Assembly (NCBI GenBank): GCA_958450365.1
Contig: CAUEEP010000511.1
Coordinates: 1-64,000 of the forward strand
DNA length: 64,000 nucleotides
Source of the DNA: Mesorhabditis belari
Lineage: Eukaryota; Nematoda; Chromadorea; Rhabditida; Rhabditidae
Reading direction: 5' to 3'
Below are positions 1 to 64,000 of this stretch, one piece after another. A program made the position numbers and the translations under genes. The notes under the pieces are model-generated. The model was not told where the DNA came from and ran no database searches. It worked only from the letters and a program-made list of their open reading frames with translations. Every line of letters starts with the position of its first letter. The stretch's first letter is position 1.

Positions 1-58
1 AAACCTTTATTAAACCTTTATTAAACCTTTATTAAACCTTTATTAAACCTTTATTAAA
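1..58. repeat. 11-nt tandem repeat at window edge
   Basis: About five copies of AAACCTTTATT run in from the left edge, so the array probably extends outside the window. From here to 669 I see no convincing gene, only AT-rich unique sequence. Confidence 0.85.
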
Positions 59-669
59 CTTTGTTCGAGTACTAACTTGTCGATCAGGCTTCAACGATCA
101 TTTTGGATCAAGGAATTCGTATACCGGAATGGCTCGGACTGAAATGAGGAGCGAATTACAAGAGGCTACTCTTCTATTCATCTGTGGTTAGTTTTTGCCT
201 TTGTTTCCTAAAATAATTCTATTATACACCTGTAAATCTAGAACTTTTTAAACACGCTTGTTACCACATTCAACTAATTCAACTATTTGGTTGGTGGAAA
301 AGTTCTTTCCGATTTTTTGGGAGAGTACCTTAAATTTGTCGAATTTTGACGTTTTATAGCTCATCCTAAAGCTGAATTCAAGACGGATCGATTGGTAAAA
401 ACCGTTTTGAGATATCTCTTTTCTAAAAGTTTTTACAGCTATTTTAGTAAAGGGCGGCAGAGCCAAAAAATGGCTGTTTTCACGTTTCGTTAGTTTTCCG
501 TGCAGAAACCTTGGCTAAAAACATGTGTTTTGTGATCAGCATCAAAAATAACCCCTAGACACGCATTTTCAGAATCTTAGCAATAGACACCAGCGACATT
601 CAACCGAAAACTCAATGCCGCACAGGCTCATCGAGAGATTACTGACGTTTATCCCTTATTTTTTTGTAG

Positions 670-3600
670 ATGACCGAAGAGGAAAGAACTGTTGCCAAGT
701 CGCCAAGATCGGATCGACAACCATTGCACGGAAATTTATCCCACTTGGGCTTTCTAATAAACGCTTGCCTTCTGGTGCACTTGTCGTCACGGTTAAAAGC
801 TCACAGTCTTTTCTTATCATTCTTCAATCACACAGCTTTTCAGCACGAATCGCATACGCGATCACGATTGAATCCAAGTTCTGTTTCGATGTATTTAAGG
901 ATGAAATTTGTGGCATTTTTAAGCAATCTTTAAGCAATCTTTAAGCAATGATCTTTAAGCAATGATTTTTAAGCAATGATTTTTAAGCAATGATTTTTAA
1001 GCAATGATCTTTAAGCAATGATCTGAAGCAATCTTTAAGCAATCTTTAAGCACTCAAGAATCAATCTTTCATTTCCAGGGTTTAGCTTCGTTTTAGAAGA
1101 GAACTGCAGTTCTGCAGAAAGCAGGTAATTTGAGTGAAATTTATCACTCCAGTAACTCCATTGACAATGCCTATTCAGCGATTGAATGAAAGATAATTGT
1201 ACAATGAAAGAATAATTGTACCGTTGTTATGAACATTTATGGTAATCAATCATTTATAGGTTAATGGTAGGATTTGAAGTGGAATATTGTGTGTGCATTA
1301 CTTGAGTAACAATTAAGTGTCCACGATCCAACTAGGGAAATATATCGTTGAATGAAAAGAGAGACACTAATGGATGTGTCATTTTTGCCTCACCTGCTCG
1401 TTTTTATCGAATAATTGTTTGAATTAGAATATTGAATCACAAAGGCTACTGATAGATTGGAGAAAAGTCGAGCTATGACAAAGCTATGACACTTTTTTTC
1501 GGCATTTTTTTCGGATTACAAATTCAATATCTTCTAAATATAATGATATCGAATTTGACTAAAAAAAATGACCAAATTAAAAATTTTGCCAAAAACAGAT
1601 TCCTTTTCTCTTCCCCCTTTCTTTCCCTTTTTGACTTTATCTCGTGAAAGACAAATTATGAAAAGTAATAGAAAAAGGCCATCGAAAACGGGGGAGAAAA
1701 GGTAAATAAACCGCGAGGGGAGAGGGGGCACACAAAAGGGGAAGGCCGGTATTGATCCCGGTGTCTCTCTCTCGCCTCTACCAGTCGACCACAACCTTTT
1801 TGCATGCAAAATACTAATATTTTCTTATTGTTATGGAGTGCAATGGAGCTTATTGTTTACTCATTTTCTCATTACGGTCATTTCTCGTCATTTCTTGAGT
1901 CTTGTGGTTGACTGAGAGACTGATTTGAAGACTTTACCGGTCTAGCTTTACCGTGTTTGTTCCAAAATTGAAAATAGAAATATTTTTGATAAGTCTGATA
2001 AGTGCACAGTGTTTTTTTTTTGGCTTTTTTCATTTCATGAATTGATTGATTTGGATTCATTTCATCCAATTCATTTCTAAATTAGAGCCAATTTCCTAAT
2101 TTCATCATTTTAATCCCATCAGCGTATTCAATTTTGCATTTTTTCATTTACCTTTGTTGCCAAATGTTATTGAAATTAATTGAAATTAATTGAAATTAAT
2201 TGAAATTAATCAAAATCAATCAAAATTAATCAAAATTAATCAAAACCAATCAAGATTAATCAAAACCAATCAAAATTAATCAAAAATTAATCAAAATCAA
2301 TCAAAATCAATTAAAATTAATCAAAACCAATCAAAATTAATCAAAATTAATCAAAATTAATCAAAAATTAATCAAAATTAATCGGGGGTGGGACAAATGC
2401 GACCTTTTTTTTGCGCACCTGGACATTTGCGCACCTTTTTTTTTGCTGGAAAAGGCCTTAGGAAAGGCCGTAGAGCTTCAAAAATGTTTTCATAGAAGGG
2501 AATCGTATGCGTAGATTCCGAATTTCGACAAATCAGACCTCGCTGACACGTCAAATTTGGGCTAAAAGGCAAAAACTGCGGAAAAGCGTTAAGTTGCGTA
2601 GTTTTTGCCTTTTAACCCAAATTTGACGTGTCAGCGAGGTCTGATTTGTCGAAATTCGGAATCTACGCATACGATTCCCTTATATGGAAAAATTTTCGAA
2701 ATATTTTCGAAGCTCTACGGCCTTTCTTAAGGCCTTTTCCAGCAAAAAAAAGGTGCGCAAATCTCCAGGTGCGCAAAAAAAAGGTCGCACTTGTCCCACC
2801 CCCAAATTAATCAAAATTAATCAAAATTAATCAAAATTAATCAAAATTAATCAAAATTAATCAAAATTAATCAAAATTAATCAAAATTAATCAAAATTAA
2901 TCAAAATTAATCAAAATTAATCAAAATTAATCAAAATTAATCAAAAATTAATCAAAATTAATCAAAATTAATCAAAATTAATCAAAATTAATCAAAATTA
3001 ATCAAAATTAATCAAAATTAATCAAAATTAATCAAAATTAATCAAAATTAATCAAAATTAATCAAAATTGATCAAAATTGATCAAAATTGATCAAAATTG
3101 ATCAAAATTGATCAAAATTGATCAAAATTGATCAAAATTGATCAAAATTGATCAAAAATTAGTTTTCTTTATTAAATTTTATAGATATTCAGCTATTACC
3201 CTGAAATTAAGTTGTCTCGATCCACTTACTTGACTCTACTTGTCTAATCCTACCACTTACGTGCATAAAATAGTATTTATCTTTTGTTCTGGAGTGCACA
3301 GAGTTTAGCAAGCACTTGGAACTTTCTTGCAACCACCATTTTCGGGTATCTTGTCCGTTGATTGCTTGAAGAGCTCTACAGACTCATCCCTCAGAGAGAC
3401 TTGGATAATTGTGTTATTTTCCTTAATTCTGGAATGCACAGTGCTTAGTTATCCATTTATTTTCTTGTTATAACGATTTCTTCGAACGCCTAGGATTGGC
3501 CGTGTACCGATTGTTTCCCCGTTGACTTGTTGAATTGTTGCCTCTTTCCTCATGCCTCCCTCGTGCTTCTCTCATACCATCCCTCGATTCCTTATTGACA

Positions 3601-6600
3601 TAGTGACAACAGTGCCTTCTCTTTGCCAATCTAAAAAAGAAATATCGAATCTATAGAAAAATATGGGAAAAATGATGGCCAATCCTAGGGGTTTATTGGC
3701 TAAAAGAGCACAGTCATCATTCTTTTTTTGCTTTTCACAAAATTTCTATTGCTCAAAGTATGCCTTCTTTCCTTTCTACCTTCTTTCCTTTCTACCTTCT
3801 TTCCTTTCTGTCTTCTTTCCTTTTTGTGAAATCGAATGTTTTTCAACATTTCAACACTTTGATATAAAGCAATATGAAAGTTTAGTCAATTTGATTCCCC
3901 TGCAAATGCTTCAAATACGGTAACTGTTGAATAAACAAATGGAAAGCCTATCAGCCTATGCGGGTCTTCTGGCCGCCGGTGCCCCGTATGCTCTCCAGTT
4001 GGCCGCATCGACAAAGTGAGTCACACAAAAAAAATGAAACAACAAACCCCTGAACGGGTTGCTAAACAGAAAGGATTTCACTTATCCAAATTATCTTTTG
4101 CATTTGTCATTTGCAGATGGTGGCCTATCCTTTTCCCTCTATTCGCTCTTCCCGCTCTATCGTTGTGTCTCTCGGTGGCAACTCTTTCACGAAAAGGCCC
4201 GCTGAACACTTATGCCAGTTTGACACCGATTGCGGCTGGTTGGTTTGAAAGGGAAAAATCTAAAATTTCGTGAATCCTGGAGTGCATTCTAGGCATTGGT
4301 TGGGCATTGGCCTTTCATGTGGGCGAGCGACTGCTGGCCGAGATGTTACGCGCGGCACAAACGCTTCTCTACATCGTTTTCTCAGTGAGAACCAGCTTGG
4401 ATTGGGCAATTGGTGAGTGATTTGACGATGCATGATACAGGGTGCGCCAAAAGTTCCCGTACTTGTATTTTCTGTATTTTCTGTATTTTCTGTAAGTAAG
4501 AAATTCGAATTCCTCGCAAAAAACTGATTTAGAAAACGTTTCTGGTTAATTTATAAGTGCAACACTATTTAAGACAAGTGATTGAGAAGAGGGTCCGCTC
4601 AGGGGCGCTTTAGGGCCACATTTTTTTGGGGCTTCAGGCCTGTACCTTTAATAGATCAAAAGATTTTCAAGAGCCAAGATGTTTTTCGAAAACTAGACAT
4701 AAAATGTGACATTTTTTATATTGGATGTATAAAGTTTTGGTCAACGACCGAGTTAGAACAGTTATAGAGCACAGTTACAGGGCATAGTTACAGGGCATAG
4801 TTACAGGGCACAGTTACAGTTATTTCCCTTGATGGAAATTTGTATGGGAAAACCCCTGTAACTGTGCCCTGTAACTGTGCCCTGTAACTGTGCCCTGTAA
4901 CTGTGCCCTGTAACTGTGCCCTGTAACTGTGCCCTGTAACTGTGCCCTGTAACTGTGCCCTGTAACTGTGCCCTGTAACTGTGCCCTGTAACTGTGCCCT
5001 GTAACTGTGCCCTGTAACTGTGCCCTGTAACTGTGCCCTGTAACTGTGCCCTGTAACTGTGCGACCAAAGCACCCCTGAGCCGTCCGCTTCTCTTCTCAA
5101 TCACTTGTCTTAAATAGCGTTGCACTTATAAATAAACCAGAAACGTTTTCTAAATCAGTTTTTCGCGAGGAATTCGAATTTCTTACTTTTAAAATCGTAT
5201 CTTTTATCTAAGATTACCAAAAATACAGAAAATACAAGCACGGGAACTTTCGGTGCACCTTGTAGAAAATGGGACTTGAAGAATACAATAAAATTGATTT
5301 TGAAGAGTTTACCAATGAGACTCACATCTAAAAGGTTTGTTCTGCCTTTGTTCTCTACTAGAGTCATCTCGATTTCTCTTTTCGTTCAGATTGCGGTCAC
5401 TCGTACAACAGCCGTGAGTGTTCCCCATTCGCCGACGAGAATGTCACCGAGGTGCACGACTATAGTCACTGGCCTGACAACTTTTGGCCCGCACAGGAGT
5501 TCAATCGGTAAACGAGTTTTCGAAATTTCTCAATCCTGGATATCACAGTACTTAACAATTCGCTTTCAAAGCCGTCTTGATAAAGTTTTTATTTCACACT
5601 ACGACTACAGTAACCTTTCCCCTATTTTCCTGACTACCGTAACCCAATTTCAGTTATTTAATCCGGGACAACATTCTCGACAACAAAAACCTCTCAAAAC
5701 TTTGGGAACCGAATGAGTGGTACATTGGTGAGTTCAAGTTTAGACTTTAAGTTGACTACTGTTGAGTTGATTACTGTAGCTCTATTTCTAGCGTGGCTAA
5801 CGCTAAGAAAATCGACTCAGAGTCAATCCTGGCACTCATTCTAGAGTTTTCCTAGAGTTCGAGAGTTTGTAGAGTTTTTCTAGAGTTCGAGAGTTTCTAG
5901 AGCTCGAGAGTTTCTAGAGTTCTAGAGTTCGAGAGTTTCTAGGGTTCTAGAGCTCGAGAGTTTCTAGAGTTCTAGAGTTCGAGAGTTTCTAGGGTTCTAG
6001 AGCTCGAGAGTTCTAGAGTTCGAGAGTTCGAGAGTTTGTAGAGTTTTAGAGTTCGAGAGTTTCTAGAGTTCGAGAGTTTCTAGAGTTCTAGAGTTCTAGA
6101 GTTTTTCTAGAGTTCTATAAATTTTCAGGTCGTAGCTACGAGCTTTTCTACTTCTCGATCCCATCGATTCCGCTCATTTTCTCACATATCGTCATTTGGA
6201 CGATAATCTATTGTCTACTCGTCAAGTGAGCTCCAAAATCAGCTTACCATAAAGCCAAATTCGATTTCAGATTCCCTCAATGGATCGATTTCTTCATCAC
6301 TCGTTTCTGTCTCTTTTTGCCCAGTGTGCTCTACGTTTTTGTGATTTTTGGTGAGCTTTGAGACTTGATTAATCTGGAAATCAGTCAACATTAAAACTGG
6401 AAATGAGTCAACACGAATTTTCATTTTAAATCGAAATCTTTTAGGCTTAGCGATAAGCGGTTTTTCCTTTGGTAACACTGAAGCCGAGGTATCGCAGGAT
6501 GAAATCGAGAAAGTTCCACAATCGTTTTGGACTGATCTTAAGGTGGTTTACTTGGTGTTTACTCAACAAATTCAATGCTTTTCAACGATTCAACAATTGA

Positions 6601-7724
6601 GTGCCATTTCTGAGGCACTCAATTGTTAACAAGTGCCGTCAGAGGGTGTGCATTTACAAAATTAGCACTGATCCAATCTCCTTATGCACTAAATTCGCAC
6701 TCATCCAATCCCCATGTGCACTAAATTCGCACTCATCAAATCCCTTTCATCTTTGTTTTCAGGGTTTCTATCGTAGCTCGATTTTACTTGTCGACTACTC
6801 GACGGCTTTCACTGGGATTTCTCTATTGGTTGTGAGTCGGTTGAATCATGGAGCTCCACCAGTGTTAGCCTGGGTAGCGGTACCTCTCATGATGGCAAGT
6901 AATTTGGAAAAATCCGAACCTTCAAGAAAAAACAAATCCCACAATGAAACGAATTATTCTTCACTTCACAAAAATGTTTTTAGGTGATCCCCATTTTTCT
7001 CTCAGTGCTGACAACAGGCTGCGAAGGACACATAACCAAATTGCAACCGCACTACAAAACTTATGGATCTATTGGTGAGCAAACGATTAGGAGATTGGTT
7101 TAGAAGAGATTAGGAGAAAGGCCTATAGGTGAAGCTGTTCACCTATGGCCTATCGATGAACCTATGGCCTATCGATGAACCTGTTCACCTATAGAAAACC
7201 TGTTCACCCAAATATCTAGCGAAAATTCTTAATAACTAAAAGCTTTTTTCTTTCTAAAGCTAATCCTGGATGTCACAATATAGAGATTTCTCATTTTTAG
7301 ATGAGACCTATTCATTTGACGTGATTCCGGTGTGTTTGGCGACGACTCGCGCCGGCCCTTTGTGGTCATTTATGTTCTACGTAGCGCACTTTTTCTACTC
7401 ATGCATGGGCCCTTTGGTAAGTTGGAGTATCACGAAACATATTGCAATATATTGCCTTTAAAAAATCAGCTATAGTTTTCTTCTACAGCGATCTTGCTGT
7501 AGAACTGGTAAACTATACAGGGATTAGATCTCAAATTTCTCACATAATCCCGGTCTAAACAAAAATCCTTTCAATCTGGAGCAAACTTTAGATCATCTAC
7601 ACACTTTACATCTACTCTGTTTTCTCGGAGCAATTCATCGTTTTTCACACTCATTCACAATCGTTTTACTCGGGTTTTTGTGCTTTGTGACAGCAGCGGG
7701 AATGATTTTGTATATGCCGGTTGG

Positions 7725-7762
<38 letters not shown>

Positions 7763-10700
7763 TATTTATTTATAAGCAGTGATTATTTCTAATCAGTGAT
7801 TTATTTGCATTAGATTGACCGGAAAGTTCTTTCCGTTTTTTGACTTAGGGTTAGGCTTTGGCTTGGACTTAGTGCGTAGGCTAGCGGCTGGCGCCTAGCA
7901 CTAAGTCTATTTGGGTTTGGGCTGAACCCCCATTTTTTGGATCTCAGCGAGTTCTGGGTTAGGCTTAGGCTTAGGCTCAGGCTTAGGATCTAACTTTTTA
8001 GATCTAACTTTAAATCTAACTTTTTCTTTTACGCATCAAAAACACCAAATATAAAAAAACAGAATTTATCTACTCAAAATATTCACCGTCAACATCAATA
8101 ACATCCTGCCACTTCCGGCAGGATGTTATCCGGCAACAAACATTAGGTTGGTGACATTGAAATTTCGTTTTTGAGCAACAACAAAATTTATTCGTAAAAA
8201 TAAACTAGAAACAATTAATCAACAATAGATTCCCCCCCAGCTACCAATAACATTTTTCTATCTTTGACGCAAATTATGGATACTCTCTTGAAAGAATTGT
8301 GCTGGTTTTGATTGAAAGAAAGCAGAGACCCATTTTTTGATGTCTTCGATGTTCTGGAACTTGTGGCTTTCGAGTGAATGCCGAATACTTCGAAAGAAAT
8401 GGTAGTCAGACGGGGCAATATCTGGACTATAAGGCGGATGAACTAGAAGTTCCCAGCCCCATTGCTCAATCTTCTCTTGCGTAATTTTGGCAACGTGAGG
8501 ACAGGCATTGTCTTGTAACAATCGCACCGTTGTCGGATCAATTCCTTTTGAGCGAAGAACCGCGTCCGCGCGATCTAGTTGTCGAACGTAAAGATTTGCA
8601 TCAACAGTCTGACCAGAAATTAACACTTCGAAATGGACCAGGCCTCGGGTACTCCACCAAACCGACGGCATAACTTTCTTTCCATGAAAATCTGGTTTAG
8701 GTATTGGCTTTGGAATTTCTCCCGGACTGAGCCATTGTCTTATCCTTGTAATATTGTCATAATGAATCCATTTCTTGTCAGAAGTTAAAATTGCATCCCA
8801 AAATCCACTATTCTTGAAAATTCTAAGCAAATTTCCTGAACAAAGAACTCTGATGGCTTTGCTTGCATCGCTTAATGAATGTGGAATCCATTTTCCAGCT
8901 TTATTGAGCTTGCCCAATTCATGCAAATGGTTTTCGGTTGTTTTATGATCACAATTAAAATATTCCGCAAGTTTCCATGTAGTCTTTATCGGATCACTTT
9001 CGATTATCCGCTTCAAATCGTTGTTTGTCCTCGTCCCAGATCTTCCAGACTTCTGTCACCCTTTCGAAATCTTTTGAACCAGTTTTGACATCGATGAACA
9101 GTGATAACATCTTTCTCAAATACGTTACAAAGTGATTCATGCGATTCAGTTGCTTTTTTTTCATGTTTGAAATCGCGACAGCAACAAATGCGAAGTCGAT
9201 ATTTTGAGGTCGTCTAGCATCTATAAGATTTTTTTACTAAATTCTTCAACTGGAAATAAAGAAAAGACGCGTAATAAAGCACAATAATTATATTTTTAAA
9301 ACAGAAGAGATTGCGACGGTAATAGTATCCACAGTGTTAAAATCCATAAAGAGAAACGCAAACGAAATTTCAATGTCGCCAACCTAATAGATTCCGCGGC
9401 GGTAAAACTCACGTGGCGTCGAATCGAAAAACTGAGTGAGTGAAAAGCGCATTTCCTCGACGTTTTGAAAGATCTTTCCACGCAAATGATGCTCCAGAGA
9501 CCTGAAAAAATGATAATCGGACGATTCTGAACAAAATACCTGAACAGATGATAGTCCGATGGTGCGCTTGTCACTCACTCAGTTTTTCGATTCGACGCCA
9601 TTCGAAGCCATTCGAAGCCAATCTATTTTTTGCCGGATAAGTAGCCGGTTGTTATTGATGTTGACGGTGAATATTTCGAGTAGATAAATTCTGTTTTTTT
9701 TTATTTGGCGTTTTTGATGTGTAAAATAAAAAGTTAGATCTAGCGTTAAAAAATCGAAAGAATCAACGGCCAACCTAATAATCAGTGATTGATTTATAAG
9801 CAGTGATTGATTTATAAGCAGTGATTGATTTATAAGCAGTGATTGATTTATAAGCAGTGATTGATTTATAAGCAGTGATTGATTTGTAAGCATTGATTAT
9901 CTGTAAGCAGTGATTATCTGTAAGCAGTGATTATCTGTAAGCAGTGATTATCTGTAAGCAGTGATTATCTGTAAGCAGTGATTATCTGTAAGCAGTGATT
10001 ATCTGTAAGCAGTGATTATCTGTAAGCAGTGATTATCTGTAAGCAGTGATTATCTGTAAGCAGTGATTATCTGTAAGCAGTGATTATCTGTAAGCATTGA
10101 TTATCTGTAAGCAGTGATTATCTGTAAGCAGTGATTATCTGTAAGCAGTGATTATCTGTAAGCAGTGATTGATTTGTAAGCATTGATTATCTGTAAGCAG
10201 TGATTATCTGTAATCAATGATTTATTTCTAATCAATGATTTATTTCTAATCAGTGATTTATTTTCATAATCAATAGTTGTTCTTTCTTTTTCAGTTGGGC
10301 ACGAAAATAGCAGCATTTCTCCGTTATGCGAGTCAATCATCGATCGTTCATCTACTCATTTACGTGCTTGTCTTTTTTGTTTATGGTAAGTGAGTTTTCT
10401 TTAGAATTTGAATTCACTTGAACTTTCAAGGTTGGCAAACACTCGAAACCGACATTTCAATGGTTTCGGTTGAGTCAACTGGTGGACCTTTATGGAGGTA
10501 AAATCAGCTGGATCAGCTGGAGGTCGGTTCCCAAAAACAAAACCAATTCTTAGGCATTTCCTTGGTCCAAGCAGTCCTTTTTATACAGCACTTCAATTCA
10601 CTGTTGTCCCAATGATGCTTTGTGTGAGTTAAACGAAAGAAAAAGGGACAAAACAAAAGAGAAAACAAAAAAGGACAAAACCAGAGAGTTCTAGACAAAA

Positions 10701-13700
10701 GGTGTCGCCGTCTACGATTTGTTATTGGGCGGGAATGATGTGTTGAAACATATTGACCAAGGAACACAATTCATTGAAGGTTTGCAAAGTGTTTAAAATC
10801 GATTTTAAACCAATTCAATTTGTTCCAATTTTTTTCAAATTCTTCTGTGATATCCAACAAAGAAATAACGACTTTTAAAATAATATTTATTTTTAAATTT
10901 TCAAATCTTACAGCTCCTCTATTCATTCGTCGACTTTGCGGCTATGGGATTATGCTAGCTCCGACGCTTATTGTGTTGGCTTTTGCGGTTAGATTTGTCA
11001 TTTTGAGATTCATGTCATTTTGTGATTCTAAGAACTCTAAGAATTCTAAGAACATTTTAGACTCACGCGATCATAAACGCGAAAATCCGTTCGCTTTCCA
11101 TTGGATCGGCGCTAAAACCGTCGGCGGATTGGTTGAGTCATCAAGTGATGCAAGTGAGTCAAGTACAAACAAGTCAAGTAGTCAAGTACAAACAAGTACG
11201 TCAAGTACAAGCAAGTACGTCAAGTACAAGCAAGTACGTCAAGTACAAGCAAGTACGTCAAGTACAAGCAAGTACGTCAAGTACAAGCAAGTACGTCAAG
11301 TACAAGCAAGTACGTCAAGTACAAGCAAGTACGTCAAGTTCCCGATCCACATTTCCAGCATCGCCCTAAGCCTTTCTCCCTCTCGTACGTGATCGTCAAT
11401 CGGTTGAACGGTCCGAATTATCGCACGATTCTGCTAGGCGTTTTCATTTTGGAGGTGTGTTTGAGAGTTGAAAACTCGAAAATTTCTCCATCTGGATATC
11501 ACACTTAAATTCTAGATACATAAAAAAAAGGAATTTTTAACGAAAAACTTTAGATTTTCTTCTTCATCATTCTCTCTGTGTTGCTCATTGGTCAAATGTT
11601 TCAGGCGTGGTTGGGGAATCCGTTGGGTGCCGCTAATTTTCGCTCTATAGGTAAATTTGTCTCCAGGACATTTCCAGCACAGTTGGTGTGCTTCAATTTT
11701 GCATATCTGATCGATTAGATTGATTAGATTGATTAGATTGATTCGAGGTCTATCGAATTTCAGTGCTATTACTACTATTGGCCGTGCACGCGATTGCATT
11801 GGTCGAGATGCGCGGCGCCTACAATTTTTGGGATGATCCGGCAAGGTTTATAAAGAAAAGATGAAAAATAAAGAAAAAAACGAAATAATCTTAAACGATT
11901 CTTAACATAAAAAACGATTTTTAAAAGATTTAAAAGGTTTCAGATCAAAAATTTCAAGATCAAAGATCAAAAAAATTTTCAGATTAACAATTTACATCAG
12001 TGTCGCCACTCTGCAAATGGCTTTTTTGAATGGGTATGGGAAATCAATGCTTACAAGATATCAAATCATTGTCGGAGTCGAATAATCTAATAATCTAATA
12101 ATCTAATAACCTAATAATCTAATAATCTAATAATCTAATAATCTAGAAATCTAGTAATCTAATAATCTAGTAATCTAGTAATCTAATAATCTAGTAATCT
12201 AATAATCTAGTAATCTAGTAATCTAATAATCTAATAATCTAGAAATCTAATAATCTAATAATCTAATAATCTAATAACCTAATAATCTAATAATCTAATA
12301 ATCTAATAATCTAGAAATCTAGTAATCTAGTAATCTAATAATCTAATAATCTAATAATCTAATAACCTAATAATCTAATAATCTAATAATCTAATAATCT
12401 AGAAATCTAGTAATCTAATAATCTAGTAATCTAGTAATCTAATAATCTAGTAATCTAATAATCTAGTAATCTAGTAATCTAATAATCTAATAATCTAGAA
12501 ATCTAATAATCTAATAATCTAATAATCTAATAACCTAATAATCTAATAATCTAATAATCTAATAATCTAGAAATCTAGTAATCTAGTAATCTAATAATCT
12601 AATAATCTAATAATCTAATAACCTAATAATCTAATAATCTAATAATCTAATAATCTAGGAAATCTAGTAATCTAATAATCTAGTAATCTAGTAATCTAAT
12701 AATCTAGTAATCTAATAATCTAGTAATCTAGTAATCTAATAATCTAATAATCTAGAAATCTAATAATCTAATAATCTAATAATCTAATAACCTAATAATC
12801 TAATAATCTAATAATCTAATAATCTAGAAATCTAGTAATCTAGTAATCTAATAATCTAATAATCTAATAATCTAGAAATCTAGTAATCTAGTAATCTAAT
12901 AATCTAATAATCTAATAATCTAATAACCTAATAATCTAATAATCTAATAATCTAATAATCTAGAAATCTAGTAATCTAATAATCTAGTAATCTAGTAATC
13001 TAATAATCTAGTAATCTAATAATCTAGTAATCTAGTAATCTAATAATCTAATAATCTAGAAATCTAATAATCTAATAATCTAATAATCTAATAACCTAAT
13101 AATCTAATAATCTAATAATCTAATAATCTAGAAATCTAGTAATCTAGTAATCTAATAATCTAATAATCTAATAATCTAATAATCTAATAATCTAATAATC
13201 TAATAACCTAATAATCTAATAATCTAATAATCTAATAATCTAGAAATCTAGTAATCTAGTAATCTAGTAATAATCTAATATTATATTTTCAGATACATGT
13301 GGATGTTTGCGTTTAATCACGCATGGGGCGTCGATATCGGACAAGTTGGCGGACCGCTGTTTCTCATTGTTGCGAATACGTGTATGCGGTGAGTTTCCTT
13401 TGCAAAAGCTACTGTATTCAATCGATTTTTATCCATCTTTTCAGAGCTATCTGCATTTGTGCCGCCATCGCCGTCCGCGCACACATCCGGGAAGCGGCGC
13501 GCCCGTCGAGGACAAGAGACGCCGCTGAGGTGGGAGAAAAATTGGGTATCGATAAATCAAAAAAAGTAATTGCCCCGAGATGCTATGTGCCTTCCAGATC
13601 ACCCAAAAAAAAGAAAATAAACAAAACTTCTCATCAAAAAAGTGAATAAAAACCGAGATTGCAGATCTACGCAGCCGACGGTCCACCCGAAGTCGAGATG

Positions 13701-13748
13701 GACGCCGAGGACGATGCGCCGATCATTTTTGATTTGGCGAGGAGTTGA
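670..13748 (+). CDS. SLC6-like sodium/neurotransmitter symporter family transporter, about 25 exons
   Basis: Multi-pass membrane transporter of the SLC6 (SNF) fold, presumably plasma-membrane; substrate unknown. I joined exons by frame: 670-791, 3947-4015, 4117-4238, 4293-4412, 5390 onward, and so on to the stop at 13748. Matches to the family are the GPLN..SL.PIAAGIG stretch after TM2, the extracellular Cys pair after TM3 (DCGHSYNSREC at the exon from 5390) with N-glycosylation sites, the TM8-like FDVIPVCLATTRAGPLW segment, and about twelve hydrophobic segments. A pyrimidine-rich TAG directly before the ATG at 670 could be a trans-splice acceptor. The first join (791 to 3947) rests on homology and uses a weak acceptor. 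The conserved Na+-site and TM2 Glu residues of typical SLC6 proteins appear absent, so this is a divergent, possibly non-transporting member. One intron is GC-AG (6895-6983). No in-frame stop was needed anywhere in the model. Confidence 0.65.
918..1062. repeat. 14-nt-class minisatellite (TTTAAGCAATGATT-like)
   Basis: About ten degenerate copies of a TTTAAGCAATGAT-type unit lie in the first long intron of the SLC6-like gene. The rest of this intron (1063-2167 and 3161-3946) has no coding signal I can support. Confidence 0.75.
1736..1806 (-). other. tRNA-like remnant (possible tRNA pseudogene or SINE head)
   Basis: On the minus strand, GTGGTCGACTGGTAGAGGC resembles a tRNA D-arm/A-box. About 15 nt further on, CCGGGATCAATACCGG could form a short T-arm-like hairpin near a B-box position. 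The anticodon arm is missing and the T-loop is not canonical, so this is not a working tRNA gene. It may be chance or a decayed SINE. Confidence 0.2.
2168..2383. repeat. 10-nt satellite, left half (ATTAATCAAA)
   Basis: Tandem AATTGAAATT, then ATTAATCAAA and CCAATCAAAA variants in an SLC6 intron. The array is split by a palindromic element at 2384-2803 and continues on the other side. Confidence 0.9.
2384..2803. mobile_element. Palindromic foldback/MITE inserted in satellite
   Basis: A 420-bp near-perfect inverted repeat. It starts GGGGGTGGGACAA and ends with the reverse complement TTGTCCCACCCCC, with a centre of symmetry near 2590. It sits inside the ATTAATCAAA satellite, so it inserted after that array existed. 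It encodes no transposase; the open frames are palindrome artefacts. The family is unknown. Confidence 0.8.
2804..3160. repeat. 10-nt satellite, right half (ATTAATCAAA/ATTGATCAAA)
   Basis: About 35 copies. The first part is ATTAATCAAA; the last block from about 3066 switches to ATTGATCAAA, showing recent local homogenisation. Confidence 0.9.
4438..5262. mobile_element. Tc1-like foldback element carrying a 13-nt minisatellite
   Basis: 825 bp in an SLC6 intron, flanked by TA. The left terminus is CAGGGTGCGCCAAAAGTTCC and the right end (5225-5262) is its inverted copy with a few changes. The arms are inverted for several hundred bases. The middle (about 4765-5060) is a tandem array of CCCTGTAACTGTG, about 15 copies, and the left arm holds short inverted copies of the same unit. 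No transposase remains, so it would be a non-autonomous derivative of a Tc1/mariner element. Confidence 0.8.
5838..6114. repeat. TCTAGAGTTCGAGAGTT minisatellite
   Basis: Degenerate tandem copies of a 15-20 nt unit built from TCTAGAGTT and CGAGAGTT, filling an SLC6 intron just before the exon that starts near 6130. Confidence 0.85.
7730..7809. repeat. GATT microsatellite and start of the AAGCAGTGATT satellite
   Basis: TTGATTGATTGATT follows directly on the donor GTTGGT of an SLC6 exon, then AAGCAGTGATTATTT units begin. The same satellite resumes at 9779, so the mariner elements between inserted into it. Confidence 0.8.
7959..7987. repeat. Short interstitial TTAGGC (nematode telomere-type) run
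   Basis: TTAGGCTTAGGCTTAGGC followed by one TCAGGC and TTAGGA. TTAGGC is the telomere repeat of most chromadorean nematodes. It is only about five units, inside the left arm of mariner 2, and may be chance or a repair scar. Confidence 0.5.
8143..9387 (-). mobile_element. mariner 1, about 1.25 kb, nested in mariner 2
   Basis: Inverted ends TTAGGTTGGTGACATTGAAA (left) and its complement at 9366-9387. The size fits mariner. It encodes one decayed transposase on the minus strand (see 8258-9016). Confidence 0.8.
8258..9016 (-). pseudogene. mariner transposase, N-terminus degraded
   Basis: 252 residues open, covering the second helix-turn-helix part and the DDD catalytic domain. The catalytic segments read TSDKKW (first Asp), LLQDNACPHVA (second Asp) and YSPDIAPSDYHFFR (third Asp, the DD34D mariner signature). 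The usual TGDEKW is changed to TSDKKW, and the N-terminal DNA-binding region toward 9250 has lost its frame. The protein is about 90 residues shorter than a typical 345-residue mariner transposase. Not expected to be active. Confidence 0.85.
9779..10265. repeat. 17-18-nt satellite (GTAAGCAGTGATTATCT)
   Basis: About 27 copies of a TAAGCAGTGATT unit with three spacer versions (GATTTA, ATCT, TATTTC). It ends about 30 nt before the SLC6 exon that begins near 10299. Confidence 0.9.
11155..11340. repeat. 19-nt minisatellite (CAAGTACGTCAAGTACAAG)
   Basis: About eight copies within a small SLC6 intron (donor near 11131, acceptor near 11360). The array stays open in frame, which makes a spurious Ser/Thr/Lys-rich reading frame. 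Confidence 0.85.
12085..13285. repeat. 1.2-kb satellite with higher-order structure (AATCTAAT)
   Basis: An 8-nt unit AATCTAAT with the variants AATCTAGT, AATCTAGA and AACCTAAT. The variants recur in a fixed order about every 220-300 nt, so the array grew by copying large blocks rather than single units. It fills the intron between SLC6 exons ending near 12036 and starting near 13292. Confidence 0.95.
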
Positions 13749-14233
13749 AAGAGAGAAATTGCGCAAGTAGTTGAAGGCTTTAAATCAAATTTGACTTGTC
13801 AAATCAAATTTGACTTTGACTTGACTTTTTTCTTTCTCCTAAAACCCTCGTTTGTTCTAGTCAATCTTTAAATTTGCGTTTTTCAACGTTTTTCAACGTT
13901 TTTCAACGTTTTTCAATGTTCTTCATGTTCTGTGATATCCAGATTGCTCTAAAAACTTTGCGAAAATTGGCTAAAATTGGCTAAAATTGGCGTAAAGCCA
14001 TCAATTTCCCCAAGCGATATCGTTCACCCAATTCAATATCAATACGAGTATTTCTTGTTTTCGTTCACTCAAATAAAACTTTCAAAAGTTTCAGATTTTG
14101 ATTTAAATTTTGATTTCTACCTTTCACAAATCACAACTGCGCACACCAATTTGAACTTGAAATCATAAAAGCATCAAAAATTTGATGTGTTGAAAAAAAA
14201 CGCAAAAAGAAAAAGTGAAAATCGGATTTTCAG
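13749..14233. other. SLC6 3' flank, no gene seen
   Basis: AT-rich sequence with a short TTTTCAACG repeat near 13870-13920. The block 14130-14233 is repeated at 14396-14508. No coding exon is supported here. Confidence 0.5.
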
Positions 14234-14395
14234 AAAATCGAACAAGGCTTAGACCATCCAAATCTCATACCCAGCAAAATACCCAGAAAGAAGTCATCAA
14301 GTGGAGGTGCTGAAGAGAAGTGCTGTTGTTGTCTATTTGTTGCCTATTTATGAGACAAACGCGATTTACAAACAGAAACTCGAGCATTTTTGTGT
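14234..14395 (+). pseudogene. Decayed copy of one DUF1679-kinase exon
   Basis: Contains AAAATCGAACAAGGCTTAGA and the following AAATACCCAGAAAGAAGTCA, matching the kinase exon at about 17000-17127, down to the end that encodes CCTATTTATGAGACA..ATTTACAAACAGAAACTCGA. It has small insertions, a substituted Pro codon and no neighbouring exons. It lies about 1 kb upstream of the kinase start, flanked by direct repeats (14130-14233 and 14396-14508). Confidence 0.75.
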
Positions 14396-14699
14396 CACAA
14401 ATCACAACTTCGCACACCAATTTGAGCTTGAAATCACGAAATCATCAAAATGTTTTAAATTTGATGCGTTGAAAAAAAAATGCAAAGAAAAAAAGTGAAA
14501 ATCCGATTTGACTTCTCTGTGAAACTGAAAGTGAGTTGGATCAAAAAAAATTAAAATTTTCAAATCGTTCACTCGAGTGTGATCACTTTTCAAAATCGTT
14601 CATATAAAAAAGAATTATATAAAAATTTGAAATCATTAAAATTCCAAGATTTTCTGTGCTTTCCCAATTTTCTATTTGGTCAAAAAATTGAAATTTTCA

Positions 14700-14958
14700 A
14701 ATTGTCCATCGTCAATCGTCAATCGTCAATCGTCAATCGTCCATCGTCAATCGTCCATCGTCCATCGTCAATCGTCAATCGTCCATCGTCCATCGTCCAT
14801 CGTCAATCGTCCATCGTCCATCGTCCATCGTCCATCGTCAATCGTCCATCGTCCATCGTCCATCGTCCATCGTCCATCGTCCATCGTCCATCATCAATCG
14901 TCCATCGTCCATCGTCCATCGTCAATCCTCCATCGTCAATCGTCCATCGTCCATCGAG
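14700..14958. repeat. 7-nt satellite (CGTCCAT/CGTCAAT)
   Basis: About 36 copies of TCGTCCA/TCGTCAA. It is flanked by two related blocks (about 14575-14697 and 14954-15085) that share GTGTGATCACTTT and AATTTTCTGTGCTTTC, so the satellite sits inside a larger tandem duplication. Confidence 0.9.
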
Positions 14959-15386
14959 TGTGATCACTTTCAAATTGTCTACTCCCTTTTCAGAATCGTT
15001 TTTATAAATAAAAAAATTGAAATCATTAAAATTCTAAAATTTTCTGTGCTTTCGCAATTTTCTGAATTTTCTGTTTGGTCAAAGACTGAAATTCAGACTG
15101 AAATTTCGGTCCGCTATCAATTTTTTTCAGAAGTGAAAGAGGGAAAAGCCTTAAAAAAATGTGATTTCATCGAGAGTATCTGATAGCAGGCCAAACCGAG
15201 TCAATCCGGCCAATCTTTTTCTCATTAATTCTTGTCTAATCACGTGAAAATTCTCTCACTCTGATAAATCATCTTTTTTTTTGTCAAATTTTTAATTTTT
15301 CAAGCTCACCTAACTTTTTTCTAAATAACTTTCTTCTAAATAACATTTTTAAATTCGATTTATGTTTATGAAGAACTTTATAGTGA

Positions 15387-18300
15387 ATGGCGCCCACCGA
15401 GCCGATTGTTGTTGAAGAGCAAGCTGTAGCTGACGAACATGGCCAGCACGACTCTGAGCGAATCATCGACACGCCAATCACTTGGGCGATGGTTGAAGAG
15501 GATTTTCAGGTAAATTGGAACGCACAGTTGCTGTAGAAAGAGGAATTCAGTGAGAATTGAGTATTTCTAAATTATGATGAGCAAAGAATTTAGCGATGGA
15601 CAATGCTTCATAGATAGATGACTCAACTTTTTGATCAAAGAGTAAACTGTGATCAAAGTAGATCAAAGAGTAGATTCGAGTAAGCTGGAGCTCATGCTTA
15701 CTTTAGAAGCATTCATCGATTTAAGAAACCGTTTTCAAATGAAATGAAACGAAATGAAATGAAATAAAATGAAGTTAAATGAAATTAAATTAAATGAAAT
15801 TAAATGAAATGAAATTAAATGAAATGAAACGAAATGAAATGAAATAAAATGAAGTTAAATGAAATGAAATGAAATGAAATAAAATCAAATAAAATCAAAT
15901 GAAATTAAATGAAATTAAATGAAATTAAATGAAATTAAATAAAATAAAATGAAATTAAATGAAATTAAATGAAATTAAAGGAAATGAAATCAAATCAAAT
16001 CAAACCAAATCAAACCAAACCAAATCAAATCAAATCAAATCAAATCAAATCCTATTTAGAGAGCGTTCAACACGAAAGCGAAAACCGGCGAGAAGCGAAG
16101 CGCAAAAATGATCGGCGATGGACGAGTGAGTAGAAAAATTTGAATACAATTAGAATAAAATTAGAATAAAATTAGAATAAAATTAGCCTGAAATTAGCAA
16201 AAATTAGCATAAAATCGACTTTTCCAGGGTTTTATTTCAAAAATCACTCTTGTCGAGTTTGATTGGAGCGAAGATGTGGAGAGGTTGCCGGCAAAGTTGG
16301 TCTTGAAGATCACAACGTGTGACAAATTGAAGGAATTCTGTGAGAAAGTCGCTCAAATCAATTTCGATTCAATGAAAGGAATGGCAGGAAGAGTGAGATT
16401 TGGATGATTTGATGACGGGGGAAGAGTGAGATTTGGATGATTTGATGACGGGGGAAGAGTGAGAAATGGATTTGATTTGGGGGAAGAGCAATTTCAAGAT
16501 CAATTTCAGGTTCACGACGCCGAGTTCAACTTCTATCAGAAAGCGCACGCAAATCCCGAATTTGTTCGCGATATGAAAGTGCCGAAATATTATTGTGGAA
16601 GGGATTTCGATTTTGAGGGAATTGAAGCCGGTTAGGAGAATCGACAAAACGAAAAAACTAAAAATCCAGGTTATTTTGCGATGGAGCATTTTGAGAATTT
16701 CGCTCATCGCCATTTCTATCACACCGTACAAGAGTCAGGCGCTATCGATGTCATTGACGTTTTAGCGAAACTAGCCGCATTTTGTGAGTGCCAAAAGACA
16801 CAATATCACTATTTCCCTATTTCCCTTTAGCTTTAAAGAATCCAGAAATCGTTGATGCAATGGACACACATTGGATGGACGAGCTAATGAGCGAATGGGT
16901 TAATCAAACGGTTTATAACTTACAACTTACAACTTGCAACTTACAACTTAAAACTTAGACAAGCTCAAACTATATAGCTGCTTTCTTTTTTTTTCAGAAA
17001 ATCGAACAAGGCTTAGACCAAATCACGGCAAAATACCCAGAAAGAAGTCATCAAGTGGAGGTGATGAAAAAGATGTTGCCTATTTATGAGACACCCGAGA
17101 TTTACAAACAGAAACTCGAGCACTTTTGTAAGTGAATTTTAAAAAAAGTGATATTGAAAGAGAACGATGAGAACAAATTTCAGCTGCTCACAAAATTCTC
17201 TGCCATGGTGACATGTGAGTTTAATCGATGAAAATGTCGAAATTTTAGATTTTAGGTGGCCTGGAAATATGATATGGGATAAGAATGAACAAGGCGAGTA
17301 TCATGTGAGGAATTTCATCGATTGGCAGGTGAACTTCAATGATTTAAATGATTTAAATGATTTAAATGATTTAAATGGTTTAAATGATCTAATTGATCTA
17401 ATTGATCTAAATAATCTAAATGATCTAAATGATCTAAATGATCTAATTGATCTAATTGATCTAATTGATCTAATTGATCTAATTGATCTAACTGATCTAA
17501 TTGATCTAATTGATCTAATTGATCTAATTGATCTAAATAATCTAAATGATCTAATTGATCTAACTGATCTAATTGATCTAATTGATCTAACTGATCTAAA
17601 TGATCTAAATGATCTAATTGATCTAACTGATCTAATTGATCTAATTGATCTAACTGATCTAAATGATCTAACTGATCTAAATGATCTAAATGATCTAATT
17701 GATCTAACTGATCTAATTGATCTAATTGATCTAACTGATCTAAATGATCTAACTGATCTAATTGATCTAATTGATCTAACTGATCTAAATGATCTAAATG
17801 ATCTAATTGATCTAACTGATCTAAATGATCTAAATGATCTAATTGATCTAACTGATCTAATTGATCTAACTGATCTAATTGATCTAATTGATCTAACTGA
17901 TCTAAATGATCTAACTGATCTAACTGATCTAATTGATCTAACTGATCTAAATGATCTAAATGATCTAATTGATCTAACTGATCTAATTGATCTAACTGAT
18001 CTAATTGATCTAATTGATCTAACTGATCTAAATGATCTAACTGATCTAACTGATCTAATTGATCTAACTGATCTAAATGATCTAAATGATCTAATTGATC
18101 TAACTGATCTAATTGATCTAACTGATCTAATTGATCTAATTGATCTAACTGATCTAAATGATCTAACTGATCTAACTGATCTAATTGATCTAACTGATCT
18201 AAATGATCTAAATGATCTAATTGATCTAACTGATCTAATTGATCTAACTGATCTAATTGATCTAACTGATCTAATTGATCTAAATGATCTAATTGATCTA

Positions 18301-19102
18301 ACTGATCTAATTGATCTAAATGATCTAATTGATCTAACTGATCTAATTGATCTAACTGATCTAATTGATCTAATTGATCTAATTGATCTAACTGATCTAA
18401 TTGATCTAAATGATCTAATTGATCTAACTGATCTAACTGATCTAAATGATCTAAATAATCTAAATAATCTAAGACAAAATCTCTTAGGTCGTTCATATCA
18501 GCTCGGGAGTGGAAGATTTAATGAGAATTCTGACAAGCGCTGTCACTGCTGATAACTATAGAAATAAGTCAGTTTTTGAAAAGTTTGAGAAGTTTTTTTT
18601 TTTTGCTTTTACAGAAGAGATTTCTACATTCAACACTACTATGACACATTGAAAAAGCACTCAGATGGAGTGAAATTGCCATGGGATAACGTTGAACAGG
18701 TTAAAAGCTATTTGAAATCACTCATAAATGACTCCCGCACATTTTCAGTTAATCGAAGACTACGAGAAGTTCTTCCCAATAATGGTTTGTGTATGGTTTC
18801 CAATGTTTCTCTCTTTTGAGGAGATGTTGTTCAGAACGTGTGATGGTTAGTGGTTGAAATCGTTTTCCACTGACACTGACACTGACACTGACACTGATAC
18901 TGACACTGACAATGACACTGACACTGACACTGACACTGACACTGACACTGACACTGACAACTATGAAATTCTCTTTCAATCTAATTGCATATGGAAATCT
19001 CACTATTTAGAATCCGAAAAAGAAGAATGTCTGAAATGTTTCTACGATAAACTTTTTTGTTCCATTGACGAGGCCGAGAAATTGGTTAATAAATGGTATT
19101 AG
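15387..19102 (+). CDS. DUF1679 / CHK-kinase-like (ecdysteroid-kinase-like) protein
   Basis: Soluble small-molecule-kinase fold protein of the nematode DUF1679 family, related to choline/aminoglycoside kinases; substrate unknown. About 12 exons from ATG 15387 to TAG 19102 join in frame. The glycine-rich N-lobe reads MIGDGRGFISKITLVE. An ATP-lobe Lys is in LPAKLVLKIT. The catalytic loop ICHGDMWPGNMIWD has HGD and Asn, followed by FIDWQ (the metal-binding Asp) just before a 1.15-kb satellite intron. The last exon ends EKLVNKWY. The key residues are present, so it may be active. Length is about 420 residues, normal for the family. Decayed copies of single exons lie at 14234-14395 and 55636-55797. 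Confidence 0.8.
15735..16050. repeat. 5-nt-based satellite (AAATG/AAATT/AAATC)
   Basis: Purine-rich GAAATGAAAT, GAAATTAAAT, CAAATCAAAT blocks in the first kinase intron, ending at the acceptor near 16059. Confidence 0.9.
16392..16480. repeat. Donor-site tandem duplication in kinase intron
   Basis: The exon end GGAAGA|GTGAGATTTGGATG is followed by two more copies of the block GGAAGAGTGAG..GATGATTTGATGACGG. The repeat therefore carries the 5' splice site itself. Confidence 0.75.
17336..18470. repeat. 1.1-kb 9-nt satellite (TGATCTAAY), open on both strands
   Basis: About 125 copies of GATCTAATT, GATCTAACT or GATCTAAAT fill the kinase intron after the catalytic Asp exon (donor CAG|GTGAAC at 17329, acceptor TTAG near 18487). 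Blocks of 120-150 nt recur, a higher-order pattern. Because the unit is 9 nt with no stop, the array reads open as (D-L-x)n on the plus strand and as an L-D-Q/H repeat on the minus strand. These are not genes. Confidence 0.95.
18880..18960. repeat. 6-nt satellite (CACTGA)
   Basis: About 13 copies of ACTGAC in the last kinase intron, ending just before the final exon at about 19011. Confidence 0.9.
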
Positions 19103-19665
19103 AGTGAAATAAAAGTCAAATTCGTTCGACAATTTGTATAAAAACATTGTGAATGCTTCGAAAACTTTGTTTCACCGGCGAAATTCAGAAAAAAAGTGAC
19201 TTATAACTGCGTGATATGTGCCAGAACTAATCTCGAGAGCTAAGGGACCGCAATGATCTAGTTGACATTCAATTCAGCTGTTTCTAGTCTTTAAGTCTTT
19301 ATAGCTTCTTGCTTGATCAGTAAAATCATTCAGCTATATTCGAGGGAAATAACAGAGTCTCAGTTTACGATAAACTAGCATTAAATGATCAAGAAAGATC
19401 TGATTGACATCCAATTCAGCTGTTTCTAGTCTAGTCTTTGAATCTTAGCCACTTCTTGCTTGGTCAATAAAATACTGACCGAGTTTGATCCAAAAGTGCA
19501 CGTGATTTTAGTGAACAAGCTGTTCTCGAAAAATTTTTGATGTCGTCGATGGTTTTAATTTTAAGTCATCGATGAGAGTCAAATTTAGAGAGATAAGGAA
19601 GCAAATTTAGAGAGATTTAGAGAGATCAGGAACCAAATTTAGAGAGATCAGGAAGCAAATTCGTA
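19103..19665. repeat. Kinase 3' flank with dispersed about 180-nt repeat units
   Basis: After the polyadenylation-like AATAAAA (19109) come two copies (about 19245-19345 and 19385-19480) of a unit containing CAATTCAGCTGTTTCTAGTC, TCTTGCTT and AGTAAAATCATTCAGCTA. Related copies are near 55940-56120 and 61010-61640. Short AAATTTAGAGAGAT repeats follow (19590-19655). Confidence 0.7.
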
Positions 19666-20210
19666 CAGGGTGCGTCATAATTATTGCAACAAGAGTTCAA
19701 AGACCGTTTTCCAAACAGCTTTCTTATTTTTTGCCCCCTTTTTTTGGAAGGATTGGGATCCAACAATCAAAATTGGACCTTCATGCAAGATGGAGCTCCC
19801 GCTCACACGAAGAAGACGGTTCAGGACTGGTGTGTGGCCAACTTTCCCTCAGTGATCACCAAGGATGAATGGCCTCCAAACTCATCGGATCTCAATGTGA
19901 TGAACACTTCCATTTGGGCCATCTTAGAGGCTAATGTCTGCTCTTTGACCTTGAAGAAGTCTTTGACTTTGAAGAAGTCTTTGACCAAAGGATGGAAGGC
20001 GACTCCTCAAGACGACATTCGGGCCGCAGTGGAGGCATATCCGAACCGATTAAGGGCTGTTATCAAGGCAAAAGGCGGTCATATCCGATGATCTCTTGTT
20101 TCCTTATTTGTTACTGTTAAATAAAGCTATTTCTGTTTAACAATTTTCTTCCAGCGAAACTTCTTGGTGTGCAATGCCTTGAGTATCTTGTTGCATTATG
20201 ACGCACCCTG
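19666..20210 (+). mobile_element. Small Tc1-like element with transposase remnant
   Basis: 545 bp between TA dinucleotides, with inverted ends CAGGGTGCGTCATAAT. The inside keeps the C-terminal half of a Tc1-superfamily transposase: WTFMQDGAPAHTKK (second Asp), WPPNSSDLN, then IWAILEANV (Glu region) and RAVIKAKGGHIR before the stop at 20091. The N-terminal half and first Asp are gone, and a LTLKKS duplication is present. It is a non-autonomous deletion derivative. Confidence 0.85.
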
Positions 20211-20825
20211 TACAGATAAGGAAACAAATTTGTAGAGATAAGGAACCAAATTTAGAGAGATAATTTATGTCGTCGGGACTCAAAATCTGCGTTTATTTTC
20301 AGAGAAAATTGGCAGCTTGGAGTGTGAGTTCAGCTAATCGTAGGCATGACTATTCATTGCAATTTTGAGAGTCAAAGTCATTTTTGTGAGAAAAAAGCTG
20401 TAGCCATGGTTTTTGAGTTCATTTTTTTTGACATAGATGTGAGAAAACCCTGATGAAAATGCATTAGAATAAATTTCTGAATGGTTTTTGACTTCAGAAT
20501 TCACGTCAAGCCCTTTGATAGAGTCGACAATGTTGAATAGAATAGGCTATACAAATCTTCACATAACTTTCTAGTGCTCCGTAATTGGTTATTAGCCGCA
20601 TTTTAGCTTTTTTGTCCTCAACGCTGGTCAAAGCAACCTCAATTCGACGGGATCTCAAGTGTTTAGATATTTGTGTAGGTGAAGCTCCTCGATGTTGGCC
20701 GTTAGAATTAAAAGAGATGCTCCTCGATTCGAATTAAAAGAGTAGAGCATTCACTTTGGTCAAAATCGAATCAATGAGCCGTTTGAGCAGCTCGAGAGCA
20801 AATCAACCCAACAGAATATAAAGCA
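20211..20825. other. Intergenic, no gene seen
   Basis: Short AAATTTAGAGAGATA repeats near the left edge, then unique AT-rich sequence without supportable exons. Confidence 0.4.
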
Positions 20826-21680
20826 ATATATGTGTCGTAGCCGATTATGAATGAAATTTTTTGGCAAATCTTTCTAGTAGAGCAACCCTTTAATGTATGA
20901 GGACAATTGTATGAGGAATATTATATCATCTTGTAGCGAATTGAATTCTGCGTCGATTGGTACCAAATTTGTGGAGTTTAGGTTAAAAATTGCCCGCGCT
21001 ACAACGTTTCATTCAAAATCGGCGGCACCCCCGTAGCCGATTATGAATGAGTGGGTCTAGAAGCGTCCAACCATCAAGCCCATATTCGTTAACGGCTACG
21101 AATGATTTGTGGATGGCTACGAGCGATTCGTTAACGGCTACGAACGATTCGTTAACGGCTACGAGCGATTCGTTAACGGCTACGAACGATTACGTTTTGG
21201 CTACGTTAACAACTAGCCGTTAAAGAATCATTCGTACTTTCGAATTCGAATCAAAAATTTCATTCGTTAACGGCTGAATTTCGTAAACGGCTACGGCATA
21301 TAGATGTCGTAATCGATTATGAACCTCAGCCGATTAAGGATGAGTGGGTCTAGGAGCGTCCAACCATCAAGTATTTAGTATCATTCAACGCAGAATCATT
21401 GATAATTATGTTAAATTTTTGAAATTAGAAAGATTGGATGAAAAGAAAAAAAAATTAGAGCAAAAAAACTGTTTGTTCAAGAGAAAACTTTGAAGCCCCA
21501 TAATTTTTTTTCTTTTTATCCAATCTTTCTAATTTCAAAAATTTAACATAATTATCAATGATTCTGCGTTGAATGATACTAAATACTTGATGGTTGGACG
21601 CTTCTAGACCCCTCCTAGGTTGGACGCTTCTAGACCCCTCCTAGGTTGGACGCTATTCATAATCGGCTACGACATATGCA
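20826..21680. mobile_element. Large palindromic element with internal hairpin
   Basis: The outer ends GTCGTAGCCGATTATGAAT and ATTCATAATCGGCTACGAC are inverted copies. Inside are a 21-nt tandem block (CGATTCGTTAACGGCTACGA, about 21100-21200) and an almost perfect about 270-bp hairpin (21342-21611, centre near 21478). There is no transposase. It looks like a foldback element that captured or grew a second inverted repeat. Confidence 0.75.
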
Positions 21681-21879
21681 TTTTTGAAAAAAAACAAACA
21701 AGTCCCGAAAATCGGTGAAAGCGAATGAGCAATGCTTACGCGAGGAAAAGGAAAAAATGGAAAAAGTTCTCCAGAAAAATGTTGACGCCGAGATTGCAAC
21801 AATGAGATGAAAAAATATTTTTTTTGTTGATCAAAAGTGATCCAAACTGAGGCATAAAAGCTTTATTAGTGCAAATTGT

Positions 21880-22015
21880 AGCCATTATTGATTATTTCCT
21901 CTGCTCTACACTTCTGTAGCCATTATTTCCTCTGCTCTACACTTCTGTAGTCATTATTTCCTCTGCTCTACACTTCTGTAGTCATTATTTCCTCTGCTCT
22001 ACACTTCTGATAATT
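21880..22015. repeat. About 31-nt tandem repeat
   Basis: Four copies of TCTGTAGCCATTATTTCC and TCTGCTCTACACT lie just 3' of the minus-strand receptor gene. Confidence 0.85.
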
Positions 22016-22053
22016 CTGGAATTTATTCAAAACCCGTAATCTTGCATTTTTCC

Positions 22054-25000
22054 TTAGCTCTGTCGTGGTGTCCCAACTTTCAAAGTTATTTTGCTTTTCA
22101 CGCGTATTATTCTCTCCGTTCGTTTGACCAAATAGATCGTTACACAGCTGAAATATGATCTTTTTTGATAAACAATCATCCAATTAAAACAATCACCCCT
22201 CGAAGAATAAACCCAAAGAAAACTGCATTAAATTTCCGAAATAATAAGCCAAATCGGAGAAAAATGGGCAGAAATTGCCCAAAGTGATATAAATAAATGG
22301 GCAAAGGAGATAAACAAAAGATAAGGGCAAATTGTTGGCAATGATCTGAAAATGGATGGAATTGGATTGAGAATTTGAGCAGAATAAAGTTATATTTGAA
22401 ATTTCTATTAGGTTGGTGGGAAAATAATCGAAATTTGGAGCCTCAAGTCCAAAACTAAAAGTCAATAACAAATGAATTTATTCAAAGTAAAAACCATCAG
22501 CATCTATACACGGCTGCCAACGCGAAACAAGTTTTCCAATTCCATCAGAATGGAAATCTGGCGTTTTCGAGGCGATAAACTGCTGGAAAGCGTTTCCGGC
22601 CTCGCCTTGATTCTTGAAATGTTTATCTTCTCGAAAATGGCACAGATGCTTGAAAAAGTGGAAATTCGTAGGAGAAAGATCTGGTGAGTAAGGCGGGTGA
22701 CTAAGAAATTTCGTAGCCCAGCTCGCTCAATTTTTTTTGATGGTTTTGATTGCGGGCGAGCGTTGTGTGCGGGCGAGCGTTGTCGTGAAGCAAGACCGGA
22801 CCTTTCCGATTCACCAAACCTGGATCCAAAATTGTCAATTTTGTATGCATTTTTTCTATTTCCAAAATCTATGGGTCCGAATTCATAGAATTTCCTGTTT
22901 TCAAGAAAGAAAAATGTATTATTCCTTTCATGGACCACCAAAAAGTAATCTTCACTTTTTTTTTTGATGAATCTCTGGCTTTGCACGGCGTTTGGGCTTT
23001 TCATCTTTGCTGAGCCATTCGGATCTTGTTTTTCTGTTGTCGTATAGGATCCATTTTTTGTCACACGTGACAATCCGATTCAGAAATGGATCTTTTTCAT
23101 TTCGGGTTAGAAGCGTCGAGGCGTCGTCGAGGCGTCGTCGAGGCGTCGTCGAGGCGTCGTCGAGGCGTCGTCGAGGCGTCGTCGAGGCGTCGTCGAGGCG
23201 TCGTCGAGGCGTCGTCGAGGCGTCGTCGAGGCGTCGTCGAGGCGTCGTCGAGGCGTCGTCGAGGCGTCGTCGAGGCGTCGTCGAGGCGTCGTCGAGGCGT
23301 CGTCGAGGCGTCGTCGAGGCGTCGTCGAGGCGTCGTCGAGGCGTCGTCGAGGCGTCGTCGAGGCGTCGTCGAGGCTGTCAGACGCTGCAGCTTCTGCGAG
23401 TCGCTTAATTCGTGCTGGATCCATTACTCCATCTTCTTTACCTTTCTTTATTGATTTCAAATGAGCCAAAATTGTTGAATGATCAACCTGAAGATCCTGT
23501 GCGTATTTCTCGAGATGTTTTGGTCGAATCTCCTTCCACTAGTTTTTCCAATTCTTCATCGTCAACTCTGAGAGGCCTTCCTTGACGTTCTTTGTCATGA
23601 AACGTCTCATGAAACATGAAATGTCACTCTGAGAGCCCGAGTGAGATCGCCGAAACCAAAAAGCGACCATACCATCAGAAACACTTCCCTCGCCAAATGC
23701 CCTGTTGATATTACCAGTCGCTTCTGTTGCTGTATGGCCAAGCTTGAACTCTTGAACTCTTGAACTCGTAGAAAAAAGTGTCCGAAATTGTTCCTTATCC
23801 ATGCTCCTAAAACACTCAATTTTTCTTCAAAATAAAGACCGATTGTAAAGTTAAAAAAAAAACATAAAAGAGAAGAATATATATCAATCACAATTAACTA
23901 AAAGTTTAGTATTAATGACGCAAAAGGACTTTTAAAATCAAAGACAAAGTTTGAGTCTTGTTTATTTCGATTATTTTCCCACCAACCTAATAGATCTGTT
24001 TGAAAAGATTGATCTAATCTAACTTTATGTTCTCTGCTGATTTGAAGCAGAGAACTGTCTTTCTGTCTGACTTCTGACTTCTGACCTCTGTCTGTCAGCA
24101 CTCAGCATCTGTCTGTCAGCACTCTTCTGCCTCTCAGGAAAAGCCTAGCATAACCCCGCTTTAGTGAAAGCTATAGTAACCCACAGAGCTATCGTAATCT
24201 CGTTTTGGTTATGGATTCGAGAGTCTGATGGACTGTCACTCAAAGTCGTTTTGGTTTTCCTATTTCCCACTTTTGTCCGCGTTTTCCCCATCCTTTTCCT
24301 TACCTGTCCAAGCAAAAATCGTTCACTTTTATCATTGACGACGACTTTCATTCTCTGAACATTCAAAAATTAAGTCGACTCTCTTTTCCCACCATCATTT
24401 TGTAGATTAACATCAAATCGAGCGGAATCGTTGTCGCAACTGTCACTACTCCCAAATTTGGAACTAAAATAGCTTTCATAAAAAAGGAAATCACAAAATC
24501 GATTACTTATAAGCATCATAACTCTTGAGGCAACTCCAAGTACAATTGGGAGAGCGATTTGAAGCCATGCATATTCTTGAACTCGCTTCAAATAGAGGCC
24601 ATTGAATGAAAGGGCCAAGAAACGATTCAAGGATAAAGCTGAAAGAAAAACTTTAATCTACAGGGTGTTCCAAAGAAAAGTCACTTCCATTCGATCCTTT
24701 TCTGAATTTCTAGTGGTTCCTGGGGGTTTGTTGTGGGGCCAAAGGCCAAAGGCCAAAGCCAAAGGGTTTTGGACGGGTAAACTTTTCTTTCTTTGTCACT
24801 TTTTCCCGATTACATGACTATGGATTCATGAAATTTGAGCATGAGCCTTTCTACTGGCATGGTGGTGAATAATAAAGGATAACTACACTTTAATTATCAG
24901 CGTTTCAGCGATCAGCGACCTGGAAAGCTTAGCGCGATACTTAGCTCGATACTCAGGGTTTGTTGTGGGGCCAAAGCCAAAGGGTTTTGGACGGGTAAAC

Positions 25001-27546
25001 TTTTCTTTCTTTGTCACTTTTTCCCGATTACATGACACCCAATAAATAAAATTTGAGCCTAAAACCACCACCATGAGATTTTTAGCATCAAATTAAACTT
25101 AATTAAACTTTCTACTGGCATGGTGGTGCATAATAAACGCTATTAGGATAGCTACACTCTATTGATCAGCGTTTCAGCGATCAGCGACCTGGGAAAGCGC
25201 GACACTTCTTAAAGGCGACACTTCTTAAAAAAAAAGGCGAGTTGAAAATCTCTGATGTAAGACCTCATAGATTGCAGATGAATAAAGTGTTTGGTTAAAA
25301 ATCTCAGTTTATATCTTCACTCTAATATGACTCCACGATGCCAGCATAAAGTTTTAATACAAAGTTTGGTGGTGGCTCAGATGTTTGGTTTAATGGTTGA
25401 TGAGCTTCATAAACAAGGTTTGAAAGAATTCAAAATTTCCAACCCACGATGAATTAAATGGAATTGAATGGAATTGAATGGAATTAAATGGAATTGAATG
25501 GAATTGAATGGAATTGAATGGAATTGAATGGAATTGAATGGAATTGAAAGTGTGATAGAGGTCGGGGAAGCGGTTTGTCTCGGCCACAATTTTAGCGACA
25601 TCATTTACATTTGCCAGCATAAAGTTTAACTTTTATGGCAACAAACTCATGGTGGTGGCTCAAAGATTTCATGCATACATAGTCATAAAATCGGGAAAAA
25701 GGTGACAAAGTATATAAAGTAAATTTAGCCGTCCAAAATGGCACCACAATGACACCACTTTGGCACCACAATGACTCCCAGGAGCTATTGTAAAGTCTGA
25801 GAGGAATCGAGCTGAACTGACTTTTGTTGGAACACCTGGAATTGTTAATTCTAGAATTGTTAATTCTAGAATTGTTAATTCTAGAATTCTTAATTCTAGC
25901 ATTCTTAATTCTAGAATTGTTAATTCTAGAATTCTTAATTCTAGAATTGTTAATTCTAGAATTGTTAATTCTAGCATTCTTAATTCTAGCATTCTTAATT
26001 CTAGCATTCTTAATTCTAGCATTCTTAATTCTAGCATTCTTAATTCTAGCATTCTTAATTCTAGAATTGTTAATTCTAGAATTGTTAATTCTGGAATTCT
26101 TAATTCTAGAATTCTTAATTCTGGAATTCTTAATTCTAGCATTCTTAATTCTGGAATTCAGACCGATTTGCAGATATCCTGTACTCCATTGAGACGCGCC
26201 GAGAACGTTTGTCACTATAGCGTAAATTTGTTTCACAACTGGGGAACATTGAGGGAATGGAATGCTAAAGTTTTTTTTCATTTTGATTTACCGTTCCACT
26301 AACTGATTTACTTAAGGGGATGGGCAAGGACAGACCAGCACAGATCTGCTAGGCACATCCCAATCCCAATCACATTTCCAGGACAAGCCAGGACGACCAG
26401 ATCTTGAACAAGTTCACACTTTTGTTCATTCGCTTGACTATACCAGATGACTTGACTATGACTATACCATTCTATACTAGATCCAGGCATCTCAGGATGG
26501 AACAAAGCTTGAACAGCAGACTCAGATTAGCCCTGACTAGACCTAGCTTGAGCAAGGACAGACTAGGCAAAGACAGACCAGCAAATGGGCAAGGACAGAC
26601 CAGCACAGATCTGCTAGGCACATCCCTCCCAATCACATTTCATGACCACAATTTGAAGTTGTAAATGGCTAAAACTCACAATGTTGATAGTGTGCAATAA
26701 AAGGGTGAAATGAGGCAAATCGAAAATAAACAACGAGACGTTGAAGCAGCAGTCAATAATAAAAAGATAGCTTTTGAGAGAAATCGTCGACCTTTCCAAC
26801 AGCACCAGGCACTGATAATATTGGTGAAAACGGAGAGAATGGCGAACTTAAATTGAGATCAGGAGAATGGGCTTGATAAACAATGAGCTTGATGAGCTTG
26901 ATGAGCTTCATAAACAATGAGCTTGATGAGCTTGATGAGCTTGATAAACAATGAGCTTGATGAGCTTGATGAGCTTGATAAACAATGAGCTTGATGAGCT
27001 TGATGAGCTTCATAAACAATGAGCTTGATGAGCTTGATGAGCTTCATAAACAATGAGCTTGATGAGCTTGATGAGCTTCATAAACAACTCTTTTGAAAGA
27101 ATTCAAAACAAAAGAATACAAACAACACAAAATTTTCAACTCACCACGAATTGCAGGCAAGTGATTACGTGATGGAGGTCGGCGAAGCGATTTGTTTCAT
27201 TCAAAAGTTTGAAAACATCGTTTACATTTGGTAAACAATAATAAATCAACATTAACAAGCCTAAAATTTCTTTGAACTGGTGAAAAAGTGATAAACCGAT
27301 GAAAACTCCTGAGCGTTCTTTGCAAAAGGACAACTTCTCGGAAATGATTAACAATAAGACCAGTTAAAAATAACAATAAGACTATTCTAAGATCCACCAG
27401 TGCTCTACAAATAATTTTCCGAGTTTTACAGCGATTTCTTTACAGCCCTTACCGTTTATCAAGAAAAATGTGATGAGAATGATGGCGATTTCCTTGTAGA
27501 ATTCGAGATTCGACATTCGATTAGTGGATTCGCTTCGGGAGTCCAT
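22054..27546 (-). CDS. 7TM chemoreceptor-like GPCR, interrupted by a mariner
   Basis: Predicted nematode serpentine receptor with exons joined by frame. Start MDSRSESTNRMSN at 27546 with a hydrophobic segment; exon near 27260-27155 (NVNDVFKLLNETNRF); exon near 26850-26700 (FAILSVFTNIISA..CWKGRR, TM2-like); exon near 26280-26170 (QCSPVVKQIYAIV.., TM3-like); ALSLNRFLALSFNGLYLKR near 24650-24590 (the NR motif after TM3); VVTVATTIPLDLMLIYKMM near 24450 (TM5-like); RMKVVVNDKSERFLLGQ near 24350; and final exons 22400-22190 and about 22140-22054 (LPLSFVYLLCPFIYITLGNF, then VTIYLVKRTERIIRVK and the stop). Motifs resemble the Srx/Srsx class, but I cannot assign a subfamily. Mariner 4 (22408-23990) sits inside the exon that starts the last membrane segments, so this allele is probably disrupted. 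Confidence 0.55.
22408..23990 (-). mobile_element. mariner 4, with a minisatellite grown inside its transposase
   Basis: TA-flanked, inverted ends TTAGGTTGGTGGGAAAATAA. The minus-strand transposase remnant starts MDKEQFRTLF near 23802 and contains a FWFRR.RSGSQSD segment, a helix-turn-helix part near 23500 and WILYD..RKTRS near 23050. The middle is invaded by an 11-nt satellite (23108-23375). Total 1583 bp, about 300 bp longer than normal mariner because of the satellite. Frames are broken, so inactive. It lies in a coding exon of the 7TM gene. Confidence 0.85.
23108..23375. repeat. 11-nt satellite (GAGGCGTCGTC) inside mariner transposase
   Basis: About 24 almost identical copies. The 11-nt period shifts frame every unit, so each frame reads a repeating 11-residue string; this is not a real protein. 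High GC contrasts with the AT-rich surroundings. Confidence 0.95.
24660..25240. repeat. Duplicated intron block in 7TM gene
   Basis: Two copies of GGCCAAAGCCAAAGGGTTTT plus TCTTTCTTTGTCACTTTTTC (24730-24815, 24957-25035) and two copies of TTTCTACTGGCATGGTGGTG..CAGCGATCAGCGACCTGG (24850-24930, 25105-25195). The left end has CAGGGTGTTCCAAAG after TA, possibly one end of a Tc1-like element, but no matching right end was found. Confidence 0.6.
25440..25552. repeat. 10-nt satellite (GAATTGAATG)
   Basis: About 11 copies. It lies next to a decayed second copy of a receptor exon (about 25550-25625, reading NVNDVAKIVAETNRF on the minus strand). Confidence 0.9.
25553..25625 (-). pseudogene. Decayed duplicate of receptor exon 2
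   Basis: On the minus strand NVNDVAKIVAETNRFPDLYH parallels NVNDVFKLLNETNRFADLHH at about 27155-27260. Flanking sequence (GAATTCAAAA, GGTCGG.GAAGCG) is also shared, so a segment of the gene was copied about 1.6 kb downstream into an intron. Confidence 0.6.
25840..26160. repeat. 15-nt satellite (TTAATTCTAGAATTG)
   Basis: About 21 copies with the variants CTAGAATTG, CTAGAATTC, CTAGCATTC and CTGGAATTC, in the receptor intron after the TM3-like exon. Confidence 0.9.
26875..27090. repeat. GAGCTTGAT-based satellite
   Basis: GAGCTTGATGAGCTTGATGA and GCTTCATAAACAAT blocks, unit about 36 nt, about six copies, in a receptor intron. Confidence 0.9.
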
Positions 27547-27599
27547 CACGAAAACCTAAAATAATAGAAAAACTAATGAAACAAAATGGAAGACTGTTG

Positions 27600-27715
27600 T
27601 CGATCTTTTTGCATACAGAAGCTATCTTTTTGCATACAGAAGCTATCTTTTTGCATACAGAAGCTATCTTTTTGCATACAGAAGCTATCTTTTTATCTCT
27701 GCATACAGAAGCACT
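27600..27715. repeat. 21-nt repeat (TTTTTGCATACAGAAGCTATC)
   Basis: Five copies upstream of the receptor start. The region 27547-27844 otherwise shows no gene. Confidence 0.9.
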
Positions 27716-27844
27716 GGAAGGCGATAAAAAGAATAAGACTGAGAGGTTGAAATAAATGTATCAAACTTTAAACCCATTCTGCCTAGTATCGACAGGCAGA
27801 ATACTTGCCTAGTATCGAAGCTTTAACTTTAAAGTTCGAAATTA

Positions 27845-29106
27845 TTAGGTTGGTGCAGATGAAACTTCCGTCACACTTGTTTGTTTATATTTTGAACCTA
27901 ATAAAAGTTTTTATTGAAGATATTTGTCTATCTGAAAGAGCGTCTCTTTGCGCGTCTTTTGATATCTAAGACTTATGCGTTTTACTTAATTTGAAGTAAT
28001 TTTTAGCTTCTAGAAAATGGTTAACGAAAAATTTCGAGTGCGGGTTTGCTTGTTGTATGATTTTAAACAAGACAGAACGCCTGCGGAATTTCATCGTGCT
28101 CTGTGCAAAGCATTCGGCGATGATGTGTTGTCCGAACGTCAATGCCGGACTTGGTTTCAGAGCTTCCGAGACGGTGATGAGAGTTTGGAAGACGAAAAAC
28201 CCGGAATCCACCCCAAATTGTCGACAACGATGAGTTGGAGAACGCTATCGAATCGGATCCATGCCAAACAACTCGGGAGCTTGCAGAGCTGTGTGACTGC
28301 GACCATACAACCATTCTCCGCCATTTGCACGCAATTGGTAAGACGAATCGGTGTGGAAAATGGGTGCCACATCAGCTCAGCGACGCAAACAAAGCGGCTC
28401 GAGCTACGATGGCTGGAATTCTTGTCCGCCGCGCAAAGACCGCCGGTTTTCTCGACTCCATTGTTACGGCAGATGAAAAGTGGATATGTTACGACAACAC
28501 AGCAAGAAAACGGCAGTGGTTGGACGCCGGTGAACCGCCAAAACCGACTCCCAAACCGAATATCCACGGAAAAAAGGTGATGCTTTGTATTTGGTCGAAT
28601 AGTAAAGGTCTCATGTATTTTGAGGTGCTGGATTCGGGCCAAAGAGTCACGGCGGATCTCTACAAAGCCCAATTGAGCCGCGTGGACCAGGCATTGCGTC
28701 GTCAAGGCAATAACACGGCGACTACAAAATTCCTCCACGATAACGCTCGACCCCACACCGCAAAGATCACTCAGCAGAAAATCGAGGAATTGGGCTGGGA
28801 AGTTCTGCCTCATCCACCATATAGCCCGAACTTGGCCCCATCCGACTACCACTTGTTTCGGTCGATGCAGCACTCTTCAGCAGAAAAAAATTCAAAAACC
28901 GCGAAGAAGTTGAAATCTGGGTGTCCAACTTCTTCGAGTCGCAGTTGCCCGAGTTCTTCGAAAAGGGCATCCATTCTCTGCGTGGAAGATGGCAAAGAGT
29001 CATTGATAATGATGGCGAATATCTTTTGGATTGAGGTTCTGTATTAGGATTTTTATAATAAATTTTGTTTATGGTTCCAACGGAAGTTTCATCTGCACCA
29101 ACCTAA
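27845..29106 (+). mobile_element. mariner 3, full-length 1262 bp
   Basis: TA-flanked with about 27-bp inverted ends (TTAGGTTGGTGCAGATGAAA). The length is normal for mariner. It encodes one transposase (28017-29037) carrying two small frameshifts. Confidence 0.92.
28017..29037 (+). pseudogene. mariner transposase with two frameshifts
   Basis: The N-terminal part starts at ATG 28017 (FRVRVCLLYDFKQ.., WFQSFRDG). The frame shifts by one base near 28215, then continues with DELENAIESDPCQTTRELA, WVPHQLSD and the catalytic parts ADEKW, FLHDNARPHTA and YSPNLAPSDYHLFR (three Asp, DD34D). A second shift near 28885 (an A-run) separates the C-terminus FKNREEVEIW..FFEKGIHSLRGRW, ending at TGA 29037. All catalytic Asp residues are kept, so it died recently. 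Confidence 0.88.
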
Positions 29107-30056
29107 TAGTTTTCTAATCCAATCTCGTGGACAAACACTTTTCAAAGAGTTGAAAGAGTTACGGTTGAAAGAGTTAGAGTTGAATTTTCCGAAAGACACT
29201 GTAAAACGTAGCAGCAGTAGACTTCGTCTTCCCATTTTCTCTCAAAATTCCCATTCTTTTCAAAACCCCGACGACGTAGCACCCAGTGCTTTCGCGGTTT
29301 GTGTTGTAGTTGAGAGATAATTGAGAGATAACTAGAGAGAGAAAATTGAAGGGTAATTTTGAGGTTTTAAAACTTTTCAGCAAAATGAGACCTTTGCAAA
29401 AGTGGCAATATTGAAAGCTGAAAGAAAAGATTCCGAGAAATCATCCAAAAGCACTGTTCAATCCAAAAAGGAGCAAATAAGAGAAAGGGATCACATTTAA
29501 GGCCAAACTTGATCTCTCTTCTATTGGTAGGCTTATAGTTGTTTACACATTTTCACAAGTGTTTAGGGCCAATTGACGGTGAGGTGGACGAGGATCTTCC
29601 AATTGTACCTATTCGAAGAGAGCCCATGTTTCCTGAAGATCTTAAAGAGAGGTGATTCTTTGATTTTGACTTTTTGGTTTAAGTACGCTTTAGATTGGTA
29701 CTATTTGGTCTAAAGCGGAAGAGTCGACGCTCATTGCCAGGACTTTCAAAAAAAAAAAGGAAATTGATTTGCAAGGAATAATTGCCGTGATTTAAACACT
29801 CATTGTTTGGTTGCAGTGTTAGGCTCCTTTTTGCTATGGTTTTGTTTTGTTATGGTTTCATAGCTTCTTCACATCGTTGTTCACTGTTGAATGGGTAAAG
29901 TAAGCAAATTACTGAATAGGAAATATTATAAATGGAAAATAAATGTGCTCACTCATCGCTTCAAATCTTTGCAAATTTCAAATTCTACTTTTTATTGAAT
30001 CAGGTTTATTTTTATTGAATTATTGAAGACATCACAAAAAAAGTGAGGAATCGAAT
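29107..30056. other. Intergenic, one weak exon candidate
   Basis: Mostly unique AT-rich sequence. The stretch 29569-29651 has an acceptor-like TTTAG and a donor-like GAG|GTGATT, and reads PIDGEVDEDLPIVPIRREP; no partner exon was found. Function unknown. Confidence 0.3.
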
Positions 30057-30683
30057 CTACTTCCTCCACGAACAGCAGACATTGCATCCACCTCTTCCAC
30101 AACAGAAATTACATTCAAGACCACGCCGGTGTCGATGGTGATGACGTTTCGGTTCTTCATCGGCTGAAATGATCATGGTTCGGTGTGAATCGAATATGTG
30201 AATATTCTCTTTGCTCACAAATTTATATGAAAACAGATCGCGTGGCATGCTTTGGCTCAGGCTTTGGCTCAGGCTTTGGCTCAGGCTTTGGCTCAGGCTT
30301 TGGCTCAGGCTTTGGCTCAGGCTTTGGCTCAGGCTTTGGCTCAGGCTTTGGCTCAGGCTTTGGCTCAGGCTTTGGCTCAGGCTTTGGCTCAGGCTTTGGC
30401 TCAGGCTTTGGCTCAGGCTTTGGCTCAGGCTTTGGCTCAGGCTTTGGCTCAGGCTTTGGCTCAGGCTTTGGCTCAGGCTTTAGTAGCTTTTTCGGAGGTT
30501 AAAGCAAACTGTGACAAATTGAATCATTTATTTACCTGTTAACGAATTGTCATCTTGTACGATCGGATCTCGTAGTTCTATTTCCGTAGAAGCAACGCTC
30601 TTGTCCTTGTCCTCATCAGGAGATTGTTTGGAGATCAAGACCAACATCGAAATGAGCACAACCATCACCAAAAGGCACTTCAT
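30057..30683 (-). CDS. Secreted Cys-rich prepropeptide (hepcidin-like spacing), 84 residues
   Basis: Two exons (30536-30683 and 30057-30163) join in phase 1. Residues 1-18 are a signal peptide ([18 protein letters not shown]). Residues 19-56 are acidic and Lys/Asp-rich, like a propeptide. HHHRHRR at 57-63 ends in a furin-type site, releasing a 21-residue peptide (64-84). Its six Cys are at 67, 70, 71, 76, 79 and 80 (C-x2-CC-x4-C-x2-CC) in a Gly/Arg-rich core. The pattern recalls the C-terminal half of hepcidins and other small host-defence or signalling peptides, but I do not claim orthology. A TATA box lies 48 bp upstream of the ATG. The intron is filled with a 12-nt satellite. Function unknown; secretion is the firm part. 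Confidence 0.7.
30249..30485. repeat. 12-nt satellite (GGCTCAGGCTTT)
   Basis: About 20 near-identical copies inside the intron of the Cys-rich peptide gene. The period is a multiple of three, so three long spurious reading frames (Gly-Ser-Gly-Phe, Ala-Gln-Ala-Leu and Leu-Arg-Leu-Trp repeats) appear on the plus strand. Confidence 0.95.
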
Positions 30684-30730
30684 TTTTAGTTGAGACGACA
30701 GTTTTTACTTCAACATCATCAGCTAATCTT

Positions 30731-30736
30731 TATATA
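30731..30736 (-). promoter_or_regulatory. TATA box of the Cys-rich peptide gene
   Basis: The plus strand reads TTTATATACC; on the minus strand this is GGTATATAAAG, 48 bp before the ATG at 30683. A strong TATA box close to a short leader fits an inducible secreted-peptide gene. Confidence 0.55.
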
Positions 30737-31761
30737 CCACGCTATTTCCGAGAAACATTCATCAATTTCTCTCTTGGCACATTATCAATAGGTCTGAAAA
30801 GTTGCATTTTGTTAGGTTTCTCCTAAAATGTAAATGATAATGATGAGTAAGCGGAGAAATATGAAGCATGAACCAAAATGCGGAACCATGCCTTTCTTTC
30901 AGCCACTACCCAAATTAAGAGAACAGAGAAGAGAGTCATTTTTCGCAGAGATAGAATTACGCAAGAAAATAGGGCAGACAAAGGGAAATAGTGCGTCGTT
31001 AAGTTCAGAGAAATCTTATCTAGCTAGTTTGGCGAGTTCGGAAAAGATTTTTAAGCAACTCCCAAAGAAAAATTTTAGATTTTTTCAAATTGGAAATATG
31101 GCGGGGATTTGGATTTTCTCTCTCAACAGGCGATTCAAATTTTTTCACCATCCACACCGGCGCACATCCGCGCGAAATAAGACCAAAAAAATCGTGCTCT
31201 ATAGGATTTTTGTGTTTGAATACAAAAATGAAGAAAGTTGTTGAAATCCCTCCGACAAATTTTTGAAAAATCTAGTTTTGCTGATTTTACACCGTTAAAT
31301 TTCAGTCATATTTTAAAAACGAGAGCCTAAAACAAAAACGTAAACCACAAGTTTTATTCTACGGGTTCTTCTATATCTTTTGATACTAAAAACATAAAAA
31401 TTGATAAAGCCTAAAAAATTATAAGCCTTTTGAAAATAAAAATGTGGTTTCTGGGTTACGGCGCACTAGAACGTGAATAAATTACCGTAACCCGAAAGAG
31501 AAAAAGAGCAAAATCAAACTTACAACCAGACCATTTTTCGTTATTTTTCTTTTTTTCGTAAATTTGCCCAAAAACTGACTGCATCGACTCCAAACCTTCT
31601 TTACTTATATTGGTTAAGCACTGTGCGTCCATTCCTTTGCGAGATTCATTGCTTTCTGGCAAGGATATCTCGCGATGGAGCATCAATCGGCGGTTGAATC
31701 GTGCTGGATTGCAGGGACAATTTGCAGGGACATTTTCACGGGTGAGATTGAGATCAATATA
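30737..31761. repeat. Intergenic with a dispersed repeat copy (about 31060-31345)
   Basis: The block with CACATCCGCGCGAAATAAG, GAAATCCCTC and AGTTTTATTCTA resembles 59050-59325 (CACATCGGCGCGAAATAAGG, CAAATCCCTC, AGTTTTATTCTA). It is an old dispersed repeat of unknown family. A 136-codon open frame at 30834-31244 overlaps it and is not convincing as a gene. Confidence 0.5.
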
Positions 31762-33424
31762 CAGTGGTCCACAAAAGTAATGCCCCATTGCCATCCAACA
31801 GTATGTTTTGTAAGGAAATCTTGCAAAATCGACATTTCAGAAAAAGAGTAGGGTATTTTTATCTACCTATAGACTCGACTTTTATAGAGAATATAAGATT
31901 TATCCGTATACATTGCATACAAATTAATGTACAAAACAAAAAGAATAAGTTACTTGAAAATTAGCTCCACAAAAGTAATGCCCCATTTGCAAAGAATCAA
32001 CACAATTTTTTAAAATCAATACTTGGTTGGTCCTCCTTTTGCTTTTATTACTTCTTTGAGTCGATTCGGCATGGAATCCACGAGATTCTTCAAAAGACTT
32101 TGGGGGATGGTGGCCCAGAGACGTTGAATGTGAACCCATAAGGCAGCTTTCGAATCGAATTTGTTTCCCTTGAGTCGTGACTTCACAAATGACCAGAGAT
32201 GTTCGATAACATTGATATCCGGTGAGTAGGGAAGCGGATTGATCAATTTGACTCGACTTGCCGCAAACCAGCCCGGAAGTCGTGCTCGTGTACCATTTTG
32301 AAGAGTCACCACCGTTCCCATCATGAGCTTTGACTTGTGTTTCGGGTCGTTGTCCTGGTAGAGCACCCATCCAGGAGGCATCGTCTGTGTAGCAAAAGGC
32401 ATCATTTGGGTCTCCATAATGTTCTTGTAAGTCACAGCATTCATCGTTGAGTTGACGTGAACTAATGAACCTACTGAAGTTCGTGACATCGCTCCTAAAG
32501 AAAAACAGTCAGGTGACAAAATACTAAAAAGGCTCTTACCCCAACACATTATGTTGCCTCCATTGAATTTCACCGTAGGCCGAATGTATTTGAGTGTGTA
32601 TCGCTTTTCAGTCGACCGCCGAATAAGATGGTTTCCGTCCGCGTGAAATAAATTGATTTTTGTCTCATCGGTAAATAGCACTTTCGTCCAATCACGTATT
32701 GTCCAACTTCGGTAGATCCGTGCAAAATCAAGGCGCTGCTTCCGGTGCTTAGAATTCATCAGAGGTTTACGGGCAGCCCTTCTTGCATATAATCCAGCTT
32801 GATTTAATCGTCGTCTGATCGTTTCCGGCGATACAACCTTGTTAAATTGATCCCTCATCATTTGGCTTCCATCGGTTGATGTTTTGTTCGGATCGTTTTT
32901 CACCATTTGGATCACGGCTCGAACTTCTTTTATGGTTGTGATTGGTCGTCGGCCATTCTTGAGGGCTCGATGAAGGTTTTGCCGGCTTTTGATTGAGAAA
33001 AAAACACGGCGCACTGTCCATATCGAGCAATTGAAGAGGTTGGCCACATCCTTCTCCCGCATCCCATTTTTCCGGGCCTTAGCTATTTGGAGCTTCTTCG
33101 GAGTGTCAAGATTTTTCATGTCAGGGATCTAAATAATACAATAAAATATATTTAATGTTCATAGAAGGAGAAACAAAAAGAATAATCATGCAAGCGATCA
33201 GTGGGACATTACTTTTGTGGAGCTATTTGTTAAGTAACTTATTGTTTTTGTTTTATACTTTAATTTTTCTGCAATGTATACGGATAAATCTTATAATCCT
33301 GAAAAGTAGAGTATTATGGGTAAGCAAAATACCCTACACTTTTTGGGAATATCGTTATTTTGCAAGATTTTCGTACGAAAGAAACTTTTGGATGGCAATG
33401 GGACAATACATTTGTGGACCACTG
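31762..33424 (-). mobile_element. Tc1-like transposon with IR/DR ends, 1663 bp
   Basis: TA-flanked; outer ends CAGTGGTCCACAAAAGTAAT. The inverted repeats are about 220 bp long (31762-31990 against 33200-33424). Each carries a second inner copy of the motif CCACAAAAGTAATGCCCCAT (inner copies near 31969 and 33200-33221). This is the IR/DR layout known from Sleeping Beauty-type Tc1 elements, where transposase binds both direct repeats. It holds one transposase gene with all catalytic residues, so it may be recently active. Confidence 0.88.
32016..33119 (-). CDS. Tc1-family transposase, apparently intact, with a 45-nt intron
   Basis: Cut-and-paste transposase acting on its own element. The N-terminal paired-like helix-turn-helix region is residues 1-110 (QIAKARKNGMREKDVANLF; GRRPITTIKEV). 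The DDE domain has LFTDETKINLF (first Asp), YQDNDPKHKSK (second Asp) and PYSPDINVIEHLWSF (Glu). It ends EVIKAKGGPTKY. A likely intron (32495-32539, GTAAGAG..TTTAG) falls at MCWG|AMSR; removing it restores the conserved WGAMS join and gives 352 residues. Because the intron is 45 nt with no stop, the unspliced frame stays open (367). No frameshift or stop seen. Confidence 0.88.
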   Translation of the reverse strand: MKNLDTPKKLQIAKARKNGMREKDVANLFNCSIWTVRRVFFSIKSRQNLHRALKNGRRPITTIKEVRAVIQMVKNDPNKTSTDGSQMMRDQFNKVVSPETIRRRLNQAGLYARRAARKPLMNSKHRKQRLDFARIYRSWTIRDWTKVLFTDETKINLFHADGNHLIRRSTEKRYTLKYIRPTVKFNGGNIMCWGKSLFSILSPDCFSLGAMSRTSVGSLVHVNSTMNAVTYKNIMETQMMPFATQTMPPGWVLYQDNDPKHKSKLMMGTVVTLQNGTRARLPGWFAASRVKLINPLPYSPDINVIEHLWSFVKSRLKGNKFDSKAALWVHIQRLWATIPQSLLKNLVDSMPNRLKEVIKAKGGPTKY

Positions 33425-34316
33425 TATGATCACTTATTTTTTCCCATCCATTCTCGTCTTTTTCTCCTCCACAGATCCGCCGGGTATCCCTTCCTTAAAA
33501 AGACCAAAAGCTTTTTTCCGCATGAACCTCTTTTTCTCTTTTTCTCTTTTTCAATGCCTGTGAAACTAGCCCCTCACCACATTGAGGCAATGGAAACACT
33601 TGGCATCTCCTTCAACTATTCCTTCAAAAAACACTTTTATACACTTTCTGTCAAACAGATACTTGACTCCTTCGATTTCTTGATGACGACTTTAATATTT
33701 TTCTAAATGGGATACACGTGTGAACGAGTTGGCACCTTTGCTGCGTTGATCGCTTTTTGCATTAGGTGGGTTTCACTCAACTGTTATTTAATTGATGCTT
33801 TGTGGAGTCTTAACCTTGTTTTGTCCCGCTTTCTCAAGGGGACTTCCAAAAATTGACATATACTCATAATTGTCCGTCTGCACGGAAATCTTTAGTAAAA
33901 GGCGAAAGATTTTCTCGGTCAAATGCAGACGAACCAGAGATACGAAAAGTGGGAAAGGAAGCGGTTAATGGAAAAGGAGTATGCCAGAAAGAGAACGATT
34001 ACACGATTACGTGCGCGCACAAAGAACGCTCAAAGGAGCCATTATACTGGATTACGGGCGCACAGAACGAACAAGAGAGCACACAGGGGAGAGTGGGAGA
34101 CTGAGAAAATTGGAGTGGGGACGGGAAACAGAGACATCGGGGAGACATAGAGGAGAAAGAAGTTGTGGAAAATAGTGTGCAATCTTTAGAGAACACAGAG
34201 CAAACAACTCATTCGCCTTTTTAGAGGTTCTTTGCGGGTTCTTTCTTTCTTCCACCAATCGCCCACTTTCTCGCACATTCTCCACACAGATATGTTTCCC
34301 ATTTTACCATTCTAGT
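33425..34316. other. Region upstream of the U2 array
   Basis: Pyrimidine-rich, then purine-rich (33900-34150) sequence. The last about 100 nt before 34317 should hold the snRNA promoter (PSE) if U2 A is a real gene start, but I cannot recognise the element without relatives. An ATG at 33708 (MGYTCERVGTFAALIAFC, donor-like TAG|GTGGG) is a weak exon candidate. Confidence 0.35.
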
Positions 34317-34374
34317 ATCGCTTCTGGCCTCTGGCTAAGATCAATGTGTAGTATCTGTTCTTATCGGCTTAATA
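34317..34374 (+). ncRNA. U2 snRNA, 5' part only (copy A)
   Basis: ATCGCTTCTGGCCTCTGGCT, AAGATCA.TGTGTAGTATCTG and TTCTTATCGGCTTAATA match the 5' domain of U2 snRNA, including the GTAGTA branch-point-pairing motif (34350-34355). The match stops after TTAATA, where retroelement sequence begins. The Sm site and 3' stem-loops are not found anywhere in the window, so it cannot give a normal U2. Confidence 0.9.
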
Positions 34375-34512
34375 CGTTGATTTGAGCAGAGAAAGAACGT
34401 TGATCGATGCCGAGGATGAATTTTGGTTTTAGCGTGATCTCGGTCCCCCACGCACCTGTGGGGGACCGAACACCTGAGGATATGCGATCCAATGAAGAAA
34501 GAGTAAAAGAAG
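34375..34512 (+). mobile_element. Element A: 138-bp 5' fragment of a D-type U2 retroelement
   Basis: Matches the first about 138 bp of element D (43571 onward; CGTTGATTTGAGCAGAGAAA, start ATGCCGAGGATGAATTTTGG) almost exactly, and then stops where the second U2 5' part begins. Probably the remains of recombination between two U2 copies. Confidence 0.85.
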
Positions 34513-34569
34513 TCGCTTCTGGCCTCTGGCTAAGATCAATGTGTAGTATCTGTTCTTATCGGCTTAATA
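34513..34569 (+). ncRNA. U2 snRNA, 5' part only (copy B)
   Basis: Near-identical to copy A over TCGCTTCTGGCCTCTGGCTA to TTAATA, ending at the same base. It is followed by a different retroelement 5' end (AGTTGATATGAGCAG). Confidence 0.9.
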
Positions 34570-36964
34570 AGTTGATATGAGCAGAGAAAGAACGTTGATC
34601 AAAGTCAGGCAAGCGAAGAATTTTGGAAGTAGCGTGATCTCGGTCCCCCACGCGCCTGTGGGGGACCGGATTTCGGAGGATATGCGGTCCAATGACGAAA
34701 GAGTAAAAGAAAGAACCCCCAACCCGGGAAGGCAAGGCCCCAAGCGGAAGAGTGTGGGACAAACGGCTAAAAGAAACGCCACGGAACCTGATTCCGAAAA
34801 GATATCAAAGCCACCCACCCCGCCAAAAGAAAATAGCCAAGCCGACCCCAGCGCAGCGCGCCAAGAAGTCAACTTTACTCCACGCATTGTTTTCAACCTG
34901 GCCCTCGAACCGATGCTCCGTGCCCTACACGACCAACAGTGTGGGTACCAACTCAACGGACAACACATCGACGTACTCGCGTACGCCGATGACATCGCCC
35001 TCGTCGCCAAGAGCTCGGTTCGCCTCCACGACATGCTCGATATGGTCACCACCGTCGCCTCCTGGTCTGGACTCGCCTTCAACGCCAAGAAGTGTGCTTC
35101 ACTCGTCATCGATGGTCGCCAACACACCGCCCTTCGAGTGCCATTCAACATCCAAGCCAAGCCAATGGTCATGCTGAAAGAAGACGACACCTACGAACAC
35201 CTCGGAGTGCCCACGGGATACCACCGCGCCCCATCCGCCGAACTTGCCCTGCAGAAGATGACTACCCACGTCGAAGCCATCGACAAATCTCTTCTCGCAC
35301 CTTGGCAAAAAGCGGATGCCGTCAACACATTCGTCCTCCCGTGCATCTCCTTCCACCTCAAGAACGGTCTCGTCCCAAAAGAGCCTCTGACCGAATTCGA
35401 CAACAAGCTGAAGGCTATCGGCAAGAAGTGGCTCAATCTCCCTTCACGTGGCAGTCCGGAAGTGGTCTACCTCTCCAACCAAATGGGTGGACTCGGCTTC
35501 TTACCAACGAACACGCTCGCTGATGCCTTCCAAGTCGTCCACGCCCACCGCCTGCTCTCCAGCGCCGACATGCAGTCCATCGCCTACCCACAGCTTCGAG
35601 ACGTGGTCAAGAAGAAGCTCCGTCGTGCCGCCTCCAACGAAGAACTTGCCGACTACCTCAATGGCCGACTCGATGGAGACTTTGCCCAAGGATCTTCTGA
35701 CCTCTCCACGATGTGGTCACGCCTTCGAGCCGCAACCAGCCGCCTTCACAAGTTCATGGACGTGAAATGGATGTGGAACGTCGACCAACTCGTGCTCCAA
35801 CTCAATGCCTCTACCATCCCACCACGAAGTGTCGAGAAGTGTCTCCGATGGGCCATCCGCGACTACCACAAGAAGACGCTCCTCGCCAAGCCGGACCAAG
35901 GGAAAGTCTATCGAGTCACCTCCGCCAACGAAGCCTCCAACCACTTCCTTCACTCTGGCAACTTCACCCGCTTCGCTGACTGGAGGTTCATCCATCGTGC
36001 TCGATTGGACTGCGTCCCATTAAACGCCACCCAGAGGTTCGGCAATCGCAACAAGAACTGCCGTCGATGTGCCCACGGTCTGGAGACTCTGCCCCACGTT
36101 TTGTGCCACTGCAAGCCAATGCAGGTCGCCGTCCGTCATCGCCACAATGCTATCGTGAATCGTCTCGTCAAGGCCTTCAAACCGCCACCCACCACAACTC
36201 TCCTACTCGACCAGCGTGTGCCCGGCCTTGCGGCGAAGTTCCGACCAGACATCACCGCCATCGACCACTCAAACAAGACCGTGCTCATCGTGGACGTGAC
36301 AATGCCCTTTGAGAATGGACCCGACGCCTTCCCAGCCGCAAGAGCCGAGAAGAGCCGCAAATACCAGCCAATCGTCGACCACTTTCGCGCCCTCAACTAC
36401 GAAGTTTCTCTCGACGCCTTCATTGTTGGCCCTCTCGGTGGTTGGGATGTGTGCAACGACATGGTCCTTCGCAAACTCGGCATCTCCGCAAAATATGGCC
36501 AACTGATGAGACGACTGATGGTGACCGATGCAATCCGATGGTCCCGTGACATCTACGTGGAGCACATCACCGGCAGCAAGCAATACGAGGTCCCCAATGG
36601 TGATAATTGATCTTTCTTCTTCCTATTTCTTCTAGTCTCTCCTAGTCTTTCTTCTCAAATTGAAATTTACCTAACTTTCACCTTAACTGTGATTTAGTCT
36701 TGTGTATTCGTATAGGTTCTCAACATTTACTGCCTAGTGCTTTAATGTTTATACTTTACTTAACTATTCTATCTGTGAATATTACTTCTCATGGTTTCCT
36801 ATTTCACTAGGCCCATCTACCATTCATCCTTTAACCCTTTCATGTGTTTGCATACACCCTATGTTTTTCTTTAAATGTGGGTTCCTATATTCTCTGTGTT
36901 TTGATCCGTTGTGATGAACCGGGCTGGGGTTATACCATGCCAAATATTCTCTGAATAAAGCTAA
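34570..36964 (+). mobile_element. Element B: internally deleted U2-targeting retroelement
   Basis: The 5' end is identical to element C (AGTTGATATGAGCAG..). The 3' UTR ends CTGAATAAAGCTAA, followed by the 22-bp U2 target copy at 36965-36986. About 1.8 kb is missing from the middle, removing the zinc fingers and first half of the RT. Non-functional alone, but both element ends are kept. Confidence 0.88.
34577..36610 (+). pseudogene. Chimeric, RT-truncated ORF of element B
   Basis: The reading frame is open for 677 residues. Residues 1-98 match the N-terminus of element C. At EVNFTPR|IVFNLALEP it jumps into the RT palm and from there is nearly identical to element D (YADDIALVAKS at about 135-145). 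It then carries the RT thumb, the CCHC knuckle CRRCAHGLETLPHVLCHC and the restriction-like endonuclease (RPDITAIDHS..LIVDVTMPFE). RT motifs before the palm and both zinc fingers are missing. Confidence 0.88.
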
Positions 36965-36986
36965 ATCTGTTCTTATCGGCTTAATA
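36965..36986 (+). other. U2 target-site copy 1
   Basis: ATCTGTTCTTATCGGC plus TTAATA: the last 22 bases of the U2 5' part, between elements B and C. Confidence 0.9.
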
Positions 36987-36993
36987 AGTTGAT

Positions 36994-39900
36994 ATGAGCA
37001 GAGAAAGAACGTTGATCAAAGTCAGGCAAGCGAAGAATTTTGGAAGTAGCGTGATCTCGGTCCCCCACGCGCCTGTGGGGGACCGGATTTCGGAGGATAT
37101 GCGGTCCAATGACGAAAGAGTAAAAGAAAGAACCCCCAACCCGGGAAGGCAAGGCCCCAAGCGGAAGAGTGTGGGACAAACGGCTAAAAGAAACGCCACG
37201 GAACCTGATTCCGAAAAGATATCAAAGCCACCCACCCCGCCAAAAGAAAATAGCCAAGCCGACCCCAGCGCAGCGCGCCAAGAAGTCAACTTTACTCCAC
37301 GCAACTCACCAAAAAAGAAGAAGAAGAGAAGAAAGAGAAGAAGACGATCAAGAAGGAGACGACATCGCCACGCCACCTCGACCTTCCACGCCTACCCGTC
37401 GACGTAGTGCAAGAAGCGGAACATCGCCCCGACCTGTGCCGCCGCCGCCGCCGCATGTGTTGCCGCCGCCGCCGCCGCCAGCGAAGGAATCGCCGCTGCA
37501 ACTCGCCGATGATGATCAAGACAAAGCGTTGGAAGAAGAGGAAGAAGAGAAACGAGCTGAAAGTGAAAGAGAAAGCGAAAGAGAAAGAGAAAATGAGAAA
37601 GAGAAAGAGAATGCAGAGCCAAGCGAAGAAGATGACTACGTGCTCGACGTGCCCTTCGACCCTCAACTCAAGTGCTTCTGGTGCGTGTCGGTCTACAAAC
37701 GCCATGGCGACCTGAAGAAACATCTGAAGAAACACGACTGGACAAAGGAATTCGTCTTCAGATGTCGCCATTGCCAAAAGAAGTTCGACACGAAGAAGGC
37801 CGCCGACAGTCACCAGAAGCGCCCGTGTGAGGAAGATGGATTGCCGATCACCCAAAACGACTACCTGGTTGAGACGTTGGACCCCGCCCTGATCGACCTG
37901 AAGTGCCGCCTGTGTCCGCAAGCTAAAGCCACCACCTACTCAGCGCAGAAGGCTCTTCAAGCCCACCTCCGTGTTCATCTGGCCAAGCTTGTGATGGTGT
38001 GCACCAAATGTGGTTCGAGGTTCGAGAGAAAGCGGGATTTCGACGGCCACACCAACAACTGCAAGAAGACTGTTGAGAAGACGCCACCCCGTCCGATCTG
38101 CCAAGTTGAGCAACGTCGGGCTCGGTTAGTCGTTGGATCGATGCCGGAAGAAGAACCACCGCCAACACAAGAAGCAATTGTCGTCTTTGAGGGATCGCCA
38201 ACACGTGGAGAAGCCATCGCCAAACCAAACGAGCAGAGAAGGGCCTCCCGATCGCCATCTCTGATCAATGTCTCCTGCACCACCAACCACCAAGCCACTC
38301 CGCCCACGACACCAACCGCCACTCAACCGCCTCTCTCCGTGAGACGCCCGGCCGGTGCCCAACATCAACAAGAATGGGTGGTGAAATTCGACAATGTGCA
38401 GTCACCAGCCGAGATGGACGCTCTTCTCGCCGATCTCATCGAAGTCGCCAAGAAGTCAACCAAGATGGCCGACCAACCACCAAAGCCTCGACGTCACAAC
38501 GACAACCGTCGTCCACCACCGCCAAGAAGACAGCAGCAGTACGACCCAGCCGCCGCCTCACGCATCCAGAAGCTCTACCGTCAAGCTCGCCCACGAGCCT
38601 ATCGTGAAGTGGTGGAAGCCGACTCGCCGTACTGTGCCATTCCTGCCGACGACCTCCACCGCCACTACTGCCAAGTGTTCGGTCCGTCACCGCCCGTCGA
38701 CTTGGATGTGCCCGACTTCGTGCCCAAACAAGAGGAACTGCCAGCCGGCGAAGAAGATCCACTCAATCAGCCATTCACGTCATCAGAAGTGTGGGATCGC
38801 CTTCGCCGCTGCTCAAACACCGCTCCTGGCTCTGATTTGCTGAGATACGCCGTGTGGAAGAAGTTCGACGCGGGTGGACACATCCTCTCATCGGTCTTCA
38901 ATGCCGTCCACCGTCTCCAACACGTGCCACCCACATGGAACCAATCTTCGACGGTGCTGCTGCACAAGAAAGGCGACAAGGAAGAGGTGACCAATTGGAG
39001 GCCGATCTCACTCAGCAACACCATTGCAAAGACGTACGCCTCGGTTCTCGCCAACAGACTGGGAAGATGGGCATCGCGAAATGGAAGAGTATCAGCCGCG
39101 CAGAAAGGATTCGTGGCCGCTGACGGATGTGCCGAGCACAATTTCTTGCTCCAAACCGCCATCGTCAACGCCCGAAGAAAGCGCCAACACATTGCCATCG
39201 CCTGGCTCGATCTCACCAACGCGTTCGGATCGGTGCCCCATCAAACGATCTTCACCGCTCTCAAGTACGCCGGTCTCAGCGCAAGCGCCATCGATGTGGT
39301 TCGTCGTCTCTACGCAAATTGTACCACCACCATCAGAAGCAAGACGGGACCAACCGATGCCATTCCAATTCAAGCCGGGGTGAAGCAGGGATGCCCGCTC
39401 AGCCCCATCGTGTTCAACCTTGCCCTCGAGCCAATGTTGCGAGCCGTGATGGAGGCGAAAGCTGGATACAATCTCCATGGCCGAACCGTCGATGTCCTAG
39501 CTTACGCGGACGACCTTGCAATCGTTGCCAAGCGCCCACGCGAGCTGCAAAATGTCCTCAACATTGTTTCATGGTCGGCCGACTGGTGTGGTCTCAAGTT
39601 CAACGCGAAGAAATGTGCAACCCTCTGCATCGATGGGAAGAAACAACTCGCCCTCCAAGACAGCTTCCTCCTCCAAGGCGAACGACTGGTGGTCCACACC
39701 GAAGACGACTTGTACGAGCACCTCGGCACTCCCACTGGCTACCGCTCAGCACCAACCGCACAGAAGGCCGTCGAGAAGATGACGAAAGAGCTGGAAGCCG
39801 TCGACAAATCACTCCTCGCTCCGTGGCAGAAGGCCGATGCCGTCAACACCTTCATTCTCCCGTGTGTGACCTTCCACCTGAAGAATGGCGTGGTCGAGAA

Positions 39901-41122
39901 GAAGCCGTTGAAGAACTTTGACAAGAAACTCAAGGCCGCCGGAAAGAAATGGATGAATTTGCCCGACCGAGCCAGTCCAGAAATCATCTACCTCAGTCAT
40001 CAGATGGGAGGACTTGCTCTGCAGCCGCTCACCATACTCGCGGATGTGTGTCAACTCGTCCATGGTCTCCGTCTCCTCGACTCATCTGACATGGCAGAAG
40101 TGGCCCTTCAATCGCTTCGCGAGACGGTGACCAAGCGACTCCGCCGAGATGTGCAAAATGAAGATGAAATGGCTGAGTACTTGAATGGATCGATGAATGG
40201 CGACCTCAGACAAGAATCTTCCGACATCACAAACATGTGGAGTCGTCTTCGCGCAGCAACTCGTCGTCTCCAATCCACGATGTCCGTCGAGTGGAAATGG
40301 GATGCCGGAAAACTCGTCCTTCGCCTCAACCAATGCCCATTGCCTGCAAAGACGGTCGAATACTCATTGCGTTGTGCCATTCGCGACTTTCATCGACGGC
40401 GACTCCAAGCCAAGCCAGACCAAGGGAAAGTCTTCTCTGTGACGTCCACTTCCTCCGCATCCAATCACTTCATGAGGGCCGGCAACTTCACTCGTTTCGC
40501 AGACTGGCGATTCATTCATCGTGCTCGCCTAGACTGTGTGCCCCTGAATGCAACCCAAAGATTCGGCAACGGAAACAAATCGTGCAGAAGATGTGGGTAT
40601 GCCGCCGAGACTCTCCCCCATGTCCTGTGCCATTGCCCACCGCAATTCGTCACCATCACGCGTCGCCACAATGCCATCCTCGATCGCCTTGTCCGAGCCT
40701 TCAAGCCACCACCCACGACTGAAGTGCGGTTGAATCAACAAGTGCCCGACATCAACGACAACCTACGCCCCGATCTGGTCGCCATTGACAACATCAAGAA
40801 AAGCCTCATCATCATCGATGTGACGATGCCATTTGAGAATCGCCAGGCCGCCTTCGAAGTCGCTCGCCAAGAAAAGAGGAGAAAATACGACCACATCGCC
40901 ACACACTACAAGAATCTTGGCTACGATGTGTGTCTCGAAGCTTTCATCGTTGGTCCACTTGGCGGATGGGACTTCGGCAACGAAATGGTGCTCCAGCGAC
41001 TCGGAATTCACGTGCGATATGGGGAGTTGATGAAGAAATTGATGTGTTCGGATGCTATCAAATGGAGCCGGGACATCTACGTCGAGCACATCTCGGGAAG
41101 AAGACAATATGAAGAGGCCTGA
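36994..41122 (+). CDS. Utopia-like polyprotein of element C (one frameshift)
   Basis: The retrotransposition protein would nick U2 DNA and prime cDNA synthesis there. The N-terminus from ATG 36994 (MSRERTLIK..; SVISVPHAPVGDR) is in one frame. Near the A-run at about 37308-37320 the homologous protein continues in the next frame, which stays open to 41122. Features in order: a Pro-rich and Glu-rich linker, two C2H2-type fingers (CFWCVSV..H..H; FRCRHCQKKF..H) plus further ones near 37906 and 38000, RT motifs NWRPISLSNTIAKTY, WLDLTNAFGSVPH, KQGCPLSPIVFNLALEP and AYADDLAIV, the CCHC knuckle CRRCGYAAETLPHVLCHC, and endonuclease RPDLVAID..IIDVTMPFE. If the shift is real, the copy is dead or needs programmed frameshifting. 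Confidence 0.88.
37059..37084 (+). other. Perfect 10-bp hairpin near element 5' end
   Basis: GGTCCCCCAC, six-base loop, GTGGGGGACC. The same stem is present in fragment A (about 34441-34466), element B (about 34643-34668) and element D (about 43638-43663), with loop changes only. It lies in coding sequence (VPHAPVGD), so protein constraint could also explain its retention. Confidence 0.6.
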
Positions 41123-41421
41123 AGGCGATATTGATTGATCCTTTTGAATTACTGTGATTTCAATAAGATTTTATGATATTAATTTAAAGATTTCTAACTT
41201 TCATGTATTCATGCAAACTTTCATGTATTCATGCAACTTTTGTGTATTCTTTGCAAGTGTCTCACCAGTCACTTTTCATTTCTAACTTTTGACCCTTTTC
41301 ACTGTGATTAAATGCATCCCAAATTCTTTTTGGCTTGTATCCTCAAATTTTCATGTACCATATTGTGATGGATCTTAAGTGGGGGTCCATACCCACTCAA
41401 ACATTGTCTGAATAAAATTAA

Positions 41422-41443
41422 ATCTGTTCTTATCGGCTTAATA
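41422..41443 (+). other. U2 target-site copy 2
   Basis: The same 22-bp U2 segment, joining element C to X1. Confidence 0.9.
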
Positions 41444-42488
41444 GGCTTTTGGACTCGTAAATCTCGGAGATACTTCAGAGCAATCTGTCGGTCGAGTGGA
41501 AGACGAAAGCCCATAGTTTTGGACTCATCAGTCTCGGAGATACTTCAGAGCAATCTGTCGGTCGAGCGGAGGACGAAACTCATTGAGCTGTGCGGAGCAG
41601 GGAAAAACGTTGATTGGAACCACTGGCCCTCGTCACTCCACTCTTCACGCCGCCGCCGTTTGATGGTGAAGAATCTGCTCTTCTTATCGACTCAATGAGT
41701 GACCTTGTTGAGGCAGCATTGCCGAGACAAACCTCATTGATGTCGGGCAAACTCGTCGTTCTCGTCTCGTCTCCGAAGTTGCTGCCCAGAAAGGATGCTG
41801 ATCCGATGCTGCCAGGACGTCGATGGTGTGCCGCCGCTTTATGCTTACCCATGCCGCCGCCTGAAGACGTCCAGCCCTGCGTCTCACACCCTGCCTGCCC
41901 AGACGGTGAAGAAAGGCGTCCGAGACCCGATCGGCCCCCTGCGATCTCGATGATGGTGCCGCCGCTTTATGCCTCAACCCTAGGCGCCATCTGACAGTGA
42001 TCAGGCCCGAGGACTCCGCCCAATCTTTCGCTCAACGACGGTGAAGAAGCGTTCGACTGCTCCAAGACTCCAAGAAGACAGACGGTGAAGAAGATGTCGA
42101 CTACTCATCCTGATGGTGTGTGCCGCCGCTTTATGCCTCAACCCTAGGCCGCCTGTGGATGCCAGAAATCGACAATGCCTTCCTCTACCTCAACGACGGT
42201 GAAGAAGAGAGCCTCCACTCCAAAGAAACGATCATTCATCATTTATCTTTCCGGTTCGTGATGTCTTATTTTTGCAACATCTTGATTTCTGCAATCAAAT
42301 GTTTCCTCTTATTTCTGGATGTTTTCATCCTTTCGATGTCGCATCTTTCCATTTCATTGACCCACCCTTTTATATGCCACCTCAAATTTTCTGTGTGTTG
42401 CATCCTCTCATTTTCTCAATTTTGACCCGTAATTGTCATACACCGGCCGGGGTGCATACCGAGCCCATCATTCGCTGAATAAACTAAA
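41444..42488 (+). mobile_element. Element X1: non-autonomous U2-site retroelement
   Basis: 1045 bp, no RT or endonuclease. The 5' end GGCTTTTGGACTCGTAAATC is shared with X2 and E, and contains an about 78-nt direct repeat (GTCTCGGAGATACTTCAGAG). The body has repeated GACGGTGAAGAAG and CCGCCGCTTTATGCCTCAAC blocks. The 3' end (CACCGGCCGGGGT..CTGAATAAACTAA) resembles the 3' UTRs of D and B, which is what the enzyme of a full-length copy would need to recognise. Short open frames are not convincing. Confidence 0.8.
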
Positions 42489-42510
42489 TCTGTTCTTATC
42501 GGCTTAATAG
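42489..42510 (+). other. U2 target-site copy 3
   Basis: The same 22-bp U2 segment, joining X1 to X2. Confidence 0.9.
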
Positions 42511-43548
42511 GCTTTTGGACTCGTAAATCTCGGAGATACTTCAGAGAAATCTGTCGGTCGAGTGGAAGACGAAAGCCCATAGTTTTGGACTCATCAGTCT
42601 CGGAGATACTTCAGAGCAATCTGTCGGTCGAGCGGAGGACGAAACTCATTGAGCTGTGCAGAGCAGGGAAAAACGTTGATTGGAACCACTGGCCCTCGTC
42701 ACTCCACTCTTCACGCCGCCGCCGTTTGATGGTGAAGAATCTGCTCTTCTTATCGACTCAATGAGTGACCTTGTTGAGGCAGCATTGCCGAGACAAACCT
42801 CATTGATGTCGGGCAAACTCGTCGTTCTCGTCGCCAAAGTTGCTGCCCAGAAAGGATGCTGATGGATGCTACCAAGACGTCGATGGTGTGCCGCCGCTTT
42901 ATGCCTTCCCATGCCGCCGCCTGAAGACGTCCAGCCCCTCGTATCACACCCTGCCTGCCCAGACGGTGAAGAAAGGCGTCCGAGACCCGATCGGGCCCCT
43001 GTGATCTCGATGATGGTGCCGCCGCTTTATGCCTCAACCCTAGGCGCCATCTGACAGTGATCAGGCCCGAGGACTCCGCCCAATCTTTCGCTCAACGACG
43101 GTGAAGAAGCGTTCGACTGCTCCAAGACTACAAGAAGTCAGACGGTGAAGAAGATGTCGACTACTCATCCTGATGGTGTGTGCCGCCGCTTTATGCCTCA
43201 ACCCTAGGCCCCCTGTGGATGCCAGAAGTCGACAATGCCTTCCTCTACCTCAACGACGGTGAAGAAGAGAGCCTCCACTCCAAAGAAGCGATCATTCATC
43301 ATTTATCTTTCCGGTTCGTGATGTCTTATTTTGCAACATCTTGATTTTTGCAATCAAATGTTCTTTCTTATTTTCTGGATGTTTTCATCTTTTCGATGTT
43401 TCATCTTTCCATCTTATTGACCCACCCTCTTTATATGCCGCCTCAAATTTTCTGTGTGTTGCATATTCTCATTTTCTCACATTTGACCCGTAATTGTCAT
43501 ACACCGGCCGGGGTGCATACCGAGCCCATCATTCGCTGAATAAACTAA
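42511..43548 (+). mobile_element. Element X2: second copy of the non-autonomous element
   Basis: 1038 bp, about 95% or more identical to X1 by eye, in the same orientation and with the same ends. The differences are small indels (for example near 42832-42870), so the two are recent copies from one source. Confidence 0.85.
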
Positions 43549-43570
43549 ATCTGTTCTTATCGGCTTAATA
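43549..43570 (+). other. U2 target-site copy 4
   Basis: The same 22-bp U2 segment, joining X2 to D. Confidence 0.9.
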
Positions 43571-46500
43571 CGTTGATTTGAGCAGAGAAAGAACGTTGAT
43601 CGATGCCGAGGATGAATTTTGGTTTTAGCGTGATCTCGGTCCCCCACGCACCTGTGGGGGACCGAACACCTGAGGATATGCGATCCAATGAAGAAAGAGT
43701 AAAAGAAAGACCCCCCAACCCGGGAAGGCGAGGCCCCAAAGCGGAAGAGTGTGGGATAACGGCTAAAAGAAAAGCCACGGAACCTGATTCCGAAAAGATA
43801 CCAAAGCCACCCACCCCGCCAAAAGAAATTAGCCAAGCCGACCCCAGCGCAGCGCGTAAGACAACACAAGAAGAAGACGACTTCACGCCTCGCTCCAACT
43901 CATCAAGAAGAAGAAGAAGATCACCACCCGCCGCCCAAGATGAAGAAGAAGAATCCGACGTGTCGCCCTCTCGTCGCCTCCGAGCCAACCGAGCTCCCCC
44001 TGGGTCCGCGCAGCCGCCATCGGCGCCGCATGTGTTGCCGCCGCTCTCGCCGCCGCCGCCAGGAACAGGACAACCGGGAACGCTCACCAACGACGATGAC
44101 GACACCGACGACTACCCACTCGACCTGCCACACCTCGACACCAACTACCAATGCCGTCTCTGCAGCAAGAAGCCGTATGTGATGCAAGGAGGACTCACCC
44201 GACACCTGCGCGACGTCCACCGGAGGAAGATCATCTTCCGCTGCCGTGGATGTCGTCGCCTCTTCACGACCGCCAAGGAATGCAATCGCCATCAGAAGAA
44301 GTGCGCAGTGCCAGCAGCCCCCGGGCCAGTACTGACAGCTCAGCCAGCGCAGGCGCCAATCGTGCTACCACGTGCGCAGGTGCCAATCGTGCCACCACGT
44401 GAGTCTGTGTCTGAGCCTGTCTTGTCCGTGCCGCCAACACCGATGCTGACACACGCCTCTTCGCCGCTTCCTAGTCCTCCACATCCACACGCTTCTCCGC
44501 CGCTCTACAGACGTGCCCAACACCAAGCCGAATGGTGCCGCCGCATCGAAGCCGTCACCACCGAAGTCGAACTCGACGCCACACTCGCCGACCTGACCCG
44601 TGAAGTGAAGAAGAAGACCTGCCAAGCAGACGGTGAAAAAGCCCCCTCTCGACCACCTCCGCGTGCTCAAGGCCAACCCAACCGCCGAAAGCCGCCTCCG
44701 AGACCAACCTACGACCCAAAAGACGCCGCGAGGATACAGAAGCTCTATCGATCTTCTCGTCCACGCGCCTTTCGGGAAGTGGTCGACGCTGATTCACCGT
44801 TTTGCGCCATCGACAAAACAACTCTACATCAACACTTCACGCAAGTCTTCGGCCCATCACCTCCACTCGTAGGACCAATGCCAGCCCTGGTGCCGCCACA
44901 AGTCAAGCCAATCCCAGCCGACGAGGCCGACCCGTTCTCCACCGACTTCACTCCCGAAGAAGTGTGGAAACGCCTCGTCCGCTGCTCCAACACGGCTCCC
45001 GGCCCAGATGGCATTCGCTACGTGTCCTGGAAGAAGTTCGACATCGGTGCTCACATCCTCTCAACGCTCTTCAACACCATCCACCGACTTCGATGTGTAC
45101 CGGCCACCTGGAACGAATCTGCGACGATCCTCATCCACAAGAAAGGAGACAAGACGGACGTTGGCAACTGGAGGCCCATCACCCTCTCTAACACGATTGC
45201 CAAGACCTACGCCTCATGCCTCTCCGCCCGTCTTGGATCCTGGGCAGCCCGCCACCAACGTGTCTCATCGTCGCAGAAAGGCTTCATGGCGGTCGACGGA
45301 TGCGCCGAGCACAACTTCACACTCCAGACGGTGATCAATGACGCCCGAAGGACTCGCCAAACCGTAGCCATCTCGTGGCTGGACCTCACCAATGCCTTCG
45401 GCTCCGTCCCACACGAGATGCTCTTCGAGTCACTGAAGTTTGCTGGCCTCCACGACAACTCCATCGAGACGGTGAAGCGACTCTACTCCAACGCCTCCAC
45501 CACGATCAGGAGCTCCGACGGACCAACCGATGCCATCCGAATCCAAGCCGGGGTGAAACAAGGGTGCCCACTCAGCCCCATTGTTTTCAACCTGGCCCTC
45601 GAACCGATGCTCCGTGCCCTACACGACCAACAGTGTGGGTACCAACTCAACGGACAACACATCGACGTACTCGCGTACGCCGATGACATCGCCCTCGTCG
45701 CCAAAAGCTCGGTTCGCCTACACGACATGCTCGATATGGTCACCACCGTCGCCTCCTGGTCTGGACTCGCCTTCAACGCCAAGAAGTGTGCTTCACTCGT
45801 CATCGATGGTCGCCAACACACCGCCCTTCCAGTGCCATTCAACATCCAAGCCAAGCCAATGGTCATGCTCAAAGAAGACGACACCTACGAACACCTCGGA
45901 GTACCCACGGGATACCACCGCGCCCCATCCGCCGAACTTGCCCTGCAGAAGATGACAAACCACATCGAGTCAATCGACAAATCTCTTCTTGCACCATGGC
46001 AGAAAGCTGATGCGGTCAACACGTTCGTACTCCCATGCCTCTCCTTCCATCTGAAGAACGGTGTCGTCCCAAAGGAGCCTCTGACCGAATTCGACAACAA
46101 GCTGAAGGCTCTCGGCAAGAAGTGGCTCAATCTCCCGTCACGTGGCAGCCCGGAAGTGGTCTACCTCTCCAATCAGATGGGTGGACTCGGCTTCCTTCAA
46201 ATGAACCCGCTCGCTGATGTGTTCCAACTCGTCCACGCCCTCCGCCTGCTCTCCACGGCCAACATGCAGCCCATCGCCTATCCACAGCTCCGAGACGTGG
46301 TCAAGAAGAAGCTCCGTCGTGCCGCCTCCAACGAAGAACTTGCCGACTACCTCAATGGCCGACTCGATGGAGACTTTGCCCGAGCTTCTTCCGACCTCTC
46401 TTCGATGTGGTCTCGTCTCCGAGTGGCTACCCGTAGCCTCCACAAGTTCATGGCTGTGCAATGGGTGTGGCTCGTCGACCAACTCACGCTCCAACTGAAC

Positions 46501-47710
46501 GGCTCCAACATCCCACCACGTACCGTCGAAACGACTCTCCGAAGTGCCATCCGCGACTACCATCTCCGCCAACTTCTCGCAAAGCCGGATCAAGGGAAGG
46601 TCTACACCGTCACCACGCTCTCCACTTCTTCCAACCACTTCATGCGTGACGGCTCCTTCACCCGCTTCGCTGACTGGCGCTTCCTTCACCGTGCCCGACT
46701 CGACTGCGTGCCACTCAACGGGACTCGACGCTTCGGTCCAGGCGACAGACGGTGCCGACGATGTGCTCATCCAAACGAAACTCTGCCCCATGTGCTGTGC
46801 CACTGCAACCCGCACATGGTTGCAATCACCCGCCGACACAATGCCATCGTCGACCGTCTCGTCAAAGCCCTCAAGCCGCCAGTCACAAGCCAAGTCCGAC
46901 TCAACCAACACGTGCCCAACTTCGATGCGAAATTCCGGCCCGACATCTTGATCATCGACTCAACCTTCAAGACGGTGCAACTCATCGACGTCACGATGCC
47001 ATTCGAGAACCGACCCGAAGCCTTCCAAGCCGCCCGCCAAGAAAAACAACGCAAGTACCAAACGATCGCCCAACACTTCGAAGCTCTCGGCTACTCGGTG
47101 ATCCTCGACGCTTTCGTGGTCGGCCCGCTCGGTGGATGGGATCTCGCCAACGACGAACTCCTCAAGAAGCTTGGTGTTTCCTTCCGCTACGCACGTCTCA
47201 TGAAGAAGCTGATGGTGTCGGATGCCGTGAAATGGAGCCGGGACATCTACGTCGAACACATCACTGGAACCCGCCAATACGACCCTTGAGTTCTTAGTCT
47301 TCTCTTCTTTCTTGCTTTCTTGTTGTCTTTCTCTTTTGTCTCCCCCTAGCCAAAATCATCCCTATCTTGCCTTGCGATCAAATATCTGTGATAATGCATC
47401 TCACATATCTCTCATATCTAACTTTCGTTCTGACTTTCATTTAGTCTTGTGTTTTCCTATAGGTTCATAACATTTATTGCTTTGTGCTCTAATGTTCTAT
47501 ATTCTACTCAACATTTTTATCTGTGCATACCTCTTCTCATGGTTTCCTAATTCACTAGGCCCATCTACTATTCCTCATTCAACCCGTTCTGTGTTTGCAT
47601 ATACCCTATGTTTTCTTAAATGTGGGTTCATACATTTCCTGTATTTTAATCCTTTGTGATAGACCGGCTGGGGTTTTGTACCATGCCCATCATGCACTGA
47701 AATAAACTTA
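43571..47710 (+). mobile_element. Element D: full-length U2-targeting retroelement with intact ORF
   Basis: 4.1 kb from CGTTGATTTGAGCAGAGAAA to CACTGAAATAAACTTA, flanked on both sides by the 22-bp U2 segment. Its single ORF is open, so this is the best candidate for an active source element in the array. Confidence 0.92.
43603..47289 (+). CDS. Utopia-like RT/restriction-like-endonuclease protein, intact (element D)
   Basis: 1228 residues, one open frame. Start ATG 43603 is shared with fragment A. Residues 1-180 are basic, Pro- and acidic-rich linker. C2H2 fingers lie near 184-208 (YQCRLCSKKP..H..DVH) and 211-234 (FRCRGCRRLF..H..KC), likely DNA-binding. RT domain near 520-760: NWRPITLSNTIAKTY, WLDLTNAFGSVPH, KQGCPLSPIVFNLALEP, and AYADDIALV with the catalytic Asp pair near 693. 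CCHC knuckle near 1050 (CRRCAHPNETLPHVLCHC). Endonuclease near 1112-1150 (RPDILIID..LIDVTMPFE, then the K/R-rich EKQRKYQ). Nothing essential is visibly missing. Codon use is strikingly GC-rich beside the AT-rich host genes. Confidence 0.92.
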   Translation: MPRMNFGFSVISVPHAPVGDRTPEDMRSNEERVKERPPNPGRRGPKAEECGITAKRKATEPDSEKIPKPPTPPKEISQADPSAARKTTQEEDDFTPRSNSSRRRRRSPPAAQDEEEESDVSPSRRLRANRAPPGSAQPPSAPHVLPPLSPPPPGTGQPGTLTNDDDDTDDYPLDLPHLDTNYQCRLCSKKPYVMQGGLTRHLRDVHRRKIIFRCRGCRRLFTTAKECNRHQKKCAVPAAPGPVLTAQPAQAPIVLPRAQVPIVPPRESVSEPVLSVPPTPMLTHASSPLPSPPHPHASPPLYRRAQHQAEWCRRIEAVTTEVELDATLADLTREVKKKTCQADGEKAPSRPPPRAQGQPNRRKPPPRPTYDPKDAARIQKLYRSSRPRAFREVVDADSPFCAIDKTTLHQHFTQVFGPSPPLVGPMPALVPPQVKPIPADEADPFSTDFTPEEVWKRLVRCSNTAPGPDGIRYVSWKKFDIGAHILSTLFNTIHRLRCVPATWNESATILIHKKGDKTDVGNWRPITLSNTIAKTYASCLSARLGSWAARHQRVSSSQKGFMAVDGCAEHNFTLQTVINDARRTRQTVAISWLDLTNAFGSVPHEMLFESLKFAGLHDNSIETVKRLYSNASTTIRSSDGPTDAIRIQAGVKQGCPLSPIVFNLALEPMLRALHDQQCGYQLNGQHIDVLAYADDIALVAKSSVRLHDMLDMVTTVASWSGLAFNAKKCASLVIDGRQHTALPVPFNIQAKPMVMLKEDDTYEHLGVPTGYHRAPSAELALQKMTNHIESIDKSLLAPWQKADAVNTFVLPCLSFHLKNGVVPKEPLTEFDNKLKALGKKWLNLPSRGSPEVVYLSNQMGGLGFLQMNPLADVFQLVHALRLLSTANMQPIAYPQLRDVVKKKLRRAASNEELADYLNGRLDGDFARASSDLSSMWSRLRVATRSLHKFMAVQWVWLVDQLTLQLNGSNIPPRTVETTLRSAIRDYHLRQLLAKPDQGKVYTVTTLSTSSNHFMRDGSFTRFADWRFLHRARLDCVPLNGTRRFGPGDRRCRRCAHPNETLPHVLCHCNPHMVAITRRHNAIVDRLVKALKPPVTSQVRLNQHVPNFDAKFRPDILIIDSTFKTVQLIDVTMPFENRPEAFQAARQEKQRKYQTIAQHFEALGYSVILDAFVVGPLGGWDLANDELLKKLGVSFRYARLMKKLMVSDAVKWSRDIYVEHITGTRQYDP

Positions 47711-47732
47711 ATCTGTTCTTATCGGCTTAATA
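47711..47732 (+). other. U2 target-site copy 5
   Basis: The same 22-bp U2 segment, joining D to E. Confidence 0.9.
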
Positions 47733-49506
47733 GGCTTTTGGACTCGTAAATCTCGGAGATACTTCAGAGCAATCTGTCGGTCGAGTGGAAGACGAAAGCC
47801 CATAGTTTTGGACTCATCAGTCTCGGAGAAGTTGTTGGCATTCAGAGAAGTTGTTGAGGCAGGTTCACCATTTTGCCAAATTCCAGCAAACGACCTCCAC
47901 CGGCATTTCAGCGACGTGTTTGGACCGTCCCCACTAGTGGATCCGACCATTCCCGACTTCGTGCCAGAGCAAGAGGACAACCTAACCGGTGATGTTAACC
48001 CGTTTAACGAAATCTTTACAGCTCCGGAGGTTTGGTCTCGTCTCTCCCGATGCTCCAACACCGCGCCTGGTCCGGACCTCCTTCGCTACGCCGTGTGGAA
48101 GAAGTACGACAACGGTGCACACATCCTTGCCTCGCTCTTCAACGCTTGTCACCGACTACATCACGTGCCAGCGAAATGGAATCAATCCTCGACGGTGCTG
48201 CTCCACAAGAAGGGCGACAAAAGAGAAGTTAACAACTGGAGACCTATCTCCATGTCCAACACTATTTCAAAGGTTTACACTTCAACTTTAGCAAATCGTC
48301 TTGGGAAGTGGGCAAGCCGCCATGGACGTATCTCCAAATCGCAGAAGGGCTTCGTGGCAGCCGACGGATGTGCGGAACACAACTTCGTTCTCCAATCGAC
48401 CATCGTGGACGCGCGACGGAACCGAAAACAAGTTTCAATGGCATGGCTTGACTTAACAAATGCCTTTGGTAGTGTTCCCCATCAATCCATTTTCAGTGCC
48501 CTCAAGTACGCCGGACTCAACAACACTGCCATCGAGGTCATCCGCCGTCTCTACGCCAACTGCTCCACAACCATCCGAAGCTCCACTGGTCCGACCAACG
48601 ACATCCCAATTCAGGCAGGAGTAAAGCAGGGTTGCCCTTTGTCACCCATTATCTTTAATTTAACACTTGAGCCTCTTCTCCGAGCCATCTCCCAAGTCAA
48701 CAACGGATACAAGATGCATGGACGAAATGTGGATGTGCTAGCCTACGCGGACGACCTTGCGGTAATCACAGGTACCCCAACCCAACTTCAGAAAACACTC
48801 GATGTCGTCTCCTCGGCAGCTGACTGGTTAGGGCTGAAGTTCAACTCGAAGAAGTGCGCCAGCCTCTGCATCGATGGGAAGAAGAAACAAGCGCTCAACA
48901 ACCGACTACGAGTACAAGGGGAGTTTATAGCCGTCCACTCTGAGGACGACCTATATGAACACCTAGGCACACCAACCGGCTATCACTCCGCCCCCAGCGC
49001 TCAGAAGGTGATTGAGAAGATGACCGCCCAGCTCGACGCCCTCGACTCCTCGTTACTCGCTCCATGGCAGAAGGCCGACGCCATCAACACCTTTGTTTTA
49101 CCGTGTATCTCTTTTCATCTAAAAAATGGTGTTGTAGCAAAAAAGCCACTTACAGCATTCGACAACAAGCTCAAGGCCGTCGCCAAGAAATGGATGAATC
49201 TGCCGGAACGCGCCAGTCCAGAAGTCCTCTACCTCTCCAGTCAGATGGGTGGTTTAGGTCTACAGAAAATTTCAGTTCTCGCGGATGTCTCCAAGCTTGT
49301 GCACGGCCTCCGACTACTCACCTCACCAGATGTCAAGGACTTCGCCGCAGCCTGCCTCCACGAGACGGTGACCAAACGACTTCGGAGGGCGATACGTAAC
49401 GAACAAGAAATTACTCAGTATCTGAACGGTTCAATGGAAGGAGATTTCAGGCTTGAGTCCAGCGACATCACCAACATGTGGATCCGACTACGCAAAGCGA
49501 GTCGGT
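47733..49506 (+). mobile_element. Element E: deleted X-headed retroelement
   Basis: Starts with the X1/X2-type 5' end (GGCTTTTGGACTCGTAAATC). At about 47828 it jumps into the protein region just before the RT. It loses the CCHC and endonuclease region at about 49506, where unrelated LINE sequence begins. This shows that the X1/X2 5' end belongs to an autonomous coding family. Confidence 0.8.
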
Positions 49507-49604
49507 CGGTTCTCATCCCCACCACCTTTCCCTTTATCATTCTTTCGCGAACCGTATTAGTAGGGTTTGGAATAAGCTCCCGCCTGGTATCTTCTCGTCT
49601 GTAG
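47808..49604 (+). pseudogene. RT fragment of element E fused to foreign tail
   Basis: 598-residue frame. Residues from about 10 match C and D: FREVVEAGSPFCQIPANDLH, NWRPISMSNTISKVY, WLDLTNAFGSVPH, KQGCPLSPIIFNLTLEP, AYADDLAVI, and a thumb ending SSDITNMWIRLRKASRS. The N-terminal fingers and C-terminal endonuclease are missing. Its codon use is less GC-rich and its sequence is more distant from C and D, so it is a separate lineage. Confidence 0.85.
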
Positions 49605-49825
49605 GAAAATTCAAAGTATCTGTAAACGAATTAGATCTTATTGCCATGTCAAATCTGCCTTATATTTAATCTTTTTGTACTTTTTGTTTCCTAACTGTAG
49701 TCTTACTGTACTATTTTTAGTTTTCTTTTTGTGAAAGTATTGTAGCAATTATATGCGGTTATGATTATCTGATTCGCTTCTATTCGCCCTCCTGAATAAA
49801 GCATATATATATATATATATAATTG
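49507..49825 (+). mobile_element. 3' end of an unrelated (Jockey/CR1-like) LINE
   Basis: In the frame ending at 49669 it reads SFANRISRVWNKLPPGIFSS, the typical C-terminus of APE-type LINE ORF2 proteins, then a stop, a UTR with AATAAAG, and an (AT) tail at 49803-49821. It is joined directly to element E. Confidence 0.7.
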
Positions 49826-49961
49826 TCTTACTCGATGATAAACAACAATTGTCTTTTTACAATACAAAAGTTATTTGATTTGAAACTTTATCTTTTTACT
49901 TTTTACTTGGCAAACTTTTTACTTTAAAACTTAAGTTCAAATCGAATCTCAAGCTCGCAAA

Positions 49962-51204
49962 ATGCGTGTCCAGCTTTACATCAACGCTGAAGAGCAAACC
50001 TCGCTCTACATTGAACCGTCGAAGACCAAAGCCGCTGATGTTCATCTGTATGAGAAAGGTAAGATTGTTGGAGAGTTTCCAAGAAGCCATGGTTTTTAAT
50101 AATATAAGCATGAGTCATATACTAGAAAGATACTAGAAAAGTGCACAATCCTAGCATTACCAGAAGCCCCTGTAGCTTTAAAATCCAAAAAAACTTGATA
50201 TTTTAAAATTTTTATTTTATTTTAGAGACGATTTGCGGGGAGACCGAGTTCGAGACGGGCTTTCAACTTTGGGCAAACGATGAAGGTAAGTTTTAACTGT
50301 TTTAACTGTTTTAACTAACTTTTAACTAAGTTTTAACTGTTTTAACTGTTTTAACCAAGTTTTAACTAACTTTTAACTAAGTTTTAACTTTTCCTACAAT
50401 CGAAACTTAGTTCCAAAACAAAATGCCAACTTCTAGGTGAAGTAAATCACAAAGTGAAACTACATGTGATGTTGGGTGAAAATGATGAACAGGCAATGAT
50501 GTGGATTGATTCGAGAAAGACCGAGATTGTCGAGATTCACTTCACGGAGACTGGTTTCCTTTCAACCAAGCCTTTCTAGTCAAAAGTCATATTTTAGAAA
50601 AGCGATGCTCGAACAAAACCCGCTTTGATTTATCGATTCGACTTCGATCAGCCAATGCTGCCAATGCAAAGCTAATGACCCAAGGTGTGAGCTTTTCAGG
50701 TAAGGTAAGCAGTAGAGTAAGGAAAGCAGTAGAGTAAGGAAAGCAGTAGAGTAAGGAAAGCAGAACATTAACCTATCACCATTTCAATTTGTTCTAACTT
50801 CAAATCAAATAGCTATCAAAATATCAAAAAACCTTTGTTTAGGGAATCAACCAATCCCTTCCTCGTCTCCTTTCACCAAAAACGGCTCATTCCGCGTCAG
50901 TTTCAACAATTCTTTTGACGAAAGAACTGTTGACCTTCTCGTTCATTCGAGTGATCGAATTGAGCAAGTCAAACATTCAATTGCACGGATTATTAATAAG
51001 AAATACGATGAGCTACGATTCATTTACGATAGTGAGTTTTAAAATATTACAAAGTGGGTAAACCCTCGGTTTTCATGCAGCTTTGAAAGATTCTAACTGA
51101 CTCCATTTCCAGGCAAACAACTCGAGGATGGCCATACTATCTCCGACTACAATATTCAGAAAGACTCATTGATTCGTATCATTTATCGCCTTTGTGGTTG
51201 CTAG
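49962..51204 (+). CDS. Ubiquitin-like domain protein ending Leu-Cys-Gly-Cys, 218 residues
   Basis: Six exons (49962-50058, 50226-50285, 50437-50553, 50598-50699, 50843-51031, 51113-51204) join cleanly to 657 nt. Residues 1-140 have no family I recognise. Residues about 143-218 are a ubiquitin fold: [20 protein letters not shown] aligns with the ubiquitin helix, and [20 protein letters not shown] with the Lys48/Lys63 region; both Lys are kept. The tail reads RLCGC where ubiquitin has RLRGG. With no Gly-Gly end it should not be conjugated by the usual E1-E2 route; Cys-x-Cys at a C-terminus recalls lipid-modified tails. Function unknown. Confidence 0.8.
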
Positions 51205-52527
51205 TTGTAAGTCCAACTTTGCTCATATTTGATTCACAGGAAATTCCGATATTTTTATTGTGTTTTATTCTAAAACCTTGACATTGCCATTCTAAAACCT
51301 TGACATTCTAAAACCATGACATTCTAAAACCATGACATTCTAAAACCATGACATTCTAAAACATTGCCAAATTCTTTTCCGGGTTGTATATCATTGAGCG
51401 TTTTGAATAAATTTTTGTACAAAAGTAAAATGATCACTCAAAGAACGCCAATTCCTCAAGGTTTTGCCTGTTGTTTACAAATAGTCATTTTAAAATCCAC
51501 GCAGAACATCCCTCCTTTTGTAGAAACATTGGGTCTGTCTTGTCTGTGTGTTGAAAGTGTCTAAAATTCATTTTCCTTGTAGCCTTAAATCCGATCTCTC
51601 TCTCCGATCTTTTATCTTGTTTATTCCTTTTTGATGGGAAGATGGATTGATAGTGTTTTGATCAGTGGCTTAAATGACGGTGTAGTCGGGAATTTGCTTC
51701 CATTATAATAAGGCAATGAATGGTTCTGGAATAGACATAAGTTCTGGAATAGACAAAGAGTTATTCTCAATTTAACTACACAAAACAATGAGCGTCAACG
51801 TGGTTTCCACGGTTCGGCCCCTTCTTCGTGTGGCTGTTCGTGTGGCTGTTCGTGCAGTGCAACCGAATGCACGCTCATTGTCATTGTCCCGGTCGGCTTA
51901 TCCAAAAATTCAGTGCTCTATTCATAGAATTTCTATTTGGCTAAGCTGAAATTTGTTTGAAAGTTCAAAACTCACTCACATTACGAATTCACAAGAATCC
52001 GTGAAGAGAGTTTCATTTTCTGACATTTTCTGACAGCGATTCAAATGAATCGAATCACAAAACCACAAAAGCTCTTCCAGCTTTTCCAAAAATCGAAAGC
52101 TTTCAGTCTGAAGCAGAATTTCCCAGCGAGCGTTTGTTGTATTGCTTCTACTGTCTCGGTTGGTGTATTGCTTCTACTGTCTCTGTCTTCTACTGTCTGC
52201 TTCTACAGTTCAATGGTTTGCAAATTGGCAGTAAAATGAGGGACATTAGCGTTGAAACCCTAAAGAGTGAAACTACAAGATCTCTTCGGTAGTACGTTGA
52301 ATGCCTTAAATTATAAAAAATCAGAAAAACCTTCAATTGTAGCCAGACAACATGGGTCCTTTGTTGAAGTATAAGTATATACTCAGAACTAATCATCGCT
52401 TCTTTTTATCGTCAGTGCAACGATCGGCTGGCCCGCTTTCCTACGTGGTACAATTTTTTCGTTCCATTCGAGTCTTGGAGTGAGCTGTCTTTCCGTTTTG
52501 TTCAACATTGTTGTTGCTTTCATTGAA
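51205..52527. other. Intergenic with an orphan mitochondrial-presequence-like exon
   Basis: 51300-51365 has five copies of ACATTCTAAAACC. At 51788 an ATG opens MSVNVVSTVRPLLRVAVRVA..NARSLSLSRSAYP, an Arg/Ser/Leu-rich leader typical of mitochondrial import signals, ending at a stop about 160 nt on; no continuing exon was found. It may be a first-exon copy of a mitochondrial gene. An open frame at 52045-52239 is not recognised. Confidence 0.4.
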
Positions 52528-54776
52528 ATGGCAAGTGGACCGGCGGATAACAGCAATCTCTCGCAGATCTCTATCGATCCAACGGAGCTTATGATTCGGA
52601 TTCCGGTCATGGGTGTGGTGAGTCTGTTTGAAAAAAGCTATTAGTATTAAGTTGGTGCCGAGTGCTCAAGCGGAATGAACCGAACGATGGAATAGGTCTA
52701 CCAATAGGAATAGGTCTACCAATAGGAATAGGTCTACCAATAGGAATAGGTCTACGAATAGGAATAGGTCTACCAATAGGAAGAGGTCACTTGGAGGCTA
52801 ATTGTTTAGTAGGAAAGAGTGAACTTTTTGCTGCTTGTACTTTGTTAAACTTTAATCTGAGACAGACAGGATTCTGGCCCTGAGCCAACTTTTTACCCAA
52901 TTGCCTCAATTATTTTATATGAAGAAAAGAGTTGATTTGCTAAACTAGCGGACTTGGAATGAATTTCCAAGGAATAGCTCTTTTAGTTGGGCATTCTCGC
53001 AATCGTGTTCGCGGTCACCGGAATGATCGTCGTAAAGAAGAACCCGTTTCTCGCAGGTTTGTGAACTGAACAGGCTTTCAAGCTCTAGGCTTTCAAGCTC
53101 TAGACTTTCAAGCTCTAGGCTTTCAAGCTCTAGGCTTTCAAGCGGAAATTTTTTCCTGAATGCTTTCAGCTCTGATCTATTCTTCGCCGTCGTCGCATTG
53201 GGATTCACCCCAAAGGTTATTCGGTGAATTCCCTATATGAACGAGAGAAATCTAGCTTTTCCTTGGAGTGAACCGAATGATGGCTCTGGCGTTTAGTGGA
53301 ATGTATTATCGATTTTTCGAGAGGACGAGCGCCGTTCAGTATTGTCTGATGGCCGTTCACCCGTCGACGATTCTCACACTGATGTGGGCTCGTTGGTTGT
53401 TCCTTTGAGGTCGCTGAAAATTCTCCGTTTCAGTGAACTGTCACGCGACTTTCGACTCAACGACACTCGCCTTTTCCGCTCAGGCGCCGTGTAGTCGGAC
53501 GATGATTACGTGGCTGAATGTGAGTGTTTCTGGACAGGAAACGAAGGAACTTTGAGCTCAATTTTCGCCGACCTCTTCATCAGATAGGAAAGCTAGCTCA
53601 ATGACTAATCATCGACCTCAAAGTCGAGCATTGTCAAATTCCCTAATCTTCTTTAATATAAGAATCTAGAACGTTAAATTGAAGTGATTGGGAAAAATCT
53701 GACTTGTGGTTTCTCGCATCTTGATTAGAGGATTGATTAGAGGAAGCCAATGCTAATGCATGACAATGAAAGCGTTAGCGTTTAGCGTTAGCGTTTAGCG
53801 TTAGCGTTTAGCGTTACTTTGGCTACGTGTGTACTGGGTTCATTCTCTTCTTGGACGTCATATTTCTGATGATGGTCCGGCGACGGATGAAACGCCTGCA
53901 CGATGTGAATAGCCAACGGAAACAGGATGATTTCAAGAAGGAGTTCCGATTGGCGACACAGGTAAGCCCATCGACTGTAAGACAGGTAAGGCTGACTGTA
54001 AGACAGGTAAGCCTGACTCTAAGACAGGTAAGTCTGGCTGTAAGACAAGTAAGCCCATCGACTAGTCGACTTTCGGCTCTATCGACTAGTCGACCAATTC
54101 AGAAAGCATCATTTCGAAGATCGTCAGTATCGATGGAAACGAAATGTCGTATACTCAGTACGAAACGCTCCGTTTTCATCGATTATAACGATCTTTTGAA
54201 GTGGTGTTTGGTATAATTGGCCGGCACAGGTAAGCCCATCGACTAGTCGACTTTCGATACCGTGACTTTAATGAATCAATAATCATTTTCTATTTCACAG
54301 ATGGTGATCAACTCGGCGAATGTGGTCGTGAATGCCTCGCTGGCTTTGGCTGGCGGTTTCGGGTTTCGATTCGCGACGCCTCTCTCCTCATGGATCGCGT
54401 CAGTGGCCCGGTGGCAAGCTGTTTGCATCGTAGCCGGGTAGGATTTTGTAATAGCGAGATATGATGGTTTATCATTTTTCACACTTCTCAGATTGGTAAC
54501 AAAAATTCCGCAGCTTTCTAGTAATCTTGTAGCACTTGTGAAAGACAATCAGCACAGTGAAAGACAATCTATCCGGTTATCTGGAGCTTTCTGCGGGATA
54601 AATGCTTTCCAATTGTTTTTAAACAATGTAGTATGATTGCTAGATTGAATATTAAATATTAAAATTTCAGTCTCTCTTATACGATTCTTCTACGGGATCA
54701 AAAAAGGAGCCAACCAACGGTGGCCTCGGTTTTGACGAGTCCTCGATCGACCACAAAACCCATTGCATTGACATGA
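52528..54776 (+). CDS. 7TM chemoreceptor-like GPCR, possibly incomplete
   Basis: Predicted serpentine receptor. Exon 1 (52528-52617, MASGPADNSNL..IRIPVMGV), exon 2 (52987-53056, LGILAIVFAVTGMIVVKKNP, TM1), then NRMMALAFSGMYYRFFERTS near 53270-53390 (the NR motif after TM3, TM4), a Cys-bearing loop near 53432-53520, RYFGYVCTGFILFLDVIFLM near 53812-53960 (TM5, followed by RRRMKRL and EFRLATQ), MVINSANVVVNASLALAGGF from 54301 (TM6), and 54671-54776 (LSYTILLRDQKRSQ, TM7 and tail). It parallels the minus-strand receptor. TM2 and TM3 are not found between 53056 and 53270, and a donor (GTTGGT) is needed to avoid a stop near 53408, so it may be a pseudogene. Confidence 0.5.
52692..52790. repeat. 18-nt repeat (TAGGTCTACCAATAGGAA)
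   Basis: Five to six copies in the first receptor intron. Confidence 0.9.
53075..53145. repeat. 15-nt repeat (CTTTCAAGCTCTAGG)
   Basis: Five copies in a receptor intron. Confidence 0.9.
53768..53812. repeat. 13-nt repeat carrying the 3' splice site (GCGTTTAGCGTTA)
   Basis: Three to four copies of GCGTTAGCGTTTA, ending at the acceptor CGTTTAG|CGTTACTTTGGC. The unit contains the acceptor TTTAG itself. Confidence 0.75.
53955..54060. repeat. 20-nt repeat carrying the 5' splice site (ACAGGTAAG)
   Basis: The exon end ACACAG|GTAAG is followed by four or more copies of a TGTAAGACAGGTAAGCCTGAC-type unit, so several equivalent donors stand in tandem. Another CACAGGTAAGCCC with a GACTAGTCGACTTTCG tail recurs near 54226-54252. 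Confidence 0.8.
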
Positions 54777-55635
54777 ATTTGATAAATTTATCAATTTAGC
54801 TTGTGTGCATTGTAGCCTTTATTCATACACTACTAATACTAAAGCTAGCCTTTGTTGTAGGAGAGCCGAGTCGAAGGCCATGGAAGGCGAACGAGGGCAC
54901 ATTGGGGCGCATGGTAAAATATCTGTCTACTGTTCTGTCGTGGGTTGGGGCTTTTTGGTCAGTTTGGCCGAATCTCGCGACAGTGCCAATGGGCTGAGTT
55001 CGATTTTCTTTCGGCAGTGCACCAAGTAATAATAAAAGGAGGAGGAGAAGGAGCGGCATCCAGACTTCTGAATTCTCACGGAACACCAGCTTCAGACTGC
55101 CATTTATTTCGAGCTCTTGATTCAAGGGTTTCGTCGCCTTGTTTCGTTCGAGCTCCTTATCTCTCTAACTCTGGTTCCTTATCTCTCTAAATTTGGTTCC
55201 CTATCTCTTTAAATCTGCCTTGTCGGTAATGGCCAGAGTTACGTGTGAGGGTTTTTTGATTTTTTTTTCTCGAAAACTACTTTGAAAACTAGGAAAAAAT
55301 AGAACGGCATGCTCAGTTACAGTATTTACGGTGGTTCTACTCATCATCTAAAGTTTCAAATCAAATTCTATCAAATTCTATCAAATTCTATCAAATTCAG
55401 GTTCTCGAGTTCTCGGTGATTGGACACATGCAGACATGCACGATGATGCTATTCTTTCTTCGACTTCAATTCATCGCACCCGACGGTCACCCGCTGAAGA
55501 TTGGGAAAGGGTAGGCTTATTTGTCGCAAAATTTTCGACTGGGAGCGTGCTTTATCAAGCACTCTTATATCAAGCTTTATCAGTTTTAGCAGACATTCTT
55601 TGGTTTCTAAGACATTCGAGCCTTGATTTTAGCTA
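54777..55635. other. Intergenic, no gene seen
   Basis: Open frames near 54800-55190 overlap in several frames without splice logic. Short TTATCTCTCTAAATTTGGTT repeats near 55155-55215 are inverted relatives of 19590-19655, and TCAAATTCTA repeats occur near 55360-55395. Confidence 0.4.
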
Positions 55636-55797
55636 TAAATTCTCTTTGAATCTAATTGCATATGGAAACCTCACTATTTTAGAATCCAAAAAAGAAGAAT
55701 GCCTGAAGTTTTTCTACGATAAACTTTTTTTTGTTCCATTGACGAAGCCGAGAAATTGGTTAATAAATGTATTAAAGTATTATTAAAGTGAAATAAA
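55636..55797 (+). pseudogene. Copy of the last DUF1679-kinase exon and its 3' flank
   Basis: AATCTAATTGCATATGGAAA, the acceptor CTATTTTAG, and AATGCCTGAAGTTTTTCTAC match the kinase end at 18975-19110. The reading frame is shifted by an extra T-run and the stop is changed. Homology continues through the 3' flank (TTCGTTCGACAATTTGTATA; GTGACTTATAACTGCGTGAT) to about 56110. So a block of about 480 bp was copied about 36 kb away. Confidence 0.85.
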
Positions 55798-55929
55798 AGT
55801 CAAATTCGTTCGACAATTTGTATAAAAACATTGTGAATGCTTCGAAAGCTTTGTTTCACCGGCGAAATTCAGAAAAAAAAGTGACTTATAACTGCGTGAT
55901 ATGTGCCAGAACTAATCTCGAGAGCTAAG

Positions 55930-56125
55930 GGACCGCAATGATCTAGTTGACATTGACATTGACATTCAATTCAGTCGTTTCTAGTCTTTAAATCTTTATA
56001 GCTTCTTGCTTGATCAATAAAATCATTCAGCTATATTCGAGGGAAAATTACAGAGTCTTAAATTACGATAAACTAGCATTAAATGATCAAGAAAGATCTG
56101 ATTGATATCCAATTCAGCTGGCATA
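55930..56125. repeat. Dispersed about 180-nt unit
   Basis: Part of the duplicated kinase 3' flank: TCTTGCTTGATCAATAAAAT, ATTCAGCTATATTCGAGGGA and ATGATCAAGAAAGATCTGAT, as at 19245-19480 and 61010-61640. Confidence 0.75.
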
Positions 56126-56289
56126 GAAAATCACCGTGATTTTTGAGCTTTGAGACACGTTTTTTTTTTGCAGGTCAATAATGTTGTGTGTGCCTTTTGA
56201 AAAGAGAAGAGAACAAGATGGGGGTGGTCCATAAACAAACTGTAAAATTATTTCCTTTTCTTTATAATTTTTTATAATATAATTCTTTA

Positions 56290-57470
56290 TAAAGCAAGGA
56301 AAATTTTCTACTCTCGGGGATGGGTGTTTGGTGGGTGAGAGCGCCGAGAGCCGAGGACCACCCATCTTGTTCCCTTCTCTCCCCTTCTCTTCTCTTTCCT
56401 TCTCTTCCCTCCTCTTCCCTTCTCTTCTCTTCTCCTCTCTTCTCTTCTCTTCCCTTCCCTTCTCTTCCCTTCTCTTCGCTTCTCTTCCCTTCTCTTCTCC
56501 TCTCTTCTCTTCTCTTCTCCTCTCTTCTCTTCTCTTCTCTTCTCTTCTCTTCTCTTCGCTTCTCTTCCTTTCTCTTCCCTTCTCTTCTCTTCCCTTGTCT
56601 TCCCTTGTCTTCCCTTCTCTTCTCTTCCCTTCTCTTCCCTTCCCTTCTCTTCCCTTCCCTTCCCTTGTCTTCCCTTGTCTTCCCTTCTCTCCTCTCCTCT
56701 CCTCTCTTCACTCTCACCCACCAAACATCCATCCCCGAGAGTAGAAAATTTTCCAAAAAAATTTTTAAAATTTATATTTTGTTTATCTTTGTTTCATTTA
56801 TAACTTAAATTTATAAAAAAATATAGAAAATAATAAAAAAACCTGTTGAATGGCAGCTGTTGTAGTCGTTGGTCTTGATATTCTTGATAGACGGAATTAT
56901 GGATGCTCACAAGTACAAGAACATATTGGAGACTCAAATGCTCCTTGATTGCTCCTTGATCATGTACTTTGTGCTCGTCAACGGAAACGTCAACGGAAAC
57001 GTCAACGGAAACGGAAACGGAAACGAGTCTCCAATATGTTCTCGTACTTGTGAGCATCCATAATTCCGTCTATCAAGACTCAAATGCTCCTTGATTGCTC
57101 CTTGATCAACGACTACAACAGCTGCCATTCAAAAAAATTTTTTGATTATTTTGTATAAATTCAAGTTATAAATCAAAAAAGTTAAATAAAATATCAAATT
57201 AAAAAAATTTTTTGAAAATTTTAGACTCTCGGAGATGGGTGAGAGCGCTGAGAGGCGAGGACCACCCATCATGTTCTCCTCTTTTCAAAGCCCACACACA
57301 AATGGGGATGGGCGTTTGGTGGGTGAGAGCGCTGAGAGACGAGGGCCACCCATCATGTTCTCTTTTGGAAAGCCGCACACAGCAGAACAAAGTGGGTGCT
57401 CTTCGCCTCTCGGCGCTCTTACCCAACAAACACCCATTCCCAAGAGTCGAAAATTTTCAAAAATTTGTTG
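56290..57470. mobile_element. Inverted-repeat cluster with Tc1-like remnants
   Basis: CTCTCGGGGATGGGTG, GGTGGGTGAGAGCGC and GAGAGCGCTGAGAG occur several times in both orientations (56315, 56715, 57228, 57300, 57400-57445). GGCAGCTGTTGTAGTCGTT and TTGGAGACTCAAATGCTCC also occur as inverted copies (56850-56950 against 57030-57125), and again at 57474-57550. The frame MDAHKYKNILETQML recalls the Tc1 transposase region between the first and second Asp. I read this as a rearranged foldback derivative of a Tc1-type element. Confidence 0.55.
56365..56707. repeat. 340-nt polypyrimidine tract (TTCTC/TTCCC)
   Basis: Almost pure C/T: TTCTCTTCTC, TTCCCTTCTC, with a few G. It lies inside the inverted-repeat cluster. 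Long open frames on both strands are composition artefacts. Such tracts can form triplex (H-DNA). Confidence 0.95.
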
Positions 57471-57971
57471 AATGGCAGCTGTTGTAGTCGTTAGTCTTGA
57501 TAGGATGGATATTATGGATGCTCACAAGCACAAGAACATATTGGAGACTCAAATGATCATCCAGAGATCTCAACAGATCATCCAGACCTGTGGACATTCA
57601 TTAAAGAAATTCGAGGATTTTAACAAAAAATTGACAACAAGTTGGTTGAATACAATCAAAACGGCGTCAAGAAGACAGGTTTAAAAAAATGGACGCACAA
57701 AAGGCTTTATGCGAGCGTTGGGATGAATTTGTTGATGGGTTAGAAGATTTGACTGAGATTGCAAAAACTCTTTTGAAAGTTTGCATTTTTTAATTAGCTT
57801 CATTAGCTTTAACGCTTCACTTTAACGTTAAAGTTTGTTTTTTGCTCGATTTATATTTTGATTTACTTTGTTATGATGGTTATTAAGATTTTGATCAAAA
57901 ACATTGATAAACTTTTGTACTCAATTTGTAATGTTGTACCAGTGTTGATTGGATTGGAAGGTCGACATTGA
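57471..57971. other. Intergenic, no gene seen
   Basis: The left part holds the repeat copy MDAHKHKNILETQM; the rest (57560-57971) is AT-rich. A frame near 57690 reads MDAQKALCERWDEFVDGLED and could be an exon, but no partner was found. Confidence 0.35.
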
Positions 57972-58440
57972 CACTGAGTGTATTGGACAGTCAAATCAAA
58001 CGTTGACAGTCAAATCAAACGTTGATAGTAAAATCAAATGTTGACAGTCAAATCAAATGTTGACAGTCAAATCAAATGTTGACAGTCAAATCAAATGTTG
58101 ACAGTCAAATCAAACCTTGACAGTCAAATCAAATGTTGACAGTAAAATCAAACCTTGACAGTTAAATCAAATGTTGAGAGTCAAATCAAATGTTGATAGT
58201 AAAATCAAAAGTTGACAGTCAAATCAAATGTTGACAGTAAAATCAAAAGTTGACAGTCAAATCAAATGTTGACAGTCAAATCAAACCTTGACAGTCAAAT
58301 CAAACGTTGATAGTAAAATCAAACGTTGACAGTCAAATCAAACGTTGACAGTAAAATCAAACCTTGACAGTCAAATCAAACGTTGACAGTCAAATCAAAT
58401 GTTGACAAAAATCAAACATTGACAGTAAAATCAAAATTTC
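57972..58440. repeat. 19-nt satellite (GACAGTCAAATCAAATGTT)
   Basis: About 24 copies with small variants (AAACGTT, AAACCTT, AGTAAAATC). Confidence 0.92.
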
Positions 58441-59414
58441 CGGCGAAATGGGGGAGAAACCCGGTAAAAAGTGACCGTGACATTTTGGCACCAAAATATC
58501 GAATTTTGTCGAAGTCGAAAAGCACAAGTCGAATACGGTAAACTAGTGAAGAAAAAAAAGGGTGGCTAAAGCTATTTTGCGAGTTCTGTGAGAGGCGGTA
58601 ATGGACTCAATTGAAGTCGATGAAGGAGACGAAAAAAACGAACCGATGACAAGCAATAGGAAAAACGTGTGAGGTTTGTGGTTGGGCATCGGTTGTGATT
58701 GATGGAGGAGTTTCTGACGACACAAACATTCCACCACACTCATGCACCATTTGATAGGATCGTGGCTGATTTGGAGTACCTGGAAATTATTCTAGAAAGA
58801 TCTTCTTTTTCTAGAAAGATCATCTTCTTCTAGAAAGATCATCTTCTTCTAGAAAAATCATCTTTTTCCATATCAAACCATGTCGATGACAGTACATTGG
58901 CACAAATCCCAAAAGCAGCGAGTAGCTTGACGAGAGTTGCAGTCAATTGATCGACAGAATTTCAAGGACCACCAAAGCCTCTAACAAGCTATTCCAGTCA
59001 GTCTGTACACATTGTCAATATTCGACCGGGTACGACTTCTATTGTACAACTGCTTGCCGCACATCGGCGCGAAATAAGGCAAAAATGCGTTTTCTATCAG
59101 ATTTTTCTGGGAGTACCTTTTTTAGATGCGGAAAATTGTGCTGATTCCGAATCTGAAGGAATTTTTCAAATCCCTCTGGCAGAAATTTTTTAAATTTAGG
59201 TTTAGCGGTTTTTTGGTCATTTTGTATGGGAAATTTTGTGGTACCCTGCAGTTTAGGGCTCGTAACTCGACAACGAGGGTCTAGAACCAAAAACGAAGGG
59301 ATTAGTTTTATTCTAAAGACTCTTACGAACATTTTGATGCAAAAATCATCAAATTTGCTTTTTTTTTTGTCATCGTCATGACGTGTTCTTTTTTTCGCAC
59401 CTTCGCCTTTAAGC
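58441..59414. repeat. Intergenic with dispersed repeat copy
   Basis: 58795-58868 has four copies of TTCTAGAAAGATCATC. 59050-59325 matches the dispersed repeat near 31060-31345. No supported gene. Confidence 0.55.
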
Positions 59415-60025
59415 AATTCGTCAAGCACGTCAAGCACGTCAAGCACGTCAAGCACGTCAAGCACGTCAAGCACGTCAAGCACGTCAAGCACGTCAAGCAC
59501 GTCAAGCACGTCAAGCACGTCAAGCACGTCAAGCACGTCAAGCACGTCAAGCACGTCAAGCACGTCAAGCACGTCAAGCACGTCAAGCACGTCAAGCACG
59601 TCAAGCACGTCAAGCACGTCAAGCACGTCAAGCACGTCAAGCACGTCAAGCACGTCAAGCACGTCAAGCACGTCAAGCACGTCAAGCACGTCAAGCACGT
59701 CAAGTACCTCAAGCACGTCAAGCACGTCAAGCACGTCAAGCACGTCAAGCACGTCAAGCACGTCAAGTACCTCAAGCACGTCAAGTACCTCAAGCACGTC
59801 AAGTACCTCAAGCACGTCAAGCACGTCAAGTACCTCAAGCACGTCAAGCACGTCAAGCACGTCAAGCACGTCAAGCACGTCAAGCACGTCAAGCACGTCA
59901 AGCACGTCAAGTACCTCAAGCACGTCAAGCACGTCAAGCACGTCAAGCACGTCAAGCACGTCAAGCACGTCAAGTACCTCAAGCACGTCAAGTACCTCAA
60001 GCACGTCAAGTACCTCAAGCACGTA
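59415..60025. repeat. 9-nt satellite (GTCAAGCAC), open in several frames
   Basis: About 67 copies of GTCAAGCAC with interspersed CTCAAGTAC variants in the right half. The period of nine leaves long spurious frames on both strands (K-H-V repeats on plus; L-D-V and C-L-T repeats on minus). Confidence 0.95.
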
Positions 60026-60194
60026 ATCACATTTTATCAGCAATTTACAGAAACGATAAACTCCTTAAATTATTGTCCGTTTCCTGTCATCAATTTGCGG
60101 CTAACAGTTTTGTGAAATTTGTGTATTCTTTTTCGCTTCTTTTGCCAAATACAAAAATTTTTTATTCACTTTCTTACACAAAATATGATTTATT

Positions 60195-63100
60195 TTATAT
60201 TAATAAACTTTGATTTTCATTTGAAAGGCCTCGAGTTTTACAGAGAAAACGGGCAAATGTGTATGATGGATTGGTAAAATCCCAAAATTTCTCATTACAA
60301 GATTCATCGTTGCTCATCTTAAAGAGAAATGTTTCAAATAAAAGCACAACACTTACCAGCCATGGATATTGATCTCCCCCAAAGGAGGGATGGGCTCCAA
60401 TATAATCGTCTTTTGATCCATCCGTCCAATAGCCTGTTCCGAGCGTTCCATTCCCATTATAGCCAATCCAGACACGTTGATAGTAACAAGGAATTTGATC
60501 GGGAGCCGCATAGATCAGATCGCTCACATTTGACGAGATCAGTTCTAAAAGTAAATAAACGGAGTTGTGTTCAATTGAATTGAAAAGCTGAATCGCTTTG
60601 TGGAGAAGCTGAATCGCTTTGTGGAGAAGCTGAATCGCTTTTTGGAGAAGCTGAATCGCTTTTTGGAGAAGCTGAATCGCTTTGTTTCAGCTGAATCGCT
60701 TTGTGGAGAAGCTGAATCGCTTTGTGGAGAAGCTGAATCGCTTTGTTTCAGCTGAATCGCTTTGTGGAGAAGCTGAATCGCTTTGTGGAGAAGCTGAATC
60801 GCTTTGTTTCAGCTGAATCGCTTTGTGGAGAAGCTGAATCGCTTTGTTTCAGCTGAATCGCTTTGTTTCAGCTGAATCGCTTTGTTTCAGCTGCATCGCT
60901 TTGTCAACAAATTGAAAAGTTTATAATTATGATGGGTAAGACACATAAAACCTCTCTTCTAGTCAAGGGAATACATCCAGTGGTTGTCGGGTAACCAATT
61001 AATATTAAATGTATTAAATGATCAAGAAAGATCTGATTGATATGATTCAGCTGTTTCTAGTCTTTAAATCTTTGTAGCTTCTTACTTGATCAGTAAAATC
61101 ATTCAGCTATCTTCGAGAGGAAATGACAGAATCCTGTAAACTAGCATTAAATGATCAGACATTAAATGATCAGACATTAAATGATTAGGCATTAAATGAT
61201 CACTGGCATTAAATGATCAAGCACTGGCATTAAATGATATCCAATTCAGCCATTACAAGTCTCAAAATCATCAAAGCTTCAAAATTGATCAGTAAAATCA
61301 TTCAGCTAATCCAGAAATTAGCAAAATCCCAGTTTACAGTAGACTAGCATTAAATGATCAAGAAAGATCTGATTGCTATCCAATTCAGCTGTTTCTAGTC
61401 TCTAAATCTTCACAGCTTCTTGCTTGATCAGTAAAATCCTTCAGTTATATTCAAAGGGAAATGACAGCGTCTCAGTTTACAGTAAACTAGCGTTAAATGA
61501 TCAAGAAACATTTGATTGATGTCCAATTCAGCCATTCCATATCTCGAAATCATCAAACGTTCAAAATTGTTCAGCAAAACCATCCAGCTACTCCAGAAAT
61601 CAGTAAAATCAGTTCAGTTCACGGTAACGATTTGAAATGACCCCAAAAATAGGGAAAATTTGCCCAAACTGCTTTTAAAATATTAAAAAATTTGAAAGTT
61701 CAAACCAAAAACAAAATCATCCTCCGGTTTCGAGTGAATCGAGACCAAATTTGCTCCCATTCGTTGACAACTCGTGTTGGCAGCCAGCCAGTTATAGAGT
61801 TTCCAACGGCTACCTTCTAAGGTGAAATTCTGAAAGAAAATTTTAGAAGAGCTATTTTCTCCGTAACCTGTAAATAGTAGCAAAAAGTTGTATTCGAATT
61901 GTACACCCAACCATTCGAGCAACGGGGATCTGGTTGAGAAGTGCTCTTGATAGTAGTGATTGGATTATTCGTAGACAGTGAGGCTAAAAATGAGGTAAGG
62001 TAGTGAGGCAGTGAGGCTAAAAATGAGGTAAGGTAGTCGGGCAGTGAGGCTAAAAATGAGCTAAGCTAGTGAGGCTAAAAATGAGGTAAGGCAGTGAGGC
62101 TAAAAATGAGGTAAGGCAGTGAGTCAGTGAGGCTAAAAATGAGGTAAGGCAGTGAGGCTAAAAATGAGGTAAGGCAGTGAGTCAGTGAGGCTAAAAATGA
62201 GGTAAGGCAGTGAGGCTAAAAATGAGGTAAGGCAGTGAGTCAGTGAGGCTAAAAATGAGGTAAGGCAGTGAGGCTAAAAATGAGGTAAGGCAGTGAGTCA
62301 GTGAGGCTAAAAATGAGGTAAGGCAGTGAGGCTAAAAATGAGGTAAGGCAGTGAGTCAGTGAGGCTAAAAATGAGGTAAGGTAGTGAGGCTAAAAATGAG
62401 GTAAGGCAGTGAGTCAGTGAGGCTAAAAATGAGGTAAGGCAGTGAGGCTAAAAATGAGGTAAGGCAGTGAGTCAGTGAGGCTAAAAATGAGGTAAGGTAG
62501 TGAGGCAGTGAGGCTAAAAATGAGCTAAGGCAATGAGGCAGTGATGCTAAAATCATCCAACCCACCACATGATGGCGTTTTGCAGACGAAACGTGGATAT
62601 TGTCCATAGGGGGGAGACCAAGTCCAAAAGTTCGAGCCACACGGTACATCATTCCTCATCGTTAACGAGCGATCATTTAAAAGACTCTCTCACGTAGCAA
62701 CTTACCATCCATGCAAAAGGATCCGAACCGGGATAGCCTGCAAAATAGTCATCTCTCGATCCATCGGTCCAATTTCCTGTCCCAAGCGTTCCATTCCCAT
62801 AATAACCAATCCACACCCATGGTGCGACGTCACAGAAATATCCGGCATCGAGCACATTCGAGGAGATCAACTCTGAAGATCATGGATTGAAGACCTTGGA
62901 AAAACTCAAACCATAGACAAATTGATCCTCATCTTTTGAGTGAATGGAGACCAAATGTGCCCCCATTTGTTGACAAAGCGACTCAGCTTCCGTCCAGTTG
63001 CGAGTTTCAAGAGAAACGTTATTCACGAAAGTAAAATTCTAAGAAAAACCCATAAACCCATAAATACTCACTCAAACCAACCTGTAAATAGTAGTAAAAG

Positions 63101-63203
63101 GTTGTATTCGGATTGTACACCCAACCATCCGGACAAACAGCTGAAGGAGTCGTAGTGATCGGAGTCGTGATGCTCGGAGTCTTGCTTGTCGTTGAGGCTG
63201 AAC
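60195..63203 (-). CDS. C-type lectin-like secreted protein with two CTLDs (5' end missing)
   Basis: Two tandem C-type lectin domains on the minus strand. CTLD1 exons: 63203-63082 (Thr-rich linker, then VCPDGWVYNPNTTFYYYLQ), 63039-62912 (NWTEAESLCQQMGAHLVSIH), about 62871-62708 (WVWIGYYGNGTLGTGNWTDG), about 62665-62575 (CGSNFWTWSP..YPRFVCKTPSC). CTLD2 exons: about 61979-61869 (PRCSNGWVYNSNTTFCYYLQ), about 61831-61690 (NWLAANTSCQRMGANLVSIH), about 60541-60355 (RVWIGYNGNGTLGTGYWTDG), and a last exon of about 60310-60195 (FWDFTNPSYTFARFLCKT). WIGL-type and WTDG motifs are present; the QPD/EPN sugar-binding and WND motifs are not seen, so Ca-dependent sugar binding is doubtful. The signal peptide exon lies beyond the inserted transposon at 63214. 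Confidence 0.8.
60590..60905. repeat. 21-nt satellite (TGAATCGCTTTGTGGAGAAGC)
   Basis: About 16 copies with two spacer forms (TGGAGAAGC and TTTCAGC), in a lectin intron. Confidence 0.92.
61010..61640. repeat. Dispersed about 180-nt unit, about four copies
   Basis: Repeated CAATTCAGCTGTTTCTAGTC, CTTCTTGCTTGATCAGTAAA and CATTAAATGATCAAG, the same family as near 19250 and 55940, inside a lectin intron. Confidence 0.8.
61979..62550. repeat. About 25-nt satellite whose unit contains the lectin 3' splice site
   Basis: More than 20 copies of GTGAGGCTAAAAATGAGGTAAGGCA. On the coding (minus) strand the unit reads CCTTACCTCATTTTTAG|CCTCACTG, the acceptor of the CTLD2 first exon. The real exon follows the last copy (acceptor at about 61979). 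So the array is a tandem amplification of an intron-exon boundary. Confidence 0.85.
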
Positions 63204-63213
63204 TCAAAGACTA

Positions 63214-64000
63214 CAGTAGGGGTCATAACTTTGGACACACCTCGCGCGTTAAACTATAATTTGTTCGTTCTTTTTGCTAATAAGAGCTTTTTTCTACCGA
63301 AATCGACTATTTTATACAGTTTTTATCCCTTTTTTTGTATTTCTGCATGAATTTGGCTTTTACTTTCATTCTCATGTATTTTTGAGCTACTTTACCCGAG
63401 ACACCCACTTTCTAGGGGGTCATAACTTTGGACACGCTTTAGAAAACGGCCAATTTATTCAAAATTAACAATGAATAACTAATATTTCGTTGCAAAACCT
63501 TTAGCGGTAATGACTGCTGCACAACGCTGTGGCATCGAATTGATCAATTTGTCGATAGTGGCCTGAGGAATTTTGGCCCATTCATCTTTAAGCGCGGCGA
63601 CGAGTTCGGTGGTTTTTGTGAATGTTCGTGTCCGAATGCGTCGATCCAATTCCGCCCAAAGATGCTCAATAGGGTTGAGATCCGGACTTTGGGCCGGCCA
63701 TTCCAAGACTTCGACGTTTGATTGTTGAAACCATTGAGAAACAAGTCGAGCCTTATGCTTCGGATCATTGTCTTGCATGAACAAACAATCGGAGTCCAAA
63801 TTTTGTTGAGCAAACGGAAGCATTTCTTGATCCAAAATGTCTCGATAGCTTACAGCATTCATTATTCCGTTGATTTCGACAAGTGGACCAACACCGCTAA
63901 GCGAAAGCAACCTAAACTTATTCATTTTTTTAAGTTAAGTGAAGCTTATACCCCACGTCATGACCGAACCGCCACCGTGCTTAATCGTGGGCACTTGATA
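63214..64000 (-). mobile_element. Tc1-like IR/DR transposon, runs off the window
   Basis: TA-flanked left end CAGTAGGGGTCATAACTTTG. A second direct copy of GGGGTCATAACTTTGGACAC lies about 200 bp inside (63416), the IR/DR layout. It encodes a Tc1 transposase on the minus strand. The other end is outside the window. It sits about 10 bp upstream of the first visible lectin exon. Confidence 0.82.
63479..63925 (-). CDS. Tc1-family transposase, C-terminal part
   Basis: The visible part has INGIMNAVSYRDILDQEMLP, LFMQDNDPKHKARL (second Asp), WPAQSPDLNPIEHLWAEL (Glu of DD34E) and a C-terminus CAAVITAKGFATKY. Upstream, MTWG is followed by GTATAAGC..CGCTTAG (about 63895-63948), a probable short intron at the same WG position as in the element at 31762. 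The ATG at 63925 therefore lies in the intron, and the true protein starts outside the window. No stop or shift in the visible part. Confidence 0.82.
   Translation of the reverse strand: MNKFRLLSLSGVGPLVEINGIMNAVSYRDILDQEMLPFAQQNLDSDCLFMQDNDPKHKARLVSQWFQQSNVEVLEWPAQSPDLNPIEHLWAELDRRIRTRTFTKTTELVAALKDEWAKIPQATIDKLINSMPQRCAAVITAKGFATKY

Follow-up and report, generated by a model that had tools for sequence, protein, structure and literature searches.

Introduction

Utopia elements are non-LTR retrotransposons of the NeSL clade that are specific for U2 snRNA genes. In the portions of the original description used here (Kojima and Jurka 2015, PMC4640811), they include a nematode family from Pristionchus, tandem insertion is already documented for wasps (occasionally, in Nasonia), and the survival of U2-specific elements despite few intact U2 genes is treated as a puzzle. 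Here, we analysed a window of 64,000 nucleotides from the nematode Mesorhabditis belari (assembly GCA_958450365.1, contig CAUEEP010000511.1, positions 1–64,000, forward strand), in which U2-specific retrotransposons are stacked head to tail within one U2 snRNA gene.

As in Utopia, the full-length coding units combine a reverse transcriptase (RT) with a restriction-like endonuclease and are flanked in 3' by U2 from nt 39; the ~20-bp duplication is like that of reptile Utopia and the tandem insertion like that of Nasonia (PMC4640811, main text in part). Beyond published tandem Utopia, the elements show hybrid units, joins at the U2 start and a U2-complementary leader with an Sm-like site; the latter two, and passengers of the N type described below, go unmentioned in that part of the main text. 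NeSL-1 is likewise from a nematode, belongs to a related clade and has the same endonuclease type, but targets spliced-leader exons (same source, in part), whereas the sites examined here lie in U2 and a Pfam search of the four frames at E 0.001 found no Ulp1-like protease domain. Keno shares the U2 site and has an apurinic-type endonuclease (same source, in part), which was not found in the four frames at the same threshold. R2, from 28S rDNA, is similar in that it is co-transcribed with its target gene, carries target sequence at the RNA 5' end and has uniform 5' junctions (PMC3774820 and PMC11331408, both in part); unlike in R2, the target here is U2, no HDV-like ribozyme was matched and the RNA start is apparently the gene's own.

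Results

Structure of the array and its host gene

The U2 gene is broken after nt 57 and followed by a leader-only stub and six retroelement units in the same orientation (Table 1). The initial annotation had listed seven units in one orientation, of which the orientation stands and the count becomes a stub plus six. We are practically certain that the array and its target site are genuine. Rfam matched U2 in the window as two 5' parts, at 34317 and 34512, both of which stop at U2 nt 57 (..GGCTTAAT). Their common end had been recognized, but placed after TTAATA; since host U2 reads TTAAT followed by CTCCGG, the final A is an element base. The second 5' part begins at nt 2 straight after a B leader and is promoterless, and thus looks like a cDNA end rather than a gene. 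By eye, the PSE-like box stands at the distance from U2 that is also seen in the host array U2, and it resembles the U5 upstream region. The locus is uninterrupted at C544 and C668 in the assembly (96–97% identical), and these near-identical loci with an intact U2 gene represent the empty site.

Table 1. Positions of the features of the array within the window.
Feature	Position	Strand	Remarks
U5 snRNA gene	33822..33942	-	Divergent neighbour of U2 gene; Rfam RF00020, 86.5 bits
PSE-like box	34264..34284	+	~53 nt upstream of U2; by eye
U2 gene nt 1-57 with own promoter region	34317..34373	+	Rfam U2; uninterrupted loci C544, C668
Leader-only stub, family B, 138 nt	34374..34511	+	100% to B nt 1-138
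Stub modules	U2-complementary core 34376-34405; Sm-like AATTTTGG 34419-34426; hairpin ~34441-34468	+	Predicted folds
Second U2 5' part, nt 2-57	34513..34568	+	Fused directly to B leader; base 34512 is G
Hybrid unit	34569..36966	+	Open frame of 677 aa
U2 nt 39-57, internal junction 1	36967..36985	+	
Full-length unit A	36986..41423	+	Open frame 37169-41122 (1317 aa)
Unit A modules	Core 36988-37017; Sm-like 37036-37043	+	
Passenger element N, copy 1	41443..42489	+	Without RT frame
Passenger element N, copy 2	42509..43550	+	96% to copy 1
Full-length unit B	43570..47712	+	Open frame 43603-47289 (1228 aa)
Unit B modules	Core 43572-43601; ATG 43678	+	ATG at leader nt 109
U2 nt 39-57, remaining internal junctions	41424-41442, 42490-42508, 43551-43569, 47713-47731	+	
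Terminal hybrid	47732..49504	+	N 5' end (97 nt) fused to D-like ORF (93% to D)
Unrelated dispersed repeat tail	~49505..49815	+	Ends in (AT)n

The identical 22-bp U2 segment annotated at five junctions is present at all five, but true U2 accounts for 19–20 nt (the preceding T is ambiguous), accompanied by a shared flanking A. It corresponds to nt 39–57 of the host's real U2 genes and also lies inside both U2 5' parts. The junction pattern CTGTTCTTATCGGCTTAATD yielded 66 + 54 matches in the 207.6-Mb assembly and the reversed pattern none, so its recurrence is beyond chance; 100 of these 120 sites were listed, and those in examined loci were inspected. Searching the assembly for full U2 genes as well as further insertions, as the annotation had suggested, returned both, with at least 46 scored U2 matches. 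The idea that the block after TTAATA might be a divergent 3' half belonging to host U2 itself was dropped, the 3' half of host U2 being normal.

The first hybrid begins with 318 nt of A, comprising its leader and 5' region (100%), fused to a B-like 3' part (79%), and the 3' end of N copy 1 is similar to that of B. At its own 3' end, the array is devoid of U2, as the last unit runs into the tail of a dispersed repeat, for which 40 matches were scored with the window's own counted. The hybrid units point to template switching. The earlier proposal of serial landing, each copy in the U2 stub of its predecessor, fits the presence of nt 39–57 at every internal junction; the joins at 34511/34512, 34886, 47829–47837 and 49504, however, resemble template switches or rearrangements more than they do fresh landings. 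A reading of the stub end, 34511, as the place where a processed chimeric snRNA would terminate was discarded: this position is not special, since a sister case (C704) switches at ~nt 290 of B.

Coding units

Pfam PF00078 (RT) matched all four frames, with E values of 1e-8 to 3e-33, and YADD is present in each. C-terminal CCHC and RPD..D motifs, which we take to be a zinc finger and a restriction-like endonuclease (PD..D), were found in A, B and the first hybrid and are absent from the truncated last unit; full-length A and B thus bear out the RT-plus-endonuclease composition first proposed, as in Utopia. For N-terminal zinc fingers, of which Utopia has one to three, Pfam gave a weak C2H2 match in A, under the curated cut-off, and none in B. 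The closest solved structures to the element proteins are R2 proteins, the named protein matches overlap species or genera given for Utopia in the pertinent part of PMC4640811, and no relatives were confirmed in viral contigs. An RT tree of 24 rows, none labelled Utopia or NeSL, placed D nearer to A than B. U2 specificity of the elements is supported at the sequence level by the host U2 genes, the two uninterrupted copies of the locus, the RT and endonuclease motifs and the 3' junctions from nt 39, eight distinct ones of which lead from an element 3' end through nt 39 onward into intact U2.

Joins at the U2 start

Complete U2 5' parts are joined to unrelated, foreign DNA in ten distinct cases, in all of which (10/10) the fusion is at U2 nt 1 or 2. 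Given this position, the U2 start is probably where the RNA template began, and initiation of element RNA there is, in our assessment, highly likely. One 5' join, at L050, sits in an SL1 gene; the U2 base joined there is nt 1. As exceptions, one join starts within U2 at nt 29 (L028/L084), and the inherited U2 copy within N2 elements begins at ~nt 4.

Predicted fold and conservation of the leader

Leader nt 3–32 of families A, B, C and F is predicted to pair with U2 nt 23–52 over 22 bp. In A, B and C, the core is followed by an Sm-like site, after which comes a hairpin predicted at ~-32 kcal/mol. In shuffle tests, which were run after the features had been noticed and with module borders drawn after seeing the sequences, both thus being post hoc, the foldback of six of six core-bearing leaders was more stable than all 1000 shuffles, and ATTTT(T)GG plus a hairpin of -31 to -33 kcal/mol, as seen in A, B, C and C544, arose in 0/2000 shuffles each. 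Family C has this layout too, built with a hairpin of different sequence, and its Sm-like site lies within an open frame; F has the core and the Sm-like site with a weak hairpin (-11.6 kcal/mol; 3/2000 shuffles), the hairpin of the decayed L124 is also weak (-18.3 kcal/mol; 1/2000), and D, N and N2 share the insertion site and lack the layout.

The octamer AAUUUUGG is identical to that of the host SL1 gene and may be a candidate Sm-binding site. As judged by sequence, U2 plus the leader of A, B, C and C544 contains an Sm-site consensus followed by a stem-loop, as do snRNAs of the Sm class. Given the foldback, the Sm-like site and the 3' hairpin in A, B and C, U2 nt 1–57 plus ~100 nt of leader is laid out like a short RNA of that class. 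An Sm-domain role of the leader merits slightly less than even confidence. That it would act as a portable snRNA 3' half, turning the broken U2 into a chimeric Sm-class RNA (locked U2 5' domain, Sm site and 3' hairpin) used for cap, stability or nuclear return and preventing a poisonous half-U2, is an unlikely model.

Origin of the leader from another Rfam RNA was dropped, as the seven loci searched matched U2, 5S and SL1 only, and not the 3' parts of the leader beyond the U2 matches. A tRNA-like origin of the N repeats was dropped too, as an ARAGORN scan of the window returned no tRNA. The flanks of U1, U2, U5 and SL1 appear similar by eye to that of the hairpin, but we make no claim for an snRNA 3' box, the stretch being purine-rich and open frame in B.

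Thirty leader rows were aligned, of which nine were dropped, namely A, C-type and F rows, recombinants and a single copy rich in indels. In the 21 B copies, variable sites number 0/33 in the core, 0/8 in the Sm-like site and 2/31 in the hairpin, and nt 1–106 vary at 6/106 sites versus 33/179 beyond (Fisher p 0.0022), the border at nt 106/107 falling two nt before the ATG. Differences between A and B occur in linkers, loops and edges, with none in the octamer or the hairpin stem. Leaders have been exchanged among families and are common up to differing breakpoints, so their sameness need not mean selection.

Alternative readings of the leader

The leading alternative, still somewhat unlikely, is an ordinary Utopia-like array in which the leader forms a 5' RNA structure for protection or protein binding, comparable to the R2 5' module, with U2 sequence as one of its strands, an incidental Sm-like site and no snRNP part. 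Thermodynamic stability of that module is reported to be important for insertion by the R2 protein (PMC11331408, in part), the foldback is by itself very stable, and F retains it with merely a weak hairpin; an incidental site, however, is at odds with an octamer that is invariant in B amid variable linkers, does not differ between A and B, and recurs in the different leader of C.

Leader sameness as the functionless result of recent 5'-end exchange by template switching is improbable: the shared leaders with different breakpoints, the frequent hybrids and the leaderless D, whose RT is closer to that of A than B's is, agree with it, whereas the lower variability of B nt 1–106, the sparing of modules by the A–B differences and the same layout in a different sequence in C argue against it. 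Still less probable is a leader that rebuilds a working U2 (stem IIa, Sm site, 3' hairpin) serving in splicing, which would make insertion harmless. AUCGGC/GUUGAU re-forms a stem where U2 stem IIa sits, and the Sm-like site and the hairpin come next, in U2 order; the predicted fold, however, also pairs U2 nt 23–31 and 38–44, which must be free for U6 and branch-site pairing. Furthermore, the 3' hairpin is unlike U2 stem-loop IV, the Rfam U2 score gains little with the leader (53.4–56.7 bits, where D reaches 49.7 and a chimera derived from N 50.2), and many intact U2 genes remain.

Discussion

It is very improbable that the order of units in the array arose by misassembly. The units are long and near-identical, with homopolymer differences between copies, and some contigs look redundant, the site spacings at C598:4–17 kb mirroring those at C286:82–95 kb (read from the site list), so that not all copies are independent events; yet the left flank is a real U5–U2 locus, and 39 of the 67 distinct sites in examined loci (63 by another key; L001–L030 and the U1 loci excluded) show an element 3' end, U2 nt 39–57 and then another element. 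An unrecognized self-cleaving ribozyme formed by U2 and the leader, as in R2, where the cleavage site may lie within target sequence, as much as 36 nt upstream (PMC3774820, in part), is very improbable although target sequence joins the fold here too, as no Rfam ribozyme family matched to E 0.5 in seven loci including the B, C, D and N leaders, which a diverged ribozyme could escape, and the ten foreign joins begin at U2 nt 1–2, as expected without cleavage.

The explanation that we prefer, and consider rather likely as a whole, combines U2-started element RNA, a nick at nt 38/39 and an Sm-like leader domain. A real U2 snRNA gene has been invaded repeatedly by U2-specific, Utopia-like non-LTR retrotransposons and their passengers. 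From the fossil joins, we infer that the U2 promoter drives element RNA beginning at the U2 start; the 3' junctions suggest that the element protein copies the RNA at a nick that it makes between U2 nt 38 and 39. The U2-derived cDNA end would then anneal to the target, giving the exact 5' junction after nt 57; whenever annealing fails, other DNA or a second template would be fused to U2 nt 1–2. In core-bearing families, the leader would pair with U2 nt 23–52, to which A, B and C add the Sm-like site and the 3' hairpin, resulting in a stable, putatively Sm-binding 5' domain of the U2-element transcript, with the working region of U2 locked in a stem. Such a domain could confer snRNP-like capping, stability or nuclear return on the element RNA without release of a half-U2.

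The U2-start joins provide sequence evidence on transcription and 5'-end joining that parallels R2, with no ribozyme detected. With its predicted fold onto the disrupted U2 and its Sm-like site, the leader offers a concrete, mutable hypothesis for the survival puzzle of U2-specific elements: the conserved leader may help them live on an essential gene and, if it truly were a portable snRNA 3' half, an element could persist in an essential low-copy gene.

Array architecture and insertion site

The array occupies a divergent U2 gene next to a U5 gene. A PSE-like box precedes this U2, recognised by eye from the upstream regions of host U2 and U5 genes. The gene breaks off after nt 57 (TTAAT), from where element sequence follows. 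As the same U5–U2 pair retains an intact U2 on two other contigs, the empty site is thereby shown. U2 nt 57 is followed by 138 nt of a family-B leader and then by U2 nt 2–57. These precede a hybrid of an A leader (318 nt, 100%) with a B-like 3' part (79%), a full-length A element (open frame of 1317 aa), a pair of passenger N units, each ~1.05 kb long, a full-length B element (1228 aa), and a terminal hybrid in which an N 5' end and a D-like ORF (93%) are joined to the tail of a dispersed repeat unrelated to the elements. U2 nt 39–57 was found at all five internal junctions, which, together with the uninterrupted locus elsewhere, upholds the head-to-tail U2-targeted array proposed in the initial annotation.

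Positions of the features discussed
Feature	Coordinates	Remarks
U5 gene and divergent U2 gene	window 33822–34373	box ~53 nt upstream of U2
Array	window 34317–49825	
Intact U2 in U5–U2 pair	C544:3228070	96.0% identity to window, matched stretch
Intact U2 in U5–U2 pair	C668:83305	96.6% identity to window, matched stretch
Host tandem unit (locus L002, 1–3189)	C286:19879–23067	U2, SL1; 5S rRNA on opposite strand
Stretches with mirrored junction spacing	C598:4026–17085; C286:82054–95116	
Variant orphan U2 5' part (L120/L128)	C703:953000–953600	GGCTTATGGC in stem I; promoter-like box; holds B element
Structured repeats at N starts	window 41443–41586, 42509–42652; locus L031	two in tandem, ~70 nt
D leader	locus L038 from ~1520	GTTAACGTCAC near 5' end, GTGACGTTAAC ~190 nt later
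Dispersed leader pieces (L122, L123)	C701:524635; C701:343324	

The assembly search that the annotation had called for returned full host U2 genes and further insertions at this site, with at least 46 U2 matches and 120 matches to CTGTTCTTATCGGCTTAATD (0 for the pattern read backwards), near-duplicate contigs being among those counted. The normal host U2 gene spans 189 nt and shares a tandemly repeated unit of ~1545 bp with a 5S and an SL1 gene; the 22-nt SL1 exon has 430 exact matches in the 207.6-Mb assembly, which points to a nematode host. Of 67 distinct sites at the examined loci, 47 had an AATAAA-bearing element 3' end on their upstream side, 19 were U2-type there (including five diverged internal copies in N2 elements and two intact U2 genes) and one was composite. 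In eight of the 47, intact U2 resumes at nt 39, which is where Utopia has been described to insert (PMC4640811). Since the same paper mentions that Utopia copies in Nasonia are occasionally inserted in tandem, that those of reptiles have 20-bp duplications and that Pristionchus harbours a family of its own, arrays of this kind were already known. The array and its insertion site are well supported. Junction spacings on C598 and C286 mirror each other within one base in reverse order, so that the two contigs appear to be redundant or duplicated. Some sequencing error probably remains, as copies differ in homopolymer length.

The A and B proteins (56% identity over a 1089-column alignment) both contain an RT domain with YADD, a finger of CCHC type and an RPD..D motif. 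Their relatives of solved structure are R2 proteins. Among the best 120 of 490 matches, named proteins included those of Dendroctonus ponderosae, Globodera, Plectus, Panagrolaimus, Centruroides, turtles, bees and ants, which overlap the Utopia species list of PMC4640811. In a 24-row RT tree, none of whose rows is labelled Utopia or NeSL, A paired with the D-like last unit (support 100/99), and both grouped with B and one unnamed protein (100/99), neighboured by Globodera, Dendroctonus, Panagrolaimus, Plectus and a scorpion.

Start of the template RNA

U2 5' parts preceding an element were compared in 17 distinct contexts. The array promoter was present in five, and two are apparently orphan U2 genes, each preceded by a promoter-like box of its own (window 34317 and C703). 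In the remaining ten, foreign DNA was joined to the U2 5' part, at nt 2 in five (L055, L060, the outer and inner joins of C704 in L119/L126, and window 34513) and at nt 1 in five (L028/L084, L050 within SL1, L082, L092 within a B ORF, and L074, whose exact point is ambiguous owing to a short repeat). The elements downstream were of types A, B, D and N. These joins are most simply read as marking an RNA template whose 5' end was the transcription start of U2, and a U2-initiated RNA is well supported. Two counter-examples were found: the composite L028/L084 also contains a join at U2 nt 29, and the U2 copy in N2 elements begins at ~nt 4, apparently through one inherited event. The loci examined showed no further join within nt 3–38; L120 was rejected as one, as it is a variant U2. 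The N2 copy, a diverged U2 5' half lying 237 nt past the start in several elements (L041, L056 and others), is a captured target fragment.

Serial copying of two U2-initiated RNAs seems to have occurred both at C704 and in the window: past U2 nt 2 of one RNA, copying would have moved into another, at B nt ~290 and nt 138, respectively. In R2, annealing of target sequence retained at the 5' end of the RNA has been proposed to yield uniform 5' junctions (PMC3774820), a model that fits the uniform junction after U2 nt 57 here.

Conserved leader and its possible role

In families A, B, C and F, leader nt 3–32 (the core) is predicted to pair with U2 nt 23–52 through 22 pairs, in stems GAUCAAUGU/ACGUUGAUC, UCUGUUC/GAGCAGA and AUCGGC/GUUGAU; an internal loop contains GUAGUA, which binds the branch site. 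U2 nt 20–57 plus leader nt 1–36 gave −27.3 to −30.9 kcal/mol vs ~−12 for shuffled leaders, and none of 1000 shuffles was equally low for any of the six core-bearing leaders. The host's own U2 continuation was matched by 23/1000 shuffles, and the folds of D, N and N2 were unremarkable (161, 420 and 558 of 1000). The core 30-mer had 48 matches on ten contigs, of which 47 were perfect.

Downstream of the core, A, B, C and C544 have an Sm-like ATTTT(T)GG and then a predicted hairpin (−31 to −33 kcal/mol), a combination absent from all 2000 shuffles; the Sm-like core by itself occurred in 27–73. In the decayed L124, the hairpin reached −18.3 kcal/mol (1/2000). No such Sm-like site was present in the 170 nt examined in D, N and N2, which insert at the same U2 site without this layout. 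The host SL1 gene has AATTTTGG as its octamer too. Element C is A-like (91% over 2953 nt) with a leader that differs after the core; it keeps the layout with another hairpin sequence, its Sm-like site falling inside an open frame. The D leader lacks core and Sm-like site, and its segments GTTAACGTCAC and GTGACGTTAAC may form a long-range stem. Between the N repeats, both sides of the closing stem differ (GGCUUU/GAAAGCC and AGUUU/GAAACU), which suggests a folded RNA. The dispersed L122 and L123 pieces, which share a non-U2 context, contain the leader hairpin and what comes after it but neither the U2-pairing core nor the Sm-like site.

No variation was seen among 21 B copies in the core (0/33), at the Sm-like site (0/8) or in nt 97–106 (0/10), with variable sites in the hairpin region (2/31), linkers (4/24) and nt 107–285 (33/179; Fisher p = 0.0022 vs 6/106 for nt 1–106). 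Differences between the A and B leaders are confined to nt 2 and nt 9, the linkers, the loop of the hairpin and the bases directly past it; octamer and hairpin stem are identical. Because leaders are common to several families up to differing breakpoints, in a distribution not matched by the RT tree, 5'-end exchange adds to their sameness.

Searches of open-licence PMC papers, including the available text of PMC4640811, turned up no description of such a leader. Adding the leader brought little gain in the Rfam U2 score. The main rival explanation, a plain protective 5' fold, is favoured by F, which keeps the foldback with a weak hairpin (−11.6 kcal/mol; 3/2000 shuffles). The best, albeit unproven, reading is that the leader would provide the U2-element RNA with an Sm-type 5' domain.
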